This document shows positions 1-64,000 of a stretch of DNA of 64,000 nucleotides, piece after piece. This DNA comes from a virus, in IMG/VR virus record IMGVR_UViG_3300023094_000009, positions 1 to 64,000 of that record; one strand, written 5' to 3'. Made by a program: the position numbers and the translations under genes. The notes under the pieces are model-generated. The model worked only from the letters and a program-made list of their open reading frames with translations, did not search any database and was not told the origin of the DNA. Every line of letters starts with the position of its first letter. Within the stretch, counting starts at the first letter, position 1.

Positions 1-390
1 AAAAGCTTTACTTCAAATGGAGATAACAATAAAGATACCCTTATAGAATTCCAACATAGATTTCTTGAATTAAAGTCAGATTTAAGGTATTGGCATGTTA
101 AGATGGTAGGAGCCTCTGATAAGCGAGGGGATAAATCTTCAACTGCCGTGAAGTATCGCATAAGTTGTTCTATGGTGAGGGGGGAGTATGAATTCAAAGA
201 TGGTGAAAAGCCTATCTATGATAAGCCACCCGCTATAGGAAATGCAGAAAAATTTGCAGCAGGTACGAAGGAATATAAAGAATTCCTAGAACAAAGGACT
301 TTTTACAAAGAAAGTTTAACCAATGTATCAGATTTAAGAGAAGACATCCAAGGCTACATCAATCTTCTGAAAGATAAACTGAAATTTTAG
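1..390 (+). CDS. 5'-truncated hypothetical protein (129 residues visible)
   Basis: The frame is open from base 1 to a TAG at 388-390, so the true start lies before the window. An ATG at 103 exists, but the codons before it continue the same frame with normal coding character, so I treat the gene as partial. The C-terminal third is a charged, probably helical segment. I do not recognise the family. The next gene begins four bases after the stop, as in a polycistronic unit. Confidence 0.7.
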   Translation, partial: KSFTSNGDNNKDTLIEFQHRFLELKSDLRYWHVKMVGASDKRGDKSSTAVKYRISCSMVRGEYEFKDGEKPIYDKPPAIGNAEKFAAGTKEYKEFLEQRTFYKESLTNVSDLREDIQGYINLLKDKLKF

Positions 391-393
391 TAA

Positions 394-558
394 ATGGCAA
401 CAATCACATACAAAAACGGAAACACTCTTCAAATCGGCGAAGAAACGCTCCAAAAGATAGAAAGCAGAATCAAAGAAGGAATAGACATCTTAACTGTATT
501 CATTAACGAAGAGGATGTTATTTTGATTGACACTTCAAAAATTAGAGATATTGGCTAA
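394..558 (+). CDS. hypothetical protein, 54 aa
   Basis: ATG three bases after the preceding stop, TAA at 556-558. The small protein is rich in charged residues and beta-prone (MATITYKNG start, FINEEDVILID near the C-terminus). It overlaps the TTG-initiated endonuclease-like gene at 527 by about 30 bases. No family recognised; small intercalated genes of this kind are usual in the window. Confidence 0.55.
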   Translation: MATITYKNGNTLQIGEETLQKIESRIKEGIDILTVFINEEDVILIDTSKIRDIG

Positions 559-1006
559 GAAAGTAACAACTAAACCTAACTGGTTCTACCAAGGAAAGGA
601 AATTAAAACTCTTGCAGATACTCCTCTTGAAGCTTTAGGGTTTATCTATAAGATCTATAACCTTGATAATCAGATGTATTACGTCGGACGGCGTACTATA
701 AGGAGCAATAGAAGACGAAAACTTACGGTCGCGGAGAAGAAGATCAAAGGAAACGAAAAGAAAACCTTCATAACTGAAATGAAAGAATCAAGTGGGTGGA
801 AGACTTACGCAGGATCTAATGTTACTTTGAAAGCAGAAGTTACCAAGGGAGCAAGAATAAGAAAAGAGATTCTACACTACTGTTACTCTAAAGCTGAGAT
901 TACTTATAAAGAAACTGCTGAGATATTATGTAGTGGAGCTTTACTGGATATTAAATCTTATAACTCTTGGGTTAAGGCAACGATTTACAAAAAACATTTA
1001 ATGTAA
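527..1006 (+). CDS. GIY-YIG-like endonuclease, phage type
   Basis: A GIY-YIG fold is suggested by GFIYKIYNL followed by YYVGRR around residues 38-57, in place of the canonical GIY and YIG. Downstream come a basic stretch, a W-K-T-Y-x-GSN element, and an IRKEILHYC..K.E..Y.E segment carrying the candidate metal-binding Glu. These later elements are typical of small phage GIY-YIG proteins that cut DNA during homing. No second domain is visible. The only usable starts are TTG codons (527, or 551), so the N-terminus is uncertain. It is placed between two tiny genes, as expected for an inserted element. Confidence 0.55.
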   Translation: MTLQKLEILAKKVTTKPNWFYQGKEIKTLADTPLEALGFIYKIYNLDNQMYYVGRRTIRSNRRRKLTVAEKKIKGNEKKTFITEMKESSGWKTYAGSNVTLKAEVTKGARIRKEILHYCYSKAEITYKETAEILCSGALLDIKSYNSWVKATIYKKHLM

Positions 1007-1060
1007 GGTTTGGAGGGAAAATTTTCTTTTCAGTTCTTTTTCCGACAAAATTTAAAAACA

Positions 1061-1219
1061 ATGACACAACAAATTCTAAACATTGACCCTAAAATGAGAG
1101 TTGTAATTGATTCGATAGAGGGAGTAATTACACACAGATTTTATAATCAGACTTCATTAAGAGGAGTTATAAAGGTATCTGATGGCGTTATAATATCTCA
1201 AATCCATTTAGGAAAATGA
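1061..1219 (+). CDS. hypothetical protein, 52 aa
   Basis: I start it at the ATG at 1061, preceded by the A-rich stretch tttaaaaaca. The longer frame from 1010 would translate a copy of the dispersed CAGT/CG motif (1025-1053), which is better read as intergenic. The product is beta-rich with no cysteines and is not recognised. Its TGA overlaps the ATG of the next gene. Confidence 0.5.
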   Translation: MTQQILNIDPKMRVVIDSIEGVITHRFYNQTSLRGVIKVSDGVIISQIHLGK

Positions 1220-1353
1220 TATTCTTTAAATTACTTCTTTTTCCTATATACTTTCTTCTTATGCTACCTGTTGAATATCCTTTGTGGAAAGCTTATAAAG
1301 AAGTTGGTAAATGCAATGACAGCTTAGTTAAATTTATTTGGAATGGGTGTTGA
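1216..1353 (+). CDS. small membrane protein, 45 aa
   Basis: Starts in the ATGA overlap with the previous gene and ends at TGA 1351-1353. Residues 2-18 (IFFKLLLFPIYFLLML) form one hydrophobic helix, followed by a polar tail with two cysteines. Probably a single-pass inner-membrane peptide of the infected cell. Function unknown. Confidence 0.5.
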   Translation: MIFFKLLLFPIYFLLMLPVEYPLWKAYKEVGKCNDSLVKFIWNGC

Positions 1354-1356
1354 TTT

Positions 1357-1383
1357 ATTTTTCAGTTTTTATTCGCCGAAAAT
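1357..1383 (+). repeat. dispersed CAGT/CG element, forward copy
   Basis: TTTTTCAG, a T-rich spacer, then CGCCGAAAA, placed between a stop codon and the promoter of the gene at 1432. One of about 25 forward copies of the element described in the findings. Confidence 0.6.
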
Positions 1384-1392
1384 AACTTATAA

Positions 1393-1426
1393 TTAACATT
1401 TATATCAATACTTATCACTATCTTTG
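1393..1426 (+). promoter_or_regulatory. phage promoter TTAACA-N20-TATCTTTG
   Basis: TTAACA at 1393-1398 and a Bacteroidetes-type -7 box TATCTTTG at 1419-1426. The ATG of the following gene lies at 1432, only five bases beyond the -7 box, so the transcript is probably leaderless. Confidence 0.7.
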
Positions 1427-1431
1427 TGGTC

Positions 1432-1578
1432 ATGAGAGTAGAAGTAGAAAAACTAGAAGACTTGATCCAAAATTGGAGAAACCTTATAGGAGGCTTATCT
1501 AAAGACAATATTCAAGTGCAAGCTGTTGAAGTTTGTATTTCAGATTTAGAAATGATTATAAATATTTTTGGAAAATGA
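1432..1578 (+). CDS. hypothetical protein, 48 aa, leaderless
   Basis: ATG five bases after a strong -7 box; TGA at 1576-1578 overlaps the next ATG. The protein is acidic and helical at its N-terminus (MRVEVEKLEDLIQNW). Not recognised. First gene of a transcription unit that probably runs through the GroEL gene. Confidence 0.55.
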   Translation: MRVEVEKLEDLIQNWRNLIGGLSKDNIQVQAVEVCISDLEMIINIFGK

Positions 1579-1880
1579 AAGTAAGAAAATTAGTATTTGA
1601 AAAAGAGTTTTTAGTTGACAGTCTTGAAGATTTTAAAGGCTTAAAAGATGATGTAAATAAATATACAGACCCATTCTTTAATCTTGTATTTGAAATATAT
1701 CCAAAAGATGAACTAGAGAGGGCTGAAATTATTAGAGCATTGACTGTGTATACTCGCGAAAGGATTATGGAAATCCCAGAATTATTAATAGGTGGTAGTG
1801 AAAAAATAACACTATTAAACCATGCTGAAACAGTTACAGATTGTATGATAACAGGAGTAGGTCGAGTGATAGTTAGATAA
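1575..1880 (+). CDS. hypothetical protein, 101 aa
   Basis: Begins in an ATGA overlap at 1575; a longer frame from 1533 would run through the preceding gene and is rejected. The product is acidic and probably alpha/beta, without cysteine clusters or membrane segments. Family not recognised. Confidence 0.6.
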   Translation: MKVRKLVFEKEFLVDSLEDFKGLKDDVNKYTDPFFNLVFEIYPKDELERAEIIRALTVYTRERIMEIPELLIGGSEKITLLNHAETVTDCMITGVGRVIVR

Positions 1881-1892
1881 AATTGAATATTT

Positions 1893-2087
1893 ATGACAAA
1901 AGAAGAAATTATTTACGTAGCTACAAAAGCTTTTGAGAAAGGATGGGATTTTGAAACTATGAAGTATAGTGACGATATGTATGTTGGAAGTGAATATTCT
2001 GACAGGGTTTGGGAATTTGTAGAAGAGATGCAAGACATTGGAAGAACAGCTTTCTATGAAAAATATTTAGGGTGTAAATTTTATTAA
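1893..2087 (+). CDS. hypothetical protein, 64 aa
   Basis: ATG 12 bases after the previous stop with an AT-rich leader. Acidic and aromatic-rich (GWDFETMKYSDDMY), like many small cytoplasmic phage proteins. A complementary-strand frame here is a shadow. Function unknown. Confidence 0.55.
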   Translation: MTKEEIIYVATKAFEKGWDFETMKYSDDMYVGSEYSDRVWEFVEEMQDIGRTAFYEKYLGCKFY

Positions 2088-2099
2088 CGCTAGAAAAAT

Positions 2100-2240
2100 A
2101 TGAAATATTCTAAAAAACTAGATAAGAAAATACGAATGAAAATGTATGGAGGATATTGGTCTTTAATGAGATGTTATCTTAAATCTCAGAAAAAATATAA
2201 ACCCATTTCATTTGAAACTTTTTGTAACTTAGGACGTTAA
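2100..2240 (+). CDS. hypothetical basic protein, 46 aa
   Basis: ATG at 2100, TAA at 2238-2240. Strongly basic (11 lysines in 46 residues) with two cysteines, compatible with nucleic-acid binding, though no motif shows this. It sits in the same unit as its neighbours. Confidence 0.45.
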   Translation: MKYSKKLDKKIRMKMYGGYWSLMRCYLKSQKKYKPISFETFCNLGR

Positions 2241-2242
2241 TT

Positions 2243-2404
2243 ATGAAAGCATTTTTTGATAGAAATTGGAATTTACTTTTTAATAGGAGTTTGTGTTTTC
2301 AGTTTTGTTTGCGCGAAAAAGTAGAACACAACTACATCATCACAGACGGTAGAGATAGATTCAGAAGCCTAGGTAAAGGCTGGTTTAAAATAATTATCGA
2401 GTAA
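2243..2404 (+). CDS. hypothetical protein, 53 aa
   Basis: ATG two bases after the previous stop and stop adjacent to the GroES-like gene. Codons 17-26 lie over a forward copy of the dispersed CAGT/CG motif (2294-2320), so either the motif is tolerated inside the gene or the real start is later. No recognised domain. Confidence 0.4.
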   Translation: MKAFFDRNWNLLFNRSLCFQFCLREKVEHNYIITDGRDRFRSLGKGWFKIIIE

Positions 2405-2677
2405 ATGAAAAACAAAAAACTAATACCAGTTAATGGTTATATACTCACAACTGAAATAGAAGTTCCCAAATCAGTGTTTGGGGGAACAACAGACTATCTG
2501 GAAAAGATTCCTCTAGCTAAAGTGATAGCTAAAAGTGAAGGTGTAGATTTTCTTGAAGAAGGTGATGAGATTTTGTTTCAAAAGTTTCTGGAGATTCCTG
2601 ACATCTGGATTGATAATGTCAATTACACTATTGTAGGAAAGAATTCAGTTTTAGGGATTGTGGTAGATAAGGATTGA
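2405..2677 (+). CDS. groES: GroES-like co-chaperonin
   Basis: Probable partner of the GroEL-like protein encoded just downstream; it would cap the chaperonin ring in the cytoplasm. At 90 residues it matches the 95-97 of GroES. The N-terminus aligns with the GroES opening (a Pro, then a short beta strand YIL). The C-terminal half shows the family pattern GDEILFQKF, then EIPDIWIDNVNYTIVGKNSVLGIV, corresponding to the GDKVLF...I.IDG.EY.I....ILA.. segment of GroES. A shorter mobile-loop region (residues ~17-32, SVFGGTTDYL) replaces the canonical loop. Start is the ATG directly after the previous stop. The identification rests on the pattern plus linkage to groEL; T4 gp31 shows that phage versions diverge strongly. 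Confidence 0.65.
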   Translation: MKNKKLIPVNGYILTTEIEVPKSVFGGTTDYLEKIPLAKVIAKSEGVDFLEEGDEILFQKFLEIPDIWIDNVNYTIVGKNSVLGIVVDKD

Positions 2678-2697
2678 ATGGAAAATTTAAATTCTCT

Positions 2698-2724
2698 TGT
2701 TTTCAGTTTCTTTTGCCGAAATCT
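2698..2724 (+). repeat. dispersed CAGT/CG element, forward copy
   Basis: TGTTTTCAGTTTCTTTTGCC followed by GAAAT. It lies between the GroES-like gene and the small gene at 2754. Confidence 0.6.
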
Positions 2725-2753
2725 ATAATATTCATACAACATAAAGATATAAA

Positions 2754-2978
2754 ATGTTTACAGGAAATAAAGAAGTCTTCGAAAGAATATCAGAGTACTT
2801 ACGAAGTCAATTTTTCAATGTTGAAAACGGAATTCATCTTGGCAATGATGTCTATGAATTTACAGAGAAATGGGGAGAGGGACTTGGTTGTCATGATCAA
2901 CATTGCTTAAAGGCGTGGATTGAAAATGACAAAGTAGTGTATAAGTCCAAAGTTGTAGGAAGTTATTGTGTAGATTAG
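2754..2978 (+). CDS. hypothetical protein, 74 aa
   Basis: ATG preceded by an A-rich leader (gatataaa). A competing frame at 2674-2910 reads through the dispersed motif and has poor coding character. The protein has an HxxHC-like segment (CHDQHCLKAW, residues ~50-59) that could bind a metal. It separates the GroES-like and GroEL-like genes; no family recognised. Confidence 0.6.
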   Translation: MFTGNKEVFERISEYLRSQFFNVENGIHLGNDVYEFTEKWGEGLGCHDQHCLKAWIENDKVVYKSKVVGSYCVD

Positions 2979-3003
2979 AAAAATTAAGTAAATCAGAAAA
3001 TAG

Positions 3004-4821
3004 ATGTATAGCGGATTAATTTACGGAAAAGAAGCAAGAGAAAAATTAGCAAGGGGCGTGAAAAAGCTTGTAGATGCGGTTAAAGTCACGCTAGGAGGAA
3101 ACGGAAAGAACGTTATTATTTTTGACAATCTAGCAACTCCTCACATTACGAAAGACGGTTTGACAGTATCTAAAAGTGTCAACCTTATGGATACCATTGA
3201 ACAAGGTGGTGTAGAAATCGTTAGACAAGCTGCAAAAGAAGCTGCTGATAAAACTGCCGATGGTACATCAACTGCAACAGTGATTGCTGGAGCCTTGATA
3301 AGTAAGGGGATACAGTGCTTTGACGAAGTGAATATCCAAGACTTCAAGGTTGGGATGCAAAAAGCGCAAAATGACATCAAAAAACAACTGAGAGTAGACG
3401 CACAAGACATCTCAGAAAATGTAGAGAAAGTAAAAAGTATTGCAACTATCTCAGCCAATGGAGACAAAGAAATTGGAAGCCTAGTAGGAGAAGTGGTATT
3501 CAACTCTGGAAGTGGTGTTGACATTGTAGTTGAACGAGACACAGAAATGATGTCAGGATTAAGGTTTGAGCTAAAAAAAGGCTACACCTACAAGAAAGGT
3601 GTACATCCGTTCTTTGAAACAACTCCCGGATCTTCCACAGCATCTTATGGAGATGTGTCAATTCTTATTCTTGATTGCCACTTAGGAAATCTAGGACAGA
3701 TTGAAGATGTTTTAGTTGAATTCTCTTCCAGTAAGGAGCCTCTGATAATTATGTCCAAAACTGTTGATCCATTGTGTGTTCAGAGATTGGCTGTACTATC
3801 CAAGCAAGGAGATTTGAAATCAGTTTATGTTGAACTTCCAGATTTTGGTGACATGCAGGATGCTGCGGTTGGAGATTTATGTGCTTGTACAGGAGCAACA
3901 GCAATCAGAACACTTGACGGAATGACCGTTAAAAAAGAACATACGGGAAAAGCATTTAAGTTTGAAGGTAACGGAACAAGTTCAACGATTGTCTTTGTTG
4001 ATGATGAAAAAGTTAAAGAACAGATTGAACTCCGCACAAAAAGTTTAAAAGAAAGCTTTACAACACTGAGAGAAGATGAAGCTGTAAGAGCAAAGGAACG
4101 TTACAAACGCCTTTCTGATGGTGTAGGAGTGATTAAAATTGGTGCAACAACAGATACGGAGTATTTCGAAATTAAAGACCGTGTAGACGATGCAATTGGC
4201 TCTTCTAAGTCAGCTTTGGAAGAAGGTGTAGTTTCTGGTGGTGGTGTAGCTTTGATTGAAGCTTGCGACAAGATGGAAAGAACCAAGATAATCAATGACA
4301 GCGAGGAAATAGGATATGATGTTGTTGTGGAAGCATGTTACGAGCCATTCATCCAGATTCTAGGCAATTGTTCAGAGTTTGAGTGGGAAGCAAGACTTGA
4401 CACGATCAGAAGTAGCAAGTATATTCTTGGTTTCGACGCAAAAAACAAAAAAATAGACAATCTTAAAGAAAAAGGAATAATTGATGCAGTTAAGGTTACT
4501 TCTACCTCTTTAGATGCTGCGATTTCAGCTACGGTAGGTATTCTAACAACTGATTGTATCATATATCCTCAACATTTGACAGACGAAAAGAAAGAGAGCA
4601 TTCCTGCAAATTTTTGGGACTTAATGAGATCTGAAATTAAAGTGAATGACCCAACTAAAATTAGCCTAATTTACAAAACTTCTGACGGAGCAGAATTCAG
4701 GTGTGAAACTAAAGCAAAAATTCATGAAGACAATTTGATAGCTGAAAGGTGGTATAAATTGAACTTGGAAGCTAGAAGTTGGTTTGCAAAAATATTAGGA
4801 ATTAAGCCTAGAAGAATATGA
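3004..4821 (+). CDS. groL: GroEL-like chaperonin (60 kDa type I)
   Basis: ATP-driven folding ring subunit. Family signatures in order: GNGKNV near residue 33; ITKDGLTVSK (Asp of TKDG); ADGTSTATVIAG (ATP-hydrolysis loop Asp); an apical domain around residues 180-370; RVDDAIG...ALEEGVVSGGGVAL (the GGG nucleotide motif and preceding catalytic Asp); and GIIDAVKVT...TVGILTTDC near residue 500. The length is 605 against about 545 for bacterial GroEL. The excess is an altered equatorial segment after GGGVAL and a ~75-residue C-terminal extension replacing the usual Gly-Gly-Met tail. With the GroES-like gene upstream it forms a self-contained phage folding system, as known for some large phages. Divergence argues against recent host capture. 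Confidence 0.93.
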   Translation: MYSGLIYGKEAREKLARGVKKLVDAVKVTLGGNGKNVIIFDNLATPHITKDGLTVSKSVNLMDTIEQGGVEIVRQAAKEAADKTADGTSTATVIAGALISKGIQCFDEVNIQDFKVGMQKAQNDIKKQLRVDAQDISENVEKVKSIATISANGDKEIGSLVGEVVFNSGSGVDIVVERDTEMMSGLRFELKKGYTYKKGVHPFFETTPGSSTASYGDVSILILDCHLGNLGQIEDVLVEFSSSKEPLIIMSKTVDPLCVQRLAVLSKQGDLKSVYVELPDFGDMQDAAVGDLCACTGATAIRTLDGMTVKKEHTGKAFKFEGNGTSSTIVFVDDEKVKEQIELRTKSLKESFTTLREDEAVRAKERYKRLSDGVGVIKIGATTDTEYFEIKDRVDDAIGSSKSALEEGVVSGGGVALIEACDKMERTKIINDSEEIGYDVVVEACYEPFIQILGNCSEFEWEARLDTIRSSKYILGFDAKNKKIDNLKEKGIIDAVKVTSTSLDAAISATVGILTTDCIIYPQHLTDEKKESIPANFWDLMRSEIKVNDPTKISLIYKTSDGAEFRCETKAKIHEDNLIAERWYKLNLEARSWFAKILGIKPRRI

Positions 4822-4898
4822 GTATGTGGGAAGCAATTGGATTCATGTTCTTAGGAGTAATTATATTTCAGATGATTAAATGGTGGTTTAACAATTAA
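4818..4898 (+). CDS. membrane microprotein, 26 aa
   Basis: Begins in an ATGA overlap with the GroEL stop and ends at TAA 4896-4898. It is essentially one hydrophobic helix (MWEAIGFMFLGVIIFQMI) with a Trp/Asn tail, so it would be a single-pass membrane peptide. Short, but tight coupling to groEL supports translation. Confidence 0.4.
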   Translation: MSMWEAIGFMFLGVIIFQMIKWWFNN

Positions 4899-4909
4899 AA
4901 TTAGGAATA

Positions 4910-5083
4910 ATGAGTGAGTACAGTAGAATAGATCTATTAAGGTTTCACAATTTCGCGAAAGAGAATAGTGAATTAAAACCCATTGAACTATTGAAAAAAT
5001 ACGATTTGGAAGTTCCAAGACTAACAGATGAAGAGAAAAGTATAAATCTTCTAAAAGCCATAGGTTTATATGAAGAATGTTAA
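4910..5083 (+). CDS. hypothetical protein, 57 aa
   Basis: ATG at 4910, TAA at 5081-5083, overlapping the next start by 14 bases. Helical and charged with a Leu-rich spacing (ELLKKYDLEVPRLTDEEK). Not recognised. Confidence 0.55.
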   Translation: MSEYSRIDLLRFHNFAKENSELKPIELLKKYDLEVPRLTDEEKSINLLKAIGLYEEC

Positions 5084-5507
5084 ACTCTATTCAGCGTTCT
5101 GTGGTACAGGGAAAAGTTATTTATGCAAGAACTATCCTGATAAATTTAAGGAATTAGAGGATTGGCTTTACAGAGGAGAGAATTTTCCTAAAAACTATGT
5201 AGAAGATGTTGTTTCTTCTGTGGGTACAGAAGATATTCTGTTTATTTCTACCGATCCTGTAATCTTAAGAGCATTGCACGAAATAGGAATTGATATAGAA
5301 TTGGTTTATCCTGAAAACAGCTTGAGAAACGAATATCTTGATAGATATATTGAAAGAGATAGTCCTTATGATTTTATAGGAACCATTATGAAAAATTGGA
5401 ATATTTGGATTGATGAGTTAAAGGAACAGGATTACTGTACTCATACAGTTCTTAGAAGTGGAGAGTATGTTGGCAACCTGTTTTCAAATTCCAGCAAAAG
5501 AAACTGA
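5070..5507 (+). CDS. P-loop NTPase, possible small-molecule or polynucleotide kinase
   Basis: Residues 8-17 (SAFCGTGKSY) form a Walker A loop with Ala replacing the first Gly, at the N-terminus as in nucleoside monophosphate kinases. FISTDP near residue 62 and the YPENSLRNEYLDRYIERDS segment with paired Arg residues resemble the lid/substrate-binding region of phage P-loop kinases. The substrate cannot be read from sequence. The TGA stop is supplied by a reverse copy of the dispersed motif (5491-5512). Followed by a promoter, so probably last in its unit. Confidence 0.6.
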   Translation: MKNVKLYSAFCGTGKSYLCKNYPDKFKELEDWLYRGENFPKNYVEDVVSSVGTEDILFISTDPVILRALHEIGIDIELVYPENSLRNEYLDRYIERDSPYDFIGTIMKNWNIWIDELKEQDYCTHTVLRSGEYVGNLFSNSSKRN

Positions 5508-5537
5508 AAAGAAAATTTTCCCTAAAATAACAATAAA

Positions 5538-5573
5538 TTAACACCAAACTATCAAAGATTATCAGTATCTTTG
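5538..5573 (+). promoter_or_regulatory. phage promoter TTAACA-N22-TATCTTTG
   Basis: TTAACA at 5538-5543, TATCTTTG at 5566-5573, 25 bases before the SSB ATG. Drives the replication-protein unit starting at 5599. Confidence 0.7.
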
Positions 5574-5598
5574 TAGCAACTAAAAAGTATAAAAGAAA

Positions 5599-6309
5599 AT
5601 GAATTATTTCAATTACAAAATTTCAGGAACAAAAGGAAAATTGTACCTATCATCTAAAGATCCCAAAGAGGGGTATGAAAAAGTAGAGTATGGTACAGAG
5701 ACTCCTAAGAAGATTACCTATCACGCTTATTCTAGCAATACGAAAGGTACTTTTGAAGGATTTCAAATGAAGCAAGTAGAAGCTGGAGGGGTTAATCTAA
5801 CATTTCTAGAAGTAACTCTACAAGATGGAGATGATCAAAACAAAATTTCAGTTTCTTTAAAAGATAAAAGAAGTAATGTATCTGATGAAGCAAAAGCACT
5901 CATCTCTGCATTTTACAACGCTGAAAGAGGGCATGAGTACACAGTTACCCCAAATGTAAAAGTCAATAACTATAATGGAAAAGAGTACAAAAACCTAAGT
6001 GTTTATGTAAACTCAACCAGTGTTATGAATGACAACGGGAAAGGATTATCCACAGGATTTATCCAATCTTCAGAAATCCCAAAAGCTAAGAAAGAGGATG
6101 ACGGACTTGGAGGATTTACCTATGACAACAAGGAGGTAAACATTTTCTGGGGTGGCAAATTAAAAGAGATTTCATCACGTTTTGAAGGACAAGCTCCAGC
6201 TACACCTCCCCCTGCAACACCAAAAGAAGAATCGAAAAGTGCTATGAAACCAAGTAAGGATTTCGAAGCACCTGTTAATGTAGATGTAGACGATGATTTA
6301 CCCTTTTGA
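5599..6309 (+). CDS. ssb: single-stranded DNA-binding protein
   Basis: Coats single-stranded DNA during phage replication. The 236-residue protein has a beta-rich core (residues ~1-150, compatible with an OB fold), a low-complexity Pro/Ala linker (~195-215) and a terminal acidic tail DVDDDLPF. This acidic tip ending in PF is the hallmark of bacterial SSB, where it binds replication and repair partners. It heads a unit from its own promoter and is followed by small acidic genes. The core is too divergent to assign to a named SSB subfamily by eye; the tail and its genome position carry the call. Confidence 0.7.
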   Translation: MNYFNYKISGTKGKLYLSSKDPKEGYEKVEYGTETPKKITYHAYSSNTKGTFEGFQMKQVEAGGVNLTFLEVTLQDGDDQNKISVSLKDKRSNVSDEAKALISAFYNAERGHEYTVTPNVKVNNYNGKEYKNLSVYVNSTSVMNDNGKGLSTGFIQSSEIPKAKKEDDGLGGFTYDNKEVNIFWGGKLKEISSRFEGQAPATPPPATPKEESKSAMKPSKDFEAPVNVDVDDDLPF

Positions 6310-6333
6310 TAACTACCTTAAAATCAACAACTT

Positions 6334-6636
6334 ATGAAAGCAATTTATAAATTTCATGCCGATTGTGGCAGGATGGGAGATTTAGAAGGTGTATTTGTTA
6401 GCAGCAAAGAAGACATCAAAAGTGTAATTGGTCAAACAATCTACTTTGGAGAAGTTCTGGGAAAACATTCAGAAGTATATTTTCCTATGGAAGAATCTCA
6501 CTTCACAGAAGTCACCACAGACGAAAATTTCATTAAACTATTTGAAGACTACGATCTTTCAACAGGAATTAATCCTTTTGATTATGATGAAGACTTTGAT
6601 GACGGGGAGGACGAAGATGAATTGGACGAAGACTAA
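6334..6636 (+). CDS. hypothetical acidic protein, 100 aa
   Basis: Folded-looking first 80 residues followed by a tail almost entirely Asp/Glu (DYDEDFDDGEDEDELDED). Such tails can mimic DNA or bind SSB partners; this is inference. Immediately downstream of ssb and overlapping the next gene by 20 bases. Confidence 0.65.
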   Translation: MKAIYKFHADCGRMGDLEGVFVSSKEDIKSVIGQTIYFGEVLGKHSEVYFPMEESHFTEVTTDENFIKLFEDYDLSTGINPFDYDEDFDDGEDEDELDED

Positions 6637-6910
6637 CGACAAACGAACAGCAAACGCTCTAACTTTAAAAGGTTATTGTAAGGAAATGCTTAAACAAAAC
6701 TCAGATGTACTATCATATTGCTCTCCTGTAACAAATGCAGGGGGGCAAGTTTTGAAAGTGAAAGTGATAATTCGCGCGAAAAAAGGAGTGAAAGGAGAAC
6801 TGACATACCAAGCTGTTGGAGATATCCTGGAAGAAATAAGCAATTTAGAACTGATTAACTATAAAATTCAAGATTTATGCAGGGATTTGAGGCAACCTAC
6901 AGAGAGCTAG
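6617..6910 (+). CDS. hypothetical protein, 97 aa
   Basis: Start set at ATG 6617 inside the acidic tail of the previous gene, after GGGGAGGA. The longer frame from 6428 duplicates coding sequence of gene 6334 and is rejected. Basic N-terminus, then a mixed domain with YCSPVTNAGGQVLKVKVI. Family unknown. Confidence 0.55.
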   Translation: MNWTKTNDKRTANALTLKGYCKEMLKQNSDVLSYCSPVTNAGGQVLKVKVIIRAKKGVKGELTYQAVGDILEEISNLELINYKIQDLCRDLRQPTES

Positions 6911-7074
6911 TGGACAAAGGAACTCTGATGAAGCCTTTCACAGGCGATTGGAAATCAGATAAGGATATGTTCATCAAGATGCAACTTCAAAATGAAAGTT
7001 TAGACTTTTCAGAAGAGGATGACGATGATTGGAGTGAAGACGATTATTTAGGAGATTCCTATGACAGTTACTAA
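6877..7074 (+). CDS. hypothetical acidic-tailed protein, 65 aa
   Basis: Overlaps the previous gene by 34 bases. The C-terminal third is strongly acidic (EEDDDDWSEDDYLGD), echoing the product of gene 6334. Overlapped in turn by the gene at 7061. Confidence 0.5.
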   Translation: MQGFEATYRELVDKGTLMKPFTGDWKSDKDMFIKMQLQNESLDFSEEDDDDWSEDDYLGDSYDSY

Positions 7075-7270
7075 TGGATTTGTTTTCATTGGTTTGGAGA
7101 CTTTTGAGCAGAAGAATGGATGTGACTTCGGTGTTGTTCATTTCGGCGACCAAGAGATAAAACCACACTGTGAAATATACTTTAGAAAAGGAAGTGGAGT
7201 TTTGACTCAAACTTTTGGCGGAAATAAACTAAGAGTAGACAAATTGAATATTTATTTGAAAACAGAGTGA
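7061..7270 (+). CDS. hypothetical protein, 69 aa
   Basis: ATG lies in the last codons of the preceding gene. Beta-rich small protein with Gly-Asp turns, no cysteine cluster. Stop overlaps a GTG/ATG start region of the next gene. Confidence 0.55.
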   Translation: MTVTNGFVFIGLETFEQKNGCDFGVVHFGDQEIKPHCEIYFRKGSGVLTQTFGGNKLRVDKLNIYLKTE

Positions 7271-7272
7271 AT

Positions 7273-7590
7273 ATGTTTGAAGCGGGCGAGGAAGTAATTT
7301 GTATTGACGCAGGAATTAAGCCAGAAATGCTTTTTGCAGTGATTGAGATGTATCCAAATTGGGTGAAGCAAGATGCTGTATATACAATCAGGCAGTTCAA
7401 CGATAATGATGGTATTGTTACAGGCGTTTTGTTGGAGGAAATTAGGAATCCTGAAATATTTATCAAGTTAGTGAATAGAACTCAGGAGCCAATGTTTTCT
7501 CTTTCACGTTTTGCCAAAAAAGCACCAATACAATCAGAGTCAATTAGCTACACAGAAAAAATAACAGAAGAATTTTATGCCGTAAACTAG
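7273..7590 (+). CDS. hypothetical protein, 105 aa
   Basis: ATG at 7273; a GTG two codons upstream (7267) is an alternative. The pattern EAGEEVICIDAG...QDAVYTIRQF resembles the small beta-barrel, SH3-like proteins common in phages, which open with a V.CID segment and a GxVYTVR-like strand. Function unknown. Ends just before a reverse copy of the dispersed motif (7592-7618). Confidence 0.6.
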   Translation: MFEAGEEVICIDAGIKPEMLFAVIEMYPNWVKQDAVYTIRQFNDNDGIVTGVLLEEIRNPEIFIKLVNRTQEPMFSLSRFAKKAPIQSESISYTEKITEEFYAVN

Positions 7591-7591
7591 C

Positions 7592-7618
7592 TTTCGGCGC
7601 AAAACAAACTGAAACAAA
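7592..7618 (-). repeat. dispersed CAGT/CG element, reverse copy
   Basis: TTTCGGCGCAAAACAAACTG followed by AAACAAAG, the reverse complement of the element. It lies between the gene at 7273 and the ATG of the phosphoesterase gene, whose A-rich leader it forms. Confidence 0.6.
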
Positions 7619-7629
7619 GAAAATAATCT

Positions 7630-8898
7630 ATGCAAGAATTTAACCTAGCCTCTGCGCTGGAAATCTATGAACAAGAAAGTAACATAGCTGGGGCAGCCAA
7701 GAAACACTGCCTCGAAATTGGAATTCCGTATGAGGAAAAGTACAGAAACAGGATGAGAAGAGCAATTGAGTCCTCCAAAAACCGAGATGTTGAAAATGTT
7801 TCTGCAAGTTTGACACAGGGGTATGAATCATCCACAAAAGGTTTTTCTGCAATTGGTGAAGATGGTAAGATGATGAGCATTGAGCAGTATTGTTCTTTTT
7901 ATGGGTTGGATATGACCAAAGTTAAGAGTTATAAGCTGATCACTCACACTTCTGTTCCTTATTGGAATGTTGTTTTTTATGAGACTTCCCTTGAATCAGT
8001 TTTTAATTTTCAAGACCATTTGGATGAAGTTATCCAGAAATATGTATCTCCAGTCGAGTTAACTTCTTACGACTATCCAGATTACTCAAACTCTTTTGTA
8101 GATAGACTGGTTTATACTGACGTACACATAGGAATGTCAGTTGATGGTAATGGTGATCCTTTGTATGGCGGGGTGTGGAATAGAGAGGAGTTGCTGTCAA
8201 GATTAGATGCTTTAGTAGAGCATACTATAACTTTCCAAGCCTCAGAAACTTTAAGGATTGATTGTCTAGGAGATTACTTGGATGGACTTAAGGGCGAGAC
8301 AACACGAAAGGGGCACAAACTTCCCCAAAATATGAATGACAAAGAAGTTTTTGATCTTGGAGTTCAGTTTAAGGTTGAATTAGTGGATAGATTAGTTGGA
8401 AATTATAGAGAAATTATATGTACAAATCTTTGTGAGGATAACCATGCCGGAATTTTCTCATATTTTGTAAACCAAGCTGTGAAAGGTATTCTTGAACAAA
8501 AATATCCAAATAGAGTGAAAGTAGTAAACCAGAAAAAGTTTATTGACCACTACACAATTGGAAAGCATACTCTGATCTTGTGTCACGGAAAAGATAGTGA
8601 ATCCTTGAAGTTTGGATTTAAACCTCACTTAGATGACAAGCAGGAAAAGAAGATCGATCACTATTGTAAAGAGAATCAATTGTACAATGGAAACTACATT
8701 GAATTTTCGAAAGGAGACTCACATCTAGCACTTTACGATGAAAGTACAAGTAAAGATTTTCATTATTACAATTATCCTGCATTTTCTCCTCCCTCAAATT
8801 GGGTAAAGACTTGCTTTGGCAATACTCAACAAGGGTTTAAGTTTTTTAATATTCACAAAGAGAAAAATTTAAAAATATCTATTCCTTATTGGTTTTAA
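7630..8898 (+). CDS. calcineurin-like metallophosphoesterase (Mre11/SbcD-like nuclease)
   Basis: Probable DNA repair or recombination nuclease using two metal ions. The family motifs appear in order: DVH near residue 164; GDYLDG near 214; CEDNHAG near 270 (the GNHE/D block); LCHGKD near 319; and GDSHLAL near 364 (the GHxH-like block, with Asp-Ser for the first His). The N-terminal ~150 residues are a separate helical region, with predicted Myb/HTH-like content around residues 5-60. Similar proteins are common in large Bacteroidetes phages and annotated as repair exonucleases. No Rad50/SbcC partner is present in the window. An HNH gene follows after three bases. Confidence 0.75.
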   Translation: MQEFNLASALEIYEQESNIAGAAKKHCLEIGIPYEEKYRNRMRRAIESSKNRDVENVSASLTQGYESSTKGFSAIGEDGKMMSIEQYCSFYGLDMTKVKSYKLITHTSVPYWNVVFYETSLESVFNFQDHLDEVIQKYVSPVELTSYDYPDYSNSFVDRLVYTDVHIGMSVDGNGDPLYGGVWNREELLSRLDALVEHTITFQASETLRIDCLGDYLDGLKGETTRKGHKLPQNMNDKEVFDLGVQFKVELVDRLVGNYREIICTNLCEDNHAGIFSYFVNQAVKGILEQKYPNRVKVVNQKKFIDHYTIGKHTLILCHGKDSESLKFGFKPHLDDKQEKKIDHYCKENQLYNGNYIEFSKGDSHLALYDESTSKDFHYYNYPAFSPPSNWVKTCFGNTQQGFKFFNIHKEKNLKISIPYWF

Positions 8899-8901
8899 TT
8901 T

Positions 8902-9528
8902 ATGACGACTCAAGAGCTTAGATCCATGACTATCAACTACACAGAACAAGAGTTGGTTGAAGAACGGTGGAAAGATATAAAAAATTTTGAAGATTACTAT
9001 GAGGTTAGTTCATTAGGAAGATTCAGGAGCAAAAAACGGACAATAATAAGAAGTAACGGTGTTTCAGAGACGAAATCTGGTAGGATTTTAAAAAATAACT
9101 ATTATTCCAACGGCTATGTCCAACTTATTCTGTACGTAGAGAAAGTTAGGTATAATTTTTTAGGACATAGGGTTGTTGCAGAGCACTTTATACCTGCAAT
9201 TTCAGATAAGCTTATAGTAAACCACAAAAATTGTTTAAAGTGGGATAATAGAGTAAGTAATCTAGAGTGGTGCAATCATTCCGAAAATTATATTCATGCT
9301 GTGGATGCAGGATTAGTTGATAAAACTAAGATAAGTGGTGAGAATAGTTTAAGCTCTAAAATATCAGAGGAAGAAGCAATATACATCAAGGCTAATTATA
9401 GGCATTTTGGAAGAAATAAGGATTTATACCTTAAGTTTGAAAACAAGATAGGTAAAAAGCAGATTTCAGAGATAGCAAAAGGAAATTATTGGAAGCATCT
9501 AAACCACTTTATACCAGAAAAACTATGA
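8902..9528 (+). CDS. HNH homing endonuclease with NUMOD4 motif
   Basis: Begins (after ~20 residues) with a NUMOD4 module: ERWKDIKNFEDYYEVSSLGR, then F. An HNH nuclease core follows at residues ~105-135: VNHKNC...NRVSNLEWCNHSEN, with His-Asn-His metal/catalytic residues. The C-terminal helical part probably contacts DNA (NUMOD-like DNA-binding module near ISEEEAIYIK). Such genes spread into sites beside conserved phage genes, here the phosphoesterase. Overlaps the next gene by ATGA. Confidence 0.88.
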   Translation: MTTQELRSMTINYTEQELVEERWKDIKNFEDYYEVSSLGRFRSKKRTIIRSNGVSETKSGRILKNNYYSNGYVQLILYVEKVRYNFLGHRVVAEHFIPAISDKLIVNHKNCLKWDNRVSNLEWCNHSENYIHAVDAGLVDKTKISGENSLSSKISEEEAIYIKANYRHFGRNKDLYLKFENKIGKKQISEIAKGNYWKHLNHFIPEKL

Positions 9529-9719
9529 AATCATTCTACGTAGTAATTAACAAAGGAAATTCAATGCGTGAACTCCACTCCGAAGCAACATCATTCATTG
9601 GACGTGTGGGAGCTGTAATATCTAACAAAGAACTTACTAATTCTCCTTCTGTTTCTATTGGAGATGTATTGTATTGTCCATTGACGGGATTTAATTGGGA
9701 AGTGGTAGTGATTAAATGA
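9525..9719 (+). CDS. hypothetical protein, 64 aa
   Basis: Start at ATG 9525 overlapping the HNH stop; the longer reading from 9489 would add HNH shadow sequence. Small beta-rich protein with GDVLYCPLTGFNWEVV at its C-terminus. Not recognised. Confidence 0.55.
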   Translation: MKSFYVVINKGNSMRELHSEATSFIGRVGAVISNKELTNSPSVSIGDVLYCPLTGFNWEVVVIK

Positions 9720-9721
9720 TT

Positions 9722-9748
9722 GTTTTTCAGTCTTTTTGCCCGGAAATA
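9722..9748 (+). repeat. dispersed CAGT/CG element, forward copy
   Basis: GTTTTTCAGTCTTTTTGCCC then GGAAATAAA. Located between two small genes; its trailing A-rich part forms the leader of the gene at 9771. Confidence 0.6.
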
Positions 9749-9770
9749 AAAATTAAATAAACAGAAAATT

Positions 9771-9992
9771 ATGAAAAATATCAATTTCGCAACAAAAGTT
9801 AGAGCAAAAGAAACGCCTAAAGTATCAACTGAGAATAACAGCTATGCTCAGAAGAGGAGAGAAATTATGGAGGAAATCAATCATCCAGTCACAAAAGTCA
9901 ATCTAGACAAAAGCGTCTATAAAAAGACTGAAATAGAAAAGGCTCAACTAAAAGAAGCAAAACAATTAAACAAAACTTTAACATCTCTATAA
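9771..9992 (+). CDS. hypothetical basic protein, 73 aa
   Basis: ATG after an A-rich leader. Lys/Glu-rich, probably extended or helical, no hydrophobic core evident, so possibly disordered. Its last codons overlap the -33 element of the promoter at 9989. Confidence 0.5.
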   Translation: MKNINFATKVRAKETPKVSTENNSYAQKRREIMEEINHPVTKVNLDKSVYKKTEIEKAQLKEAKQLNKTLTSL

Positions 9993-10023
9993 CATCTGCA
10001 TTCAAAAATAGGTGTTACCTTTA
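9989..10023 (+). promoter_or_regulatory. promoter ATAACA-N21-TACCTTTA
   Basis: ATAACA at 9989-9994 and TACCTTTA at 10016-10023, with the 21-base spacing of the phage promoter consensus. No ORF follows before a strong terminator, so it drives a non-coding RNA. Confidence 0.55.
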
Positions 10024-10028
10024 CAGCA

Positions 10029-10163
10029 TAAATAAATGAACTAAGATAGGTAAGTGTTGGACAACAGGTAAAATGTTTCGTAGTAGTTAGGTAAGGCATT
10101 TTGTAAAATAAATGTGTTTTTGAAAAGGAGGTTAGGACTTAGGTTCTTTCCTCCTTTTTTGTT
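10029..10163 (+). ncRNA. candidate small non-coding RNA (~135 nt)
   Basis: The segment lies between a consensus promoter and a strong intrinsic terminator and contains no ORF: each of its three ATGs meets a stop within six codons. Internal complementarity includes AAAATG (~10072) with CATTTT (10098-10103). It resembles no RNA family I know. It could be a trans-acting phage RNA or a decoy; the orientation of flanking genes offers no other role for the promoter. Confidence 0.45.
10123..10163 (+). terminator. intrinsic terminator
   Basis: Perfect 9-bp stem AAAAGGAGG (10123-10131) / CCTCCTTTT (10150-10158) with an 18-base loop and a T6 tract. Ends the unit from the 9989 promoter. Confidence 0.8.
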
Positions 10164-10187
10164 TGGTAAAATTGTAAATTTTCCTTT

Positions 10188-10211
10188 GTTTCAGTCTTTT
10201 TCGCGCAAAAG
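10188..10211 (+). repeat. dispersed CAGT/CG element, forward copy
   Basis: GTTTCAGTCTTTTTCGCGCA followed by AAA. Sits 17 bases before the TTAACA box of the next promoter, as do several other copies. Confidence 0.6.
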
Positions 10212-10227
10212 TTAAAATAACAAAGCA

Positions 10228-10262
10228 TTAACAACCTGATAGAAATAAAACCTTTACCTTTG
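10228..10262 (+). promoter_or_regulatory. phage promoter TTAACA-N21-TACCTTTG
   Basis: TTAACA at 10228-10233 and TACCTTTG at 10255-10262; the ATG at 10269 is six bases downstream, indicating a leaderless transcript. Confidence 0.75.
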
Positions 10263-10268
10263 TCATAT

Positions 10269-10601
10269 ATGAGTTGTAATTGTAAAAACATAACCTGTGG
10301 TTCAAAAGAAGGTGAACAGCAGAAAGTATTGATGTCTCCAAAGCATATGACAGAATATCTGCAAAAGAGAAGAGATAGAGGAATGTCCAAATTTATTCTA
10401 ATTGACCCTTGTATCACAGAAGAAATTCAGTATCTATGGGGGAATGGTATTTTTACTTATGGATGCTGTTGTGGACATAACTACTTAGATTCATTTGTAA
10501 ATGTAGATGAAAAAGATATTCAATGGATGCTTGATAATGGATATGTGCAGAATCACGCTGATAAAACAAGAAAAGACACATTTAAATTGAAAAGCGTATG
10601 A
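10269..10601 (+). CDS. Cys-rich conserved phage protein, 110 aa
   Basis: The promoter position selects ATG 10269 over a TTG at 10260. Cysteines cluster at the N-terminus (CNCKNITC) and in FTYGCCCGHN (residues ~61-70), suggesting a metal-binding core. The segment ending in WMLDNGY is a pattern I associate with small phage proteins of unknown function. First gene of the unit running to ~15.7 kb. Confidence 0.65.
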   Translation: MSCNCKNITCGSKEGEQQKVLMSPKHMTEYLQKRRDRGMSKFILIDPCITEEIQYLWGNGIFTYGCCCGHNYLDSFVNVDEKDIQWMLDNGYVQNHADKTRKDTFKLKSV

Positions 10602-10783
10602 TGCAAAAAATTAAATTCTGTTGGGAAGTACTAAAAGGCAGATCAGGAAGTTGGGTATTCTTTATACTTGATGAAAAGCAACAAATGCAGATACTAAATA
10701 AAGAAGAGGCTGACCTAACTCTGAACTACATACAGGTAGACAAAAAAGTGATGGAAATAATTGCAAGCAAATTAAGTAGATGA
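10598..10783 (+). CDS. hypothetical protein, 61 aa
   Basis: ATGATG start overlapping the previous stop; overlapped at the end by the next ATG. Aromatic N-terminus (KFCWEVLKGRSGSWVFF), then charged. Not recognised. Confidence 0.55.
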   Translation: MMQKIKFCWEVLKGRSGSWVFFILDEKQQMQILNKEEADLTLNYIQVDKKVMEIIASKLSR

Positions 10784-11169
10784 AATTCAACAACCAAAAA
10801 GTAACAAATAAAATCATTCAGTATGCCAGAACCAAGGAAAAATTGGAAGTGGTGTATGGTAAAATGAGATGGAATTACAAATGTCATTTAAACTCTGTCC
10901 ACGAAGCTTGGCGCAAAGGATATGACAAAATAGCAATGGTTGTTCAAATAGAAGATGATTGGTGTTGTATTCATTTCTTGAACTATGATGGAGAAAAATT
11001 CATCGACAATACTTTAGGAGAATGGAGCAGATGCTACGAGTATAGATTTATCAAGTTTATTGGTGAAGATGAATTTAGAAACGTAGGCGGAGTGTTTGAG
11101 AATTATCGTGAGTATCTGAGATCAAAACTTTCTTGGTGGGAACGGTTGACAAGTAATGTCCAGTTTTAA
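10780..11169 (+). CDS. hypothetical protein, 129 aa
   Basis: Starts in an ATGA overlap. A compact alpha/beta protein rich in Trp/Cys (DDWCCIHFLNYDG, SWWERL). No catalytic motif visible. The complementary frames are shadows. The 86 bases after its stop hold only a 22-codon frame (11156-11224) that I do not call. Confidence 0.6.
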   Translation: MKFNNQKVTNKIIQYARTKEKLEVVYGKMRWNYKCHLNSVHEAWRKGYDKIAMVVQIEDDWCCIHFLNYDGEKFIDNTLGEWSRCYEYRFIKFIGEDEFRNVGGVFENYREYLRSKLSWWERLTSNVQF

Positions 11170-11282
11170 GTGCAATAAACTTGACAAATTAGTCTCTGAA
11201 ACCTATGATACGATTAACTTATAGACAATCCACCTAACCAAATAATTACCACTAGGTGAAAATTCTGGCAAAATTAGAAAAG

Positions 11283-11522
11283 ATGGAAAAGATAAAAGCA
11301 GCAGATGGAGGAAGACCTTCATATTTAGATATTGAAACACCAGAAGGATACATTTCCTATTATGAAGAATGTTGCCCCGGAATGCCAATTGAGGTAGCAA
11401 GGAAACTATTTGAAGACGCTAGACCTAAAGTGATAGGTGCTGATTTCAAGGGAATAATTATTACAGGAACAAAAGGAAACGATCATGGAAATAGAAAATA
11501 CAATCTTACAGATAATTGCTGA
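11283..11522 (+). CDS. hypothetical protein, 79 aa
   Basis: ATG at 11283; a GTG at 11256 would add nine basic residues and cannot be excluded. Contains YYEECCPGMPIEVARKLFEDA, a helix with a Cys pair. Overlaps the coiled-coil gene by 38 bases. Unknown. Confidence 0.5.
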   Translation: MEKIKAADGGRPSYLDIETPEGYISYYEECCPGMPIEVARKLFEDARPKVIGADFKGIIITGTKGNDHGNRKYNLTDNC

Positions 11523-12069
11523 TGCTAACAGGTTTAGGAATATTCATGATAACTTGTATATAGACAAAGAGAACAACAAGTTCGTAGCCACACAATATGG
11601 GTTCATACCTGATGAAATTTACAATACAGAGCTCCTAATTCGGCAACATAAAATTGAAACGGAGAAACTTACCTCAGAAATAAATAAACTGAACAACAAG
11701 TTAGACGATGCTGATTATGATCTGATAGTGGCACGTAAAGAGGTAACTAAACTACAAGAAAAATTAAAAAATACCAAGCAAGAAGACAAACAAGTTGCTT
11801 ATAATAAAGGAGAGATAAAACACCTAAAGGAGACTAGACAAGCCTTAAAGGATAAAAACGATAGATTAAAGAAAAGTAATTTAGAATACCAAGAAGTTTT
11901 ATTTCAGTTTCTTTCTGGCGAAAATTATATAAAGGCTATGAATAAGATGAGAGAATTTGAAGCAGAACAAATTATTGAACTTTTTAGTGGAGAACTCACA
12001 CAGGAAGTGTTCGATAAAACAAAAGAGGAAACTAGAGTAAATCCTGACTACGAAAAATTTTACGCCTAA
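11485..12069 (+). CDS. coiled-coil protein, 194 aa
   Basis: Residues ~50-135 are a long heptad-like coiled coil (repeated K-L-x-x-x-I/L with Glu/Lys between). A short globular N-terminus precedes it and an acidic C-terminus follows. A copy of the dispersed motif (11901-11926) lies inside the coding frame. Could be a structural spacer or regulator; no family recognised. Confidence 0.65.
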   Translation: MEIENTILQIIADANRFRNIHDNLYIDKENNKFVATQYGFIPDEIYNTELLIRQHKIETEKLTSEINKLNNKLDDADYDLIVARKEVTKLQEKLKNTKQEDKQVAYNKGEIKHLKETRQALKDKNDRLKKSNLEYQEVLFQFLSGENYIKAMNKMREFEAEQIIELFSGELTQEVFDKTKEETRVNPDYEKFYA

Positions 12070-12248
12070 TGAGATTTGAGTATGAATGCCCTAAGTGCTA
12101 TAATGAAATGGAAGGAAGTTTTGGAGATAACGTTTATTGCGAAACATGCGATGTGAGTTATGAGACCGATTGGGACTACACTTCAGGGGATAGCATGGGA
12201 GCATGGTTATCAGGAAAGAAATACACAGGAAAAGTTGATATCGAGTAG
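12069..12248 (+). CDS. zinc-ribbon protein, 59 aa
   Basis: TAATG overlap with the previous stop. CPKC (residues 7-10) and CETC (24-27) form a two-knuckle zinc ribbon as in rubredoxin-like and transcription-factor ribbons. The rest is acidic. Possibly a nucleic-acid or protein adaptor; partner unknown. Confidence 0.6.
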   Translation: MRFEYECPKCYNEMEGSFGDNVYCETCDVSYETDWDYTSGDSMGAWLSGKKYTGKVDIE

Positions 12249-12280
12249 TCCCACAAACAAAACTGAAAAGTAAAAGATAA

Positions 12281-12306
12281 TTTACAAAAACAATACAAAT
12301 TGTAAA
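12281..12306. promoter_or_regulatory. inverted repeat, possible operator or RNA hairpin
   Basis: Perfect 7-bp inverted repeat TTTACAA (12281-12287) / TTGTAAA (12300-12306) with a 12-base spacer, 15 bases before an ATG. No T tract follows, so it is not a terminator. Confidence 0.35.
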
Positions 12307-12320
12307 AAATATTTAACGTT

Positions 12321-12599
12321 ATGAGACTATTTGAAATACAAGTTGACGGTGAAAAAGAAAGAATTGGAGCAAAGAATCCAATTGAAGCTTTGAAATATTA
12401 TCTAGATTTAACTAACAGTGATTTAGACTGGGTCGATGACATTATCGAAATCCCTAAAAATAATTGGAAGTGCATTACAGTTAAGAATTGGGATCACGAC
12501 CCTGAAAATCCAGATGATATGATGGAATCATGGACAGCAGAAGAACTCATGAAAGGATTAACATCTCCTGAACATATTTCGACAAGTTGTATACCTTAG
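12321..12599 (+). CDS. hypothetical protein, 92 aa
   Basis: ATG after an AT-rich leader that carries the inverted repeat at 12281. N-terminal beta-alpha unit (FEIQVDGEKERIGAKNPIEA) resembles a small modification- or sensor-like fold; acidic C-terminus. Not recognised. Confidence 0.6.
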   Translation: MRLFEIQVDGEKERIGAKNPIEALKYYLDLTNSDLDWVDDIIEIPKNNWKCITVKNWDHDPENPDDMMESWTAEELMKGLTSPEHISTSCIP

Positions 12600-12637
12600 A
12601 TTCTTGATTCGCGAATTGAAAATTAAAAATAGGATAA

Positions 12638-12847
12638 ATGAAATACATTGAAAATTTCCATGAAAATTTAGAAAGTAAAGAGAGTGGATACATCACTTTG
12701 GAGGGAGATATTACTCAAACAAAAACCAACTTGGCTTACGTAAAAGGAAATTCTAAGAATAAACCTCTTATTATGAGCACTGGATTATGTTCATCTTGGA
12801 ATGATATTGAAATTTTCACTAACTATGTAAGAAGCACGGATAAATAA
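12638..12847 (+). CDS. hypothetical protein, 69 aa
   Basis: ATG preceded by an A-rich leader next to TTCGCGAA, a degenerate reverse motif copy. Mixed composition with GLCSSWNDIEIF near the C-terminus. Followed by 89 bases with no gene. Unknown. Confidence 0.5.
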   Translation: MKYIENFHENLESKESGYITLEGDITQTKTNLAYVKGNSKNKPLIMSTGLCSSWNDIEIFTNYVRSTDK

Positions 12848-12936
12848 GACGATTTAAGACACTTAAAATATATCAGATGTATAAGTAGTCCAGATATCAG
12901 GTAAAAGTGCCTTAAAACAATTAAAAACAACAAAAT

Positions 12937-13059
12937 ATGTATTTTAAGAAATTAATACAGGCTTTCATTATTGCTATGATAAGCTCCGCAATAGTTGGAT
13001 GGGTAATTATAGAACTAATAATTTGGCTTTGTAACCACATTTCAATTGATTGGAACTAA
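12937..13059 (+). CDS. small membrane protein, 40 aa
   Basis: ATG after an A-rich leader (caacaaaat), TAA at 13057-13059. Residues ~6-33 are continuously hydrophobic (FIIAMISSAIVGWVIIELII), giving one long or two short membrane helices. Its stop overlaps the next ATG. Confidence 0.5.
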   Translation: MYFKKLIQAFIIAMISSAIVGWVIIELIIWLCNHISIDWN

Positions 13060-13358
13060 TGAGCATTGAATATAAATCACCTGTAGACGGAAAGATGTAT
13101 TCTTTCAACTATCAAGAGTTAAAGGAAAAGTATTTTGAGATAAATGAAATGTCTGATTCAGTTTTTTCTTCGCGGATTCCTGAGATATTACATTTCTGTT
13201 GTTTTGTAGGATTTTTAAAAGGCTTGGACAGTTCAATACTGTTAGGTGACGGAGGATTGATACACGAGCTTGTACACCTTCTCCATATTCCAGAAGAGCC
13301 TTTGATTAATCTGGATGAAATTAGAAAGAATTTTAAAATATTAATGAGGTTGGCATGA
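13059..13358 (+). CDS. hypothetical protein, 99 aa
   Basis: ATG at 13059 in a TAATG overlap; a TTG at 13050 is the alternative. Helical protein with ILHFCCFVGFL and HELVHLLHIPEE; the HELVH could look like a zinc-protease motif, but no further support is visible. A forward copy of the dispersed motif (13155-13179) lies in frame. Confidence 0.55.
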   Translation: MSIEYKSPVDGKMYSFNYQELKEKYFEINEMSDSVFSSRIPEILHFCCFVGFLKGLDSSILLGDGGLIHELVHLLHIPEEPLINLDEIRKNFKILMRLA

Positions 13359-13579
13359 AATACGAAGAAGGATTAGACATGAATCAGTTCAATAGAGTGG
13401 ATGAGATAAGTCATTATAATCATAATTATTATATAGGACTCTCTCCATTTGATTTACTATTTGAGAAATCAGATGACGATGATACTTCTGAATGGTACTT
13501 AATAAAAGGAAAAGATACAATTTTTTTAGGAGAGTCGTATTGTTCAGATGGAGACAAGCTTCGTGTGCGATTTGCTTAA
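13355..13579 (+). CDS. hypothetical protein, 74 aa
   Basis: ATGA overlap at 13355; ATG 13379 is an alternative start. Acidic middle (EKSDDDDTSEW) flanked by beta-prone segments. Unknown. Confidence 0.5.
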   Translation: MKYEEGLDMNQFNRVDEISHYNHNYYIGLSPFDLLFEKSDDDDTSEWYLIKGKDTIFLGESYCSDGDKLRVRFA

Positions 13580-13600
13580 CAGAGAAATAAAAATACACTT

Positions 13601-13795
13601 ATGACAGAAAAAGAAATATACGAAGAAATTATCAACTACATCAAAACTGATGCAGAAATAGCAATTCCAATAGGCAGATACTTCAATGTAAACGGAGGAC
13701 ATATAACCAAGAATGAGTATGGTAAAATCCTTCTTGAAGTTTTGTGTGAAGAGCTTGAAAATAAATTTTTGAGAGATGCGGAAAAAAGAAACTAA
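13601..13795 (+). CDS. hypothetical protein, 64 aa
   Basis: ATG after an A-rich leader. Helical and acidic, no cysteine except one near the C-terminus. Overlapped by a small broken frame at 13776. Confidence 0.5.
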   Translation: MTEKEIYEEIINYIKTDAEIAIPIGRYFNVNGGHITKNEYGKILLEVLCEELENKFLRDAEKRN

Positions 13796-13939
13796 ATTTA
13801 ATTATGGAAGTGTAGAACTTTCCATGGCAGATTTCAAAGTCACACTCTAAATTCTCCTGATTGGTTTTTTGGAATAACGAAAATCTGTACTAAATGCGGG
13901 TTCATTACTAATGAAGGAAAGTTTAAAAGTCATAACTAA
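13776..13939 (+). pseudogene. broken zinc-finger gene (frameshifted)
   Basis: A 24-codon frame from ATG 13776 stops at 13850. In the -1 frame an uninterrupted stretch to TAA 13937-13939 encodes a good zinc protein segment (WKCRTFHGRF, NSPDWFFGITKICTKCG, then GKFKSHN) but has no start codon after the in-frame TAA at 13799-13801. A single indel near 13793-13803 would join a start to this segment. I see no slippery heptamer in the right register, so decay or a sequencing indel is likelier than programmed frameshifting. Confidence 0.45.
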
Positions 13940-13962
13940 TTTCGCGCGAAAAACAAATAAAA

Positions 13963-14163
13963 ATGAAAATAATCAAACAAGGAAAACTACCAGAACAGAG
14001 TAAACAAATTACATGTAAGAAGTGTGAGACAGTTTACTCTTATACTCGTGCAGATGTTTTATCTGATTTCAGGGATCAGGCAGAATGGGTAAGGTGTCCA
14101 GTATGCAACTTAGTTAAAGTGGTAAGACACCCTCAACAGCAAACAAATAGGATGGATGACTAA
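13963..14163 (+). CDS. zinc-ribbon protein, 66 aa
   Basis: CKKC (residues ~18-21) and CPVC (~45-48) bracket a short domain, the typical four-Cys zinc ribbon. Basic N-terminus, Gln/Asp tail. Preceded by a palindromic TTTCGCGCGAAA core of the dispersed motif. Role unknown. Confidence 0.6.
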   Translation: MKIIKQGKLPEQSKQITCKKCETVYSYTRADVLSDFRDQAEWVRCPVCNLVKVVRHPQQQTNRMDD

Positions 14164-14179
14164 TTAAAAAATAAAAATT

Positions 14180-14434
14180 ATGAACTTTAAAGCAGAAGAA
14201 TCAAGACCACATGAAGAAATTATCTTTGAGATGGCACAAGGTAAGAAAAGAACTACTAAAGAATTAGAGCATTATTTAGATGGGATTTTTGACTTTCTGG
14301 AACACATATACGGACTAAGCTATAAGCTAGAAATCCAATCAAAGTTTTATCTACTAAAAAAGGAAAAGGAGTCAGGTTGGGTGGAACAAGGTATGAGACT
14401 AATGTGGGGTAATCCAAAATCGAGAAAAGAATGA
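14180..14434 (+). CDS. hypothetical protein, 84 aa
   Basis: ATG 16 bases after the previous stop; overlaps the next start by four bases. Helical, with HYLDGIFDFLEHIYGLSYKL. No known motif. Confidence 0.55.
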   Translation: MNFKAEESRPHEEIIFEMAQGKKRTTKELEHYLDGIFDFLEHIYGLSYKLEIQSKFYLLKKEKESGWVEQGMRLMWGNPKSRKE

Positions 14435-14724
14435 ATAAACAAGTACACCTTTACAACGAAGATGGAAGTGAGAGTAAAATTAACCACTACCTAGATTGCA
14501 GAGATGGAATTGTTTCAGTTGTTAAGTTCAGAACTGATTCAGGATACGGGTCTCCTGTAGAAGCATATCTATGTGAGAATACAAAACATGAAGAAGTCTC
14601 TCTAATAATCAGAGATGGTAAGTATGAATCCAGTATAGACTTTGACACAGACTCTTGGAAATATATTGAAGACCTGATCAATGGTAAAGGAGAAGTGGTG
14701 AGGAGTTATATGGCAAATCGTTAA
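14431..14724 (+). CDS. hypothetical protein, 97 aa
   Basis: ATGA overlap start. Beta-rich with alternating hydrophobic residues; begins MNKQVHLYNEDGSES. Unknown. Followed by the next ATG one base after its stop. Confidence 0.55.
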   Translation: MNKQVHLYNEDGSESKINHYLDCRDGIVSVVKFRTDSGYGSPVEAYLCENTKHEEVSLIIRDGKYESSIDFDTDSWKYIEDLINGKGEVVRSYMANR

Positions 14725-14725
14725 T

Positions 14726-14944
14726 ATGAAAGATAACACAGTAATTGTAGTTGATCTAAGTAACTACAAAAAAGAGTACCAAGAGAAAGTTCCATTCAAG
14801 GGTATCATCACAGCAAAGTATGATAATGAACTCTGGGTGGAAAGTCTGGTGACAGACAAAGAGTATTTAATTTACTACACTCAGTGTTTAGAGGGTCTGC
14901 CTGTTGAAGACATTGAAAAGATGATTGACTTGAGTAAATATTGA
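14726..14944 (+). CDS. hypothetical protein, 72 aa
   Basis: Starts one base after the previous stop. Small beta-barrel-like pattern (KVPFKGIITAKYDNELWVESL). Ends at a reverse copy of the dispersed motif (14945-14968). Confidence 0.55.
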   Translation: MKDNTVIVVDLSNYKKEYQEKVPFKGIITAKYDNELWVESLVTDKEYLIYYTQCLEGLPVEDIEKMIDLSKY

Positions 14945-14977
14945 TCGCCAGAAAAAGAACTGAAAAGAAAAACAATC

Positions 14978-15226
14978 ATGAAATACAGAAAGAAACCAGT
15001 AGTAATAGAAGCAAAAGAACTTCTATACACTACAACATCACAAGAAGAAATAATCAAGTGGTCAAACAATAATATAAAGAAAGGATTAGACGGAGGGTTA
15101 ATAATCCCAACCCTTGAAGGTGATATGACAGCCAGTACAGGAGACTTTATCATCCAAGGAGTGCAAGGTGAATTCTATCCATGTAAGCCTGACATCTTTA
15201 ATCTTACTTATGAATTAGCAGAATGA
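14978..15226 (+). CDS. PGDYG-like conserved phage protein
   Basis: The opening KYRKKPVVIEAKEL and the C-terminal block LEGDMTASTGDFIIQGVQG...FYPCKPDIF match the widespread small phage family with the pattern KPV.IEA...TLEG.M.A..GD.II.GV.GE.YPCKPDIF, related to PGDYG-domain proteins. The function of the family is not established. Overlaps the next gene by ATGA. Confidence 0.65.
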   Translation: MKYRKKPVVIEAKELLYTTTSQEEIIKWSNNNIKKGLDGGLIIPTLEGDMTASTGDFIIQGVQGEFYPCKPDIFNLTYELAE

Positions 15227-15447
15227 AAAAAGAACTAAATAAAATAGCCAAGAAGTACGGATGCACTATTACAGAATTTAACTACGTGAACAATTTTGAT
15301 TGGCGATACTATGGAATCAGAATGGATGACAAAGAGGGTCTGCATCTAGATGAATACGCTTTTGAATATTGTGTGAGTGATCCAGAAGGTAAGGAACAGC
15401 AGTTAGTGTTATTCGAGGATTTTATTAAAGGTCAAATTGAACTCTAG
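15223..15447 (+). CDS. hypothetical protein, 74 aa
   Basis: ATGA overlap start. Mixed alpha/beta, contains FDWRYYGIRMDDKEGLHLD. Stop lies directly before a reverse motif copy (15450-15473). Confidence 0.55.
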   Translation: MKKELNKIAKKYGCTITEFNYVNNFDWRYYGIRMDDKEGLHLDEYAFEYCVSDPEGKEQQLVLFEDFIKGQIEL

Positions 15448-15449
15448 AA

Positions 15450-15473
15450 CTCGCCGAAAAAAGAACTGAAAAC
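15450..15473 (-). repeat. dispersed CAGT/CG element, reverse copy
   Basis: CTCGCCGAAAAAAGAACTG then AAAAC: a near-consensus reverse copy between two genes. Confidence 0.65.
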
Positions 15474-15486
15474 AAACAAAATAATC

Positions 15487-15663
15487 ATGAAAGACTACCT
15501 AATAGCATACACATACCAAGACAAAACATTCCCTAATAAGAAGAACAGACCTTACAGACTAGTGAGAGCCAATTCACCTGAGGAAGCCATAGAAAAAGTA
15601 AGGAAAATATATAGAGAATGTAATACAGAACTAGAAGCAATAATTAACATGACAATAGAATAG
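15487..15663 (+). CDS. hypothetical protein, 58 aa
   Basis: ATG after an A-rich leader, TAG at 15661-15663. Pattern MKDYLIAYTYQ...YRLVRANSPEEAIEKVRK is a beta-beta-alpha unit seen in many small phage proteins. Last gene before a terminator, so it closes the unit that began at 10269. Confidence 0.6.
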   Translation: MKDYLIAYTYQDKTFPNKKNRPYRLVRANSPEEAIEKVRKIYRECNTELEAIINMTIE

Positions 15664-15670
15664 ACCTAAG

Positions 15671-15701
15671 CCCTTCCCTATTAAATTAGCGGAGGGTTTT
15701 T
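15671..15701 (+). terminator. intrinsic terminator
   Basis: CCCTTCC (15671-15677) pairs with GGAGGG (15691-15696) with one bulged T, followed by TTTTT. Located eight bases after the gene stop. Confidence 0.7.
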
Positions 15702-16204
15702 CCTTTTTGGAGAGGGACTTAATGAGGGAGTAGTGGGGGGGGGAGATCTTTATTGTGAGGGTAGGCTTAAACTTGTCAGGGGTAACAAGAGGCTTTGTTG
15801 GGGGTCATATCTAAATTTCTCTCTATATCATTCGTGAGCACCACCATTTACCACCGTTTGCCAACCCCACTATCCCGTTTTTAAATGTACCCCCGCCTTT
15901 GCAGATCTATGGTTAAATTTTTCAGGCAGGTTTTTCAGATCTTTTCAGGGCTTGGAAGTTTATTTAGTTCACTCCGTTTTGTCTTGCTTGTATGGGTGTG
16001 TGTATAGGATAGTACCTTTACAGTTTGTTTATTTCCTTGTGTTTTTAGCTTTTTTGCGCGGAATATGTACATATATGCGTTGTATTACTCTATCTTTTTC
16101 GGTTCGCTTACATAGGTATTAAAAATCTGCGTAAGTCCCTTAGAATCAAAATCATATTCTTATTTAGAATCATTACAAATTACAATATTATTTGTTAAAA
16201 TGTA
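15702..16204. other. gene-free segment with compositional switch and half-site cluster
   Basis: No ORF with coding character on either strand. It begins G-rich on the + strand (G9 tract at 15735-15743), then becomes C/T-rich (15830-15900), the opposite of the purine-rich genes around it. AGATCT occurs three times (15744, 15903, 15937). TTTTCAG, the left half of the dispersed motif, is repeated at 15918, 15931 and 15942, and a degenerate full copy lies at 16040-16064. A weak promoter-like TACCTTTA is at 16013. Candidate replication origin or control region; not proven. Confidence 0.4.
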
Positions 16205-16234
16205 TTGTCAATCCAAACAATCACCTTATCTTTG
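16205..16234 (+). promoter_or_regulatory. host-type promoter TTG-N19-TATCTTTG
   Basis: TTG at 16205-16207 (within ATTGTCAATC) and TATCTTTG at 16227-16234. The predicted ~45-base leader contains GTTAAA-AA-TTTAAC, a small inverted repeat before the ATG at 16287. Shares its -33 context with the promoter at 16803. Confidence 0.7.
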
Positions 16235-16286
16235 TTGTGTAGCCGGAAGGCATAGTAAATAAGGTAAACGTTAAAAATTTAACACT

Positions 16287-16490
16287 ATGAGACATCAAGA
16301 ACTTGTTACAAAAATAGAGAATGCTAGCACGACAGCAGAGTTAGAGACTATTGTGGAATCTATTCCTTTACAGAAAAATGGGCACAGAACAGCAATGGCA
16401 AGGCATTTAGACGACACCTTTTGGTATATCAACCTTGACAATGTTCAAAAGCAAAAAGATAATCTTTTAAGGATTCTCAAAAGCTACTAA
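16287..16490 (+). CDS. hypothetical helical protein, 67 aa
   Basis: The only gene in 1.7 kb of otherwise non-coding DNA. Its product is helical and mildly basic, starts MRHQELVTKIENASTTAEL, and ends in a Leu/Lys helix; it could bind nucleic acid, but no HTH is evident. Has its own host-type promoter, so it may be expressed immediately on infection. Confidence 0.6.
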   Translation: MRHQELVTKIENASTTAELETIVESIPLQKNGHRTAMARHLDDTFWYINLDNVQKQKDNLLRILKSY

Positions 16491-16800
16491 AACAAAAGTC
16501 GTTTGAGCGACTATAAACAGAACTTTAGGCTCAAAGCGTAACCCTTCGGGGTTGGTAGTTACAACGGTAATTAAATAAGAAACAAATAGCATACTAAAAA
16601 CTACTGGCTTAGTCCTTGTCAATGTGAACGGGTGAAAGTAATAAGAAAGGGGTAAGAGAAAGGCTTTACAATTTGTTTCTGCATGATTGACAAAGGGATT
16701 AGATTAGTTTCAATACAACGTAATTAAAAGCGGAGTAAACACTCTAGCACGGCACAAAGAAACTGAAACAAAAGAAAATTTAAATTTTCTTCAAATATTC
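16491..16800 (+). other. gene-free segment, likely structured RNA or control region
   Basis: No convincing ORF. Inverted repeats: GTCG/CGAC hairpin (16499-16512), AACCC-TTCG-GGGTT with a UUCG tetraloop (~16541-16554), and a long-range pair CCTTGTCAAT (16614-16623) / ATTGACAA (16686-16693) enclosing ~60 bases. It contains one reverse motif copy (16750-16771). The stable tetraloop and long-range pairing favour an RNA product, perhaps the 3' part of the transcript from 16234. Confidence 0.4.
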
Positions 16801-16802
16801 CA

Positions 16803-16832
16803 TTGTCAATCGAAATAAAAGTTGTAACTTTG
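16803..16832 (+). promoter_or_regulatory. host-type promoter TTG-N19-TAACTTTG
   Basis: ATTGTCAATCgAAA context with TTG at 16803-16805 and TAACTTTG at 16825-16832, nearly identical in layout to the promoter at 16205. It points into 530 bases without an ORF. Confidence 0.65.
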
Positions 16833-16837
16833 ATATA

Positions 16838-17345
16838 AGCAAAAGGGGAATAAGCCTAGCGAGGCTAAAAAGAAAACCCAAAGCAATAACAAACTGAAAT
16901 AAATAAAGGAAATCTAATTTCCAACGCATACGTTCAAAAGGTCAACGGTTAAGATTGACACCAGTAAAAGACAACAATGCAAAGTTTCAGTATTTAGGTA
17001 AGTTAATTGACATACAAATATTAATACATAGATTACTTCATAATGAATAGGAGAGACAATTTTAATTGTTTCCCACCGAAAGTTATCAAAGGATTGAGTT
17101 AATAGGAATTGGGTGCAATATTTACAGTTCGGGATATTGGTTACACTGAAATAATAGAACGGTTGTTGGGAGATTCTCCGCGAACAACACAAAAAATCAA
17201 AAAGACATTAGAAATAAACAAATTTAGCTGAATATAAACAGCTATGGAAATCCTGTAAGGTTACAACTTACGTTTGTTTAACTTTCACCCTTTCAAATCT
17301 TGGTTGATTTGTTGGGGGCTTTGCTATACAGCACAATTTTAATAA
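16838..17345 (+). ncRNA. candidate long structured RNA or long leader (~500 nt)
   Basis: Follows a strong promoter and lacks a credible ORF on the + strand; a 92-codon complementary frame at 16914-17192 is a shadow with poor composition. Local hairpins: GCCT-AGCG-AGGC (~16855), AACG/CGTT (16921-16932), TAGCTG/CAGCTA (~17226-17245), CAAATC/GATTTG (~17296-17313). It does not match RNase P, tmRNA or 6S patterns that I can recall. It could be a free RNA or the 5' leader of the gene at 17364. Confidence 0.35.
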
Positions 17346-17363
17346 TCATTTAAAAATACTAGC

Positions 17364-17624
17364 ATGAGCAATCTATTAGTAAGTCCAAGACGAATTTTCA
17401 TGGCGATTCCTGCGTGGAATATTTCAGCACCAACGATCATAGGGGAAATTGAACAAGTAGTTGAACGTGCAGTAAATCACGTAGACTTTAAAAACGGTAT
17501 TGAATCAATCAAGGAATTGAGCGGTACGAAATTCGTTAGAGTTTCAAAGAAAGAAATTGAATCTTTGTTATCATATAACGAAGAGGATATTAAGTTATAC
17601 AAACAATTGATTAAAAGGTATTAG
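17364..17624 (+). CDS. hypothetical protein, 86 aa
   Basis: ATG at 17364 at the downstream edge of the non-coding region. Helical, with an N-terminal SPRRIFMAIP segment and a Lys/Glu-rich C-terminus. First gene of a set of three tightly packed genes. Not recognised. Confidence 0.6.
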   Translation: MSNLLVSPRRIFMAIPAWNISAPTIIGEIEQVVERAVNHVDFKNGIESIKELSGTKFVRVSKKEIESLLSYNEEDIKLYKQLIKRY

Positions 17625-17626
17625 TT

Positions 17627-17932
17627 ATGACAACAATAGATATTCAAGCAAAAGAATGGTTTGACAAAGTAAACGGAAATAGTTACTTTTCAGCCGTTGC
17701 AACAATTGATTTCGGAAAAGAAACTGAAAAACAAATCAACGTACCATTTCAATACGGATATGGAGATCACTATATTTACCAAACTTTCCATGAGTTACAA
17801 ACTGGTGGATTTCTACCATCAAATGAAACTATTTATTCTCCATCAAGGTGGGCGCGGGAAAAAGGGATAGAACTAAGAACAAGTAAAAAAGAGAATTGTC
17901 TCAAACGTGAAGTTAAAAACTTTGAAGCATGA
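17627..17932 (+). CDS. hypothetical protein, 101 aa
   Basis: Begins two bases after the previous stop and overlaps the next by four. Beta-rich N-terminal half (FSAVATIDFG, INVPFQYGYGDHY), then a helical W-A-R-E-K-G-I element. Looks like a small conserved phage protein; function unknown. Confidence 0.6.
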   Translation: MTTIDIQAKEWFDKVNGNSYFSAVATIDFGKETEKQINVPFQYGYGDHYIYQTFHELQTGGFLPSNETIYSPSRWAREKGIELRTSKKENCLKREVKNFEA

Positions 17933-18189
17933 AACAGATACAAAAATTAGTGGAGGATATTGCAAAGATTGCAGGGCTTCCAATATCAAGACAACAAGCA
18001 AACGAAATGCAGAAAGATTATTTTCTTCATATTGAATATGCCAGACATTACGGTGGTTATCGTGTCGTGAATGTCAACGTTAAACATGGAGGTCATTCAG
18101 GTGCATTTGGTGAATCTGCTAGTTGTGGTCGTAGATCAAAGGGACAAATGATTGATTTTCTAACTGGTTATTTAAATGCAATCTCATGA
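17929..18189 (+). CDS. hypothetical protein, 86 aa
   Basis: ATGA overlap. N-terminal helical half, then a Gly/His-rich segment (NVKHGGHSGAFGESASCGRR). Companion of the 17627 gene in the same unit. Unknown. Confidence 0.6.
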   Translation: MKQIQKLVEDIAKIAGLPISRQQANEMQKDYFLHIEYARHYGGYRVVNVNVKHGGHSGAFGESASCGRRSKGQMIDFLTGYLNAIS

Positions 18190-18323
18190 AATCACCAAAC
18201 AAAATACCTGTAATGTCTGGCGGGATGCCTGTATACATTACTTTAAGAAAATTTGACAGGCTTCTGCATGAATGGAAGCTAAGTTTTAATACACATTGGA
18301 AGGTGTGGACAATAATTGAATGA
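18186..18323 (+). CDS. hypothetical protein, 45 aa
   Basis: ATGA overlap start, TGA at 18321-18323. Basic, with SGGMPVYITLRKFDRLLHEW. Short but tightly coupled to its neighbours. Confidence 0.45.
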   Translation: MKSPNKIPVMSGGMPVYITLRKFDRLLHEWKLSFNTHWKVWTIIE

Positions 18324-18325
18324 TT

Positions 18326-18418
18326 ATGAAAACACAAACAAAATGCTTTGTAGTTTTTAGCGTTGCTATGACTACATTGATTATAGTATTAACTTCTTGC
18401 GGACTTGTTAAGGTTTAG
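18326..18418 (+). CDS. tiny lipoprotein, 30 aa
   Basis: Signal-like hydrophobic helix FVVFSVAMTTLIIV followed by the lipobox LTSC and only seven further residues. If processed, a seven- or eight-residue lipopeptide would remain. Phage lipoproteins sometimes act in superinfection exclusion; this is inference. Followed directly by a forward motif copy. Confidence 0.45.
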   Translation: MKTQTKCFVVFSVAMTTLIIVLTSCGLVKV

Positions 18419-18445
18419 TTTTCAGTCTTTTCTTTCCGCGAAATA
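18418..18445 (+). repeat. dispersed CAGT/CG element, forward copy
   Basis: TTTTCAGTCTTTTCTTTCCG then CGAAATAAA; its first base is the last base of the lipoprotein stop codon. Confidence 0.6.
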
Positions 18446-18457
18446 AAAATAACAAAA

Positions 18458-18637
18458 ATGGATAATTCAATATACGGATGTTTAGATAGAGACGATTGTC
18501 TTATTGATACAGCCTTAACATTGCGTGGTGCTAAATGCCATGCAACTAGAAACGGTTATACAAAAGTTGGTAGGCGTGTTGGTTACAATGTAATTAACGT
18601 TTGGGAGAAAGTTAATGGTAAATGGGTGGAACTATAA
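18458..18637 (+). CDS. hypothetical protein, 59 aa
   Basis: ATG after the A-rich tail of a motif copy. Contains Cys at 8, 14 and 27 and a basic C-terminal half (TRNGYTKVGRRVGYN). No domain recognised. Confidence 0.5.
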   Translation: MDNSIYGCLDRDDCLIDTALTLRGAKCHATRNGYTKVGRRVGYNVINVWEKVNGKWVEL

Positions 18638-18661
18638 CCCAATCCGGGCGAAATAAAAACA

Positions 18662-18841
18662 ATGCAAAACAACACTACAATAAAATGCCATACAGTTAAT
18701 CCAACTGAAGGGCATGATAAAAATCAAACACCAAAATTTATAACACATTCACATCTTAGATCTTGGTGGGGATTTGACAGAGGATCATTTAACGACGATC
18801 TGTATAAAAGAATTTGTGATATTAAAGCTAAGAACTCATGA
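18662..18841 (+). CDS. hypothetical protein, 59 aa
   Basis: ATG preceded by a degenerate reverse motif copy (CCGGGCGAAATAAAAAC). His-rich (KCHTVNPTEGHD, THSHLRSWW). ATGA overlap with the next gene. Confidence 0.5.
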   Translation: MQNNTTIKCHTVNPTEGHDKNQTPKFITHSHLRSWWGFDRGSFNDDLYKRICDIKAKNS

Positions 18842-19110
18842 AACTTGATAAGACAACATTAACAAATATTTTAGTAGGTAAGTTAAATACTATTTGCCGA
18901 ACAAATGAAAACAATGTACCTTCTATAAATAAGGTATTGAAAATGGAGACGAAAGTTATCCTTTCTGTTGATCATAATTGTGGATTGACAATGGATGAAT
19001 TTGACGAGGTACTAAGCAACCTAAATAACTTTACAGAAGTTCAGTGGGAACGCAGAAATCATTTTTTCAGTTTCAGCGGGGTTGTCAGTGTAACTATTCT
19101 TTGGGATTAG
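18838..19110 (+). CDS. hypothetical protein, 90 aa
   Basis: ATGA overlap start. Mixed alpha/beta with DHNCGLTMDEFDEVLSNL in the centre. Unknown. Ends two bases before a pair of membrane-protein genes. Confidence 0.55.
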   Translation: MKLDKTTLTNILVGKLNTICRTNENNVPSINKVLKMETKVILSVDHNCGLTMDEFDEVLSNLNNFTEVQWERRNHFFSFSGVVSVTILWD

Positions 19111-19112
19111 GT

Positions 19113-19268
19113 ATGAGTAGATTAATCTGGATTCCTATTATAGGACTTTTGGCAATGTTTATTTGCACTGAATATGGAAGATATAGAACAATCTACTTTG
19201 CAGGTTCTTTGTGGTTTCCTTATCAACTTATCTCATTTTTTACACTGTTATTTATTTTCTACCCATGA
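19113..19268 (+). CDS. membrane protein, 51 aa, two helices
   Basis: Start at ATG 19113, because the longer frame from 19044 reads through the previous gene. Two hydrophobic segments (LIWIPIIGLLAMFIC and LISFFTLLFIFY) predict a two-pass membrane peptide with a short polar turn. Confidence 0.5.
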   Translation: MSRLIWIPIIGLLAMFICTEYGRYRTIYFAGSLWFPYQLISFFTLLFIFYP

Positions 19269-19435
19269 AAAAAGAATTTTTGTATACAACAATAGGGTAT
19301 TTAATTTTAGGATTAATTCTCTATCCATGCTTAACAAAGGATGGGAAATTAGTAATCCCATATTTAATATCTATTGTGTGGGTTGTAACACTTGTAATCA
19401 CTTACTTTGATATAAAATCGCGCAAACAAAACTGA
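19265..19435 (+). CDS. membrane protein, 56 aa, two helices
   Basis: ATGA overlap with the previous membrane gene; the longer frame from 19211 is rejected. Two helices (TIGYLILGLILYP and PYLISIVWVVTLVITYF). Adjacent two-helix membrane genes suggest a paired function such as a holin or immunity complex, but this is inference. Stop is inside a reverse motif copy. Confidence 0.5.
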   Translation: MKKEFLYTTIGYLILGLILYPCLTKDGKLVIPYLISIVWVVTLVITYFDIKSRKQN

Positions 19436-19440
19436 AAAAA
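19417..19440 (-). repeat. dispersed CAGT/CG element, reverse copy
   Basis: ATCGCGCAAACAAAACTG followed by AAAAAA; its ACTGA supplies the TGA stop of the membrane gene at 19265. Confidence 0.6.
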
Positions 19441-19469
19441 ACAAAAGAAAATTATAAATTTTCCCGCAA

Positions 19470-19715
19470 ATGAAAACTCTAAAACTAGACAACATAACAG
19501 AAGGACAAAGTAAAACACTATTCCATTCTGTAAAACTATATGAGATGTACCAAAATGTCATCTTATACGCCAACAGCCATATCCTCTATAGAGACTTTGA
19601 GAAGAAACTAGACAAGTTAGGCTTCAGATTTTCAAACATGAAAGGAGACGGAGTATGCAAAATCGTTGTACGTGAGAGAGACAACGAAGATGTTAAATTT
19701 TTATTTATTTATTGA
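19470..19715 (+). CDS. hypothetical protein, 81 aa
   Basis: ATG at 19470 in an A-rich context. Helical N-terminal half, beta C-terminus. No motif recognised. Confidence 0.55.
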   Translation: MKTLKLDNITEGQSKTLFHSVKLYEMYQNVILYANSHILYRDFEKKLDKLGFRFSNMKGDGVCKIVVRERDNEDVKFLFIY

Positions 19716-19718
19716 GAT

Positions 19719-19847
19719 ATGGAATTAAAAGAGATATTGTCAAAGATTGAAAATCTACTAGACAAACAGTATAACAAAACATTGACATCTAAAGAGGAGA
19801 AAAAGTTAAAAGAATTAAAGAAATTGAGAGACAATTTCGGGCAATAA
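19719..19847 (+). CDS. short helical protein, 42 aa
   Basis: Starts three bases after the previous stop. Entirely charged amphipathic helix (KEEKKLKELKKLRDN), likely coiled coil. Ends inside a reverse motif copy (19834-19858). Confidence 0.45.
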   Translation: MELKEILSKIENLLDKQYNKTLTSKEEKKLKELKKLRDNFGQ

Positions 19848-19867
19848 AAACTGAAAAACAAAACATT

Positions 19868-20017
19868 ATGATACAATTCAATAACAAAGAACAAGCATTA
19901 GAGTACCTAGATACTCAAGATTGTTACCTATCAAATCCAAGAGAGATTATAGGAGGTGGAATAACAACATTACCAAGCGGAATTGTCTTGGTGGTTGGTG
20001 AACTTAAGACAAATTAG
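19868..20017 (+). CDS. hypothetical protein, 49 aa
   Basis: ATG after the A-rich tail of the motif copy at 19834. Contains CYLSNPREIIGGGITTLPSG; short beta-alpha protein of unknown function. Next gene follows after AGGAGGT, one of the few Shine-Dalgarno-like sites here. Confidence 0.5.
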   Translation: MIQFNNKEQALEYLDTQDCYLSNPREIIGGGITTLPSGIVLVVGELKTN

Positions 20018-20022
20018 GAGGT

Positions 20023-20229
20023 ATGAATCAAAGAAGTGTATTTGAATTTGGGGACGAATATATTTGTACTTTCTTTTACGATTGTAACACAAACCAAGAC
20101 GGTATTGAAGTTCGCAGGAATGGGGAATATTTAGGTTCAATAGTTGGTCTGGAAATACCAGATATTGAGGACGAAGAGGAGTGTATTAAATTTGATAATA
20201 ACGTCATAGACTGGTTAGAGGGGTGGTAA
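20023..20229 (+). CDS. hypothetical acidic protein, 68 aa
   Basis: ATG five bases after the previous stop, preceded by GGAGGT. Acidic, beta-rich, with EIPDIEDEEECIKF. Overlapped at its 3' end by a start-less frame. Confidence 0.55.
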   Translation: MNQRSVFEFGDEYICTFFYDCNTNQDGIEVRRNGEYLGSIVGLEIPDIEDEEECIKFDNNVIDWLEGW

Positions 20230-20356
20230 GGTAACGTATTACTACCGTAGTAATGATACTATACAAGATATTTATGAGCCCTTTATAGAGGGTAAGAACG
20301 AAGGAGCGGTACACTGGATGAACATTAGAGCCTACACAAAACCCGCGGGAAAATAA
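20219..20356 (+). pseudogene. start-less coding remnant, 45 codons
   Basis: Open from a TAG at 20216-20218 to TAA 20354-20356, with good protein character (VTYYYRSNDTIQDIYEPF, then EGKNEGAVHWMNI), but it contains no ATG/GTG/TTG before a late ATG. The sequence looks like a real gene that lost its start or was joined to the preceding frame by a frameshift. Confidence 0.3.
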
Positions 20357-20366
20357 AAACTGAAAT
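20341..20366 (-). repeat. dispersed CAGT/CG element, reverse copy
   Basis: ACCCGCGGGAAAATAAAAAC then TGAAATA; located between the start-less remnant and a lipoprotein gene. Confidence 0.55.
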
Positions 20367-20378
20367 AAAAAAATAATC

Positions 20379-20594
20379 ATGAAAAAATCAATTATAATAG
20401 TATCTTTGCTTTCAGTTTTGACAGCAAGTTGCGCCAAAGAAGAAAACTACAAAAAATGTAACAGTAAATACCTAGACAACAAAGACGGTATCTACTACCC
20501 TACATACACAAAGAAAAACAAATGCTACTACATGAAAGGCGTAGCAACAAACACGTTCAAGAAGATTGATAATTCAAATTGTGATTGTCTTTAA
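20379..20594 (+). CDS. small Cys-rich lipoprotein, 71 aa
   Basis: Type II signal peptide: MKKS, hydrophobic helix IIIVSLLSVL, lipobox TASC with the acylated Cys at 18. The mature part has five further Cys and many Lys/Tyr, suggesting disulfides in the periplasm or on the outer membrane. A phage-encoded lipoprotein could alter the host surface; role not shown. Confidence 0.65.
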   Translation: MKKSIIIVSLLSVLTASCAKEENYKKCNSKYLDNKDGIYYPTYTKKNKCYYMKGVATNTFKKIDNSNCDCL

Positions 20595-20605
20595 AATTAG
20601 AGAAT

Positions 20606-20932
20606 ATGGAAACTATATCAAAAGAGATCCTTTTAGACAAAGGATATAGAGAGTGGAAACCAAACCACTACCAAAAATTAATCAGTAATGATAGTGGTAA
20701 AAAATACTTTATCAATATCATTAATACCGATTTTTCCACTATGCAATCTGATCTAGGTCAATGGTGGACTCCAAGCGTACAACTAGAAACAGATAAAGGA
20801 TCTGTTAATTTTGAGTTGGTACAATGGTTCAATGGCTCTGGAAAGTACTCAGGCAGAACTATAGAAGAGGTCGAAGATTATTTTGAATCCCTATTTGAAT
20901 TTCACAATAAACCCTACTACGACCTGTATTGA
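20606..20932 (+). CDS. hypothetical protein, 108 aa
   Basis: ATG at 20606 rather than the TTG at 20585, which overlaps the lipoprotein. Alpha/beta with several Trp (DLGQWWTPSVQLET, ELVQWFNGSGKYSG). The Y-R-E-W-x-P-N-H-Y element near the N-terminus recurs in small Bacteroidetes phage proteins that I cannot name. Followed by a tRNA-like element. Confidence 0.6.
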   Translation: METISKEILLDKGYREWKPNHYQKLISNDSGKKYFINIINTDFSTMQSDLGQWWTPSVQLETDKGSVNFELVQWFNGSGKYSGRTIEEVEDYFESLFEFHNKPYYDLY

Positions 20933-21003
20933 GGGAATGGTTAGCTGAACATGGTGGGCAAAATGGTACTTTGTTGGGGGTTCGATTCCCCTATTCGGCG
21001 CAA
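20930..21003 (+). other. tRNA-like element (degenerate tRNA or tRNA 3'-end copy)
   Basis: GGGGG-TTCGATT-CCCCT (20976-20992) is a textbook T arm. Upstream TAGCTGAAC-ATGGTGGGC resembles a D arm, and CAAA-ATGGTAC-TTTG (20959-20973) could be an anticodon arm with GGU. The acceptor strands do not pair beyond GAAT/ATTC, and there is almost no variable loop. It is either a decayed tRNA or a captured tRNA 3' end, as found in attachment sites. No integrase is visible. Confidence 0.3.
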
Positions 21004-21025
21004 AAGAAGAAATAAAACTGAAAAA

Positions 21026-21274
21026 ATGAAAACAAAATACTATCAAATAGTAGAAACTACTAGTAACAGCGACTATCCAAATGTAGGGGTAATTAAAGTG
21101 ACAGATAACATATATCCACTGGAAGAAATGAAAGAAGCCATAAGCAACTACTTAGGGGTAGATTTAACAATAATTTCAGTTATTTCAGATGAGCACGGTT
21201 TAAGGATCGACTTTAAACTTGATGGAGGGTACAAAGACTATATGAGAGCAGAGGAAACTTGGTTATATCTATAA
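21026..21274 (+). CDS. hypothetical protein, 82 aa
   Basis: ATG at 21026 behind a reverse motif copy (20993-21025). The longer frame from 20951 would translate the tRNA-like element and is rejected. Alpha/beta, contains YPNVGVIKVTDNIYPLEEM. Unknown. Confidence 0.55.
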   Translation: MKTKYYQIVETTSNSDYPNVGVIKVTDNIYPLEEMKEAISNYLGVDLTIISVISDEHGLRIDFKLDGGYKDYMRAEETWLYL

Positions 21275-21285
21275 AATTACTAGAC

Positions 21286-21471
21286 ATGGAAAACAATAAC
21301 AGAAAATTAGCTTTAGAGTGGTAGAATAGCCTATCTGAGGACACCAAGACAGAAATGAAGGCTGGGTATGACCAACTAATTTCAAGACCCTTAGACAGCC
21401 TAACAGGACGTGAGATACAAATTGTGTGGCACGTAGAGAAAGATATTAACGGCTCGGGCAAAACAAACTGA
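21286..21471 (+). pseudogene. small gene with in-frame TAG at codon 13
   Basis: ATG 21286 to TGA 21469-21471 is open except for TAG at 21322-21324. The residues on both sides (LALEW, stop, NSLSEDTKTEMKAGYDQL) read as one protein, and the stop follows TGG, so a TGG-to-TAG change in a Trp-Trp pair is plausible. An internal ATG (codon 24) could give a truncated product. Its terminal TGA belongs to a reverse motif copy (21452-21475). Confidence 0.45.
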
Positions 21472-21472
21472 A

Positions 21473-21703
21473 AAACAAACACTTGTAACACTATACATAC
21501 AAAAGAAAGACTTAAACAGTACTCTCTACATACTATCTAAAGCAATTAACCCTTCACAAGACCTAGACACTTTAAAGGCAACATACGACCCAATTGAAGT
21601 CTCTATAAGCAGAAACAATGTAATGCTGGCTAATCAAGTGGCAATACAAGTAACTTATGAAGAATATGAAGCTATTGAATACTTTATAGGAGGATTTAAT
21701 TAA
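21473..21703 (+). pseudogene. start-less coding remnant, about 76 codons
   Basis: A frame with good coding character (TLYIQKKDLNSTLYILSKAI...) runs to TAA 21701-21703, but the first in-frame start is an ATG 26 codons from the end. It sits exactly where neighbouring genes have an ATG after the A-rich tail of a reverse motif copy, so its start codon seems to have been lost. Confidence 0.4.
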
Positions 21704-21719
21704 ACCAATAAAAATAATC

Positions 21720-21923
21720 ATGGAAGTACATAAAAAATACACCGTATACGAATTAACCAGTATAATGGGAAGCGACAAGCAAGCCTTAGAAAAAGTACAG
21801 TTCAAGGGATTCGTATCAAATAGCTTTGACACAGAAGAGGAAGCTATTCAGGCATTGATTGCCGATGAAAAAACTTATGAAGATTACGTAATCCTCTTGC
21901 AAATTTGTATTACTAGGAATTAG
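21720..21923 (+). CDS. hypothetical protein, 67 aa
   Basis: ATG after AAAAATAATC. Helical, DTEEEAIQALIADEKTYEDY near the centre. Last gene before a promoter. Confidence 0.55.
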   Translation: MEVHKKYTVYELTSIMGSDKQALEKVQFKGFVSNSFDTEEEAIQALIADEKTYEDYVILLQICITRN

Positions 21924-21925
21924 AT

Positions 21926-21956
21926 TTGGATTATTGAAAAGTAATTAGTATATTTG
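21926..21956 (+). promoter_or_regulatory. host-type promoter TTG-N20-TATATTTG
   Basis: TTG at 21926-21928 and TATATTTG at 21949-21956, 18 bases before the ATG of the putative regulator gene at 21975. Confidence 0.6.
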
Positions 21957-21974
21957 TACTTTAATTCTGAATAA

Positions 21975-22223
21975 ATGTATATAATTATCAACAAAGAAAC
22001 CCAAAAGGCAACGATTTGTGGAGAGAAAACCATAGTTGCAGACCTTTTAAAGTGTCACAGGCATACAATTCTTAAACGATTTACTAAAAATCATGTGTGG
22101 GAAAGAGAAAAAGAGATCGTTTATTACACCAGTGATGTAAGAACTTCAAATAAAACAGGAAATAAAGATACCTACGCAGTAAAAATTGCTAAATCTAGGA
22201 AGGAAATACCATGTAATAAGTGA
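21975..22223 (+). CDS. putative small helix-turn-helix regulator, 82 aa
   Basis: Residues ~18-45 (KTIVADLLKCHRHTILKRFT) fit a helix-turn-helix with a basic recognition helix, after an N-terminal beta strand MYIIINKETQKATI. It has a host-type promoter, as expected for an early regulator. It could instead be a nucleic-acid-binding protein without a regulatory role. Confidence 0.45.
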   Translation: MYIIINKETQKATICGEKTIVADLLKCHRHTILKRFTKNHVWEREKEIVYYTSDVRTSNKTGNKDTYAVKIAKSRKEIPCNK

Positions 22224-22464
22224 ATATCGACATTCATTCTGAAAGGAAGTATATGTAAATAGATTGGGATTAGGAAAAATTACGGAAATCATTGTACTTT
22301 TTCTTTGTTAGAGGGGGAAATAGTGTCCCACCAAAGCCCACTTTCACCCATTTTTACCCACAATTTAACATTTTGCAAGCGTTTACTAATACCCAAAGAA
22401 CCCCAAAAAGAGAGATTTATTGACCAAAACACCCCAAAAAAGCACACAAACCCCCCGAAGAACT

Positions 22465-22770
22465 ATGAAAGAATCAACACTAAAGCAGATCAAGCAGGAC
22501 ATACGGAAGTTTTTGCCAATAGCAGAAAAGGTATCCCAGTTCTGGAAGATCCCTATATATGCCACAATGTCTGTAATCATTCAGAACATGGCTATTGATG
22601 TAACAGGTACAGTTGGTTATTCCCATGAAAGGGAAGTTAAAAATCTGTATGATGGTTTGGACATTTTAAAGGAGATTTCTTTATACTATGATTCTCATTT
22701 TGAATCTTGGGTATTTGAAGAGATTGATCTTACTATCTTTGGATATGTTATGGCAGAGGATTTAGATTGA
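22465..22770 (+). CDS. hypothetical protein, 101 aa
   Basis: Start ATG 22465; the longer TTG reading from 22420 would translate a C-rich non-coding leader (22224-22464, with CCC runs and no ORF). Helical with FLPIAEKVSQFWKIPIYATMSVIIQ. Shape suggests a helical bundle; family unknown. Confidence 0.55.
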   Translation: MKESTLKQIKQDIRKFLPIAEKVSQFWKIPIYATMSVIIQNMAIDVTGTVGYSHEREVKNLYDGLDILKEISLYYDSHFESWVFEEIDLTIFGYVMAEDLD

Positions 22771-22772
22771 TT

Positions 22773-22803
22773 TGTTTTTCAGTTCTTTCTTCGCCGCGGA
22801 TTT
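22773..22803 (+). repeat. dispersed CAGT/CG element, forward copy
   Basis: GTTTTTCAGTTCTTTCTTCG followed by CCGCGGAT; intergenic. Confidence 0.6.
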
Positions 22804-22824
22804 ACACTATAACACTTTAAAATT

Positions 22825-23256
22825 ATGAAAAAATTTAACGATCCAAATTACACAGACCAAGAACACAAAGAGAATCTGGAAAGGCTTGGTATTACTTCCT
22901 ACGACAAACTGGACAATAAAGAAGTGTGGTATGTTAAACCTTCTTATGGAATACATACAGTTGTTGGTTGGGATTGCTTAACTAATACCTATCTGCTTGA
23001 TTGCGGTGGGAGTTTGTTTAGGGGTAATCCTTTTTCAGTTTTTGTTGCGCCGATTTTTAGAAACAATCAACTACAAAATGACTTATCAATCCTATTGGGG
23101 TGTGATGATTGGTGTTACACAGATATCACCACAGATTACGTCAGTGACCTAGGATTTATCTTGGATATTAAAGACAGTTCTTATTTTTACGCTAAAGAAG
23201 AGGATAGGGATTTTGACAACAAATTGATTATGGATTTACTAGAAGATAAGTTTTAA
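22825..23256 (+). CDS. hypothetical protein, 143 aa
   Basis: ATG after an A-rich leader. Cys/Trp-containing alpha/beta protein (VVGWDCLTNTYLLDCGGSLF, LLGCDDWCYTDI). A forward motif copy (23031-23059) is read as FSVFVAPIF inside the frame. Not recognised. Confidence 0.6.
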   Translation: MKKFNDPNYTDQEHKENLERLGITSYDKLDNKEVWYVKPSYGIHTVVGWDCLTNTYLLDCGGSLFRGNPFSVFVAPIFRNNQLQNDLSILLGCDDWCYTDITTDYVSDLGFILDIKDSSYFYAKEEDRDFDNKLIMDLLEDKF

Positions 23257-23266
23257 CGTTGAAATT

Positions 23267-23494
23267 ATGAGCAAAAGGAAATACATCGTAACAGGGTTTG
23301 ACAATTGTAAGCCCTTTACACAGGAAGTGACATTTGAAGAGTTAGTGAGTAGCAAGGTAAATAACTACGAGTTTATCTATACTTTACAGGAAGATCTGGA
23401 CAGCATTTTAGATTTGAAGGTTGGACAATCTCTGTATGTAAAGACTACTAGAGATGGTTCAGAGGATTTAGGAGTTATTTGTAGGATTGCTTAA
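23267..23494 (+). CDS. hypothetical protein, 75 aa
   Basis: ATG ten bases after the previous stop. Small beta-rich protein with GQSLYVKTTRDGSEDLGVICRI at the C-terminus. Unknown. Confidence 0.55.
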   Translation: MSKRKYIVTGFDNCKPFTQEVTFEELVSSKVNNYEFIYTLQEDLDSILDLKVGQSLYVKTTRDGSEDLGVICRIA

Positions 23495-23496
23495 TT

Positions 23497-23547
23497 TGTT
23501 TCAGTCTTTTTATTCCCGCGCCCAATTTGGGCAAGAACAAAACTGAA
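23497..23547. repeat. head-to-head pair of dispersed elements
   Basis: Forward copy GTTTCAGTCTTTTTATTCCC-GCG is followed at once by a reverse copy GGGCAAGAACAAAACTGAAT, separated by CCCAATTT. The two together form a 51-bp imperfect palindrome, also able to fold as a hairpin. Confidence 0.6.
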
Positions 23548-23580
23548 TACACACAGACATCAAAAAGAAGAGATTTAAAG

Positions 23581-23600
23581 CCACTTCACATAGTAAGTGG
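23581..23600 (+). promoter_or_regulatory. stem-loop
   Basis: CCACTT (23581-23586) / AAGTGG (23595-23600), 8-base loop, 24 bases before an ATG. No T tract; possibly a leader hairpin. Confidence 0.3.
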
Positions 23601-23624
23601 ATAGATAGTACTAAAACAAAAAAT

Positions 23625-23726
23625 ATGAAAGCAATCTCATCACCCACCAAAGAAAGATTACTCAAACTTATCAATGACTTTTATTTTACTACAAATTGTG
23701 AGATTAGAGAAAATGATGAAGTATAG
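23625..23726 (+). CDS. short hypothetical protein, 33 aa
   Basis: ATG after an A-rich leader, TAG at 23724-23726. Contains PTKERLLKLINDFYFTTNCEI. Short; called because of its leader and overlap with the following frame. Confidence 0.35.
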   Translation: MKAISSPTKERLLKLINDFYFTTNCEIRENDEV

Positions 23727-23844
23727 AATACAAAACTTGACAGACAGGTTGGAAATGTCAAGAAAGAAAAAGGAAGATTTGTTTATTACATGCTTAACTA
23801 AAATCCGTCCTCGTATCTTAACTGGTAAAGAACTATGCTCATAA
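23713..23844 (+). CDS. short ORF ending inside tRNA-Met, 43 aa
   Basis: ATGATG start overlapping the previous gene. Basic helical product whose last 12 codons lie within the tRNA at 23807, ending at its anticodon (TCA TAA). Either a real gene truncated by tRNA acquisition or a chance frame. Confidence 0.25.
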   Translation: MMKYRIQNLTDRLEMSRKKKEDLFITCLTKIRPRILTGKELCS

Positions 23845-23879
23845 CATAGGCTATCTCGATTCGACTTCGGGCGAGGACA
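23807..23879 (+). tRNA. tRNA-Met (anticodon CAT)
   Basis: Full cloverleaf: acceptor GTCCTCG/CGAGGAC, D arm TCTT..AAGA with TGG, anticodon stem CTATG/CATAG with loop CTCATAA, 5-base variable loop, T arm CTCGA-TTCGACT-TCGGG, discriminator A. CCA is not encoded. CAT may be elongator Met, initiator or a lysidine-modified Ile tRNA; the C1-type mismatch of bacterial initiators is absent (G1-C72 pairs). The T stem has A53-U61 instead of G-C, tolerable but unusual. Confidence 0.9.
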
Positions 23880-23893
23880 CTAATAAAAACACT

Positions 23894-24244
23894 ATGAACA
23901 CAAGACTGAAACCCAAACAAAAAGACAAGATTCAAATTCAGGCAGAACAGCAGGAAGAATATAAACTTGAATTTGTCAAAAGAATCATTCCCAAAGAAAA
24001 TCACACGCTTTACGAAATCAATGTTGAAACAAATTCAATCACAGAAGCAAAGTTTAATCTCAATCAGGATTACAGGCTCAATTGGAATTGGAAGAAAGGT
24101 GATAGGATAGCTTCTAAGAAGTCTTTGATTGTAAATGAAGGTTGTGTATATGTTTCTGCTTTGAATAAGTCAAATGCTCTTAAACAGTATAAAAAAGAGA
24201 AGGATGGTGGTAAGCAGTTCTTTAGTGAAATTATTAAATTTTAG
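23894..24244 (+). CDS. hypothetical protein, 116 aa
   Basis: ATG 14 bases after the tRNA. Basic, starts MNTRLKPKQKDKIQIQ; the core is beta-rich with repeated Asn. No recognised domain. Ends before a degenerate motif copy. Confidence 0.6.
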   Translation: MNTRLKPKQKDKIQIQAEQQEEYKLEFVKRIIPKENHTLYEINVETNSITEAKFNLNQDYRLNWNWKKGDRIASKKSLIVNEGCVYVSALNKSNALKQYKKEKDGGKQFFSEIIKF

Positions 24245-24267
24245 TTTTAACTTTTTTGCCCGAAATT

Positions 24268-24462
24268 ATGAGCTACGAAAACACACCTATCCAAATAGGG
24301 AACAAAATATCTATCCTGTGGAATGTTTATGACAACGGCTTCGAAATACGTAAAACAGGGAAAGTAATTGAATGTGACAAGTATAGCTTCATATTGGAAA
24401 TGGACGAAACAGGAGATCAGGTGAAGGTCAACAAGCAATCAGAGTTATGGAAAAAGTTGTAA
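24268..24462 (+). CDS. hypothetical protein, 64 aa
   Basis: ATG 24268 directly after a degenerate forward motif (24244-24266); a TTG at 24256 is less likely. Small beta-barrel-like protein (IGNKISILWNVYDNGFEIRKTGKVIE). Overlaps the next gene. Confidence 0.55.
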   Translation: MSYENTPIQIGNKISILWNVYDNGFEIRKTGKVIECDKYSFILEMDETGDQVKVNKQSELWKKL

Positions 24463-24692
24463 GAACTTATGGCGCAGGAAGACATATCAGTATTTCGGCA
24501 AAAGAAAAAGATAAACTGAAACAAGAAACAGTAAAAACAAAATTCAACAAAGCCTTGATAAACATCCATGCAATGGAGTATGGTATACTAGGTAATGTAG
24601 GAATAACTTATAACAGGATAGCACCAAGCAATACGAGGATGGAATATGAATTCCTTATTTTAGAATTACAAAAGAAACTTGCATCACTATGA
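24447..24692 (+). CDS. hypothetical protein, 81 aa
   Basis: ATG in a 16-base overlap. Basic N-terminus, helical C-terminus. Unknown. Overlaps the membrane gene at 24689 by four bases. Confidence 0.5.
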   Translation: MEKVVRTYGAGRHISISAKEKDKLKQETVKTKFNKALINIHAMEYGILGNVGITYNRIAPSNTRMEYEFLILELQKKLASL

Positions 24693-24829
24693 AAATGATT
24701 ATTGGTTATTCCCTGTTATTGACAGGAAGTTATATTGTTGTTAATTGTGACAGTTTTATTTTGGGTTGTTGTCTATTCTTTGCCGGATTTTGTGTATCTT
24801 TGTGGGGAATATTGACTTTTAAATTTTAG
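24689..24829 (+). CDS. membrane protein, 46 aa, two helices
   Basis: ATGA overlap start. Two hydrophobic segments (MIIGYSLLLTGSYIVV and ILGCCLFFAGFCVSLWG) with four Cys. Possible small membrane effector. A promoter-like TATCTTTG at 24795 lies in its 3' end. Confidence 0.5.
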   Translation: MKMIIGYSLLLTGSYIVVNCDSFILGCCLFFAGFCVSLWGILTFKF

Positions 24830-24834
24830 AGATT

Positions 24835-25206
24835 ATGAAAATAGAAGTAAGAGAATTGATGTCAGATAAAGAAATGTTGTCCCATATCTTTTTGGGTTGC
24901 ATTCCTAGGGAACAGCTATTAGAAATCAAAGAGAAATTTATTGGAGATACGGATTGGAAAAATGAGTCAGTTAAATTACCTGTGGAATTAAAAATAGCAG
25001 GTGTTGACGTAAATCCTAAAAGATTCTTTGACCAATGGAGAGATCAGATACAAGGAATCATCTTGAAAAAGGCTAAGGAATTAGTTGAAGAAAAATTAGG
25101 TTCTCAGAAGATGAGAGATATGCAAGACAAGTTGAATGAATATGAACAGGTCTTAAATGAATGGGAAAAAGAAATCAATTGGGAAGTTAAAAATCCTCTA
25201 ATTTAG
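24835..25206 (+). CDS. hypothetical helical protein, 123 aa
   Basis: ATG five bases after the previous stop. The C-terminal half is a long charged helix (KAKELVEEKLGSQKMRDMQD). Unknown. Confidence 0.6.
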   Translation: MKIEVRELMSDKEMLSHIFLGCIPREQLLEIKEKFIGDTDWKNESVKLPVELKIAGVDVNPKRFFDQWRDQIQGIILKKAKELVEEKLGSQKMRDMQDKLNEYEQVLNEWEKEINWEVKNPLI

Positions 25207-25211
25207 AACTA

Positions 25212-25427
25212 ATGGGAGCGCAAAACAAGCTTGTAGAAGGAGAAATATTGTACTACAAAAGAAATCTTCAGCACTTTTGGATAGAGCTATCAGATGGAAG
25301 AATAGTTGATCCAACAGCAGATCAATTCAATGATGAAGGCTATGAAATGCCTCAAATTTATTTAGGAATAAAACCAAGAAGGTATGAGCGACATTCAAAG
25401 AAACTTACCAGACTACGAAAAGGCTAA
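25212..25427 (+). CDS. conserved hypothetical protein, 71 aa
   Basis: The block HFWIELSDGRIVDPTADQFN is striking. It resembles small proteins whose H..W..L.DG.I.DPTADQF pattern suggests a papain-like fold fragment with a His near the start of a strand. Too short for a full protease. Overlaps the next gene by 44 bases. Confidence 0.55.
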   Translation: MGAQNKLVEGEILYYKRNLQHFWIELSDGRIVDPTADQFNDEGYEMPQIYLGIKPRRYERHSKKLTRLRKG

Positions 25428-25842
25428 AAAGGAATTACAAGAAAAGTTCACACCAACAGGAACTTATTTAGGATCTTTTGTTAGAAATGCTATACAAGGG
25501 ACAAGTTTCAAACCTAATAATCTGGGATTTCAAGTTAAGCCAAAAATAATCAAGAAAGGTGACGTAGTACTTGTTCATCAAGGAGTTAAGCCTAGACCTT
25601 GTTGCGTAGTTAAAGTGGTTGGAGATACAGTTTGTTATATTCCACTCACATCCTCAGATAATATTCATTGTTTGAGTGAAAGCAGTAGTAGGTTTTGGGG
25701 AGATGGTAGTTTCTGCAAGACCTTTGACATTTGCACTTTAGAGTACGCTTTAGATAATTTTATTGGCGTTTATGATAATCCTAAACTCCTAAATCGGGCG
25801 ATAAAAGAACTGAAAGAATACATAACAGATATGTTAAAATAA
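25384..25842 (+). CDS. PemK/MazF-fold-like protein, 152 aa
   Basis: The central region (IIKKGDVVLVHQGVKPRPCCVV, residues ~55-75) followed by VCYIPLTSS (~82-90) has the order of MazF/PemK toxins: a GD.V strand, a basic RP..VV element and a strand ending in plTs. MazF is an mRNA endonuclease, but no antitoxin gene lies next to this one and catalytic residues are not certain. The N-terminal 50 residues are helical. A reverse motif copy (25795-25819) lies within the frame. Confidence 0.4.
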   Translation: MSDIQRNLPDYEKAKKELQEKFTPTGTYLGSFVRNAIQGTSFKPNNLGFQVKPKIIKKGDVVLVHQGVKPRPCCVVKVVGDTVCYIPLTSSDNIHCLSESSSRFWGDGSFCKTFDICTLEYALDNFIGVYDNPKLLNRAIKELKEYITDMLK

Positions 25843-25876
25843 GGTTAAACAAAAACAATATACCAAATAAGAATAT

Positions 25877-25884
25877 TAACTTTG
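25877..25884 (+). promoter_or_regulatory. -7 box TAACTTTG before a leaderless gene
   Basis: TAACTTTG ends four bases before the ATG at 25889. The -33 region has only AAACA-like matches, so strength is uncertain. Confidence 0.45.
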
Positions 25885-25888
25885 AAGC

Positions 25889-26731
25889 ATGATTAAAGGA
25901 ACAGACAAAGACATGAAGTGTAGAGATTTCCAGTATGAACTAGGAAAGACTTACTATGTAGACAATGAAGGAAACGTTCAGGGAGTGGATGGAGATATCA
26001 GTATGTTTATATCCTCACTTCCAACACCTAAACTTTGTAATAGGGGAGGACTCCATTATTGTGATACTTTAGAGCAAGTGTTTACACATTATTCAAGCGG
26101 GCGTTATTTTGAGATTGAAGTTTTAGGAGAAGTTGTTGGCGATGATAAAAAGAAAGCAACAAACGCCTTCAAGTTTACAAGAGAAATTTCCACAGAAGAA
26201 GTTAAAAAATACAAACACGAAATCAAGGAAGAAAAGATAGAAAAGGTATTCCAACTGGAAACTATCAGAAACCTACAAACTGAATTTCCAAATCTAATCT
26301 TAGGAGGAAGTATCTCTCTTTATCTACATGGGATCAGACTTCAAAGATTTGATAGCTGGTGTGGAGATTTTGACTTTATTCTTCCATTTTGGCAGGATTT
26401 ATCTCAATCTCTTACAACTAAAGTTAGCGAGGAAGAGGATTTCTTTGATGATGAAGGTTACGGAAGCAGTAGCGATGAAGACTTTCAGTTTCATTCCAGA
26501 TTTGCAGTAGAAGGACGAAAGGCAGATGTAAGAATCAATCCAAAAGAAAAGTATGAAGTTGTAGAATTCAAAGGGTTCAAATACAAAGTCGCTCCATTTT
26601 TGGTAACTCTAGGAGCGAAGATTCACTATGCAAAAGGTAGGAATGGAGAAAAACACAAAGCTGATGTTTTGGAGATGATCAATTTTGCAGGAAAGAAGAA
26701 ACAGAATTTAACAAGTGTATTAGAAGTATGA
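25889..26731 (+). CDS. two-domain protein: DUF7666-like N-terminus and nucleotidyltransferase-like C-terminus
   Basis: Residues 1-110 (KGTDKDMKCRDFQYELGKTY, then GLHYC, a YFEIEVLG strand and REIS) match a domain common in phage proteins of unknown role. Residues ~125-280 resemble a nucleotidyltransferase fold: LGGSISLYLHG, then WCGDFDFILPF carrying the Asp pair expected for metal binding, and KADVLEMINFA at the end. This part is comparable with AbiEii-type proteins. An acidic insert (residues ~185-205) is present. Leaderless expression is likely. Substrate unknown. Confidence 0.5.
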   Translation: MIKGTDKDMKCRDFQYELGKTYYVDNEGNVQGVDGDISMFISSLPTPKLCNRGGLHYCDTLEQVFTHYSSGRYFEIEVLGEVVGDDKKKATNAFKFTREISTEEVKKYKHEIKEEKIEKVFQLETIRNLQTEFPNLILGGSISLYLHGIRLQRFDSWCGDFDFILPFWQDLSQSLTTKVSEEEDFFDDEGYGSSSDEDFQFHSRFAVEGRKADVRINPKEKYEVVEFKGFKYKVAPFLVTLGAKIHYAKGRNGEKHKADVLEMINFAGKKKQNLTSVLEV

Positions 26732-26817
26732 ATAAAGTATTAAACGGATTAGACATTGAGAAAGTTTTGTTTTTCGATGCAGAAGTAGTAAGAAGAAGTG
26801 AAAACTTGGGAGCGTAA
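26728..26817 (+). pseudogene. N-terminal fragment of a DnaQ-like exonuclease gene
   Basis: A 29-codon frame in ATGA overlap. Its product MNKVLNGLDIEKVLFFDAE, then VVRRSENL, aligns with the start of the complete exonuclease at 28253 (VL..I....L...D.E.VR...ENL), including the first catalytic D-x-E. It then stops. The RHH and endonuclease genes sit between this fragment and the intact gene, suggesting that an insertion displaced the original 5' end. Confidence 0.5.
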
Positions 26818-26832
26818 GAAATTTACATAAAG

Positions 26833-26863
26833 TTGTTTTTGTAGATACTTTGTATTACATTTG
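26833..26863 (+). promoter_or_regulatory. host-type promoter TTG-N20-TACATTTG
   Basis: TTG at 26833-26835, TACATTTG at 26856-26863, ATG at 26869: leader of at most five bases. The junction TTTGTACCTATG is identical to that before the DenV-like gene. Confidence 0.65.
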
Positions 26864-26868
26864 TACCT

Positions 26869-27003
26869 ATGAAAACAAAAATAATCCAAATTAGAATTGA
26901 AGAAGACCTTAGAGATAAGCTTCAAAAATTAGCAGAATCAAATGCTTTGACCGTATCCTCACAAATTAGAATGTTGATTAAGAAAGGAGTGGAGGTTGGG
27001 TAG
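26869..27003 (+). CDS. ribbon-helix-helix protein, 44 aa
   Basis: IIQIRIEEDLRDKLQKLAES is a beta strand plus helix followed by VSSQIRMLIKKGVE, the Arc/CopG ribbon-helix-helix layout; such dimers bind DNA operators. Leaderless. It overlaps the following endonuclease (TTG at 26996), so it may repress that gene or its own promoter, as small repressors of mobile elements do. It could also be part of the inserted element. Confidence 0.75.
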   Translation: MKTKIIQIRIEEDLRDKLQKLAESNALTVSSQIRMLIKKGVEVG

Positions 27004-28252
27004 CATATTGGGGCAAGATGATTTTATAGAAAGATGTAAAATTATCAGAAAAGATTCTTTTGACTATTCTAAGTCTATTTTTACAGGGGTGGATTCAGAA
27101 ATAATTGTAACATGTAAATTACATGGAGATATAAAGACTACACCCTACAGACACTGGAATGTGAAACATCCATGTAAGAAATGTCATTCATCTGAAAGAC
27201 TAGTAAATAAAAAAATTGATTATATAAATGATCTTAAGTTGAATAATAAGTATTTTCGAGAGAGTATTTATGAATTTATTGATTTTGATGAAAAAGATAT
27301 CAGACAAGGTTACTTTAAAAGTGAATATTCTGTTCATAGATGCTACCTTCACTCTATGCTACTAGGGGATCAAAAATTAACAGCTAATTCTACATCTGAT
27401 GTAGATTATTACTATAGGAATATGCTCCTAGATAAAAATGAAGGATTTAGGAGTGGTATTTTTAGTATAAAAGGTGTAATAAGTAGGCAAAAAGCCCCAC
27501 TTACAATAATAGTGAGAGATACGAGGGAAGAGATAGAAACTTCTTTACATTCTTTACTAAGAGGGTGTTTTTCCAAAGTAGATCAACCTAAAAAAGATCC
27601 TATCAAAAAAGTAAAATTTAACCGAATAGAGAAATATTCTAAGCTATATTTTGAAAAAATAAAACAATCAAGGGTAGATTTTTGTAATATAGACTACAGC
27701 TTTTTTGAGTACAAATATGCAAAAAGCTCTTGTAAATTCAGATGTAAAATACATGATTTAATGTATGAACAAAGATTAGATCATCACATAAACAATGTAC
27801 AAGGATGTCCCTCCTGTAAAGAACTAAAAGCAACTGGTGTTTATACTAAAACAAATATTGAAGAGAGATACAGTTCTAAAGAAGGTTTTTTATATGTAGT
27901 TAGGTTATTTAGTAATGAAGAGTCATTTTTTAAGGTCGGTATAACAAGGAGATCAATAAAAGATAGAATAAAGGAGTTTAAGGGGAATGGTTATAATACA
28001 GATGTAATACATCTAGAAAAAGGTCTTCTTATAGACGTATTTGAAAAGGAAGAAATGTTTTTAAGATTATTTGAGGATTACAAACACCAACCTTTAAATA
28101 AATTTGGAGGACATACAGAGTGTTTCAGCGAGAATATTTGGGACATATTTTATAGTTGGAATTGTGCCTCTGAGGAGTATAAGATAGAAATGGACAAAAT
28201 TTTATGTGAAGAAAGTGGAATTGATTATGAACAACAACTTTATTGCAAATAG
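26996..28252 (+). CDS. zinc-module GIY-YIG homing endonuclease
   Basis: TTG start behind AGGAGTGGAGG. The N-terminus carries a zinc module (DDFIERCKIIRKDSFDYS, then CKLHGDIKTTPYRHW...CKKC) and a second divergent copy occurs near residue 255 (CKIHDLMYEQRLDHHINN...CPSC). The C-terminal domain (~300-400) is a GIY-YIG nuclease variant: GFLYVVRL, FKVGITRRSIKDRI (Tyr/Arg of the YIG helix region), then a Glu-containing helix near FEKEEM. Zinc modules would recognise the target. Inserted at the 5' end of the exonuclease gene. Confidence 0.75.
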   Translation: MGSILGQDDFIERCKIIRKDSFDYSKSIFTGVDSEIIVTCKLHGDIKTTPYRHWNVKHPCKKCHSSERLVNKKIDYINDLKLNNKYFRESIYEFIDFDEKDIRQGYFKSEYSVHRCYLHSMLLGDQKLTANSTSDVDYYYRNMLLDKNEGFRSGIFSIKGVISRQKAPLTIIVRDTREEIETSLHSLLRGCFSKVDQPKKDPIKKVKFNRIEKYSKLYFEKIKQSRVDFCNIDYSFFEYKYAKSSCKFRCKIHDLMYEQRLDHHINNVQGCPSCKELKATGVYTKTNIEERYSSKEGFLYVVRLFSNEESFFKVGITRRSIKDRIKEFKGNGYNTDVIHLEKGLLIDVFEKEEMFLRLFEDYKHQPLNKFGGHTECFSENIWDIFYSWNCASEEYKIEMDKILCEESGIDYEQQLYCK

Positions 28253-29257
28253 ATGAGAGTATTAAAAAGTATTAAGAGCGAATTGATCTGCGCAATAGAC
28301 GTAGAAACTGTGAGAATAGAGGATAAATTTGAAAATCTGTCTGAGGATTACCAATCAGCGTGGGAGTACAAAAACAAACATAACGGAGAAGTACCAAATT
28401 GGGATGAGTTGCCAACTTTGTGGGAAAATACAGCATCTTTGTATGCAGAGTTTTCTAAAATTTGTGCGGTTAGTTTGGCTTATCTTGATAGTAAAGGAGG
28501 TTTAGTTTGTAAAGAGTTCTACGGAGAAAGTGAAAAAGAACTTTTATCCTCTGTGGGAATTGTCTTAGATAACATGTTTAAGCGAGATAGTTCGTACAGA
28601 TTAGTGGGACATGCTGCGAAATTTTTCGACTATTCCTTCCTCTGTAAGAGGTACATTATAAACAGACTCCCTATCCCGCAAGTTCTAGATAGCTCAGGAC
28701 TCAAACCTTGGGAAGTTTCTAACCTCTGTACAAACGAGCTTTGGAAATTAGGTGGAACTGGATCAGGAAGTTCTTTACAAGCTCTGTGTACATGTCTAGG
28801 TATCCCCACTTCTAAATCTGATTTGGTTGGAGATGAAGTTGGTAAGGCGTATTTTAATGGAGAATTAAAAAGAATTAGTCGTTATTGCTCTCAAGATACA
28901 ATTGCAGATTTTAACATATTAAGAACCTTTAAAGGAGAATCTATCTTTCAGTTTGACGAAGTAAACTACATAGTTGGTTATTCTGAAGACGGCGAACAAA
29001 GTGAAACAGAACTCCCTAAAGACGAGAGAACGCTTCTACAACGCATCTATGAGGACAGGGAGATTTCGGGCGAAACAAAAGAAGAAATAAAAAAACTGAC
29101 TTCAAAAGCTAAAATCACTAAGAAGGATAAAGAGAATTTGTTTGTTATTCTTAGGGGAGTTTTGATCCGAGAGGCTTTTGAGTTCAATGATCAGGATAAT
29201 AAAGCAACCATACAACAAAAGGAAGAACAAATCACTAACCTAATTAACGAACTTTGA
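28253..29257 (+). CDS. DnaQ-like 3'-5' exonuclease (DEDDy type)
   Basis: Degrades single-stranded 3' ends, for proofreading or recombination. ExoI: ICAIDVETV with D16 and E18. ExoII: VGHAAKFFDYSFL near residue 120. ExoIII: YCSQDTIADFNIL near 216-228, with the Tyr and Asp of the DEDDy class. A large insert between ExoI and ExoII (residues 25-60, Trp-rich) and a charged helical C-terminus are present. ATG directly follows the endonuclease stop. The RecB-like nuclease overlaps its end, so the two probably act together. Confidence 0.85.
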   Translation: MRVLKSIKSELICAIDVETVRIEDKFENLSEDYQSAWEYKNKHNGEVPNWDELPTLWENTASLYAEFSKICAVSLAYLDSKGGLVCKEFYGESEKELLSSVGIVLDNMFKRDSSYRLVGHAAKFFDYSFLCKRYIINRLPIPQVLDSSGLKPWEVSNLCTNELWKLGGTGSGSSLQALCTCLGIPTSKSDLVGDEVGKAYFNGELKRISRYCSQDTIADFNILRTFKGESIFQFDEVNYIVGYSEDGEQSETELPKDERTLLQRIYEDREISGETKEEIKKLTSKAKITKKDKENLFVILRGVLIREAFEFNDQDNKATIQQKEEQITNLINEL

Positions 29258-29964
29258 GCATTAAACTACCAAGTGTATTAACAGAAGAAACATGGTTCTA
29301 TAAAGATAGACCTGAAGACCAACATAAATTAAAACATTTATTAAGTAGCCCTTACATTTCTTATAGCTCTTGTGATAGCTATTATAATTACCTGAATGAC
29401 TTTATTAAGCAAAAATTCTGTAAAATTAAATTACCTGATGGGATATACGGAACTTTTGGTAGCTGGTGCGGAAATGCACTGGAGGAGGGTAAGTTTTCAG
29501 ACGATAATCCTAATGGCTTTGAGGGGCAAGAAAACTTAGACTTAGCCTCTCTCAGACCTGAAGGAGCCCTATATGAGAAGATGATTGTAATTGAGCGAGA
29601 TGGTTACTTTATTATAGGATTTATTGATAGGTGGACTAAGAGTGAGAGAGGTGTCAAAATTCGCGATCAGAAGACAGGAGGAAAGTTAAAGGAGAAGAAG
29701 TATACTGATCCTGAGTACATTCAGACAGTTCTTTACGCTCATGCAGAAGAACTTTTAGGGGAAACAATTGAAGAGACAGATGTTTACTTTATTCGCCGAG
29801 AGGGAAGTCATGTTAATCCTCCACTAAAGATTGGCAAGGAGCAATTTGCAATTCCTTTAGAGTACAATAGAGAGAGAGTGGAGTATGCCCTCAATAGAGT
29901 GGATAAAGCTGTTGAGGCTATTTCAAGCTTATATACCACGCATGTTAAAATATTCGGAGAATGA
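29254..29964 (+). CDS. RecB/Cas4-like PD-(D/E)XK nuclease
   Basis: Core motifs: Glu in LYEKMI (~108), D125 in GFIDRWT, D138-Q-K140 (DxK), and Q157-xxx-Y161 in YIQTVLYAHA, the Q-x3-Y motif of the RecB family. Length 236 fits a single-domain phage nuclease. No Fe-S cysteine set of Cas4 is visible. The TTG start overlaps the exonuclease stop (TTGA), implying coupled translation. Likely DNA end-processing in recombination or host DNA degradation. Confidence 0.82.
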   Translation: MSIKLPSVLTEETWFYKDRPEDQHKLKHLLSSPYISYSSCDSYYNYLNDFIKQKFCKIKLPDGIYGTFGSWCGNALEEGKFSDDNPNGFEGQENLDLASLRPEGALYEKMIVIERDGYFIIGFIDRWTKSERGVKIRDQKTGGKLKEKKYTDPEYIQTVLYAHAEELLGETIEETDVYFIRREGSHVNPPLKIGKEQFAIPLEYNRERVEYALNRVDKAVEAISSLYTTHVKIFGE

Positions 29965-30134
29965 ACGAAAGAGATTTAATAATAGACTACTGGAACAACT
30001 TTAGGCAATTTGACGATGGACTAGAAGTTTTCCTCAAAAATAAGAACCTTAACAGGGATAGATTCTATGAATTATATTACAAATATGTAAATAGCCCAGC
30101 AAGTCCTTGGGAAGAAGATGAACTTAAAAACTAA
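29961..30134 (+). CDS. hypothetical protein, 57 aa
   Basis: ATGA overlap start. Asn/Tyr-rich helical protein ending in acidic residues. Coupled to the nuclease gene; unknown. Confidence 0.5.
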   Translation: MNERDLIIDYWNNFRQFDDGLEVFLKNKNLNRDRFYELYYKYVNSPASPWEEDELKN

Positions 30135-30140
30135 GAAATC

Positions 30141-30371
30141 ATGTATGTACTAACAATGAGTGTAAATGCTTATGATCAAGAAGGAGACTATCTAGTTTCT
30201 GTGTTCGACCATAAACCTACAGCAGAAGAATTAAGAATTATCCCTGACTTTAAAGATAAGCCAAATTACTTTTTATTTCATATTCTTGACGGAGGTGGTA
30301 GAATGAATGCAGAGCATGTTTGGTATCATTTGACCCAACTATCGAGTGGAGAAGTTTATGAAAGAAGGTAA
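30141..30371 (+). CDS. hypothetical protein, 76 aa
   Basis: ATG six bases after the previous stop. Begins with a strand-turn pattern (MYVLTMSVNAYDQEGDYLVS) and contains GGGRMNAEHVWYHLTQ. Unknown. Confidence 0.55.
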   Translation: MYVLTMSVNAYDQEGDYLVSVFDHKPTAEELRIIPDFKDKPNYFLFHILDGGGRMNAEHVWYHLTQLSSGEVYERR

Positions 30372-30374
30372 ACT

Positions 30375-30614
30375 ATGAAAACACACAAACTAAAAACTGT
30401 CCAACCCTATTTCCAAGATGTATTGTCTGGGGACAAGAGATTTGAAGTCAGATATAATGACAGGAATTTTCAGGTTGGTGACAGATTACTTCTTGAAGAG
30501 TACGACCCTAAGACAGGCAGTTATTCAGGAGCTAAACTAGAGTACTCAATCTGTTATATTTTGGAAGACTACCTTGCTTTGAAAGATGGTTATGTAATAC
30601 TTGGACTAAGATGA
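30375..30614 (+). CDS. DUF3850/ASCH-like RNA-binding protein, 79 aa
   Basis: Matches the family pattern closely: HKLKTVQPYFQDVLSGDKRF, EVRYNDRNFQVGDRLLLEEYD, then Y.LED.LALKDGYVILGL. The DUF3850 fold belongs to the ASCH superfamily, whose beta barrel is associated with RNA-related functions. Short, single-domain, common in phages and prophages. Overlaps the next gene by ATGA. Confidence 0.8.
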   Translation: MKTHKLKTVQPYFQDVLSGDKRFEVRYNDRNFQVGDRLLLEEYDPKTGSYSGAKLEYSICYILEDYLALKDGYVILGLR

Positions 30615-31144
30615 AGATAACTGAAAAATGTTGGAAGATTGACTTTACAAATGTAGATGAAGCTTACATGTACAACCAAGATGAGTTCTTTTGTTATGCT
30701 AAAACAAGAGGTCAGGCTAAAAGTATTCTTTTAAAGAAACACTATGATGACTTGGTTTTATCTGGTCACAAGGAATTGACTTACTTGAATATTCCTGTTG
30801 TACGAGATAAGGCGTATGATAGGTATGACTATTTTGGTCAGTCTTTATCTTCGCGCGAAATACAAAAACTGAAACGAAAAGAAGAAAGAGAACAAGAACT
30901 CGATGCAATAGCTAAAGATGAAAGTATAACCCATTGTTACATACGGAAAGGTGGTTATTACTACAAACCTAACAACAATGGATATACAGAATATATCACT
31001 TTTGCAGGAGTCTATACTAAGAAAGATGCAATCAGATCTTGTACGGGTTGTACAGAATTGAGAGCTATTCCAATTGATATAGAGGAACACAATCAAAGAG
31101 TGAATGAACAAATTGAAAATCTCCGATTAAGACTTATTTTATGA
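30611..31144 (+). CDS. hypothetical protein, 177 aa
   Basis: ATGA overlap start. The product contains two similar segments, each reading as an aromatic strand plus K-x-A-x-x-x-x helix (YAKTRGQAKSILL near 33 and YTKKDAIRSC near 135), suggesting an internal duplication. The palindromic motif copy at 30839 is read as LSSREIQKLKRKEE within a charged linker. Unknown function. Confidence 0.6.
   Translation: MKITEKCWKIDFTNVDEAYMYNQDEFFCYAKTRGQAKSILLKKHYDDLVLSGHKELTYLNIPVVRDKAYDRYDYFGQSLSSREIQKLKRKEEREQELDAIAKDESITHCYIRKGGYYYKPNNNGYTEYITFAGVYTKKDAIRSCTGCTELRAIPIDIEEHNQRVNEQIENLRLRLIL
30839..30876. repeat. palindromic form of the dispersed element, inside a gene
   Basis: CAGTCTTTATCTTCGCGCGA then AATACAAAAACTGAAAC. 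Forward and reverse copies share one CGCGCG core, so both CAGT/ACTG arms are about 10 bases from the centre. It shows the element as half of a symmetric site. Confidence 0.6.
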
Positions 31145-31341
31145 AAAGATTTGGCATTACAATAACTCCAACAGCTAAAAGGAAAAGACAATTTGAAGAT
31201 TTAAGGAACTATATTGTAAACTCTCAATCATTAACTCTTACACCACTTCAAATAGTTAATATACTAACTTGGGATAGACCTAGGAGAGGTTGGAAAAAGA
31301 AGTTTCGGAAATTCTTGCAAAAAGAAATAACTAAATCTTAA
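31141..31341 (+). CDS. hypothetical basic protein, 66 aa
   Basis: ATGA overlap. Very basic at both ends (TAKRKRQFEDLR; WDRPRRGWKKKFRKF), likely nucleic-acid associated. Last gene before a promoter region. Confidence 0.55.
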   Translation: MKRFGITITPTAKRKRQFEDLRNYIVNSQSLTLTPLQIVNILTWDRPRRGWKKKFRKFLQKEITKS

Positions 31342-31375
31342 CATTTGATTTCACTAGTAATCTATTCAATAGAGT

Positions 31376-31383
31376 TACCTTTG
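31376..31383 (+). promoter_or_regulatory. -7 box TACCTTTG
   Basis: TACCTTTG in GAGTTACCTTTG, 73 bases upstream of the ATG at 31457. TTAACA lies 32 bases upstream (31338-31343), too far for consensus, so strength is uncertain. Leader includes a forward motif copy (31416-31443). Confidence 0.5.
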
Positions 31384-31456
31384 CTGTATGGGGCAAGATT
31401 GTTAACGGAGTTTCTCTTTTCAGTCTTTTTATTGCGGAAATTTTAAAAATTAAATT

Positions 31457-32203
31457 ATGATACAAGTTAAAAAATTTAACAAAACTACTTCTGAAGCAAT
31501 CATTAATAAGTTTTTATCTGAGCATCTTAATTGTCTAATAATAAGTTATAACCCTTATATTATTCAATATGAAGTATTGGAGAAGTACGAGCAACCCTTA
31601 GTTGAATTAAAGGGATTACCTATAAAATTTGCATTTGATGTGTATGCTCCATCATCATTAGGGCATGGTGGCGATCATGACCAAATTCTAGTAAAATTTA
31701 ATTCAGGTAATGTGATATTTTTTACAAATTTTATTGCGTTTATGTTACCAGATAAAAAGTTTTACAGGTTAAACCTTAATAGTAATACTTTACAGTATCC
31801 AAATGGAGATTCTGTAAAAGTTAAGTATTGGACAGAAGAGAGTAATTGGGCAAAAACAGCCATAGAAACTGGGGTTGTTAGCTATGTATATTTAAACAAA
31901 ATGTATAAGCCAATCTGTTTCAGATCCGTATACTCTAATTCCAGAGAAAAACCAACCTCTTTAGTGTCATTTCAAGACAGTCTTGTAAAAGAAGGTTTAG
32001 TGAATACCGATATGAATCACTTGTATCATGCTAGAACAAATATGTTGATGGACATTGCAAAAATTAAAGAAAAATCTGATAACCTAACTGCTGAAGTACT
32101 AGATAATGGCTTGAACAATATAGCTCATGCAACTTTAACTGGTCTAACGAGAGTTGCTAAAACAACTGGTGGAAGAAGGCCTTCTATAACTTGGGCAGGA
32201 TAA
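31457..32203 (+). CDS. hypothetical protein, 248 aa
   Basis: ATG after the A-rich tail of a motif copy. Beta-rich central region (LVKFNSGNVIFFTNFIAFML), helical C-terminus with Lys/Asn. Four residues GHGG precede a DHD triplet (~75-80), a possible metal site, but nothing else supports an enzyme. Ends at a reverse motif copy. Not recognised. Confidence 0.6.
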   Translation: MIQVKKFNKTTSEAIINKFLSEHLNCLIISYNPYIIQYEVLEKYEQPLVELKGLPIKFAFDVYAPSSLGHGGDHDQILVKFNSGNVIFFTNFIAFMLPDKKFYRLNLNSNTLQYPNGDSVKVKYWTEESNWAKTAIETGVVSYVYLNKMYKPICFRSVYSNSREKPTSLVSFQDSLVKEGLVNTDMNHLYHARTNMLMDIAKIKEKSDNLTAEVLDNGLNNIAHATLTGLTRVAKTTGGRRPSITWAG

Positions 32204-32253
32204 AACTGAAAATAAAACCCTTGAAGTGTAAACCAAATTAAAATCGTAAAGTA

Positions 32254-32697
32254 ATGAATCTAAAGAAAAATAGTTGGCATTCAGCCTTAGTACAATCAAC
32301 GTATGGAGAGGGTTCGTTGCCTCAGAGTTTATGCCCTTATTTCTGGAAACTTTTATTTGCGATTTTAGTCATTCCTTTTACATTTATAGCGCATATTGTA
32401 AATTTAATTTGTAGAGATTATGTGGTTAACGGCACTCCTTCAGTTATCTTTCTATTTCTCACTCTTGCTTTTAGTAATTTTTATGTTCCAAAAGGAGTTA
32501 CATACTTTAGTTTTTGGTGGGTTTTGTGGGGATTTTTAACTCTATGTGCTGTGGTAGGAGTAGTTGCCCTAATTATATGGTTATTTTGTATTCTAGAAGA
32601 AAGATCTGAACGAAAACAAGCTAAAAAGCCGAACATCCTAGTCGAATCATTCAAAGCCTTCAAAGGGAAATATTGTCCTAAAATTACTTGGAAATGA
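32254..32697 (+). CDS. multi-pass membrane protein, 147 aa
   Basis: Three hydrophobic segments: residues ~31-52 (LLFAILVIPFTFIAHIV), ~64-76 (VIFLFLTLAF) and ~86-112 (FSFWWVLWGFLTLCAVVGVV...), followed by a basic tail. No enzymatic motif. Candidate inner-membrane protein for host takeover or exclusion. Overlaps a second membrane gene. Confidence 0.6.
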   Translation: MNLKKNSWHSALVQSTYGEGSLPQSLCPYFWKLLFAILVIPFTFIAHIVNLICRDYVVNGTPSVIFLFLTLAFSNFYVPKGVTYFSFWWVLWGFLTLCAVVGVVALIIWLFCILEERSERKQAKKPNILVESFKAFKGKYCPKITWK

Positions 32698-32948
32698 TTT
32701 ACAGATGGCTACCATTAATATTTGTTGTTTCAACAGTTTTGTTTTTGATGTGTTTATCTCTTTTGCCAGAAAAGAAACTGTATCAGTACAAGGGGAAAAC
32801 ATACAAGATTAAGAAACAATACTACAAAGCACTCAAACATCCTACAACACGAGAATGGGTGGATTTTGTAGAGTACAAACAAATAGAGAGCGGAGAGACT
32901 TATTTCCGTGAAGCAGAAGAGTTTTTTAAGTTATTTCAAGAGATGTAA
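32694..32948 (+). CDS. membrane-anchored DUF1653-like protein, 84 aa
   Basis: ATGA overlap start (a TTG at 32688 is the alternative). One N-terminal helix (WLPLIFVVSTVLFLMCLSLL), then KKLYQYKGKTYKI...REWVDFVEYKQI...YFREAEEFFKLF. This pattern of small beta proteins of the DUF1653 type normally lacks an anchor. The domain would face the cytoplasm or periplasm depending on topology. Confidence 0.5.
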   Translation: MIYRWLPLIFVVSTVLFLMCLSLLPEKKLYQYKGKTYKIKKQYYKALKHPTTREWVDFVEYKQIESGETYFREAEEFFKLFQEM

Positions 32949-32950
32949 TT

Positions 32951-33160
32951 ATGGCAACATATAGATATGGTAAGTGGGAAAGTTGGGATGGATTTAAATA
33001 TTTCTCAATTGAACGGAAAACACTATTTGGCTGGAAAGAAGAAAAGTATTGGGGTCTATCACATTTCGACTCTCACTCGCCAGAGACAGAAGAACAACAA
33101 AAGAAATTAATGATGGAATCTGTAGAAAGATTAGTTAGAGCAGGTCATACAGTTTTGTAA
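32951..33160 (+). CDS. hypothetical protein, 69 aa
   Basis: ATG two bases after the previous stop. Trp-rich beta N-terminus (YRYGKWESWDGFKYFSIERK), helical tail. Unknown. Confidence 0.55.
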   Translation: MATYRYGKWESWDGFKYFSIERKTLFGWKEEKYWGLSHFDSHSPETEEQQKKLMMESVERLVRAGHTVL

Positions 33161-33162
33161 AT

Positions 33163-33879
33163 ATGAAAAAGATTATCATTGGCTCAACAGCCATTAAGCA
33201 TTGGTATCCCGATTTCAATAGAGAGCCTAAAGATTTGGATTATGCTGTTGATTGTCCCCAAGCCAGAAGTGAAGAGAAAGGCATGGAATACTTGTATAAT
33301 CCGATTTTATTTTACTCTGGCGAATACTTGAATCCATCTGCTCTATTGACATTAAAAGTGAGCCACTTATTCTGGGAGACAAACTTTGACAAGCATATGT
33401 GGGACGTTCAGTTTCTACTTGGTAAAGGTTTAGAGTGGGACTTGGAACTGATGAATAAGCTTATGACTTTTTGGGATAATTATTTACCGCAAGTAAAGAG
33501 AAGTAAACTGAATTCAAGCAAGGAAGATTTCTTCACAAACGCCATAAACAAGGATGAAGATGAACACGACTCTCTGCACGAAAAGCTAGCTGAATTTCCG
33601 GCATACAAAAAAATTCTAAAACCAAACTGTGAAGTAGAAGTATGTGAAGAGAAATGGAACAACCTGACAGAGCAAGAAAAAAGAGATGTGATTGAAGAGG
33701 AAACCTACGTCATGCAACATGAAAGGTACAATGGAAAATTACACCACATTCCTGCTTACAGAAGGCAATTAAGGGATAATATTATAAAGCACTTTCCGAA
33801 ATTTGTAGCTTTATATGCAATCAAGAATTTTAAAACTTTTATAAACCCGCCTCAAGCTTTTGAAGGCAAATTAGATTAA
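33163..33879 (+). CDS. nucleotidyltransferase-like protein, 238 aa
   Basis: IIIGSTAIKHWYPDFNREPKDLDYAVD (residues 3-29) carries the GS...R.P.DLD pattern of nucleotidyltransferase folds (helix-capping GS, metal-binding D-x-D). The remaining 200 residues are helical and charged, with a His-rich segment near 190 (HERYNGKLHHIPAYRR). Relatives occur in large phages without known substrate; roles such as tRNA repair or toxin-like transfer are possible, but not shown. Confidence 0.6.
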   Translation: MKKIIIGSTAIKHWYPDFNREPKDLDYAVDCPQARSEEKGMEYLYNPILFYSGEYLNPSALLTLKVSHLFWETNFDKHMWDVQFLLGKGLEWDLELMNKLMTFWDNYLPQVKRSKLNSSKEDFFTNAINKDEDEHDSLHEKLAEFPAYKKILKPNCEVEVCEEKWNNLTEQEKRDVIEEETYVMQHERYNGKLHHIPAYRRQLRDNIIKHFPKFVALYAIKNFKTFINPPQAFEGKLD

Positions 33880-33882
33880 CAA

Positions 33883-34167
33883 ATGGTAGACTACAAAAAG
33901 TTGAATGAAGTATTTTCTATCCTAAATTCTTACTCATTAGGGAGGAGGTACAGACAAGTGGCTTCTGATGAAGATTCTAAGTATGGAGGTTCTCTGGATC
34001 AAGGAGAGATGGCAGAAAAGTGGTCAGTTTTTGATATTGGAGATCCTGATGGATATTTCCTTAAAATCACAGAACAGACGAATTCTTATGGTGAGGAAAG
34101 GGGTGTAAGCAAAATTGAATTTGTAAAAGGCAAAGAAAAAACTGTAATAACTTATGAGTATGAATAA
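33883..34167 (+). CDS. hypothetical protein, 94 aa
   Basis: ATG three bases after the previous stop. Alpha/beta with GDPDGYFLKITEQTNSYGEE, recurring in small phage proteins. Overlaps the next by 14 bases. Confidence 0.55.
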   Translation: MVDYKKLNEVFSILNSYSLGRRYRQVASDEDSKYGGSLDQGEMAEKWSVFDIGDPDGYFLKITEQTNSYGEERGVSKIEFVKGKEKTVITYEYE

Positions 34168-34480
34168 GGAAACAATAGAACAAGCAATCAAAGATAATTT
34201 TGAGGATAATTGGAGTTTTCACTATTCAGACTACAGTTTGGAAAATTCTGATTACGCCAAATTTGCAGAAATAACAGAATTGGAATTTGTCTCCAACGAA
34301 GATGTAGAAGAGTATGATTCCTATGGCAGTGAAGATTCAACTTTGAAGAGAGTCTTTAGGCACATTCCATCTGATACATATTTCATGTTCAAAGGAACGC
34401 GATGCTCTTATCAGGGAGAAGAATGGAATGATATTGTAGAAGTGCAACCAAAAACTAAAACAACAACAATTTATGAATAA
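34154..34480 (+). CDS. hypothetical protein, 108 aa; paralogue of the next gene
   Basis: ATG 34154 or 34160. C-terminal segment YFMFKGTRCSYQGEEW and a terminal TTTIYE match YIKTIGTYSSYEGTSFY and TITVYN in the next gene, so the pair arose by duplication. Family otherwise unknown. Confidence 0.6.
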   Translation: MSMNKETIEQAIKDNFEDNWSFHYSDYSLENSDYAKFAEITELEFVSNEDVEEYDSYGSEDSTLKRVFRHIPSDTYFMFKGTRCSYQGEEWNDIVEVQPKTKTTTIYE

Positions 34481-34940
34481 GCTGACAGCAGAAGAGATTC
34501 TTAAAATCGTAGAAGAGAATTATTCAATAGATGACTTCGCACATGGTGAGTGGCTAGAGTGTGAGACAGAGGTTGAAACATCAGATCTTAAAGAGTTGGA
34601 TGAGAAGAGAAGCACTTTTCACACAGAGAACATAAAAAACAAGAATATTCCTTACAATTCAGAGAATGAAGTTTGGAAATCCTATCAAAGTATGCCTCGC
34701 TCATATGATGTTCATAAGCAACGAATTCTAGAAAAACTTGGACTAGGTAAAATTGTTGAAATAGATCAAGTTGGAGGTGAATCTATGGGAGATCACTGGC
34801 ACTCTGTTAAGCATTTTGTTGACCATGATGTTTATATCAAAACCATTGGGACTTATTCATCCTATGAAGGGACAAGTTTTTATAACGGATATGGAAAGGA
34901 AGTCAAACCACAAGAAAAGACAATTACAGTTTATAATTAA
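34473..34940 (+). CDS. hypothetical protein, 155 aa; paralogue of the previous gene
   Basis: Overlaps the previous gene by 8 bases. Shares with it the N-terminal helix and the C-terminal GTYSSYEGTSFYNGYGKEV...KTITVYN block, but has an additional middle region (~60-105). A complementary or third frame starting at 34771 is a shadow for its first part. Confidence 0.6.
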   Translation: MNKLTAEEILKIVEENYSIDDFAHGEWLECETEVETSDLKELDEKRSTFHTENIKNKNIPYNSENEVWKSYQSMPRSYDVHKQRILEKLGLGKIVEIDQVGGESMGDHWHSVKHFVDHDVYIKTIGTYSSYEGTSFYNGYGKEVKPQEKTITVYN

Positions 34941-34950
34941 TCAAATAAAG

Positions 34951-35328
34951 ATGCAAGAAGAAAAAGACCAAAATCCGGCAAAAGAAAAAGGAAAATCTGA
35001 GATTTTACCCTCTGAAAAACAAACATCTGTATCAGAAATGACAGAACTAATTGACAAAAGAGTAGAGAAACTATTCCAAGACAATCCAGAACTACAAGAA
35101 CTGGAAAAGACAATGTATGATCCAAAAGAGAAAGTGGTTGTCACAGGAGAGTTCATGAATACATTGATTAATATTTTGTCCAATAAAGATACGCAGAAGC
35201 AGAATATGAGTTTGGCTTTTGGAGGTCTTTATAGACAAATTGAGATCAATGAACTAGCTGACTCTTCTTTGACCGAATTGGCTTTGACAGAGCACGTGAA
35301 AAACTTGAAAAAGAAGAAGTTTAAGTAA
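34951..35328 (+). CDS. hypothetical protein, 125 aa
   Basis: ATG 34951 chosen; the longer reading from 34771 is shadow sequence of the previous gene. Disordered charged N-terminus (~1-40), helical C-terminus ending KNLKKKKFK. Unknown. Confidence 0.55.
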   Translation: MQEEKDQNPAKEKGKSEILPSEKQTSVSEMTELIDKRVEKLFQDNPELQELEKTMYDPKEKVVVTGEFMNTLINILSNKDTQKQNMSLAFGGLYRQIEINELADSSLTELALTEHVKNLKKKKFK

Positions 35329-35329
35329 C

Positions 35330-35590
35330 ATGTGGGAGCTAAGAAAGACAGGAGATGAGAATTTCTTGAAAACATCCGCAGAAGTTGGTTGGGTGGAGTT
35401 TAATGAAAGCGGTATGTTTAAAGAAAAACATGATACTCCTAAAATCGCGACGTCTCTCCTCATGTCTCCTTTCAATGTTTATTTCACTTGGCAGACTACT
35501 TTAGTGAAGGAAATTATTTCGGTGAGTGAAGAAAGAATCCATTTCAGGACGGAGAATAGTGAGTATGAATTGAGATTTACAGGTGTATGA
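35330..35590 (+). CDS. hypothetical protein, 86 aa
   Basis: Starts one base after the previous stop. Beta-rich small protein with STEVGWVEF-like strand order. Overlaps the next by four bases. Unknown. Confidence 0.55.
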   Translation: MWELRKTGDENFLKTSAEVGWVEFNESGMFKEKHDTPKIATSLLMSPFNVYFTWQTTLVKEIISVSEERIHFRTENSEYELRFTGV

Positions 35591-35811
35591 CAGATAATCA
35601 TGGAAATAAGATAGGTACTATGAAGCCTAATACAAAGTACTTAATGGTGAAAGATATTTATTTTCCATCTGTGGGTGTTGACCTAAAAAAGGGAGAAACG
35701 TATACAACTGATAACGAAGGCCTTCTAACATCCTCTAAGATAAAGGGCATTAACTTCAGTTATATACAGGAAGTCAGTACTACAATTCCGGCAGAAGAAA
35801 CTGAAAAATAA
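35587..35811 (+). CDS. hypothetical protein, 74 aa
   Basis: ATGA overlap. Beta-barrel-like pattern (YLMVKDIYFPSVGVDLKKGETY). Its last codons and stop are contained in a reverse motif copy (35787-35809). Last gene before a terminator. Confidence 0.55.
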   Translation: MTDNHGNKIGTMKPNTKYLMVKDIYFPSVGVDLKKGETYTTDNEGLLTSSKIKGINFSYIQEVSTTIPAEETEK

Positions 35812-35857
35812 ACTTTTCAATAAATTTGCCAAAACGAGAAAGATTGTTTAACTTAGT

Positions 35858-35896
35858 AGCCCCTATTAAAATTCTTTGGTGGGGGCTTAATTATTT
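35858..35896 (+). terminator. intrinsic terminator before the nrd operon
   Basis: AGCCCC (35858-35863) / GGGGCT (35882-35887) with an 18-base loop and TTAATTATTT tail. The redoxin ATG is four bases beyond it, so read-through or an internal promoter (TAAATTTG at 35821) must serve the operon. Confidence 0.6.
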
Positions 35897-35899
35897 ATA

Positions 35900-36142
35900 A
35901 TGGGGCTGATAAAATTTGAAAAAGAAGGATGTGCACCTTGCAAAGCATTAACAGAATGGCTTAAAGAAAACAATATAGAATACGCTTCTTACAACATCAT
36001 GGATAATCTACGTATGGTAAAACAGTATAACTTGAAGTCAGTTCCTGTCTTGATTAGTCTGGACGGAGAATTTGAGAATGGACGAGTGATAGGATTTAGT
36101 GAAAGTAAAATAGAAGAAATTAAAACTTTGGTGGGACTATGA
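35900..36142 (+). CDS. glutaredoxin/NrdH-like thioredoxin-fold protein
   Basis: Electron donor for ribonucleotide reductase. The 80-residue thioredoxin fold has the dithiol CAPC at residues 11-14 (EGCAPCKALTEWL) and the cis-Pro loop KSVPVLI near residue 48. Stop overlaps the NrdB start, so the redoxin is made together with its enzyme. Its CxxC is closer to thioredoxin-like/NrdH proteins than to CPYC glutaredoxins. Confidence 0.85.
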   Translation: MGLIKFEKEGCAPCKALTEWLKENNIEYASYNIMDNLRMVKQYNLKSVPVLISLDGEFENGRVIGFSESKIEEIKTLVGL

Positions 36143-37113
36143 AAGACATATTTAGAAAAGAGGAATCCTTAGCAGAAGATGATTACCCAGATTTGATTAA
36201 ATATGCACATGCTATACACGAAAGTTTTTGGACTCCTGAGCATTTTAAATATGATAGAGATGTAAGCGATTTCAATATTGTTTTAAATGATAATGAAAAG
36301 CAAGTAATGCAACGGTTGATGCTTGCTATTGCAAACGTGGAAAACAAGGTGAAAACTATGTGGGCGCGTTTAGATATGAGAATCCCAAAAGGAACTATTG
36401 CTGATGTTGCTCATACTTTTGCGGGGAACGAATGTATCCACAAAATGACATATGCAAAACTACTTGATTTACTGGGACTTAGAGAAAGTTTTAAGACTCT
36501 TGGAGAAGTTCCTTGTATGGAAGGTAGGGCAAAATACTTAACAAAATATTTGGAAGGGCTTAGTTCTAGATCAAATAAAGAGTTTACAAAATCTTTGATA
36601 CTCTTTATATCCCTCATAGAAAATTCATCTCTCTTCTCACAATTTGCTTGCATAGCTTCTTTTAGTAGGTACAAGAATATCATGAGTAATTTCAACACTG
36701 TGGTTTCCGCGACGGGACGTGAGGAGCAACTTCATGGGCAATTTGGAGCAGAGCTAATAAAGATTATTCGTACTGAAAATCCTGAGTGGTTTGACGAGGA
36801 AATGGAAGCTAAAATCAGGCGAAATATTAGAAAAGCTTACAAAGCAGAATGCGAAGTACTTGATTGGGTCTTTGAAGGTGGGGAACTAGACTTCCTAAGT
36901 AAAGAGGAATTAGTAGAGTATTTAAAATACAGATTCAATGTAAGTTTGAAGCAGTTAGGTTATGAGGCAGAATATGAAATAAACGAGGAGAAACTTTCAA
37001 AGTTAGAGTTTTTTGAAAGGCAGACAAAATGTTCCATAAGTTTTGACTTTTTTGACAGCAAATCAAGTGAATACTCAGAAACAAATATGATAACAGAAGA
37101 TGACTGGAACTAA
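36139..37113 (+). CDS. nrdB: ribonucleotide reductase small subunit (class I beta)
   Basis: Houses the diiron-tyrosyl radical cofactor. Ligand motifs: E98-x2-H101 with the radical Y105 in NECIHKMTYAKL; E161 in LIENSSLFSQF; E196 and H199 in GREEQLHGQF. The first ligand is probably E68 (NVENK), where the E. coli enzyme has Asp. Length 324 is normal. Coupled to the redoxin and NrdA genes by overlapping starts. Confidence 0.93.
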   Translation: MKDIFRKEESLAEDDYPDLIKYAHAIHESFWTPEHFKYDRDVSDFNIVLNDNEKQVMQRLMLAIANVENKVKTMWARLDMRIPKGTIADVAHTFAGNECIHKMTYAKLLDLLGLRESFKTLGEVPCMEGRAKYLTKYLEGLSSRSNKEFTKSLILFISLIENSSLFSQFACIASFSRYKNIMSNFNTVVSATGREEQLHGQFGAELIKIIRTENPEWFDEEMEAKIRRNIRKAYKAECEVLDWVFEGGELDFLSKEELVEYLKYRFNVSLKQLGYEAEYEINEEKLSKLEFFERQTKCSISFDFFDSKSSEYSETNMITEDDWN

Positions 37114-37117
37114 AATT

Positions 37118-38812
37118 ATGAAATTAGATTGGATAAAGGATGACCAACGTACTTTTTTAGAAAGGGGGTATTTAGATGCAGGAGAATCTCCTGAGCAAAG
37201 ACTCCAAACTATTTGTGATACTGTCCAAAAGTATTGTGATCAGATGGGTAAAACAGAGTACACTAATAACATTGGTGAAAGATTTGTAAACTATTTTGAA
37301 AAAGGATGGGTGTCCTTGTCGACCCCTGTACTGAAGAATTTTGGTAAAGTAGATAATTTACCCATATCTTGTAATTTTAGCATTCTTGATGATAGTCTAG
37401 ATGACATTTATAAAGGATTACATGAGGTAGGGATGTTGGCTAAACACGGAGCAGGTACGGCAGTTAATTTTTCTGATATTCGTCCTGAAGGTAGCGATAT
37501 TTCAACAGGAGGTAAATCTAATACAGTTTTGGATTGGATTGAGTTATATGCTGACATGATGTCCAAAACTGCTCAAAACTCAGCTAGGAGAGGCTTTCTA
37601 ACTGCGTATTTAAGTGTAGATCACCCAGAGATAATGAATTTTCTAGATATCGGCACAAGAAGAATCCCTACGGAAAAGCAAAGATTTTTTCAAACAATCA
37701 CTACAGCAGTAACTTTACCAGAAGGTTGGAGAGAGGATGTTAAGACCAATGCTAAAAAAAGGGAAATTTTTACAAAGATTCTGAATACAAGGAAGGAAGC
37801 AGGATTTCCTTATATCTTGGACGAAACAAACTGTAATAAAGGTATTTGCCAGGCTTACTTAGATAAAGGGCTGAAAATTCGATCTAGTAATATTTGTATT
37901 GAGGCTATGGAATATGCTGATTACGAAAAGACTTTTGCTTGTTGCCTATCCTCTGTAAATTTGTATTACTACGATGATTGGAAAGGTTCTGAGACTTTTA
38001 TTAAGGATATGTCAATTCTTTTGGATTGTGTAATAGAAGAATACATTGAAAAGGGTTCGCATCTTCCGGGACTAGAAAAAGCTATAAAATTTTCTAAAGA
38101 ACATAGAGCCACTGGCTTAGGTGTGACAGCTTTTGTTTCTTATCTGCAAAAAAATAGTATTCCTTTTGGATCTCTTGAAAGTTTTGCTCTAAACGATGAA
38201 ATCTTTTCTCTTTTAAGAAGAGAGTCTGATAAAGCTTCGAAATGGATGGCAGAAGTTTGGGGGGAACCTGAAATCCTTAAAGGTTATGGCGAAAGGAATA
38301 CTAGTCGAATGGCACAAGCTCCTAAAAAAAGCACTACATTTATTGATGGGGGTTCATTCTTATCTTTAAGTGAAGGTATAGAACCTCATAAAAGTAATTA
38401 CAACGAGAAAAAATTGGCAAAAATTCAAGTTGAATTTAAAAATCGAGAGTTGCAGAAAATTCTCCAAGATTTAGGAAAAGATAGTCGTGATGTTTGGGAA
38501 TCTATTATGGAAAACAATGGATCTGTGCAACACTTGGATTTTTTATCTGAGCATCATAAAGATGTATTTAAAACTTTTAGCGAAATATCACAGGTAGATG
38601 TAATAGATTTGGCTGCTCAAAGAGGTAAATATATAGACATGGGACAATCTGTAAACATTATGATACACCCTGACACTCCTGCTAAAGATGTAATTAAATT
38701 GCATTTAGATAGCTTTGAAAAAGGTTTGAAATCCTTATACTATCAGTATAGTATAAATTCAGCTCAGGAGTTTAATAAAAATTTAACTACTTGTTCAACT
38801 TGTGAAGGATAG
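37118..38812 (+). CDS. nrdA: ribonucleotide reductase large subunit (class I alpha)
   Basis: Reduces ribonucleoside diphosphates. Numbering from ATG 37118 (37100 is the alternative): redox Cys 85 in PISCNF; the finger-loop N258/C260/E262 in SSNICIEAM; partner Cys 276 in FACCLSS; the radical-transfer Tyr pair in SLYYQYS; and a C-terminal CSTC that exchanges electrons with the redoxin. At 564 residues it lacks the N-terminal ATP-cone, so activity would not be shut off by dATP, a common phage trait. A GIY-YIG gene starts within its last codons. Confidence 0.93.
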   Translation: MKLDWIKDDQRTFLERGYLDAGESPEQRLQTICDTVQKYCDQMGKTEYTNNIGERFVNYFEKGWVSLSTPVLKNFGKVDNLPISCNFSILDDSLDDIYKGLHEVGMLAKHGAGTAVNFSDIRPEGSDISTGGKSNTVLDWIELYADMMSKTAQNSARRGFLTAYLSVDHPEIMNFLDIGTRRIPTEKQRFFQTITTAVTLPEGWREDVKTNAKKREIFTKILNTRKEAGFPYILDETNCNKGICQAYLDKGLKIRSSNICIEAMEYADYEKTFACCLSSVNLYYYDDWKGSETFIKDMSILLDCVIEEYIEKGSHLPGLEKAIKFSKEHRATGLGVTAFVSYLQKNSIPFGSLESFALNDEIFSLLRRESDKASKWMAEVWGEPEILKGYGERNTSRMAQAPKKSTTFIDGGSFLSLSEGIEPHKSNYNEKKLAKIQVEFKNRELQKILQDLGKDSRDVWESIMENNGSVQHLDFLSEHHKDVFKTFSEISQVDVIDLAAQRGKYIDMGQSVNIMIHPDTPAKDVIKLHLDSFEKGLKSLYYQYSINSAQEFNKNLTTCSTCEG

Positions 38813-39695
38813 TGGGAGAATTTGTGGTATATACAAGATAATCTCTCCTAGTAATAGAGTTTACATAGGTCAGAGTGTGGATGTAAAATCTAGATGGCGT
38901 ACTTATCTTTCCCTTAGTACAGGAAATAAAGGGCAAATACTTCTTTACAAATCATTGACTAAGTATTCTCCAGAAAAGCACACATTTGAAATTATAGAAG
39001 AGTGTTCAGTAGAAGATTTGAATTGTCGTGAAAGATACTGGCAGGATTTTTATGATGTCTTGAATGGAGGATTGAATTTGGTTCTACAGGAGTGTGGGGA
39101 GCAGAGGCGAATTTTTTCACAAGAATCATCAGAAAGAAAAAGTATAGCATCTTCAGGAGAAAGAAATGGTATGTACGGAAGATGCGGAGAATTGAATCCT
39201 AATTGGGGTAAAATTGTTTCAGAGGAGATTAGGAAACAACAATCAGAACGTATGAAAGGTAAATACACAGGTACTAAAAATCCTTTTTATGGAAAAGAGC
39301 ACACAAGTGAAACAAAAGAGCTTTTATCTGAGAATGCTAAGAAAAAAGTAGGAGTACTTAATCCTTTCTATGGTAAGTCCCATACAGAGGATTACAAAAT
39401 TAAATCCTCTAAAAGAACTTCTGAATTTTTCAAAAATAATCCCCACGCAAAACAACATCTCAAAGAATTGTATTCTATAGGCGTTTACCACACCCCGCAA
39501 GGTGAGTTTATATCTCAAAGAGATGCTGCTAGAGGAAATAATGTTACAAGAAATCTTATAAAAAGTAGGTGTGTAAAAAATTCAGACAAACCTGTAGGTT
39601 TCAATTATCAAACGCCTGTCGAGTTTAGAGGAGAAAAAACTTGGAAACAACATGGTTGGTATTTTACAGGAAAAGAAACTTCCTGTGCTGACTAA
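38802..39695 (+). CDS. GIY-YIG homing endonuclease with NUMOD3 repeats
   Basis: GTG start overlapping the NrdA stop by 11 bases. N-terminal GIY-YIG domain: CGIYKIISP, VYIGQSVDVKSRW, and Glu in a helix near RERYWQDFYD. The middle carries three NUMOD3-type repeats (GERNGMYGRCGELNPNWG; GTKNPFYGKEHTSET; GVLNPFYGKSHTED). The C-terminus (YHTPQGEFISQRDAARG) looks like a NUMOD1 helix-turn-helix. It presumably homes to nrdA of related phages. Confidence 0.9.
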   Translation: MKDSGRICGIYKIISPSNRVYIGQSVDVKSRWRTYLSLSTGNKGQILLYKSLTKYSPEKHTFEIIEECSVEDLNCRERYWQDFYDVLNGGLNLVLQECGEQRRIFSQESSERKSIASSGERNGMYGRCGELNPNWGKIVSEEIRKQQSERMKGKYTGTKNPFYGKEHTSETKELLSENAKKKVGVLNPFYGKSHTEDYKIKSSKRTSEFFKNNPHAKQHLKELYSIGVYHTPQGEFISQRDAARGNNVTRNLIKSRCVKNSDKPVGFNYQTPVEFRGEKTWKQHGWYFTGKETSCAD

Positions 39696-39720
39696 AAGTG
39701 TTTACTACTACTTTACCTAC

Positions 39721-39756
39721 AAGCCTTCTCTATTCATTTAGGGAGGGCTTTTATTT
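39721..39756 (+). terminator. intrinsic terminator of the nrd operon
   Basis: Ten-pair stem AAGCCTTCTC (39721-39730) / GGGAGGGCTT (39741-39750) with two G-U pairs, 10-base loop, then TTATTT. Confidence 0.85.
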
Positions 39757-39760
39757 GCTT

Positions 39761-39785
39761 TGTTTTCAGTGTTTTACGCCGAAAT
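39761..39785 (+). repeat. dispersed CAGT/CG element, forward copy
   Basis: TGTTTTCAGTGTTTTACGCC then GAAAT, between the nrd terminator and the next promoter. Confidence 0.6.
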
Positions 39786-39804
39786 CTTAGTAATTAACAT
39801 CTCG

Positions 39805-39839
39805 TTAACATTTCCAACAAGTATTTGTACATACCTTTG
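39805..39839 (+). promoter_or_regulatory. phage promoter TTAACA-N21-TACCTTTG
   Basis: TTAACA at 39805-39810 and TACCTTTG at 39832-39839, 15 bases before the ATG at 39855. A second TTAACA lies at 39794. Confidence 0.75.
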
Positions 39840-39854
39840 TAAAAAAGAAAGATC

Positions 39855-40034
39855 ATGGAACTCTTAGAAGAAATTCAAGATAGGATAAGTAGGCATTATG
39901 TTAATTGCCCTGATTGCGAAGATGTGTATTCTGATGATCAATATACTTGCACAACTTGTTGGAATCAAGGCGGACAAGGTGAGATTAATGTACTAGACTT
40001 TATCAAAAATAACCCTGAAATATTAGAACTGTGA
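39855..40034 (+). CDS. zinc-ribbon protein, 59 aa
   Basis: CPDC (residues ~18-21) and CTTC (~33-36) form a compact ribbon after a helical N-terminus. Fourth small four-Cys protein in the window, all unrelated outside the Cys pairs. First gene of its unit; function unknown. Confidence 0.6.
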   Translation: MELLEEIQDRISRHYVNCPDCEDVYSDDQYTCTTCWNQGGQGEINVLDFIKNNPEILEL

Positions 40035-40207
40035 AACACAAAACAAATACTCAGGTTTTAGAAAGAGCTAGAGAAGTAGCAGAAGCTCTTTATAATATTC
40101 AGTAAGAAGCAAACACGCTTAAAATAGAACTGAATAAAAGAAAATTTACGCAAGATCAAGAAGAAAAATACGACTTGTTAAGTTTACTAGAAGAATTAGA
40201 TTACTAA
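40031..40207 (+). pseudogene. duplicated gene copy with in-frame TAA
   Basis: GTG start at 40031, TAA at 40103-40105 (codon 25), then the frame stays open to TAA 40205-40207. The whole frame is a clear copy of the intact gene at 40957: AREVAEALYNIQ against SREVAEQLYNLR, and RKFTQDQEEKYDLLSLLEEL against RKFTQKQEEDYDLLSLMDEL. The stop replaces a Gln codon (CAA to TAA). Read-through cannot be excluded, but decay of one duplicate is simpler. Confidence 0.65.
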
Positions 40208-40220
40208 AAAACAAAACGCT

Positions 40221-40409
40221 ATGGAATATTCTACAAAAAGAGACGAAGAACAAACTGAGGTAAAAAGACTAACAATTTACATTGGTGAGGACAGATACCA
40301 TTTAGAAGAATCTGTTGATGGAAAGTTGAACATAACCAAGATTTCAGATGGAGGTACAGACAGGATGAATGTTAATCCAAGGTATTCTAATCAAATTGAA
40401 TTATCATGA
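40221..40409 (+). CDS. hypothetical protein, 62 aa
   Basis: ATG after AAAACGCT. Charged beta-rich protein (TIYIGEDRYHLEESVDGKLNI). Overlaps the next gene by ATGA. Confidence 0.55.
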   Translation: MEYSTKRDEEQTEVKRLTIYIGEDRYHLEESVDGKLNITKISDGGTDRMNVNPRYSNQIELS

Positions 40410-40684
40410 AAAATGATCAATTAGTGACATCTAAAATCGCTTACTTAGCTAAAGAGAAAGGATTTGACCTTAGAACCAAGTCTTACTATATAGAGGAAAA
40501 GTTAATTGATTATGCAACAACCATGGATGGAGTAATTGTAGAGTCTTGGGATCATAATCATTCCTTTTTAGATAGAGCTTCTGCTCCTACGATACAAGAA
40601 TTACAAGATTGGCTGAGGGAAGAATTTGAGCAAAGGCTAAGATCAGAAGAAGGTCTAACCAAACTAATAAAAAGACTGAAATAA
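40406..40684 (+). CDS. hypothetical protein, 92 aa
   Basis: ATGA overlap start. Helical, with SWDHNHSFLDRASAPTIQEL and a basic C-terminus. Pattern of a K/R-rich helix after TIQELQDWLR is frequent in small phage proteins. Unknown. Confidence 0.55.
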   Translation: MKNDQLVTSKIAYLAKEKGFDLRTKSYYIEEKLIDYATTMDGVIVESWDHNHSFLDRASAPTIQELQDWLREEFEQRLRSEEGLTKLIKRLK

Positions 40685-40690
40685 AGCACT

Positions 40691-40960
40691 ATGGAAAATT
40701 ATTCAATCACACTAGCAGATAGTGGAATCTATATGCTGATATTTAATACAACGGAGAGATGGACAGATTACCACAGATATTCAAACACTGTGTATGACAT
40801 TGGAAGTACTACTTATTTAGAGATAGAAGAGTTTCTTCCTGGTAATGTTAAATATGTAGTTACGAATGTTCAAGATAAAGATCAGATTGTGTTTTACTTT
40901 ATTCCACGTGATTTGGTTTTGAAAGGGCGGAAAGTTTTATTTACATCAAACAAACTATGA
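40691..40960 (+). CDS. hypothetical protein, 89 aa
   Basis: ATG six bases after the previous stop. Beta-rich throughout, no Cys; ends in ATGA overlap with the intact paralogue gene. Unknown. Confidence 0.55.
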   Translation: MENYSITLADSGIYMLIFNTTERWTDYHRYSNTVYDIGSTTYLEIEEFLPGNVKYVVTNVQDKDQIVFYFIPRDLVLKGRKVLFTSNKL

Positions 40961-41139
40961 AAGAGAAAACTAATATTGAAATTCTGAAAAGATCCCGAGA
41001 AGTGGCGGAACAGTTATACAATTTAAGACAAGAGTCTTATCAGCTATCACGAGAATTAGAGAGTAGGAAATTTACTCAAAAGCAGGAAGAAGATTATGAT
41101 TTGTTAAGTCTTATGGATGAGTTAAATTTTGAATTATGA
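40957..41139 (+). CDS. hypothetical helical protein, 60 aa (intact paralogue)
   Basis: ATGA overlap start. Amphipathic helices with REVAEQLYNLRQESYQL and RKFTQKQEEDYDLLSLM. Intact version of the interrupted gene at 40031, 750 bases upstream, with three genes between them. Function unknown. Confidence 0.6.
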   Translation: MKEKTNIEILKRSREVAEQLYNLRQESYQLSRELESRKFTQKQEEDYDLLSLMDELNFEL

Positions 41140-41360
41140 CAGAAATAGTAGAAATTAAAGGAAATATTATAACTGTTAAATGGACACCAAACAAACTCCT
41201 AAAATTATTTGGCTTCAAAGAAAAGACAACCACCTACTTACATAGAGGGGAAACTTATATTTTTGGTGGAGGTTATGTATGGTATGAAAAAGAAACTGGT
41301 AAGATGTACGGTAAGTGTGAATATCTTGATACTGCATTAAGAAAACAAAATTGGAATTAG
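41136..41360 (+). CDS. hypothetical protein, 74 aa
   Basis: ATGA overlap. Beta-rich with VEIKGNIITVKWTPNKLLKL and a Tyr-rich C-terminus; looks like a small barrel. Unknown. Confidence 0.55.
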   Translation: MTEIVEIKGNIITVKWTPNKLLKLFGFKEKTTTYLHRGETYIFGGGYVWYEKETGKMYGKCEYLDTALRKQNWN

Positions 41361-41534
41361 ATGAATAAAAACAGACTAAGAAAAGAAAATGTACACAGGC
41401 TTTACAAGAAAGAAATTGAAAGTTTCTGGAATGCATTGTCTGTTGGAAGGAAAGAAGGAGATAAGCGTGTTATGAGAGTATCTGATAATGGTGTTCTTTG
41501 TATAAAGTTTTTTGTTAATGAGGAGTGGGATTGA
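41361..41534 (+). CDS. hypothetical protein, 57 aa
   Basis: ATG immediately after the previous stop. Basic N-terminus (MNKNRLRKENVHRLYKKE), acidic end. Last of this set before a motif copy (41555-41585). Confidence 0.5.
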   Translation: MNKNRLRKENVHRLYKKEIESFWNALSVGRKEGDKRVMRVSDNGVLCIKFFVNEEWD

Positions 41535-41554
41535 ATAGGGAAAATTTATAATTT

Positions 41555-41585
41555 TCTTTTCCAGTTCTTTTTATTGCCGAAATTT
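41555..41585 (+). repeat. dispersed CAGT/CG element, forward copy
   Basis: CTTTTCCAGTTCTTTTTATT then GCCGAAATT; a variant with CCAG in place of TCAG. Confidence 0.55.
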
Positions 41586-41594
41586 AGATAAAGT

Positions 41595-42476
41595 ATGAAA
41601 AAAGAAGAAGTATGTGTGTTTATTGACAGCCTGTCTGAACGTGAAGAAGCTATCAAAATTTTGCAAAAAGCGGGATTAAAAATGGGCGATATGACCCTGA
41701 CCTATGATTATAGTTATCTTAGAACAGATGAGGGGGATGATGTATGGTATATTGCTTGTGAAACTTTAGGTCGTATAAAAATAACTTTGAGTCAATTTGA
41801 AGAAATATTATCAAAGGATCAAGATGAGTACGAAACAGAATTGATGATAAATACTTGTGAGCGTGCAGCAAAAAACAAAAGTGAATACAGAGTCAAAACC
41901 AAAGAAGAGTTTGAAGCTACTTGCGAAAGAACTATTGACGGAAGTGATTCCTATGTATGCGGAGAATCCAAGTTTCATCTTGAAGATATGTCACATTTAT
42001 GTGGCTTAAATTTGACCTTAGAGCAATCTGATCCCCTCTTACAAGCAGGTGAACCTATTAGTCTTAAAGGTATGGGTAACTGGTATTTTACAAAAGAAAT
42101 GATTACACCGATCCTAAATGTTGATTTAGTTGATACCGAAAAATTTCAAAACATAACACCAAGTACAAGTTGTAAGATTAGTAGGTTGGATGAAAGTTGG
42201 GGCAAAAAAGAAACTGAAAACAAGGTAGACTACTCAGAAATAAACCTAGACATTCTAGACCTAATGGCTAAGAGAATGAATGCCAATAAGCATAAATATC
42301 CAGAAGGAAATAGTAAGAGAGAATTGAACGTAAAAGATCTGGAATGGGCTTTATTCAGACATCTAAAGAAAATGATTAAACCTATAGAAGGAGATGTAGA
42401 GAGTTATGAAGATCATTTGAGTGCTATTTTATGTAATGCGTCTATGATATTGGATCAATTGCAGAGGAAGGGTTGA
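41595..42476 (+). CDS. protein with C-terminal DUF5664-like (dNTP pyrophosphohydrolase-like) domain
   Basis: Residues ~1-200 are a long acidic region with no recognised fold, including VCVFIDSLSEREEAIKIL. The last ~75 residues (INLDILDLMAKRMNANKHKY..., then LEWALFRHLKKM and EDHLSAILCNASMILDQL) follow the helical pattern of DUF5664 proteins, annotated as dATP/dGTP diphosphohydrolase-like. If right, it would trim the nucleotide pool alongside the nrd operon. Length 293 is above the family norm because of the N-terminal part. Confidence 0.45.
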   Translation: MKKEEVCVFIDSLSEREEAIKILQKAGLKMGDMTLTYDYSYLRTDEGDDVWYIACETLGRIKITLSQFEEILSKDQDEYETELMINTCERAAKNKSEYRVKTKEEFEATCERTIDGSDSYVCGESKFHLEDMSHLCGLNLTLEQSDPLLQAGEPISLKGMGNWYFTKEMITPILNVDLVDTEKFQNITPSTSCKISRLDESWGKKETENKVDYSEINLDILDLMAKRMNANKHKYPEGNSKRELNVKDLEWALFRHLKKMIKPIEGDVESYEDHLSAILCNASMILDQLQRKG

Positions 42477-42496
42477 TTATGGGAAATTTAAGTTTC

Positions 42497-42522
42497 CTTT
42501 TCAGTCTTTACTCCCCGCGAAA
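42497..42522 (+). repeat. dispersed CAGT/CG element, forward copy
   Basis: CTTTTCAGTCTTTACTCCCC then GCGAAAC, between a stop codon and a promoter-like region. Confidence 0.6.
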
Positions 42523-42550
42523 CCTGAGTACCTCTAAAGTTAAATAGATG

Positions 42551-42589
42551 TTAACGATCTTTAGAATCAAAATAAAGTAAGTAAATTTG
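42551..42589 (+). promoter_or_regulatory. possible promoter TTAACG-N25-TAAATTTG
   Basis: TTAACG at 42551-42556 and TAAATTTG at 42582-42589, 23 bases before the ATG at 42613. Spacing is three longer than in the consensus set, so confidence is modest. Confidence 0.4.
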
Positions 42590-42612
42590 TAAAACAAAAT
42601 AAAAGTAAAATT

Positions 42613-42897
42613 ATGAAAAGAGAAGAACTAATGAATGCCTTGTCAGCAGAGAACGACGACAAAATGTTGATTGCTGATATTCTTGAAGCAGATGTAGATT
42701 TCCTAGACAGACAAATTAAGGATATCGAATATTCTATCAAGGACAGCGAAAAAGAATTGAAGAAAAGACTTCGTGCTAAGACAGAGATTGATTCTTCGGT
42801 TGTTGAAGTAATGTATTCTGGATTATCAGCTCTAAAGTCTAAAGTTGATTTGTACAAGAATTTCAAAAAAGAATACTTTACTAATGAAGCACGTTAG
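42613..42897 (+). CDS. coiled-coil protein, 94 aa
   Basis: ATG after AAAAGTAAAATT. Residues 25-90 are charged helix with heptad-like spacing (DRQIKDIEYSIKDSEKELKK). Overlaps the GHKL gene by 14 bases, suggesting a partner role. Unknown. Confidence 0.6.
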   Translation: MKREELMNALSAENDDKMLIADILEADVDFLDRQIKDIEYSIKDSEKELKKRLRAKTEIDSSVVEVMYSGLSALKSKVDLYKNFKKEYFTNEAR

Positions 42898-44206
42898 TTT
42901 TGTAACTCCTACGGAGCTTTCCTATATTGATTTAATCTCTATGGGAGGCTCCGAAAAGTTAGGAGATGAGTCAAAATTAGGTCAATTTTGTTCTGGATTG
43001 AAGTATGCTATTGCTCTCATTCTAAGAAACAGCATTGAGTTTAAAGCTGTTGTGCGAGGTAATCACTTTATTGGAGGGCATGACCGAGATGTGACTACAA
43101 TTTTTGGAACTTACACTTATCTTGAGGTTGACGAGTTAAGTGGAAAAGAGAAAGAACTTATTGGCTTCACTGTGTCAAGAGATTACGAGTCTTTTAATTC
43201 TTTACATTGTGAGGACATTTTTGAAGCTGCTGGAGATGAAAATTTGCAGACAGGATTTTCAAAAGAATTAGGTTACAACTGGAGTCCGTGGATGATTCTT
43301 AGAGAGCTTTATTCTAACATGCTTGATGAAGGAGGATACTATGTAGAAGGAGTTCCTCCAACAATTGGTAAGTGTGGTACAGTGATTACTTTGTCTTTTG
43401 AAGAAAATTCAATATTTGATACTATCTGGGAAAACAGGCACTTGTACATAAATGAATCGGATGATACACTAGAAGTGTCTTATAGGGTTAAGGCTGTTCT
43501 AAACACAGACAAATACCTTAGAATCTACAAACAAAATATCCTTGTTTATGAAGACAAAGAAATGTTCAGCGAGTACTCATACATTATTAACTTCGGTGAG
43601 ATTGATGAGCGCAGGATTTTAAGTGATTACAGCAGTGTAAGACATGATATCCTTTACGATATTTTGAGTTGTGAAAATGAAGAGTTCATTAAGGGACTAT
43701 TCAGACCAGACTTTGAAGAAGTAAAAGGTGCATTCTTATCTCGTGGTGGTGTTTATGGGACTTGTTCAGATACAATTCACAAATTAGTACAAGAGAATGT
43801 AGAAAAATATGATTCTTTCAATACTTATGAATGGTTGGTTAACAAAGCTAAGGACAGAAAAGACTGTAAACTTCCCGGAAAAAAGATTCAAACAGTAGAA
43901 GATAGTTTGTGGTCATATTCTTCAACTGTAGTTGTTGAAAGTATTCCAGAGGAAGTTAAATTGTCAATCAAAGATAATATCTGTAAAAAGTATGATCTAG
44001 ATCTCTCTGAAATAAGTGTAAAGGAATCCCCTCTAACAGGCGCAAAGGTGGTAGCAGACAAGTTCAACAATTGTTTGATTTTGTCTCCCGAGTTTAAGAT
44101 TGAAGATGATATCGCTGAGTTTATTGTGGAATACTACACTCTAAAGCAGAAAGGAAATATTGTTAAAACTTTAAGCACTGTCTTGGCGCAAAGACTGAAA
44201 AAATAA
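42884..44206 (+). CDS. GHKL-type ATPase domain protein, 440 aa
   Basis: Start ATG 42884 inside the previous gene; an upstream frame start at 42845 is less likely. An N-box-like motif RELYSNMLDE (~140-150) matches E-L-x-S-N-x-x-D, the Mg-ATP site of gyrase, Hsp90, MutL and histidine kinases. LGQFCSGLKYAI (~25-36) resembles the G-x-x-G-x-G-L-K lid seen in this superfamily, in permuted order. The C-terminal half is unique. No kinase, topoisomerase or MutL signature follows. Similar proteins exist in large phages; the role is unknown. Confidence 0.55.
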   Translation: MKHVSFVTPTELSYIDLISMGGSEKLGDESKLGQFCSGLKYAIALILRNSIEFKAVVRGNHFIGGHDRDVTTIFGTYTYLEVDELSGKEKELIGFTVSRDYESFNSLHCEDIFEAAGDENLQTGFSKELGYNWSPWMILRELYSNMLDEGGYYVEGVPPTIGKCGTVITLSFEENSIFDTIWENRHLYINESDDTLEVSYRVKAVLNTDKYLRIYKQNILVYEDKEMFSEYSYIINFGEIDERRILSDYSSVRHDILYDILSCENEEFIKGLFRPDFEEVKGAFLSRGGVYGTCSDTIHKLVQENVEKYDSFNTYEWLVNKAKDRKDCKLPGKKIQTVEDSLWSYSSTVVVESIPEEVKLSIKDNICKKYDLDLSEISVKESPLTGAKVVADKFNNCLILSPEFKIEDDIAEFIVEYYTLKQKGNIVKTLSTVLAQRLKK

Positions 44207-44227
44207 AAAATTAGAAATTTATCCTAA

Positions 44228-44554
44228 ATGGAAAATAAAATACAGGAAGTTTACAACTATTTCAAAGAGAAGATTATTTCAGGAGATTACATTGTAATAG
44301 AAAAAGAAAAGTTAGCTTGGAGTGTAATAATTGATGGTAAATACAAATTTGATTTGTGGATTGGAGGTAATTGGGATATGTTTTCTGTTGGCGGAATATT
44401 CACAGAAGCATTCATGACAATTGAATTTACAGATGATGAAAAGAAACTTGCTTGGGCTTCACTTGAACCTCTTCTAACAGAATGGGAACATTTACAAGGT
44501 TTGCCAGAAAGAAAGAAGAAATATGAAGAACTCAAAAAAGAATTTGAAGGATGA
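44228..44554 (+). CDS. hypothetical protein, 108 aa
   Basis: ATG 21 bases after the previous stop. Alpha/beta with FDLWIGGNWDMFSVGG and a Lys/Glu-rich terminal helix. ATGA overlap with the next gene. Unknown. Confidence 0.55.
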   Translation: MENKIQEVYNYFKEKIISGDYIVIEKEKLAWSVIIDGKYKFDLWIGGNWDMFSVGGIFTEAFMTIEFTDDEKKLAWASLEPLLTEWEHLQGLPERKKKYEELKKEFEG

Positions 44555-44727
44555 AAAAAGAAAGTGGATGTCAATTTATTCCTAATGGAGAAGTTGAAAA
44601 AAGATGTTTGAAATGTGGATATGTTATTTGGAGAAGCACTATCAAATCTGATCATGAAGTTGTCAAGGATATGATCGAGTTGGACTATCCTAAACCAGAT
44701 TGTTATAATGAATCAAAGTTGTATTAA
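44551..44727 (+). CDS. zinc-binding protein, 58 aa
   Basis: ATGA overlap start. CLKCGYVIW (residues ~19-27) with further Cys at 7 and 51 and HE near 36 suggests a small zinc knuckle. Otherwise unknown. Confidence 0.5.
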   Translation: MKKESGCQFIPNGEVEKRCLKCGYVIWRSTIKSDHEVVKDMIELDYPKPDCYNESKLY

Positions 44728-44731
44728 GATT

Positions 44732-44854
44732 ATGAAATTACTAAAATTAAACATAGTACCTGTTGCATTTCTTATTTTAGCAGGATTTCTGGCTTATTTC
44801 GATAAGTCAGGTTCAGGTTGGTGTATATTTGGAGCAATTATTACTTATGACTAG
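44732..44854 (+). CDS. small membrane protein, 40 aa
   Basis: ATG after AGATT, TAG at 44852-44854. One helix (IVPVAFLILAGFLAYF) then a short second hydrophobic stretch. Overlapped by the next gene start. Confidence 0.45.
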   Translation: MKLLKLNIVPVAFLILAGFLAYFDKSGSGWCIFGAIITYD

Positions 44855-45137
44855 ACTGACAGATGAGGAAGTAGAGGCACAATTTGAGGAGAAGTTTGGC
44901 AAATGGCCGGGAAAACAAACTGAAAAGGAAAATTTACAAAAAGTAATCTGCAAAATCAACACTCCTCAACACAAGAAAGGAGAGGTTGTAGACCGTTTTG
45001 ACCTAGAAATAGATAGATTGGAGTACCCTGACGTTTATATGCCCACAGATATGCTCTCATTACGTTTCAGAGGATCTAAATCCATGTTCGCTCTATCACA
45101 ATTAATTTGGGAAACAAATAAAGAAAAAGAATCATGA
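44847..45137 (+). CDS. hypothetical protein, 96 aa
   Basis: Start ATG 44847 (the 44829 reading is shadow of the membrane gene). Acidic N-terminus; a reverse motif copy (44905-44929) is read in frame as WPGKQTEKEN. Unknown. Confidence 0.55.
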   Translation: MTRLTDEEVEAQFEEKFGKWPGKQTEKENLQKVICKINTPQHKKGEVVDRFDLEIDRLEYPDVYMPTDMLSLRFRGSKSMFALSQLIWETNKEKES

Positions 45138-45436
45138 AAGAAAAATTTGCACAAATGACGCTGGAACAGAAATTAGATTTCCTTCCACTTAAAGAGAGTT
45201 TAGAATTATTGAATTCAGGAATAAAACTGAAAACAAGATTTAGCTGGGTTGTAATGACTGAAGAGCTAGGTGATAATCCTGAAAGTATGTCGATAGAGGA
45301 AATTCTTGAGGCACATGCAGAGATGTATGGAGAGGAAGATCAAAATTATTTGAGAGTTGGAAAAGCTTATGACGAGTTCGATGAATTTACTTTAGAGCTT
45401 TGCCCTGCCCCTACGTATACTGACTTAATTAGGTAA
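45134..45436 (+). CDS. hypothetical protein, 100 aa
   Basis: ATGA overlap. Acidic helical protein, with SIEEILEAHAEMYGEEDQNY. Unknown. Confidence 0.55.
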   Translation: MKEKFAQMTLEQKLDFLPLKESLELLNSGIKLKTRFSWVVMTEELGDNPESMSIEEILEAHAEMYGEEDQNYLRVGKAYDEFDEFTLELCPAPTYTDLIR

Positions 45437-45437
45437 G

Positions 45438-45623
45438 ATGAAAGCAAGAAACGATTTTGAAACAGATGATGAATACAATATTTATCTTCGATATTATTAT
45501 GCTGGGCAAAGTTTGAGTGCTATTGCTTTGGTTGATGTAAAAGGAGAGTATTTAAAGAAAGTTCCCACGCAATGTATTCAATACGCTGATGAATTAATTT
45601 CACAACTACAGGATGGCAGATAG
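45438..45623 (+). CDS. hypothetical protein, 61 aa
   Basis: Starts one base after the previous stop. Acidic and Tyr-rich (DDEYNIYLRYYYAGQSL). Overlaps the next by 11 bases. Confidence 0.5.
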   Translation: MKARNDFETDDEYNIYLRYYYAGQSLSAIALVDVKGEYLKKVPTQCIQYADELISQLQDGR

Positions 45624-45837
45624 AAAACACATCATACACTTACTGGAAAATTCCTTGTTGGACTTTGAGATGTTGTACAAGAAGTATGTTGAAGAGAAAG
45701 GTGCTATTCCTTTTGATGTCTTTACAGAAGTTATGGGCGTATATGCTCAAAGAGTTGGTTTGTTTTCAGTTTATTCTTGTTTCGCGGAAATTAATGTATT
45801 GAGGAATAAAGAGGGAGTGGTAATTAAATATTGTTGA
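45613..45837 (+). CDS. hypothetical protein, 74 aa
   Basis: ATG in the 3' end of the previous gene. Helical with hydrophobic heptads (MLYKKYVEEKGAIPFDVF). A forward motif copy (45761-45792) is in frame as FSVYSCFAEI. Unknown. Confidence 0.5.
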   Translation: MADRKHIIHLLENSLLDFEMLYKKYVEEKGAIPFDVFTEVMGVYAQRVGLFSVYSCFAEINVLRNKEGVVIKYC

Positions 45838-45892
45838 TTATGAGAGATGAAATTGACGAGATCATAGAAATGTTTGAAAAATATTAACTGTC

Positions 45893-46246
45893 ATGGAAGG
45901 AATTGAAGACTACGAAGATAAACTCAGAAATGAGGAAGAACAGACTGAAAAATGGTTTGGATTTGTCAACAGAACCATTTACCTCCTGCACAAGCTTGGG
46001 TATGGGATAGGGCGGAAAAAGAATATAATAAAGCGAAAGAAGATGGAAAAAGAAATTGAAAACAGGTTTAAAGAATTACGTCAAGAGCTACTTGAAATAA
46101 GGGAGGAAGTTGGTGGATTAATAAATCAATTACCTGAACAAGACTTTTTTAATAAAGGTATTTATAGGGTGGATCATATTCTTAGCAATTTTGGAATTTC
46201 TATCAGTGCTTGTGAGTTTGATATATTAGATATTCTTGAAAAATGA
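45893..46246 (+). CDS. hypothetical helical protein, 117 aa
   Basis: ATG after TTAACTGTC. Charged coiled-coil-like centre (KRKKMEKEIENRFKELRQEL) with flanking helices. Upstream of the replication genes and overlapping the next by four bases; possible helicase accessory, by position only. Confidence 0.55.
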   Translation: MEGIEDYEDKLRNEEEQTEKWFGFVNRTIYLLHKLGYGIGRKKNIIKRKKMEKEIENRFKELRQELLEIREEVGGLINQLPEQDFFNKGIYRVDHILSNFGISISACEFDILDILEK

Positions 46247-46818
46247 ATTACATTAACACTAAATTCTTATCCAGTTCAGGCTTTACTTGGGACGATGCTT
46301 ACACTTTACTTCTCATTAAGCAAGGTCAAGCAGAGGAATTAGAGAAAGAGTGGACGGAAAAACTTTTGGAAGTGGGACTAATAAAACTGATTAAACCAAA
46401 GAATAAAGCTGAAAGCGAGTTGAGCAGACTTAGACTTGATAAGAAGGGAAGGGAATTTTTGGAGAAGTTGAGTGAAGCAGAAATTGAGGAGGAGGATAAT
46501 CGGGTATTAATTTGGCTTTCAGACTTATATAAGTCTTTGGGGAAAGAAATAGGAAGCAAGAATAAAACTTTATACTATCTAAAAGAGTTTCGGGTAAAAA
46601 GTGGAATCGACAAGAACAAACTTGTTAACTTAATAACTGTTCTAACTAATGACGAAAATCAAATGGAGTGGAGTAAGGTGTTACAATATTTGATATTCAA
46701 ACCCCAGAATGTTTACAATACAAAATTCAATTTGGACGAATCAAAATTGTGGAATTACTATTTGAAGCATCAAAACTACTTTGACAAAGAGTGGGAGAAA
46801 GAAAAATATCAAAACTAA
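46243..46818 (+). CDS. putative replication accessory protein with winged-helix-like N-terminus
   Basis: Residues 14-75 (WDDAYTLLLIKQGQAEEL ... EKLLEVGLIKLIKPK ... LRLDKKGREFL) follow the helix-helix-wing pattern of small winged-helix domains. The rest is helical. It lies immediately upstream of the DnaB-like helicase with 16 bases between, the usual place for a helicase loader or initiator in phages. Function inferred from position; no AAA+ motif is present. Confidence 0.45.
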   Translation: MNYINTKFLSSSGFTWDDAYTLLLIKQGQAEELEKEWTEKLLEVGLIKLIKPKNKAESELSRLRLDKKGREFLEKLSEAEIEEEDNRVLIWLSDLYKSLGKEIGSKNKTLYYLKEFRVKSGIDKNKLVNLITVLTNDENQMEWSKVLQYLIFKPQNVYNTKFNLDESKLWNYYLKHQNYFDKEWEKEKYQN

Positions 46819-46834
46819 AATTGGAGAGTTTTAA

Positions 46835-48019
46835 ATGGAGTTAAGTGAGAATGCTACAAAAATAAAAGAAAAACTTTTTGCCACCACTTCTGAAGCTGAT
46901 GATGCTTTCAATGAACTACTAAATTTACAAAAAGGAGTTGATAATGTTATATACACAGGATTAAGTTTTTTGGATGAAAATCTCATTGGTGGATTATGTA
47001 ACAAGCTGATTTTCATTGGTTCACGACCTTCACAGGGTAAGTCTCACAATGCTGCAACTATCCTGAAGAACCTTTTTTCTGAAGAGATTAACCCGAACCA
47101 AAAGATTCAGGCATTACGTTTAAATTTGGAAATGGTTACTCAGTCTCTTCTGCTAAGAGCTTTGAAGCCAGCCTTGAACAAGTCACTTAAAAGTATAATT
47201 TCGCAAGAGTTTACTCCTAGTGAATTGGTAAAAGCCGAGGAAGTATTGAATGAATTCAAAGACCCTAGAATTCTTGACTTTTCTAAAGCTGTAAAGGGAA
47301 ATGATTTGAAGGACTTGTTAGATGCTTTTCGTGTGGGTGTGTGGGAGAAAGATAATGCAGAGTATATCCGGCTAGGAAAACCAAAAGGGTTCAAAAAGAC
47401 CAAAAAGGTAGTTATTGTAGACCATTTACATGTATATGATAGTAAAGAGTCTATTGATAATGTTTTGCAGATTTGCAACGAGTATAAGATGATTGATAAA
47501 GATTTGTCCTTTATATTCTACTTTCAATTCAACAGAACAATTGAAGATGTGTGGCGGGAGTCTAAGGAAAAGAAAGGACATAACTTTAATATGCTTCCCT
47601 CATCAAAGTATATCTACCTTACAGATTTACTAATGCAGTATGCAGATATTGTGATGAGTCTGACTATCCCACAAGTGATCGGATTAGAGTCTTTTGCTTC
47701 TGTTCACAAGGAGAGGTGTTCTCACTTGAAGGATCATTTTCTGGAAGATGGGAAAGAGGGGAATTATGTTAAGTTGAAAGCTTTAAATAGGATATACTAT
47801 GACTTCTTGAAAATACGTATGAACGATTCCTTTGATGATCCAAGACTATTCTGTGAAATACTTGACCCCAGCAAAGAAGAAACTGTAAACAAAATTTATC
47901 AAGAAAATCAAACACCCTCCATAGCTCCACCACAATTTAATTCACATCCGCCCACTTTCTTTTCTGATGCTTTGAATAATGCTAAAGGAGTGGAGTTTGA
48001 GGATCAGCCACCGTTTTAA
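46835..48019 (+). CDS. DnaB-like replicative helicase
   Basis: RecA-fold hexameric helicase that unwinds the phage fork. Walker A SRPSQGKS (residues ~63-70) is close to the DnaB GARPSMGKT. Walker B VVIVDHLHVY is near 191-200. FYFQFNR (~230) corresponds to the sensor Q-x-N-R of DnaB. The N-terminal primase-interacting domain of DnaB is missing (only ~45 residues precede the core). The C-terminus is a Pro/Asn-rich linker ending VEFEDQPPF, very like an SSB acidic tip; this is unusual for a helicase. Confidence 0.85.
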   Translation: MELSENATKIKEKLFATTSEADDAFNELLNLQKGVDNVIYTGLSFLDENLIGGLCNKLIFIGSRPSQGKSHNAATILKNLFSEEINPNQKIQALRLNLEMVTQSLLLRALKPALNKSLKSIISQEFTPSELVKAEEVLNEFKDPRILDFSKAVKGNDLKDLLDAFRVGVWEKDNAEYIRLGKPKGFKKTKKVVIVDHLHVYDSKESIDNVLQICNEYKMIDKDLSFIFYFQFNRTIEDVWRESKEKKGHNFNMLPSSKYIYLTDLLMQYADIVMSLTIPQVIGLESFASVHKERCSHLKDHFLEDGKEGNYVKLKALNRIYYDFLKIRMNDSFDDPRLFCEILDPSKEETVNKIYQENQTPSIAPPQFNSHPPTFFSDALNNAKGVEFEDQPPF

Positions 48020-48053
48020 AGACTTATTTTGCGCGAAAATTAAATAATAAACT

Positions 48054-48218
48054 ATGACAGAATACAGAAAGAAAGAGTTAATTAAGGATTTGATGGGTCA
48101 CTATTCCTTTCCAGATCATTTAGATACTGTTGAGTGGAGGGATGTACTAATCCTACTACTTGATAAGATGGAGAGTATTAACCCGCAGGATCTGGAGGAA
48201 TTTTTAACAAATAAATAA
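48054..48218 (+). CDS. hypothetical protein, 54 aa
   Basis: ATG after a motif-like half-site (GCGCGAAAATTAAAT). Helical, acidic (TVEWRDVLILLLDKMESI). Follows the helicase closely. Unknown. Confidence 0.5.
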   Translation: MTEYRKKELIKDLMGHYSFPDHLDTVEWRDVLILLLDKMESINPQDLEEFLTNK

Positions 48219-48227
48219 AAAATAAGT

Positions 48228-48524
48228 ATGGAGACAGACGAACTACTCAGAAAGGTAGAGTTAGGAGAAAAGCTAAATGAGTATGAGCTTAGAGAACTTG
48301 TAGAATTTGAGTATCGAAGAGAAGAGGGTGATGACAGACGTTGGAGCAAAAGCATAAGTTCTTATTTTAAGCTGGAAAATAGTGACAGGACTTTCTGCTT
48401 AGAGTGGGAACAAGGCTTGACAGAAAATCAAGAGAACCAATTTTATGATCAGCCTTACGAAGTGATTGAAACAATTGAAGAAAGAGTAATAACAACCAAA
48501 ATTTTTAATTATAAAAGAGTATGA
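48228..48524 (+). CDS. hypothetical protein, 98 aa
   Basis: ATG after AAAAATAAGT. Helical N-terminus, beta-rich C-terminus with EVIETIEERVITTKI. Overlaps the next gene by ATGA. Unknown. Confidence 0.55.
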   Translation: METDELLRKVELGEKLNEYELRELVEFEYRREEGDDRRWSKSISSYFKLENSDRTFCLEWEQGLTENQENQFYDQPYEVIETIEERVITTKIFNYKRV

Positions 48525-48949
48525 AAAATTACATGATAGCAACCGCATCCTATACGAAGTTGGTAGGAGAGAACACTTATAAAAAGGTAAAAGAACCTTT
48601 CTTGATCGCCTCCAGTACCTTCACTGAAGGAGAAACTTTTATGTATGAGAAAGTAGCTGAAGGAATTCGAGGAGAATTTGAAGTGAATGGTTTGGTAAAA
48701 GAACAAGTTGATGGTATTTTTTATGCTGACAAAGAAGTGCAAAGCTTCTGGTATAAATCGAAAGCAACAACTCCTGATCCAGATTCGGAAAAAGAGAAAT
48801 CTATTAACTTGGTTTACTATGTAAATGCTGACAGTGTTAGAATAGCTACGGAGACTTTGGAAGAGAACTTGTCTAATTTGTGGTCTGAATCAGAAGTTAA
48901 GTCAGTCACAATTAGTAAGATTGTGGATGTTTTTGAAAACGAGAATTGA
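48521..48949 (+). CDS. hypothetical protein, 142 aa
   Basis: ATGA overlap. Begins with strands (MIATASYTKLVGENTYKKVK) and contains PDPDSEKEKSINLVYYVNAD; resembles phage proteins described only as DUF4494-like sequence-repeat carriers, but I am not certain. Last gene before a motif copy and terminator. Confidence 0.5.
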   Translation: MKNYMIATASYTKLVGENTYKKVKEPFLIASSTFTEGETFMYEKVAEGIRGEFEVNGLVKEQVDGIFYADKEVQSFWYKSKATTPDPDSEKEKSINLVYYVNADSVRIATETLEENLSNLWSESEVKSVTISKIVDVFENEN

Positions 48950-48965
48950 TTCGAGTAGACTTATT

Positions 48966-48993
48966 TTGTTTTCAGTTTTGTTTGCCGAGATTT
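48966..48993 (+). repeat. dispersed CAGT/CG element, forward copy
   Basis: TGTTTTCAGTTTTGTTTGCC then GAGATTT; directly precedes the terminator at 49010. Confidence 0.6.
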
Positions 48994-49009
48994 GGTTAAT
49001 TAAGTGTTA

Positions 49010-49046
49010 AATGGTGGAGGGTTGGTAACGGCTCTCCATTTTTTGT
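49010..49046 (+). terminator. intrinsic terminator
   Basis: AATGGTGGAG (49010-49019) / CTCTCCATT (49032-49040), one T-T mismatch, 12-base loop, T6 tail. The -7 box of the next gene starts two bases after the tail. Confidence 0.8.
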
Positions 49047-49047
49047 T

Positions 49048-49055
49048 TAAATTTG
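49048..49055 (+). promoter_or_regulatory. -7 box TAAATTTG before a leaderless gene
   Basis: TAAATTTG ends four bases before ATG 49060; TTG at 49022 gives an N23 spacing that runs through the terminator hairpin. Confidence 0.5.
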
Positions 49056-49059
49056 TCTC

Positions 49060-49410
49060 ATGAAAAAAGAAGAGTTATTATTCAATAAATACATCCACAA
49101 TTTTGTATTCAAAAATTGGGAGGATATAGACCTTAATCGGGCAGAGATTAAACAAAGCAAGGAAGACTTTTTAAAAGAAGTTCTTAGTAATGTTGAAACT
49201 TCTGTTTGGGTTCTGATGGAAGTTTGCCTTCACTATATGAAGAGTAACGAGGGCAAAAAATTCTATAAATCTATTGAGGTTGAAACAGAAGATTGTGATT
49301 TTTATGTATTTAAAATAGACAACAATTACTATAAAGTTCACTATTATTACACTGATCCAGTAACAATAGATTTTGTAAAACCTAAGTTTAAGAAAGTAAT
49401 GTATTTTTAA
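49060..49410 (+). CDS. hypothetical protein, 116 aa
   Basis: Leaderless start. Helical first half, Tyr/Asp-rich beta second half (DFYVFKIDNNYYKVHYYYTD). Unknown. Confidence 0.55.
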   Translation: MKKEELLFNKYIHNFVFKNWEDIDLNRAEIKQSKEDFLKEVLSNVETSVWVLMEVCLHYMKSNEGKKFYKSIEVETEDCDFYVFKIDNNYYKVHYYYTDPVTIDFVKPKFKKVMYF

Positions 49411-49412
49411 AT

Positions 49413-49652
49413 ATGAAAAAATCAATTGATAAAGACAAATTTATAGAGTTCATGCTGACAGGTCAAGTCGTCTGGACTAGTCAAGAAATAGAAGAACTCT
49501 TTAGAGTGGATCTTCTGTCAATTGAAGAGATTATGAAAATGAGAGAAGACGTCTTTTATCAAGAACTAACTTGTGAAGAGATACTGGAAAGGTATAGAGA
49601 CTCACTAACGGAGCAAGGTAAAAGAAAATTAATTCAAATTGCAGGAAAATGA
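49413..49652 (+). CDS. hypothetical protein, 79 aa
   Basis: ATG two bases after the previous stop. Helical and acidic, no motif. ATGA overlap with the next. Confidence 0.55.
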   Translation: MKKSIDKDKFIEFMLTGQVVWTSQEIEELFRVDLLSIEEIMKMREDVFYQELTCEEILERYRDSLTEQGKRKLIQIAGK

Positions 49653-50083
49653 GAGATTTCAAATCAGAATTAATTGAACATCTGAAAACAAAGCTTATAT
49701 CGAATATAGATTCTTTGTGGGGAGAAACTAAATCTTATTACAAAGCCAGACTTATTGAAATGGGAGGTTGCTATGCTTCGTTTGGAGAGGATATTTCTGT
49801 TTGGTTACTTATTGATAAAGAACAGCAGATGAGTTTAAAATTTAGTGTGTCTTTAGATGAAGTGGTTAAATTCACAAGTTTAGTTGACAAAATGAAACCT
49901 TTACAAAAATTAGAAAATCAACGTACTTTTGTTAGAGATGTTATGGCAGAATATGCAGATGAACATCATGAGTTTGTAGTTAAGAGGATAATGGAAGGAC
50001 TAAGAATATCTTGGGACGAAGCATTTAGTCTCTTTGATAACGAGCACTTGAGTAGATACTTCTCGCCGGAAAAGAAGAACTGA
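49649..50083 (+). CDS. hypothetical protein, 144 aa
   Basis: ATGA overlap. Alpha/beta; Cys/Ser-rich GGCYASFGEDISVWLLIDKE in the centre. Its TGA stop lies within a reverse motif copy (50062-50088). Unknown. Confidence 0.55.
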   Translation: MRDFKSELIEHLKTKLISNIDSLWGETKSYYKARLIEMGGCYASFGEDISVWLLIDKEQQMSLKFSVSLDEVVKFTSLVDKMKPLQKLENQRTFVRDVMAEYADEHHEFVVKRIMEGLRISWDEAFSLFDNEHLSRYFSPEKKN

Positions 50084-50088
50084 AAACA
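50062..50088 (-). repeat. dispersed CAGT/CG element, reverse copy
   Basis: CTCGCCGGAAAAGAAGAACTG, then AAAAC; close to consensus and overlapping the stop codon of the gene at 49649. Confidence 0.65.
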
Positions 50089-50105
50089 AATAAAACAGAA
50101 AATTA

Positions 50106-50246
50106 ATGAGCACAATACTACTAATAGCAATCGTAACAACAGGAGTTATAATTGAATACACTCTATCGCCTAGAATAGATAAAACAATTGAAGGAGAAAC
50201 ACTCCTCTGGTATGGAAGAAACAAAAGGAAATTTATTAAGTTATGA
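50106..50246 (+). CDS. small membrane protein, 46 aa
   Basis: ATG after the A-rich tail of a motif copy. N-terminal helix STILLIAIVTTGVIIEY, then basic tail. ATGA overlap with the next gene. Confidence 0.5.
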   Translation: MSTILLIAIVTTGVIIEYTLSPRIDKTIEGETLLWYGRNKRKFIKL

Positions 50247-51613
50247 GAAAATTCAAACATATCAAAACAGGTTTGATTGCAACAGAATCAGAATTCCACT
50301 ATAATCTAGAAAATAACTGTGGAGATGTAAAAGAGATTCCAAAATGTATTGTAGAAGATTGTCAGGATTGGAAAATATTCTATGTCTGTGAAGTAGGTAC
50401 TAAGATTAAGGATAACACTTACGGAAATATCATTACCAAAACAGAAGGTGGTTGGTCTTACCCTTGGGAGAATGACCCTGATTTTGTTGAGAGAGGAATT
50501 GGATCAAGGTTTTCTTTGATAGGAGATGAAGAGGTAAAAGAAGATGCCTTTCAGATTTTGTCTTTTAAGAGAGTACTTGGAAAAGATCCCCTTTACACCT
50601 TTAATGAGAGTACGGGTTTATATAGAGAAGGACTTACTTTGGATTGCCTAAGAAACTCCGTTAAAAATGGAAGTTTTATTATACATTCCATTCGTCGCAA
50701 TTCTGATGGAGAGATTTTTACTGTTGGGGATAGGTGTCATCCTAAAGAGTCTCCATCAAATAGAGATAAAATCAGGGAATTTAGATTGGTTCAGCATGGT
50801 TCAGGTTTATATGTTTGCTCTGTTAATAAAGCTTGGGGGCAAGATTTAAATAATATCCAAAAAGTACGTACTGAAAACTACAGAATCACAACTCTTCATT
50901 GGGTAACAGATCAAGATAATTTGATTAAATACAATGAACCTACACAAGCATGGCGTAAAGGTTTTAAGGAGGATTTTAATTCTAATATTACTGAAGAAGA
51001 ATTCATTGAGTCTTACCTTGAAAGTGGTTTGTGGAAGATACATACAATTATTTGTGAAGATAAAACTTTCTCTGTTGGAGATAAGGTTGTTTGGGATTGG
51101 AGTAGAAACAATGTAAAATATTTTACAATTAAATCTTTTCAAGAGTCTGCTAAATACGGAATTGAGTTTTCTCCCAAAGAACATGATTGTGAAAGTTGGT
51201 TCGATATAATAGGGTTATTGAAGAGATTGGATCTCAGACATTATAAAGAGTCACTATTCACCACTTACGATCAAGTTGAAATTTTTGAAGGTGATGAATA
51301 TTTTTATGTTATAGGTGGAGAGATGCAAGGTCACTCATGGAGAGTTAATTGTCATATCTGTAATTGGAGTAACACTGATGAAATTCCTTTAGGATATTGG
51401 CAATTCGCGGAAAAGAAAAATGCAGAAGCATACATACTGAGAAACAAACCTTGTCTAAGTGTAGAAGAAGTATTGGATGCTTTGGAAAGTGAAGGAGTTC
51501 CGGAATGGGGCTGGGACAGAACATGTAAAGAGCGTGTAAATAAGTTGGAAGGTTTGGTTCAAAAGAAGATTGGTTCTGATTATGTTTTCGCCGAGAATCT
51601 AAAAATTAGGTAG
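50243..51613 (+). CDS. large hypothetical protein with internal repeats, 456 aa
   Basis: ATGA overlap start. Two internal repeats: IHSIRRNSDGEIFTVGDR (~149-166) and IHTIICEDKTFSVGDKV (~273-289). Each is followed by a strand-rich segment with an F.I.SF or F.L element, so these are probably duplicated small beta domains. The C-terminal region (WQFAEKKNAEAYILRNKPCL then S-V-E-E-V) is a motif shared by many Bacteroidetes phage proteins, though I cannot name it. No catalytic site visible. Confidence 0.65.
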   Translation: MRKFKHIKTGLIATESEFHYNLENNCGDVKEIPKCIVEDCQDWKIFYVCEVGTKIKDNTYGNIITKTEGGWSYPWENDPDFVERGIGSRFSLIGDEEVKEDAFQILSFKRVLGKDPLYTFNESTGLYREGLTLDCLRNSVKNGSFIIHSIRRNSDGEIFTVGDRCHPKESPSNRDKIREFRLVQHGSGLYVCSVNKAWGQDLNNIQKVRTENYRITTLHWVTDQDNLIKYNEPTQAWRKGFKEDFNSNITEEEFIESYLESGLWKIHTIICEDKTFSVGDKVVWDWSRNNVKYFTIKSFQESAKYGIEFSPKEHDCESWFDIIGLLKRLDLRHYKESLFTTYDQVEIFEGDEYFYVIGGEMQGHSWRVNCHICNWSNTDEIPLGYWQFAEKKNAEAYILRNKPCLSVEEVLDALESEGVPEWGWDRTCKERVNKLEGLVQKKIGSDYVFAENLKIR

Positions 51614-51617
51614 AAGT

Positions 51618-51992
51618 ATGGGATATTATGTAAAGTTTGAAAGTAAGAAGATTTGTTTAAGGAAAGACATCCCTGAATGGTTGATTCAGTTCTTTTTAGA
51701 TACAGATGTCAGCAAAGTAGAAAATCCTGACCATGCTTTATTTAAAACAGACAGATGCTCAAGTTTGTTCTGCAATCATTCTGTCATTAGACCTTATTTA
51801 TTCAGGAAAGGAAATAACGGATACTATGAACTTTCCCTTTATTGTGAAATCAAATACGGTTGGGATGAGATTAGAGCATTTGCTGATTGGATTACACCTT
51901 TTGTTGCGGGACATAAAAAGAAAGAATACATTGGCTGGATGCAAGGCGAAGGACGAAATTACAGAGAAAATATTTATATTGAACGATTATGA
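51618..51992 (+). CDS. hypothetical protein, 124 aa
   Basis: ATG four bases after the previous stop. Cys/Trp-rich alpha/beta protein; the C-terminus GWMQGEGRNYRENIYI is distinctive. Overlaps the next by four bases. Unknown. Confidence 0.6.
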   Translation: MGYYVKFESKKICLRKDIPEWLIQFFLDTDVSKVENPDHALFKTDRCSSLFCNHSVIRPYLFRKGNNGYYELSLYCEIKYGWDEIRAFADWITPFVAGHKKKEYIGWMQGEGRNYRENIYIERL

Positions 51993-52204
51993 ATATTTCG
52001 GAGAAAGAAAAAGCTAAAGAACTACTTCTAAAATTTATGGATGAAGTCTATTCTCCAAATAATCTGGAGCATGTGTTAGCAAAGGCTTGTGCAATACTCT
52101 GTGTAAACCAAATAATTGATTTCCATAAAGAATATACAGGAGATGAGATTAGTGATTGGATTATATACTGGAATGAAGTTAAATTACATTTAGAAATACT
52201 ATGA
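51989..52204 (+). CDS. hypothetical helical protein, 71 aa
   Basis: ATGA overlap. Helical with one Cys pair (KACAILCVNQIIDFH). ATGA overlap with the next. Unknown. Confidence 0.55.
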   Translation: MNISEKEKAKELLLKFMDEVYSPNNLEHVLAKACAILCVNQIIDFHKEYTGDEISDWIIYWNEVKLHLEIL

Positions 52205-52533
52205 CAGAAAAACAAATTGAGGCTTATAATGCCGTGAAAAAGATTAATGAAGAATTGGCAGAAAAGTATCTGAGAAAAGATAAAAAAGATGACTACAAAG
52301 ATTGGATTTCCTTGCAACCTTCTTTAACTTTTGTAGTGAATGAATACAGGCTGTTCATTTCTCTCTCTATTCCTTCAACATCAAGACTAGCTTTGCCAGA
52401 AATTACTTTGTACAATTCCTTGGAAGACGACAGGATTTACTATGAGAAATCTGATAAGTACGAGACTTTTTATAAATTTTTAAAGCGGAAATTTATAGAA
52501 GTTAAAGAAGAGATTTATGCAATTAAGTTGTAA
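52201..52533 (+). CDS. hypothetical protein, 110 aa
   Basis: ATGA overlap. Charged N-terminal helix, then Ser/Leu-rich strands. Stop is followed directly by a reverse motif copy (52534-52560). Confidence 0.55.
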   Translation: MTEKQIEAYNAVKKINEELAEKYLRKDKKDDYKDWISLQPSLTFVVNEYRLFISLSIPSTSRLALPEITLYNSLEDDRIYYEKSDKYETFYKFLKRKFIEVKEEIYAIKL

Positions 52534-52563
52534 TTTCCGCGAAATAAAAAACTGAAAAATAAG

Positions 52564-52827
52564 ATGAAAATATACCAAAGCACAACACACGTACAAGAAC
52601 CAATAGGAACAAGGTACTACCAGTTAAATGTGATAAGTCAATGGGATTGGCATAGAAAAGCTTGCTGTTACAAAGGAGACATAAGCTATTCCTTGTGGAA
52701 GTGTGTACGTATATCTGACACTGAGAGTCGTATTGAAATAGTTTCTGATTTGACAAATGAAATTCGGGAGGAGTTGATTGAGATGGGTTACACTTTGGCG
52801 GGAAGAGAAAATTGGAAGAAATTATGA
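52564..52827 (+). CDS. hypothetical protein, 87 aa; paralogue of 53079
   Basis: ATG in the A-rich tail of a motif copy. Shares start MKIYQST, central YQLNVISQWDW and the end L...IREELIEMGYTL with the gene at 53079 (MKIHNST, LQLSVINKFDF, MKSELLKMGYKL), indicating duplication with an unrelated gene between. Unknown family. Confidence 0.6.
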   Translation: MKIYQSTTHVQEPIGTRYYQLNVISQWDWHRKACCYKGDISYSLWKCVRISDTESRIEIVSDLTNEIREELIEMGYTLAGRENWKKL

Positions 52828-53051
52828 CACTTAGAGAAGAATTTGAAGATACAGTTAAAACTGAAAAAGGCGGAATTTCAGTGCTATTTGAAACAAGTAA
52901 TCAGCACTATATTGAATGGTTGGAGAATCAAATAAACAAACTTCGTCAAGATGCTGTCCAAGGTCGTTTTTGTTCAGAAGAAGAGATAGAAACACTCAAG
53001 GAAGAATGCTATCAAGATGGGTTTGAAGATGGCCAAATGAGAGACTACTAA
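52824..53051 (+). CDS. hypothetical protein, 75 aa
   Basis: ATGA overlap at 52824 (52812 reading rejected). Acidic helical protein with ETLKEECYQDGFEDGQ. Lies between two paralogues. Unknown. Confidence 0.55.
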   Translation: MTLREEFEDTVKTEKGGISVLFETSNQHYIEWLENQINKLRQDAVQGRFCSEEEIETLKEECYQDGFEDGQMRDY

Positions 53052-53078
53052 TTTCGAGAAACTGAAAACAAAGACTTT

Positions 53079-53321
53079 ATGAAAATACACAACTCAACAG
53101 AATACATAGAAGAACAAGAATATCTTCAACTATCCGTAATAAACAAATTTGATTTCTCAACACCAATTCATTGTTACGAAATGAATAATGGGTATCTGAT
53201 TAGCTATTGTGTGAAGAAATGGGCGGAAGGTAATGGATGTATGAAGTCAGAAATCGTTGCCTTGACAGAGGAGATGAAAAGTGAGCTTTTGAAAATGGGG
53301 TATAAATTGACTAAGAATTAA
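53079..53321 (+). CDS. hypothetical protein, 80 aa; paralogue of 52564
   Basis: ATG in an A-rich leader behind a short reverse motif copy (53052-53070). See the paralogue at 52564 for shared segments. Four bases separate it from the next gene. Confidence 0.6.
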   Translation: MKIHNSTEYIEEQEYLQLSVINKFDFSTPIHCYEMNNGYLISYCVKKWAEGNGCMKSEIVALTEEMKSELLKMGYKLTKN

Positions 53322-53325
53322 TAAA

Positions 53326-53958
53326 ATGAAGTTGGAAGATATACATATCGGAGAAATTATCAAACAGGAGATAAATAAAGCAGGTATTAAAACGCCAGAA
53401 ATTTCTATGAAGCTAGATGTTACGGAAAGGTATATGTATCTTATCTATAAGAAACCGTCTATTGAAACGGCTTTGCTTGTAAAACTGTCAAACATTATTG
53501 GAGTTAATTTTTTCTCAAAATTCGAAGAGGAAATGAAACCAAAGTGTAGAAAAGACTTGGAGGAGAGAAAATTGTTTAGCGATATTTATATCCAAGGAAA
53601 ATCCAATTATAGTTTCAGCTTTCTTAAGAAATCTCCAGCAATTTATGGAATACTGAATATTCAATCTGGAAAGGTTTATATAGGATCAACCTCTAATATT
53701 AGGACAAGGGCTGGAGTTCATTTTAATAAACTGAAATCAGGTTATCACGAAAGGAAAAATATGCAAACCGATTTTAATATATTGGGATGTGATAATTTTG
53801 AAATCATCGTCTTTAAATATTGCAATAAAGAAGATTTGAGTAGGCTGGGGGAAGAGTTTTTTCAAGCATACAAAGAGAATTGCTATAATATTAGAATTCA
53901 CACTCAATCTAATAAAGGTAGTAAAGTGGCAAGTAAAAGTTTAATTAAATGGACTTAA
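53326..53958 (+). CDS. HTH-GIY-YIG homing endonuclease, 210 aa
   Basis: Residues 1-65 form an Xre/HigA-like helix-turn-helix (EIIKQEINKAGIKTPEISMK, then LDVTERYMYLI...KLSNIIGVN). Residues ~105-190 are a GIY-YIG nuclease: AIYGILNIQ, VYIGSTSNIRTRAGVH, and Glu in LGEEFFQAYK. Having the DNA-binding part N-terminal reverses the common order. Overlaps the DNA polymerase start by 10 bases, so it is probably a homing element fixed at polA. Confidence 0.85.
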   Translation: MKLEDIHIGEIIKQEINKAGIKTPEISMKLDVTERYMYLIYKKPSIETALLVKLSNIIGVNFFSKFEEEMKPKCRKDLEERKLFSDIYIQGKSNYSFSFLKKSPAIYGILNIQSGKVYIGSTSNIRTRAGVHFNKLKSGYHERKNMQTDFNILGCDNFEIIVFKYCNKEDLSRLGEEFFQAYKENCYNIRIHTQSNKGSKVASKSLIKWT

Positions 53959-55907
53959 ATAATGTGTATGTGGCTGATATTGAGACTACTGGCTTTATAG
54001 AGGAAATTAATTCCTTTGATGATCTGCATGTACTTTCTGTGGGCTATAAGAATAAAGCAGGTGAATGGCAAATTAAATCTACCAATAAACGAGAAGAAGT
54101 TCAGAAGTTTTTTGGAAATCCCGAGAATGTTGTGGTGATGCACAATGGCGCGGTCTATGACGCGAGAGTCCTTAAAAAGATGGGTATTATTATTAATGCA
54201 ACTATTATAGACAGTCTTTTTATCTCTTGGGCTTTATTTCCCGGTTTATTGAAGTATGGTTTAGAATTTTTCGGACAAACTTACGGGGTTCAAAAGGTCT
54301 CAATTTCTGATTGGACTTCTCTTACTTATGCACAGTATGTTGAAAGATGTGAGGAGGACGTAAAAATTAATATATTTTTGTGGGAAGATTTACTCAAGAA
54401 ATACAGGACTTTATATGAAGATGAACCTGAAAAAATAATTTCTAACATCAAATTCCTAACAGAAATTTCTATAATTGCTGCCAATCAAGAAGATTATGGT
54501 ATTAAATTAGACATAGCTAAATGTAGAATCCATTTAAAGATACTAGAAGATCTCGCAGAAGGTAAAATAAAAGAGTTGAAAGAGATTATGCCAAAGATAC
54601 CTATTAAGGTTCTTAAACGTAAGCCTACGACCTTATATAAGAAAAACGGGGATTTATCCTTAGCAGGGGAGAATTGGGTGATGATGTTGAAGCAACTTGA
54701 TCTTCCTATGGACTATGATGATGAAATAGAGGTAATTAGGGGATTTAGCGAGCCCAACCCTGTCTCAATTTCACAGGTCAAAAATTATCTACACACGCTC
54801 GGATGGTGTCCTGAAATATACGTAGAGTCTATCAACACTAAAGGTGAAATTAATAAAGTAGAACAAATCAAGGATAAAGAGAAAAATCTTTGTAAAAGTG
54901 TCCTAAAACTGGTAGAAAAAGAGCCTAAACTTATAGCTTTAAATGATCTATCGGTAATACTACATAGAAAATCCTATTTAGAGAGTTTCCTGAAGAATGT
55001 TAGAGAGGATGGTTATATAACTGCCCGAGTTGGTGGCTTAACAAATACGATTCGCTTAAAACACAGAAACTTAGTAAATTTACCCTCTGTCTCTGCCCCT
55101 TATGGTGAGTATGTTAGAAGTGTACTATCTTGTGAAGATGATGAAGTTTTTGTAGGATCGGATCTGTCCTCTCTTGAGAATTACACAAGAACCCACTTTA
55201 TTGCACCATTTCAGCCAGAAGCTATTGATATCCTTTCTGATAAAGAGTACGATAGCCACACCCAATTGGCAATTTTTGCAGGTATGATGACAGAAAACGA
55301 GGAGAAGTTTTTTAAGTGGTTCAAAGCAGATGGTAAGGATTTAACTAAGCTACCAGAAGAATTCCAAACATTATCTTCTGAGGATATTAAAAGTAAGTAT
55401 GAGGCATTGGGAACAATAAGACAGAAAGCCAAAACTACCTCATATTCAGCACTTTATGGAATCGGCAAGGCTAAATTAGCTAGAGAGTTAAAAATTAGTG
55501 AGAAAGAAGCTCAACAACTTTTGGAGGGCTACTGGCGATTGAATCAAGCTGTGAAAACCTTTGTAGAGACTTGTGAAGTTAAAACTATTGAAGGTCAAAT
55601 GTGGGTTAGGAATCCTCTAAATAGATTCTGGTACTCATTACGCAAAGAGTCAGATATCTTTTCTACGGTGAATCAAGGGTGCGGAAGTTACCTCCACATT
55701 TTGTGGTGTAGCAACCTAAGAAAACTAGGTATTAAAATCAGAGGTAATTTTCATGATGAGATTGTAACTACTTGTAAATCTGAACATTATGAAGAAACTA
55801 AAGCGTTATTGTTAAAAGCAATAGATTTAACAAACAAACAAAGCAGAATTAGAGTACCACTAAAGATAGATATTCAGAAAGGTGGGAATTATGGAGAGGT
55901 TCATTAA
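53949..55907 (+). CDS. polA: family A DNA polymerase with 3'-5' exonuclease domain
   Basis: Replicative polymerase. Exonuclease: D10/E12 in VADIETTG, HNGAVYDARVL (~63-75), YVERCEEDVKINIFLW (~130-145). Polymerase: motif A DLSSLENYTR near 404, motif B with K, then Tyr at +4 and YG in AKTTSYSALYG near 494, motif C HDEIVTT near 601. The Tyr at the motif-B +4 position is as in T7 polymerase, not Phe as in E. coli Pol I. At 652 residues it has no 5' nuclease domain. Flanked on both sides by GIY-YIG genes; reading frame uninterrupted. Confidence 0.95.
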   Translation: MDLNNVYVADIETTGFIEEINSFDDLHVLSVGYKNKAGEWQIKSTNKREEVQKFFGNPENVVVMHNGAVYDARVLKKMGIIINATIIDSLFISWALFPGLLKYGLEFFGQTYGVQKVSISDWTSLTYAQYVERCEEDVKINIFLWEDLLKKYRTLYEDEPEKIISNIKFLTEISIIAANQEDYGIKLDIAKCRIHLKILEDLAEGKIKELKEIMPKIPIKVLKRKPTTLYKKNGDLSLAGENWVMMLKQLDLPMDYDDEIEVIRGFSEPNPVSISQVKNYLHTLGWCPEIYVESINTKGEINKVEQIKDKEKNLCKSVLKLVEKEPKLIALNDLSVILHRKSYLESFLKNVREDGYITARVGGLTNTIRLKHRNLVNLPSVSAPYGEYVRSVLSCEDDEVFVGSDLSSLENYTRTHFIAPFQPEAIDILSDKEYDSHTQLAIFAGMMTENEEKFFKWFKADGKDLTKLPEEFQTLSSEDIKSKYEALGTIRQKAKTTSYSALYGIGKAKLARELKISEKEAQQLLEGYWRLNQAVKTFVETCEVKTIEGQMWVRNPLNRFWYSLRKESDIFSTVNQGCGSYLHILWCSNLRKLGIKIRGNFHDEIVTTCKSEHYEETKALLLKAIDLTNKQSRIRVPLKIDIQKGGNYGEVH

Positions 55908-55953
55908 TATGTACAAAAAAATACATAAATTTTCGTAAGCAAAATTTTGGAGT

Positions 55954-55961
55954 TACCTTTA
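55954..55961 (+). promoter_or_regulatory. -7 box TACCTTTA
   Basis: TACCTTTA in GAGTTACCTTTATAGG; no good -33 element at N20-22, so the promoter is weaker or phage-factor dependent. Points into the structured region at 55967. Confidence 0.45.
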
Positions 55962-55966
55962 TAGGG

Positions 55967-56075
55967 TTATTAGTCTCAAACTATAAGGATAACATCTAAA
56001 ATATTGAATTGTCCCTTGAAAGGAGAATGTTGCTTGAGACTCAACATTTAATTTTTAAGGGACTTTTTATTTTAT
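55967..56075 (+). ncRNA. structured leader/attenuator or small RNA with pseudoknot
   Basis: Three pairings interlock. (1) GTCCCTTGAAA (56011-56021) with TTTTAAGGGAC (56053-56063), 11 bp with one G-U. (2) Inside it, AATGTTG (56026-56032) with CAACATT (56042-56048), 9-base loop. (3) That loop, CTTGAGACT, is complementary over 8 bases to AGTCTCAA at 55972-55979. The outer stem plus following T-rich tract is a terminator. Upstream pairing with the loop could stabilise or disrupt it, hence a possible switch ahead of the endonuclease at 56082. No ORF within. Confidence 0.6.
56011..56073 (+). terminator. branched intrinsic terminator/attenuator
   Basis: The 11-bp outer stem described above, with an inner hairpin, followed by TTTTTATTTT. 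It ends nine bases before the GTG of the endonuclease gene. Confidence 0.7.
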
Positions 56076-56081
56076 TTAATT

Positions 56082-57281
56082 GTGAATAAAAAAGTAACCA
56101 CAGAAGATTTTATAGCTAAGGCTAAACTTGTACATAAAGATAAATATGATTACTCAAAAGCTATTTACACTAGAGGTCGGGACTTTATAATAATAATTTG
56201 CCCTATTCATCATACCTTTCAACAACGTGCAAATTGCCACACAAGTGGTAAGGGGTGTAAAGAATGTGCAGTAATTAATAGAGCAAAGAAGAAAACTTAT
56301 TCGAAGGAGAAGTTTGTAGAAAAAGCTAATAAAGTATTTGGTAATAAATACAGTTATGAGAATACAGTTTATAAGGATTCTAAATCTCTAGTTACAATAA
56401 ATTGCCCAATTCATGGAGAATTCAACAAGAACGCCGCTCATCACTTAAACGGTCAAGGTTGTCTCACTTGCTCCAACTTAAATCATAAGGGAACTTTTAA
56501 AGCTAAGGATACAGAATACTTCAAATCTAAAGCCTATCAAATACATGGCGATAAGTATGATTACTCTCTATCTGAATACAAAGCTGCTATCCAACCTATA
56601 AAGATAATATGTAAGATTCATGGGGAATTTATGCAAACTCCTCATACCCATTTAAACGGTTCTGGTTGTAATGAATGTGGAATCTTAGCAACCACTCATA
56701 AAAGAAGGTCAACTTTGGATTATTTTATACTAAAAGCTAATGAAGTACATACTAATAAGTATGTCTATGACAATGTTATTTACAAGAATACAAACACCAA
56801 AATTGAAATCACATGTCCTTCACATGGAAATTTTAAACAAACAGGAGGATCACATTTATCTGGAAATGGTTGTCCAATTTGTGCCCGAGAGGCTACAACC
56901 AGATACAGCCAAGAAAATCCACTAGGTTGGTCATACTCAAAATGGCTTGAAACTTCAAAAACTTCTTCTGATTTTGATTCGTTCAAATTGTATATAATAA
57001 GGTGTTGGGATGAAAATGAAGAATTCTATAAGATAGGTAGAACTTTCAAAAAAATTAAAAAGAGGTTTGATGATAAGAGAACTATGCCTTACAATTATGA
57101 AATCTCTTATGAATTCTGTGCAGATGGTTCTTATATTTGTGATTTAGAAGTAAAACTAAAGAAAACTTACAAAAAGGTTAAGTATGTACCTTCTATACAA
57201 TTCTCAGGATCTACTGAATGTTTCACCACTGATCTACCGATTGCAGAAATTATTGCAAAGTACTTTGAAGTTCAAAGTTGA
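56082..57281 (+). CDS. four-zinc-module GIY-YIG homing endonuclease
   Basis: GTG start directly after a terminator. Four tandem modules of ~60-65 residues (around 7-63, 73-130, 143-200, 212-267) each read F...A...H..KY.YS...Y......I.I.CP.HG.F.......H..G.GC..C, binding zinc through C-x2-H and C-x2-C. The C-terminal domain (~300-395) is a GIY-YIG variant: FKLYIIRC, FYKIGRTFKKIKKRF, then Glu/Thr in STECF. The module array probably reads an extended DNA target. Sits just after polA. Confidence 0.8.
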   Translation: MNKKVTTEDFIAKAKLVHKDKYDYSKAIYTRGRDFIIIICPIHHTFQQRANCHTSGKGCKECAVINRAKKKTYSKEKFVEKANKVFGNKYSYENTVYKDSKSLVTINCPIHGEFNKNAAHHLNGQGCLTCSNLNHKGTFKAKDTEYFKSKAYQIHGDKYDYSLSEYKAAIQPIKIICKIHGEFMQTPHTHLNGSGCNECGILATTHKRRSTLDYFILKANEVHTNKYVYDNVIYKNTNTKIEITCPSHGNFKQTGGSHLSGNGCPICAREATTRYSQENPLGWSYSKWLETSKTSSDFDSFKLYIIRCWDENEEFYKIGRTFKKIKKRFDDKRTMPYNYEISYEFCADGSYICDLEVKLKKTYKKVKYVPSIQFSGSTECFTTDLPIAEIIAKYFEVQS

Positions 57282-57286
57282 AAGGT

Positions 57287-57312
57287 TTGTTTCAGTTCTT
57301 TTTCCGGCGAAT
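57287..57312 (+). repeat. dispersed CAGT/CG element, forward copy
   Basis: TTTGTTTCAGTTCTTTTTCC then GGCGAAT; 18 bases upstream of the next TTAACA box. Confidence 0.6.
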
Positions 57313-57330
57313 CCTACCTTTAACATCTCA

Positions 57331-57366
57331 TTAACATTCCACATCCAAAATAAATGCCTACCTTTG
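57331..57366 (+). promoter_or_regulatory. phage promoter TTAACA-N22-TACCTTTG
   Basis: TTAACA at 57331-57336 and TACCTTTG at 57359-57366; the leader contains a second forward motif copy (57378-57404) before the ATG at 57417. Confidence 0.75.
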
Positions 57367-57377
57367 TGGAGAAGATT

Positions 57378-57404
57378 GGTTTCAGTCTTTTTATTGCCGA
57401 AATT
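57378..57404 (+). repeat. dispersed CAGT/CG element, forward copy
   Basis: GGTTTCAGTCTTTTTATTGC then CGAAATT, inside the 5' leader of the transcript from the 57331 promoter. Because transcription starts upstream of it, this copy cannot be that gene's promoter. Confidence 0.65.
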
Positions 57405-57416
57405 AAAATGTAAACT

Positions 57417-58112
57417 ATGAAAACAAAACTGATTAAGACTGAAGGTTATCTTTGGCTTGTAGATTTAGAGGCTGAGATTAAAGAGAATGATTATTTTTAT
57501 AGTCCTGCCCTCCAAGAAGTATTATTTGCTTCGAGAGATATGTTGTCATGGAATTTTGATAAATCTCAAGAACAAAAAGGTTGGTTAAAATGTTTAGCGT
57601 ATTTTCCCCTGCAAAGTGATTCTAAGGTTTTGGATTTACCCCTTTTGCCGAATCCTTGGAGAGAACGTATTGATCCTGATGATATTGTAGAAGAATTGGA
57701 TAATAAACTTGTCAGGTACTCCACTGAGGAATCGGACTTATGGAATGCTTGGCAGATAGGAGTAAAAGATGGGTATAAAACTGCACAATTGAAAGGTAGT
57801 TATAGTTTAGAAGATATGGAGAGAGCAATTGACATGTCCAGAAAAGCTAATAGTGACCAAGGTGTTATAGATTTAGATGCTATTTACCCCTACTCTGATG
57901 ATTTCACTAATATCAATACTGTTTATACGAGGTATGAAATTATTAAGTCCCTATCTTCTCCTATTCTTCCTAAAGACTTCATTCTATCCAACTCAGGTAA
58001 TTCTATTGTCGTAGGACATAATGGCTTGAATAATGAATTTGGAACTCTTATATACTCCGTCACTTTTAATGAGAATGGTAAGAGTGTTATTGAAGGGGAG
58101 TATGTCTATTAA
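57417..58112 (+). CDS. conserved hypothetical protein, 231 aa
   Basis: ATG 57417 in TAAACTATG. The order VDLEAEIKENDYFY..., then A-W-Q-x-G-x-x-D-G-Y-K-T-A in the middle (NAWQIGVKDGYKTAQ) and a Gly/Asn-rich beta C-terminus, is a layout that recurs in Flavobacteriia phages and prophages. Function unknown. Confidence 0.65.
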   Translation: MKTKLIKTEGYLWLVDLEAEIKENDYFYSPALQEVLFASRDMLSWNFDKSQEQKGWLKCLAYFPLQSDSKVLDLPLLPNPWRERIDPDDIVEELDNKLVRYSTEESDLWNAWQIGVKDGYKTAQLKGSYSLEDMERAIDMSRKANSDQGVIDLDAIYPYSDDFTNINTVYTRYEIIKSLSSPILPKDFILSNSGNSIVVGHNGLNNEFGTLIYSVTFNENGKSVIEGEYVY

Positions 58113-58114
58113 GT

Positions 58115-58145
58115 TGTTTTTCAGTTTTATTCGCGCGAAAATTTA
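58115..58145 (+). repeat. dispersed CAGT/CG element, forward copy
   Basis: GTTTTTCAGTTTTATTCGCG then CGAAAATTT; the A/T tail merges into the leader of the next gene. Confidence 0.65.
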
Positions 58146-58160
58146 AATTAAATAAAAATT

Positions 58161-58424
58161 ATGATTACAGTAGTAGCAAATGCAGAACAATTAAGAAAAG
58201 CATTAAAACAAATTGAAAGAGCCGAATCAAACGGATTTAACTATTGCTTAGCAGTATTCGACTTAGTGGAATGTGGCAGTAGTGTATCTGATTGCAAAAT
58301 TGAGTTTGATGGTATACTTGAAAAAGCACATCCAACAGATGGAAACCTTAATTGGGGTAGAGGACAAAGAGTAACAGAACGAAACAGATTTGTAGATGGT
58401 AAATTGATACCAATAGAAGAGTAA
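58161..58424 (+). CDS. hypothetical protein, 87 aa
   Basis: ATG after TAAATAAAAATT. Helix, then strands with CLAVFDLVECGSSVSDCKI. Unknown. Next gene three bases after its stop. Confidence 0.55.
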   Translation: MITVVANAEQLRKALKQIERAESNGFNYCLAVFDLVECGSSVSDCKIEFDGILEKAHPTDGNLNWGRGQRVTERNRFVDGKLIPIEE

Positions 58425-58427
58425 ATT

Positions 58428-58736
58428 ATGGCATATATAGAAGTAGATTTATCTCTAATTGACGATTACGACTTAGAGGGAGAAATTGTAAAAAGATTAA
58501 GTAGGGGAGATAATGGCAATATTCAAGAAGTCACCCTAACTGATGATCTGAATTTTATGTCAGAAATTGTAGCTACGGATATTGACCAGCTTAGTGAACA
58601 TCATAAAAGAAATCTACTTTATGCCTTAACTGGCGGTGAAATGGAAACCAATATGTATGACAATCTAAAAAGAGAGCATATAGAAAGTGTTTTTGATAAG
58701 TATTCTTTGGATGAATTGTATAGACTAATACCTTGA
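58428..58736 (+). CDS. hypothetical acidic protein, 102 aa
   Basis: ATG three bases after the previous stop. Acidic helices (DYDLEGEIVKRL; ATDIDQLSEHHKRNLL). Unknown. Confidence 0.55.
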   Translation: MAYIEVDLSLIDDYDLEGEIVKRLSRGDNGNIQEVTLTDDLNFMSEIVATDIDQLSEHHKRNLLYALTGGEMETNMYDNLKREHIESVFDKYSLDELYRLIP

Positions 58737-58744
58737 AATTTTAT

Positions 58745-58772
58745 TTTCTTTTTCAGTTCTTTTTCCGGAATT
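58745..58772 (+). repeat. dispersed CAGT/CG element, forward copy
   Basis: TTCTTTTTCAGTTCTTTTTC then CGGAATT, followed by TATATTTA, a weak -7 box, before the ATG at 58801. Confidence 0.6.
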
Positions 58773-58800
58773 GTGCTATATTTACGAAAAAATTTAAGTT

Positions 58801-59040
58801 ATGAAAAATAAAATCTACATTGTAGTCGCTTACAGGTGGGGAGAAAGAAGTAATCACTCTTACACTGTTGGAGCATTTGAAACAAAAGAGGAAGCCATTG
58901 TTTGTGCAGATGGTCATAGAGACTATCGAGGTGGTAAGTATAGCTGTGAAGTCGAGGAAATTATTATTGGCGGATACGATGAAGACATGGATAATTATGC
59001 AGAAAGTGTTTATCACGCTAATGGAATGTGCGAGATATGA
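58801..59040 (+). CDS. hypothetical protein, 79 aa
   Basis: ATG after GTT in AT-rich leader. Small beta-alpha-beta protein: IYIVVAYRWGERSNHSYTVG, then E-A-I-V-C-A-D-x-H, a layout seen in small phage proteins with no known role. Confidence 0.6.
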   Translation: MKNKIYIVVAYRWGERSNHSYTVGAFETKEEAIVCADGHRDYRGGKYSCEVEEIIIGGYDEDMDNYAESVYHANGMCEI

Positions 59041-59411
59041 ACGACTCCCTCATTTCCCTTAGCTACGCTTTAGCATCCACTAAGATGATAACCTACCCCG
59101 ACAAAGTGGCAATACTCGATATTCCATTTCCAGAGTTATTAGAAGAACTTAAAAATTACAATCCTATGAACAGAAAGAACGAAATAAAGAGAGCTCTTTA
59201 CAGAGAAAAGCCTATGGCAAAATATTACCCAATCTGGAAATCGCTGGGAAAGGACTATGATTATGTAGATTATAGGAGTGAATTAGCCGATGGAACTCAA
59301 GTTCATTTCAGAGTTCCTAAAGAGGAACACAGTGATTTATTTACGGGTACTATGCCAGCCCTTCTTCTTATCAAGTGGATGGTTGATTTTTTCAAAATAA
59401 CGGTGAGATGA
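59037..59411 (+). CDS. hypothetical protein, 124 aa
   Basis: ATGA overlap (GTG 59028 is the alternative). Helical; includes NPMNRKNEIKRALYREKPMA and a C-terminal hydrophobic segment ALLLIKWMVDFF. Similar terminal words reappear out of frame at 59725-59765. Unknown. Confidence 0.55.
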   Translation: MNDSLISLSYALASTKMITYPDKVAILDIPFPELLEELKNYNPMNRKNEIKRALYREKPMAKYYPIWKSLGKDYDYVDYRSELADGTQVHFRVPKEEHSDLFTGTMPALLLIKWMVDFFKITVR

Positions 59412-59412
59412 T

Positions 59413-59505
59413 ATGGAATGGATATTAATAATTTGCGTCATTGTCTCTGGTATTGGGGTAATGATGAACAGTGATTTTAATTATGATGAAGAGGATAGGA
59501 ATTAG
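59413..59505 (+). CDS. membrane microprotein, 30 aa
   Basis: ATG two bases after the previous stop, TAG 59503-59505. WILIICVIVSGIGVMM forms one helix followed by an acidic tail (DFNYDEEDRN). Short but clearly amphipathic in design. Confidence 0.4.
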   Translation: MEWILIICVIVSGIGVMMNSDFNYDEEDRN

Positions 59506-59523
59506 TAGTTGAAATAACGAGGT

Positions 59524-59721
59524 ATGAAAAAAGAACAGATGCTCAAAGAAGCTTATGGCGAATTTTGGGAAAAATTGGAGGAAGGTGTCAATGGATATGG
59601 ATGGTGTATTTTAAAGGATTCCCATCCCATTTTCAATACTGTACCTATGCAGAGAATGAATAAGTACTACGCTAGACCTGCCTCCCTGAAAGGTATTGAA
59701 CTTATAAAGTTTATTTACTAA
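59524..59721 (+). CDS. hypothetical protein, 65 aa
   Basis: ATG after ACGAGGT. Compact alpha/beta protein with VNGYGWCILKDSHPIFNTV. The following 100 bases contain duplicated words of the 3' end of the 59037 gene (CCTACGGAAGCTC...TGGATGGTTGATT) and no ORF. Confidence 0.5.
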   Translation: MKKEQMLKEAYGEFWEKLEEGVNGYGWCILKDSHPIFNTVPMQRMNKYYARPASLKGIELIKFIY

Positions 59722-59770
59722 TCCTACGGAAGCTCATTTGCTTATTCGGTGGATGGTTGATTAATTTTTT

Positions 59771-59799
59771 TATTTTCAGTTTTTATTCCGGCGAAATTT
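59771..59799 (+). repeat. dispersed CAGT/CG element, forward copy
   Basis: TATTTTCAGTTTTTATTCCG then GCGAAATTT, covering the -33 region of the denV promoter. Confidence 0.6.
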
Positions 59800-59810
59800 A
59801 AAAATTACAT

Positions 59811-59818
59811 TATCTTTG
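59811..59818 (+). promoter_or_regulatory. -7 box TATCTTTG before leaderless denV
   Basis: TATCTTTG ends five bases before the ATG at 59824. The place of a -33 box is taken by a dispersed motif copy. Confidence 0.55.
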
Positions 59819-59823
59819 TACCT

Positions 59824-60219
59824 ATGACAAGAATAAACGCATCCATTCCACCTGCAAAGCTCAGTAATAAACATCTGTTGAGTGAAGCTCGTGAGATTAA
59901 AAGAATTCCGAATTGCATTAAATCAGGAAGATACGACATGAAAGGTCAGCCTAATAAGTTCACTTTAGGTACTGGTCACGTCAAGTTCTTCTATGACAAA
60001 CTCCTTTACTTATACAATAGGTATCAAGCTATTCACACCGAGTGTTTAAAGAGAGAGTTTAATGTAACTGATTATTCTGATGCTTGGGATGGTTTATCTT
60101 CTTTTCCGCACCTCTGGAATGATTGGGAAGAGACTCTAGAAGCTAAGATTTTGATTAGTGAACGCATTAATTTGAGGCTTGGATTGTCAGGTGATGTAAA
60201 CGATTGGAGAGAATGTTAA
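59824..60219 (+). CDS. denV: DenV-like pyrimidine dimer DNA glycosylase
   Basis: Starts base-excision repair of UV dimers by glycosylase and AP-lyase action. The N-terminus MTRIN matches T4 endonuclease V, so Thr2 (the catalytic amine after Met removal) is kept. Glu24 in SEAREI corresponds to catalytic Glu23, with Arg23 and Arg27 equivalent to Arg22 and Arg26. The block KFTLGTGHVKFFYDKLLYLY and ECLKREFNVTD are near-identical in pattern to T4. Length 131 against 138; the C-terminus is diverged. Leaderless, with a strong -7 box, hence probably early. Overlaps the next gene. Confidence 0.93.
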   Translation: MTRINASIPPAKLSNKHLLSEAREIKRIPNCIKSGRYDMKGQPNKFTLGTGHVKFFYDKLLYLYNRYQAIHTECLKREFNVTDYSDAWDGLSSFPHLWNDWEETLEAKILISERINLRLGLSGDVNDWREC

Positions 60220-60434
60220 GAGAAAAGATTATTCATGCTTGGGGTTCAACAAGAATATCAAATCCAAAAACTTTGCAAAATTGGATTGATCGAGGTTGGT
60301 TTCAAAAACAGCTTGATGAAGGTTATAACTTCTATTCTGGCTGTGGTAGATTTCGTACAGAAGTTTGTTCTTGTAGCAAATGTAGAAAGAATCCTCGTCC
60401 AGATTTAGATGAAATTGTAAATAAAAGAATATGA
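60213..60434 (+). CDS. zinc-binding small protein, 73 aa
   Basis: ATG 60213 overlapping the denV stop (TTG 60204 alternative). Cysteines C.....CSCSKC near residues 47-57 suggest a metal knuckle in a basic context (CRKNPRPD). Possibly repair-linked through its neighbour; unknown. Confidence 0.55.
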   Translation: MLREKIIHAWGSTRISNPKTLQNWIDRGWFQKQLDEGYNFYSGCGRFRTEVCSCSKCRKNPRPDLDEIVNKRI

Positions 60435-60679
60435 GCGAAATACTAGATAATGAGGTTTTTAATCTTAAAACAAAAGAAGAGTTTAAAGAATTGGAGAAGA
60501 CAAGGTTTTCCAATAATTTTTCTAAGTCAACTCTAAATTTTATGTATGGTAATTTTAAGGAAGATACTTATTTTTACTTTTACGAGCCAGAAACCTACTA
60601 CATAATTAGTGGTGATAAAGCTGACAAATATGGATTTGAGAAGAGAACTTTTGAAGACTTTAAAAAGAAATATTTATGA
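60431..60679 (+). CDS. hypothetical protein, 82 aa
   Basis: ATGA overlap. Charged helix, then Tyr/Phe-rich strands (TYFYFYEPETYYIISGDKA). ATGA overlap with the endonuclease gene. Confidence 0.55.
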   Translation: MSEILDNEVFNLKTKEEFKELEKTRFSNNFSKSTLNFMYGNFKEDTYFYFYEPETYYIISGDKADKYGFEKRTFEDFKKKYL

Positions 60680-61404
60680 ACAAGAAGAAAACAACAGAAG
60701 AGTTCATCAAAGATGCTTGTAAAGTACATGGCGACAAATACCTGTATGATAAAGTCATGTACGAAGGTTGGGATAAAAAAGTAACCATAGTGTGTAAGTC
60801 CCATTCAGAATTTGTGCAATCTCCAAATAGCCACCTGAATGGCGGTGGTTGTCCTGTTTGTGCTCAAATATCAAGATCCGAAGCGTATAAAAATACTATT
60901 GGAAGAAAAAAGGATAACTTTACGTATGACTTCACATCAGATACCTCTAAGGTTATACCCCTCACAGAGAAATTTTTTGCTATTGTTGACAATGAAGATT
61001 TTGATAGAGTATCAGAGCACAATTGGCATCTAAGTATTAACTACGCTTCTAATCCCAAATTAGGACTTCTTCATAGATACATACTAAATGTAAATGATCG
61101 TAAAGTCTATGTAGATCACAAGAATCACAATGGTTTTGACAACAGAAAATCAAACTTAAGGCTTTGCAGTCAGAAAGAAAACGCGTCAAATCAGTTAATA
61201 CAGAACAGAGAAAAATCAAGTATCTACAAGGGAGTGACTTGGGATAAAAGTAGGAATAAATGGGCAGGAAGGATAAAACATCATGGAAAAGGAATATTTC
61301 TAGGTCGTTTTTTAAATGAGATAGACGCAGCTTTAGCTTATGATGTGAAAGCTAAAGAGTTGTTTGGTGAATTTGCATGGTTAAATATAAAAGATTCAGA
61401 ATGA
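60676..61404 (+). CDS. zinc-module HNH-AP2 homing endonuclease
   Basis: Residues ~6-60 hold one zinc module of the type found at 26996 and 56082 (EEFIKDACKVHGDKYLYD ... CKSHSEFVQSPNSHLNG, then GCPVC). Residues ~140-170 form the HNH core (YVDHKNHNGFDNRKSNLRLC). Residues ~180-235 form an AP2 DNA-binding domain (SSIYKGVTWDKSRNKWAGRI...GRF...AALAYD). HNH-AP2 fusion is a classic homing layout; the added N-terminal module is a domain swap from the GIY-YIG types nearby. ATGA overlaps on both sides. Confidence 0.9.
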   Translation: MNKKKTTEEFIKDACKVHGDKYLYDKVMYEGWDKKVTIVCKSHSEFVQSPNSHLNGGGCPVCAQISRSEAYKNTIGRKKDNFTYDFTSDTSKVIPLTEKFFAIVDNEDFDRVSEHNWHLSINYASNPKLGLLHRYILNVNDRKVYVDHKNHNGFDNRKSNLRLCSQKENASNQLIQNREKSSIYKGVTWDKSRNKWAGRIKHHGKGIFLGRFLNEIDAALAYDVKAKELFGEFAWLNIKDSE

Positions 61405-61880
61405 AAGTACCAATATACTTAAAAACATTATTTTCACCCTTCAAGCCCTTAAAGCTCAAATTCTACTTCGGTAAGGTTGCTTTGGGATGTCCTTATTTTC
61501 TACCAAGACGCTTCGTGAAGTCTAAAGACAAACCCGGCTACAAAGTCCCCATTGCCAAGAAAGTAGGGTTTGATTTTGTTAAGCTTGGCTGGAAAACTAA
61601 GTGGAGTGGTAGGGATTATAGGTTCGAATGGTCTCCTAAGTGGTCATTTGTTTTCTTTGGATTTCAGTTTTGTATTTCTTTTATTGCGCCGGAACAGGAT
61701 CACTATTGGGAATGCTGGCTTTATTATGACAATAATACTGACAAAAGTAAATCTAAAAGGGAAAGAATTAAACAATGCAGAGAAGAGCATCCTTGTAGTT
61801 GGACAAGCTATTCAAAAGCTGGAGAGAAAGAAGAAATTGATTATTACGAATTTATCTTAAAGAATAAATATCTAAAATAA
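61401..61880 (+). CDS. conserved hypothetical protein, 159 aa
   Basis: Start ATG 61401 in ATGA overlap (61377 reading adds endonuclease shadow). Basic, aromatic protein with blocks KFYFGKVALGCPYFLPRRFV, KVGFDFVKLGWKTKW, EWSPKWSFVFF and YWECWLYY, recognisable as a family conserved in Bacteroidetes phages but without function. A motif copy (61662-61694) lies in frame. Unit ends here before a promoter. Confidence 0.65.
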   Translation: MKVPIYLKTLFSPFKPLKLKFYFGKVALGCPYFLPRRFVKSKDKPGYKVPIAKKVGFDFVKLGWKTKWSGRDYRFEWSPKWSFVFFGFQFCISFIAPEQDHYWECWLYYDNNTDKSKSKRERIKQCREEHPCSWTSYSKAGEKEEIDYYEFILKNKYLK

Positions 61881-61887
61881 CAAGTCA

Positions 61888-61922
61888 TTAACATTCCGAA
61901 CAGAATAATACTATTACCTTTA
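61888..61922 (+). promoter_or_regulatory. phage promoter TTAACA-N21-TACCTTTA
   Basis: TTAACA at 61888-61893 and TACCTTTA at 61915-61922, 17 bases before the ATG at 61940. Confidence 0.7.
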
Positions 61923-61939
61923 CAGAAAAGTTAGAAAGC

Positions 61940-62191
61940 ATGGAACACAAAGTAATGATTCACGGTTCACATCACTACACAATTAAAGTTAAAGGAAATA
62001 AGAAAACCTTATACTTTTCTTGCGAGGATTTTTGGGCAGAGGCGTCACAAGGCAAGAAGATAGCTTCAATAAAGAATACGGGGAATGGTATCAAGATAAA
62101 AAGATTCAATAAATTCTTGGGATATGGTGATGCTCTGGAATTGAACATCCTTCTTACTTGTGAATTAGGAACTAAATTTGAAATACTATGA
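61940..62191 (+). CDS. hypothetical protein, 83 aa
   Basis: First gene behind the 61888 promoter. Basic alpha/beta with YFSCEDFWAEASQGKKI. ATGA overlap with the next. Unknown. Confidence 0.55.
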   Translation: MEHKVMIHGSHHYTIKVKGNKKTLYFSCEDFWAEASQGKKIASIKNTGNGIKIKRFNKFLGYGDALELNILLTCELGTKFEIL

Positions 62192-62694
62192 CAATCCAAG
62201 AATTTTGTGAAGAAAAAAGAGGAACTTACGATAAGTTCTACACCATGTATGAAGTGTGCAAGAGTTTAAGTTTTGTAGATTTGAATGTTGACCCCATCCA
62301 AGCTATCAGAGAGGTTTGTAAACTTTTTATGGAGCATCCTTTATATGGAGAAGGTGTTATTGATGTTTCAGTTTCTTATGGCGATCCCTTTGAAGGAGAT
62401 TGCAGGTTGGATGAGGAGTCATTGAATTTCTTTGTTTATGATTTAGAAGAGTTTGTTGATCCTCTTTCTGGCGAAATTGTGAAACCAAGCATGAATAAAC
62501 TGGATGTTAGATTCATCATCAAAAAGTTTGCGGAAGACTCAGAAGAAAATATTTTAGCACAGGAATTAGACAAATGTAGAAGTCTTTCTTACTTTTACAA
62601 TAACTATGTCAAACTTGATGTTCAAGCAGACGTTTCAGATGAAGATATTCAGAATCTAATCAAAAATACACTTAAATTAAGAGGAAGATTATGA
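62188..62694 (+). CDS. hypothetical protein, 168 aa
   Basis: ATGA overlap. Helical N-terminus, acidic beta centre (VSVSYGDPFEGDCRLDEESL), helical end. Unknown. Contains a partial motif copy (62365-62385). Confidence 0.6.
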   Translation: MTIQEFCEEKRGTYDKFYTMYEVCKSLSFVDLNVDPIQAIREVCKLFMEHPLYGEGVIDVSVSYGDPFEGDCRLDEESLNFFVYDLEEFVDPLSGEIVKPSMNKLDVRFIIKKFAEDSEENILAQELDKCRSLSYFYNNYVKLDVQADVSDEDIQNLIKNTLKLRGRL

Positions 62695-62954
62695 CTAAAT
62701 TAGAGTTCTACAGGAAAACATATAGAGCCTATTGGTTATCTCAATTTTTACCTTCAAAGTGGTTAAATCCTCACAGAGGATTTTGTCATTTTTGGCGAAG
62801 CAGGAGTATGGGAGAATCTTTTAAAGTGACAGACCTATACTTATTAGCTGTAGCTCATCCTGAATTTTCAAATATGGGGTATTGGTTTGAGCGTGGGAAA
62901 ATAAAACCAAGATTACAAGTTTTAAAAACAGCAATTAAAAATTTAGAAAAATGA
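62691..62954 (+). CDS. hypothetical protein, 87 aa
   Basis: ATGA overlap. Basic Trp/His-rich protein (LPSKWLNPHRGFCHFWRSRS, SNMGYWFERGKIKPRL). Unknown. Confidence 0.55.
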   Translation: MTKLEFYRKTYRAYWLSQFLPSKWLNPHRGFCHFWRSRSMGESFKVTDLYLLAVAHPEFSNMGYWFERGKIKPRLQVLKTAIKNLEK

Positions 62955-63265
62955 CAGAAGAAGAAAAATTAAATGAAAGACTAGAATGGTTAGAGGGTAA
63001 CTATGATATGTCTGAAGACGAGAGAAGATCTGTATTACGTGCAATGGTTGAATTTGCTAATTTTCATGTAGGAGAAGCTTTGCAGGAGGCTAGTGAAAAA
63101 GCCACCATGAAACTTGAATATCCTGATGAGGCATATCAGGAGTCAAATGAAACTGGATTGAAGTTTGCCTGTGCTGATGATATTAGTAGAGGAGGAGAGT
63201 ATGGATCTGTAGAAATAGAAGAAGATTCAATTTTAAACGCTTATCCACTATCTAAGATCAAATAA
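62951..63265 (+). CDS. hypothetical acidic protein, 104 aa
   Basis: ATGA overlap. Acidic, helical N-terminal half, then a segment ISRGGEYGSVEIEEDSIL. Unknown. Confidence 0.55.
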   Translation: MTEEEKLNERLEWLEGNYDMSEDERRSVLRAMVEFANFHVGEALQEASEKATMKLEYPDEAYQESNETGLKFACADDISRGGEYGSVEIEEDSILNAYPLSKIK

Positions 63266-63267
63266 TT

Positions 63268-63468
63268 ATGAAAATTAAAGAAACTGAATACTACAACCTC
63301 ATAGAGGGAGAAGACGAAAATGGTGAATGGGCTATCCAGTTGAATAAAGCCAAAAGGGTTTGTCAATTAACATTGGAATCTGATGGTAATGATACTTATG
63401 TGAACCTTGACAAGAAAGAACTTCTCTTAGTTAGAGATTTGATTGATATACAACTTTTAAATATGTAA
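63268..63468 (+). CDS. hypothetical protein, 66 aa
   Basis: ATG two bases after the previous stop. Beta-rich first half, helical end (KELLLVRDLIDIQLL). Last cytoplasmic-looking gene before the secreted protein. Confidence 0.55.
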   Translation: MKIKETEYYNLIEGEDENGEWAIQLNKAKRVCQLTLESDGNDTYVNLDKKELLLVRDLIDIQLLNM

Positions 63469-63473
63469 TTTTT

Positions 63474-64000
63474 ATGAAAAATTTATTATTAATTTTCTTT
63501 GTTTTCAGTTTGTTTTGCGCGAATTGTCAGCCATATGTTCACACTACGGGATCTGTAACAACATGTTCCGGTTTATTTTATGATAACGGTAACACTGGTA
63601 ATTACCTAAATAACAGTAATGTAACTCAAACCTTTGTGCCACCTTCCTCTTGCTCTGCACTAAGTGTGACGTTTTCAGCATTTAATGTAGAGGCGGGTTA
63701 TGATTTTCTATATGTATATAATGGAAATTCCACAAGTGCTCCTTTGATAGGGACTTATACTGGAACTACCCTCCCTTCAACCATAGTTTCTTCCTCAACT
63801 GATGGTTCTTTAACTTTTAGGTTCACATCAGATAATACCCAACGTAGAGCTGGGTGGGTGGCTTCTTTCTCCTGTATCACAAAACTAACCTTAAATGCAG
63901 GAGTTGATAAAACAGTAAGTTGTCACGGTAATACTACTATGTCAGCAACTGCAACAACTTTAGGTTTCACTGGTTCCACAACTTACCAACAAAATCTAAT
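63474..64000 (+). CDS. secreted CUB-domain protein, 3'-truncated
   Basis: Runs off the window end (175 codons seen). Residues 1-~20 (MKNLLLIFFVFSLFCANCQ) are a signal peptide of the kind seen in Bacteroidetes exported proteins. Residues ~30-140 form a CUB domain: TCSGLFYDNG, C...S..F..FNVEAGYDFLYVYNG, PLIGTYTG, SLTFRFTSDN then W.ASF.C. A PKD-like or Ig-like repeat begins at LNAGVDKTVSC. CUB domains bind proteins or sugars outside cells and are frequent in flavobacterial surface and type IX-secreted proteins. Likely an adhesin or receptor-binding factor, or a captured host gene. A motif copy lies in its signal-peptide codons. Confidence 0.75.
   Translation, partial: MKNLLLIFFVFSLFCANCQPYVHTTGSVTTCSGLFYDNGNTGNYLNNSNVTQTFVPPSSCSALSVTFSAFNVEAGYDFLYVYNGNSTSAPLIGTYTGTTLPSTIVSSSTDGSLTFRFTSDNTQRRAGWVASFSCITKLTLNAGVDKTVSCHGNTTMSATATTLGFTGSTTYQQNL

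Follow-up and report, generated by a model that had tools for sequence, protein, structure and literature searches.

Kissing-loop RNAs, such as antisense RNA pairs and purine riboswitch-type contacts, carry Watson-Crick-complementary hairpin loops on side-by-side stems of similar length. The put RNAs of phage HK022, which serve in antitermination, are leader RNAs with two adjacent stem-loops near the promoter. Upstream of T4-type homing endonuclease genes (I-TevI, segB, mobE, and seg43(25)), a stable RNA hairpin keeps expression low, and mobE and segF also carry terminators (PMC2988022). Here we describe a locus that resembles these systems in part. It lies in an AT-rich gap of 174 nt that separates the stop codon of a DNA polymerase gene (55907) from the GTG start codon of an endonuclease gene (56082) in a 64,000-nucleotide stretch of viral DNA (the window; positions 1 to 64,000 of IMG/VR record IMGVR_UViG_3300023094_000009) belonging to a 141-kb genome. 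A G+C stem base followed by a U tract, in a hairpin between a presumed promoter and a start codon, is shared with intrinsic terminators and attenuator leaders; unlike in those, the terminator loop can form 8-9 bp with the loop of the preceding hairpin, and no exclusive antiterminator was found. With the T4-type genes the locus shares a stable hairpin closely preceding a phage homing endonuclease gene, whereas here there is no Shine-Dalgarno sequence to sequester, two hairpins form a kissing layout, and this arrangement also occurs ahead of genes that do not encode endonucleases. Unlike the contacts of known kissing-loop RNAs, the one predicted here is intramolecular, spans 8-9 bp, has a terminator hairpin as one partner, and is not enclosed by a P1 stem; unlike in the put RNAs, the second stem-loop is followed by a U tract and the two loops are complementary.

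In the predicted folds, the plus-strand RNA of the gap (element 1) forms two long side-by-side hairpins, H1 and H2, arranged as follows.

53949-55907, plus strand: family A DNA polymerase gene (polA), complete, the upstream gene
55926-55933, plus strand: -7-like promoter box TAAATTTT, one mismatch to the Bacteroidota consensus TAnnTTTG, with no matching -33 element; weak and tentative
55944-56002 (approximate), plus strand: hairpin H1, about 20 bp interrupted by two single-base bulges, with a loop of 16 nt
55972-55979, plus strand: kissing stretch AGTCTCAA in the H1 loop, unpaired probability 0.85-0.99
56003-56010, plus strand: short linker between H1 and H2
56011-56063, plus strand: terminator-like hairpin H2, in which a GA/AA internal loop separates an outer stem of 12 bp from an inner stem of 8 bp capped by a loop of 9 nt
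56034-56041, plus strand: kissing stretch TTGAGACT in the H2 loop, exact complement of 55972-55979, unpaired probability 0.93-0.99
56064-56077, plus strand: U tract TTTTTATTTTATTT (T5AT4AT3), directly 3' of the H2 stem
56082-57281, plus strand: free-standing endonuclease gene (399 aa, GTG start) encoding treble-clef zinc modules and, at the C terminus, a GIY-YIG/T5orf172-like domain that matched weakly and below the cut-off

The outer stem of H2 pairs GTCCCTTGAAAG (56011-56022) with TTTTTAAGGGAC (56052-56063) in 12 bp, including two G-U pairs, and has GTCCC/GGGAC at its base. Its inner stem joins 56025-56032 to 56042-56049 in 8 bp, and its apical loop CTTGAGACT (56033-56041) offers 8 Watson-Crick pairs to AGTCTCAA, the sequence presented by the H1 loop (also given as AGUCUCAA). 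The first-pass annotation had listed a terminator stem, an inner hairpin, and an 8-base complementarity between the apical loop and an upstream leader; all of these are present, but the stems are 12 and 8 bp rather than 11 and 7 bp. It had also taken the complementary leader for a single-stranded flank, whereas AGTCTCAA sits in the 16-nt loop of H1, an overlooked hairpin that begins upstream of 55954, where the annotated feature had started. Because an H-type pseudoknot requires a loop to pair with a single-stranded flank, and the partner here lies in the loop of another hairpin, the predicted arrangement is a kissing complex and not the pseudoknot that had been proposed: two mutually complementary hairpin loops share 8 pairs, and both are exposed in the fold. 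Folded alone, H1 reached -16.2 kcal/mol (z -3.5) and H2 -21.7 kcal/mol, and the loop-loop duplex amounted to -9.2 to -10.6 kcal/mol. Inside H2, a reading frame of 20 aa (56027-56089, MLLETQHLIFKGLFILFNCE) was weighed as a possible leader peptide or toxin and dropped, because its purine-rich box is only 1 nt from the ATG and the frame lies within the stem.

The earlier suggestion that the three features together exceed chance held up. The fold of element 1 had a z of -5.3, and none of 200 dinucleotide shuffles was equally stable. It ranked 5th among 7058 plus-strand segments of 136 nt in the 141-kb genome and was the most stable of the 791 plus-strand segments with a GC content of 30% or less. 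The minus strand of the same DNA ranked 776th, at -27.8 kcal/mol vs -41.3 kcal/mol for the plus strand; since the plus strand is far more stable, the structure appears to be built for plus-strand RNA. In a minimum-energy fold scan of the 141 kb, element 1 was the sole locus with two hairpin loops sharing at least 8 Watson-Crick pairs. Ten simulated genomes yielded one loop pair of at least 8 and no such pair whose fold reached -28 kcal/mol, and a single weak loop pair of at least 8 (-9.3) was present in 0.79 Mb of further DNA, most of it from phages. A function for the complementarity between the two loops is very likely.

The ranking of stable low-GC segments also pointed to position 136741 of the same genome, and we searched by architecture with a strict descriptor. 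On the plus strand of this genome it matched 55957-56063, 136746-136866, and one site antisense within a gene (G000:C1:96361-96473), the last probably by chance; the minus strand gave no matches. Across 200 simulated genomes there was 1 match, and the only match in another 2.53 Mb of sequence, scanned on both strands, was at 95495-95591 of csAssE-Sib, a gut phage that is the nearest named relative as judged from the capsid and portal proteins (about 30% identity). The one strict match in a further 0.65 Mb was a tRNA-gene artefact and was rejected, and a looser descriptor gave matches near the background level. Two sister elements were thereby obtained.

136746-136866, plus strand, same genome, outside the window (L099:12746-12866): element 2, with the same two-hairpin kissing layout
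About 95495-95591 of csAssE-Sib, OR575929.1 (L127:16295-16391): element 3, with the same layout

The first hairpin of element 2 displays AATAGCCGA, which is perfectly complementary to UCGGCUAUU; its terminator-like hairpin, AATCCCCTTTA...TTAGAGGGGATT, carries TCGGCTATT in the loop and is followed by T-rich sequence, and the downstream gene is BT4734/PriCT-1 primase-like. Element 3 has the perfectly complementary pair AGAUCCCAC/GUGGGAUCU: its H1 displays AGATCCCAC, its terminator loop is GTGGGATCT, and a T8 tract and an antirepressor gene follow. The kissing stretches of elements 1, 2, and 3 (AGUCUCAA, AAUAGCCGA, and AGAUCCCAC, each with its perfect complement) are separated from their partners by 62, 67, and 61 nt, with kissing energies of -9.2, -11.8, and -14.3 kcal/mol and costs of 0, 3.3, and 5.9 kcal/mol for holding the stretches open. 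The start codons (GTG in element 1, ATG in the other two) follow the terminator stem at distances of 18, 11, and 13 nt, too short for the downstream gene to have a promoter to itself. All three elements have a G+C-rich stem base followed by a U tract. Elements 2 and 3 also carry perfect Bacteroidota-type -7 boxes (TACTTTTG; TTTG-N19-TATCTTTG in element 3), placed 7 and 12 nt before the first hairpin, respectively, and have a 13-nt linker, TTGAAAGATATTT, in common; the linker of element 1 is merely reminiscent of it, in that AAAATATTGAA beside it bears a loose likeness to GAAAGATATTT of the shared linker. The fold of element 3 was moderately good (z -1.8).

Outside the linker there is little sequence conservation among the three elements, and MAFFT gave no structural alignment of them; they count as analogous loci, identified through their architecture, and not as homologues in an alignment. 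As the descriptor itself demands complementarity, the weight of the comparison rests on the controls and on the terminator, the start-codon distance, the promoter box, and the linker. Compensatory change in other loci, which the first-pass annotation had called for, was encountered by an unexpected route: two further loci have a perfect 9-bp loop-loop match in wholly different letters. In our comparison, three differing sequences that keep their complementarity constitute the strongest argument that the loop contact matters.

Searches by sequence gave no homologues. Element 1 had none by blastn in phages and plasmids, its exact patterns had none in IMG/VR, and no Rfam 15 family exceeded the gathering threshold. 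A one-sequence covariance model found no match beyond chance in 340 kb plus 15 whole records, and its weak matches in the own genome and in PA-SR01 were set aside as chance. Loci reached through polA (nearest 40-41% identity) and through neighbors of endonucleases held no comparable structure, and searching IMG/VR with the major capsid protein and the next gene returned no whole-phage relatives. Scanning IMG/VR for promoter box, linker, and T tract yielded no convincing new copy among the 80 loci listed; across 393 genomes of one bacterial order the same pattern behaved as expected by chance, with no copy in the 30 loci examined.

The genome around the locus offers some further observations. 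Shine-Dalgarno sequences occur in 5 of its 82 genes, and its structural proteins are closest to those of csAssE-Sib and the Cellulophaga phages phi17:2/phi4:1; on these two grounds the host is probably a member of Bacteroidota. The endonuclease family, with treble-clef zinc modules and a C-terminal GIY-YIG/T5orf172-like part, is very common in phages, and an AlphaFold model of the endonuclease alone was uninformative (pLDDT 33). Another GIY-YIG endonuclease gene with an N-terminal HTH-like part (53326-53958) overlaps the start of polA, so that polA has endonuclease genes on both sides, and an open reading frame at 60676-61404 joins one zinc module of the endonuclease family to HNH_3 and AP2 domains. 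The intergenic motif TTTTCAGTTnTTTTTnnCCGGCGAAA, which appears promoter-like or protein-binding, recurs in both orientations, often just before start codons, with some copies inside open reading frames (57290, 57380, 1360, 10189, 18420, 23499, 31418, 39764, 59774, and others; in the opposite orientation, for example, 7594, 15451, and 52537); two copies precede the gene that follows the endonuclease, and none precedes the endonuclease. The plus strand also encodes a Pistol self-cleaving ribozyme at 16497-16560 (Rfam, 66.6 bits), and a TnpB-like transposase gene (phrog_506) lies amid phage structural genes on the minus strand of L098:5334-6437.

We lean toward the reading that element 1 is a leader RNA, roughly 110-130 nt long, with an intrinsic terminator at its 3' end; the loop-loop contact would clamp this terminator and restrain the downstream gene. 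Its computed basis consists of the anatomy, the strand-specific stability, the perfect complementarity, and the recurrence of the layout with unrelated letters at two other start codons; from there we infer the production of the RNA, its termination, the promotion of termination by the contact, and a relieving factor. In folds of successive prefixes, H1 was complete by 56004 and untouched afterwards, TTGAGACT was available from 56041, and the terminator closed at 56060-56064. Since TTGAGACT is out before H2 closes, the H1 loop can capture the future H2 loop first. On the emerging RNA, H1 would fold first and present its kissing stretch, and the complementary stretch of H2, emerging ahead of the 3' arm, would be captured by the H1 loop. 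The terminator hairpin would then close around the captured stretch, and RNA polymerase would halt at the U tract. The downstream gene, here the endonuclease, would be expressed by read-through only, and the contact would set a low or conditional level, which might rise when termination is relieved, be it by a protein, a competing RNA, or an altered polymerase. Folding also leaves room for the opposite effect, in which early capture would delay the closure of H2 and bring about antitermination.

A mutually exclusive antiterminator is not supported: the forced nested helix between leader and loop reached -20.6 kcal/mol vs -41.3 kcal/mol, and in the terminator fold both stretches remain unpaired without energetic cost. 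The loop contact is thus compatible with the terminator and does not compete with it; hence no switch can be seen. The regulatory switch proposed earlier therefore survives as a structured, terminator-like RNA directly before the endonuclease start but not as a pair of mutually exclusive folds, and the modeled element is an intrinsic terminator by its sequence definition and not a two-state attenuator.

All three elements are located directly before a start codon, and convincing promoter boxes accompany the two sister elements only; no promoter with at most one mismatch overall was found upstream of element 1. Because its own promoter-like box is weak, element 1 may be no more than the 3' terminus of the polA transcript. 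An unlikely alternative, in line with the free small RNA of the first-pass annotation, is a self-standing small RNA gene with its own promoter, a compact two-hairpin kissing body, and its own terminator, which would act in trans or simply be stable, the downstream gene being incidental. The promoter-like boxes a few nucleotides before H1 in the sister elements and the strong terminator at the end suit such a gene, and element 1 could also be a 3'-UTR-derived RNA of polA. A start codon 11-18 nt past the stem in three of three cases is nevertheless unexpected for an unlinked RNA, and the longest complement elsewhere in the own genome is 13 nt, in one place, at the AT-rich end of H2. It is also rather improbable that an ordinary intrinsic terminator of polA stands beside an unrelated upstream hairpin, with a coincidental loop match and an endonuclease gene inserted behind it. 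Some relatives of the endonuclease do sit just behind terminators (L083, L089, and L091), and an 8-nt loop match arises about once per 10 simulated genomes, but the layout recurs twice before start codons with a 9-nt loop match and near-equal spacing, and simulation produced the strict layout only at the rate of 1 in 200 genomes given above.

Control of translation, in which hairpins near the start codon would bar ribosomes on read-through or polA-initiated RNA, has precedents in I-TevI-III, segB, and Aeh1 mobE (PMC2988022). In read-through RNA, weak pairing between the U tract and the A-rich gene start can leave the GTG at a small loop (-3.3 kcal/mol), which is compatible with such control. 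We consider it very unlikely here, as there is no Shine-Dalgarno sequence to hide, 18 nt separate the end of H2 from the start codon, the layout is terminator-like, and no late promoter was found inside the hairpin. Finally, the first-pass annotation had envisaged an RNA partner of the mobile element and covarying homologues upstream of other zinc-module GIY-YIG genes. Immediate adjacency to the endonuclease favored a companion RNA of such a cassette, but upstream of 26 endonuclease relatives there was either no leader or a plain terminator, with a loop complementarity never above 4, and the sister elements precede primase and antirepressor genes. This tempting tie to the mobile endonuclease is thereby corrected, and the companion RNA is largely refuted and barely credible.

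The leader with a loop-clamped terminator thus remains the reading that we prefer, and the layout probably represents a real, undescribed type of RNA gene-control leader. More tentatively, the three elements may belong to a class of phage leader RNAs not described before, occurring here in a phage with Bacteroidota-phage features and in csAssE-Sib. In this class, the 5' hairpin and the terminator hairpin would join through a loop-loop helix that controls termination before early or mobile genes, the kissing letters differing from leader to leader. With three independent-looking copies that differ in these letters, the idea is directly testable by compensatory mutations. Gene regulation in Bacteroidota phages, including crAss-like phages, is poorly known, and because their genomes lack Shine-Dalgarno signals, RNA leaders are a likely layer of control. 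A terminator clamped by a kissing contact, or dependent on one, would make a compact switch that is easy to reprogram, and, if this is true, each gene could own an address for a competing RNA or protein.
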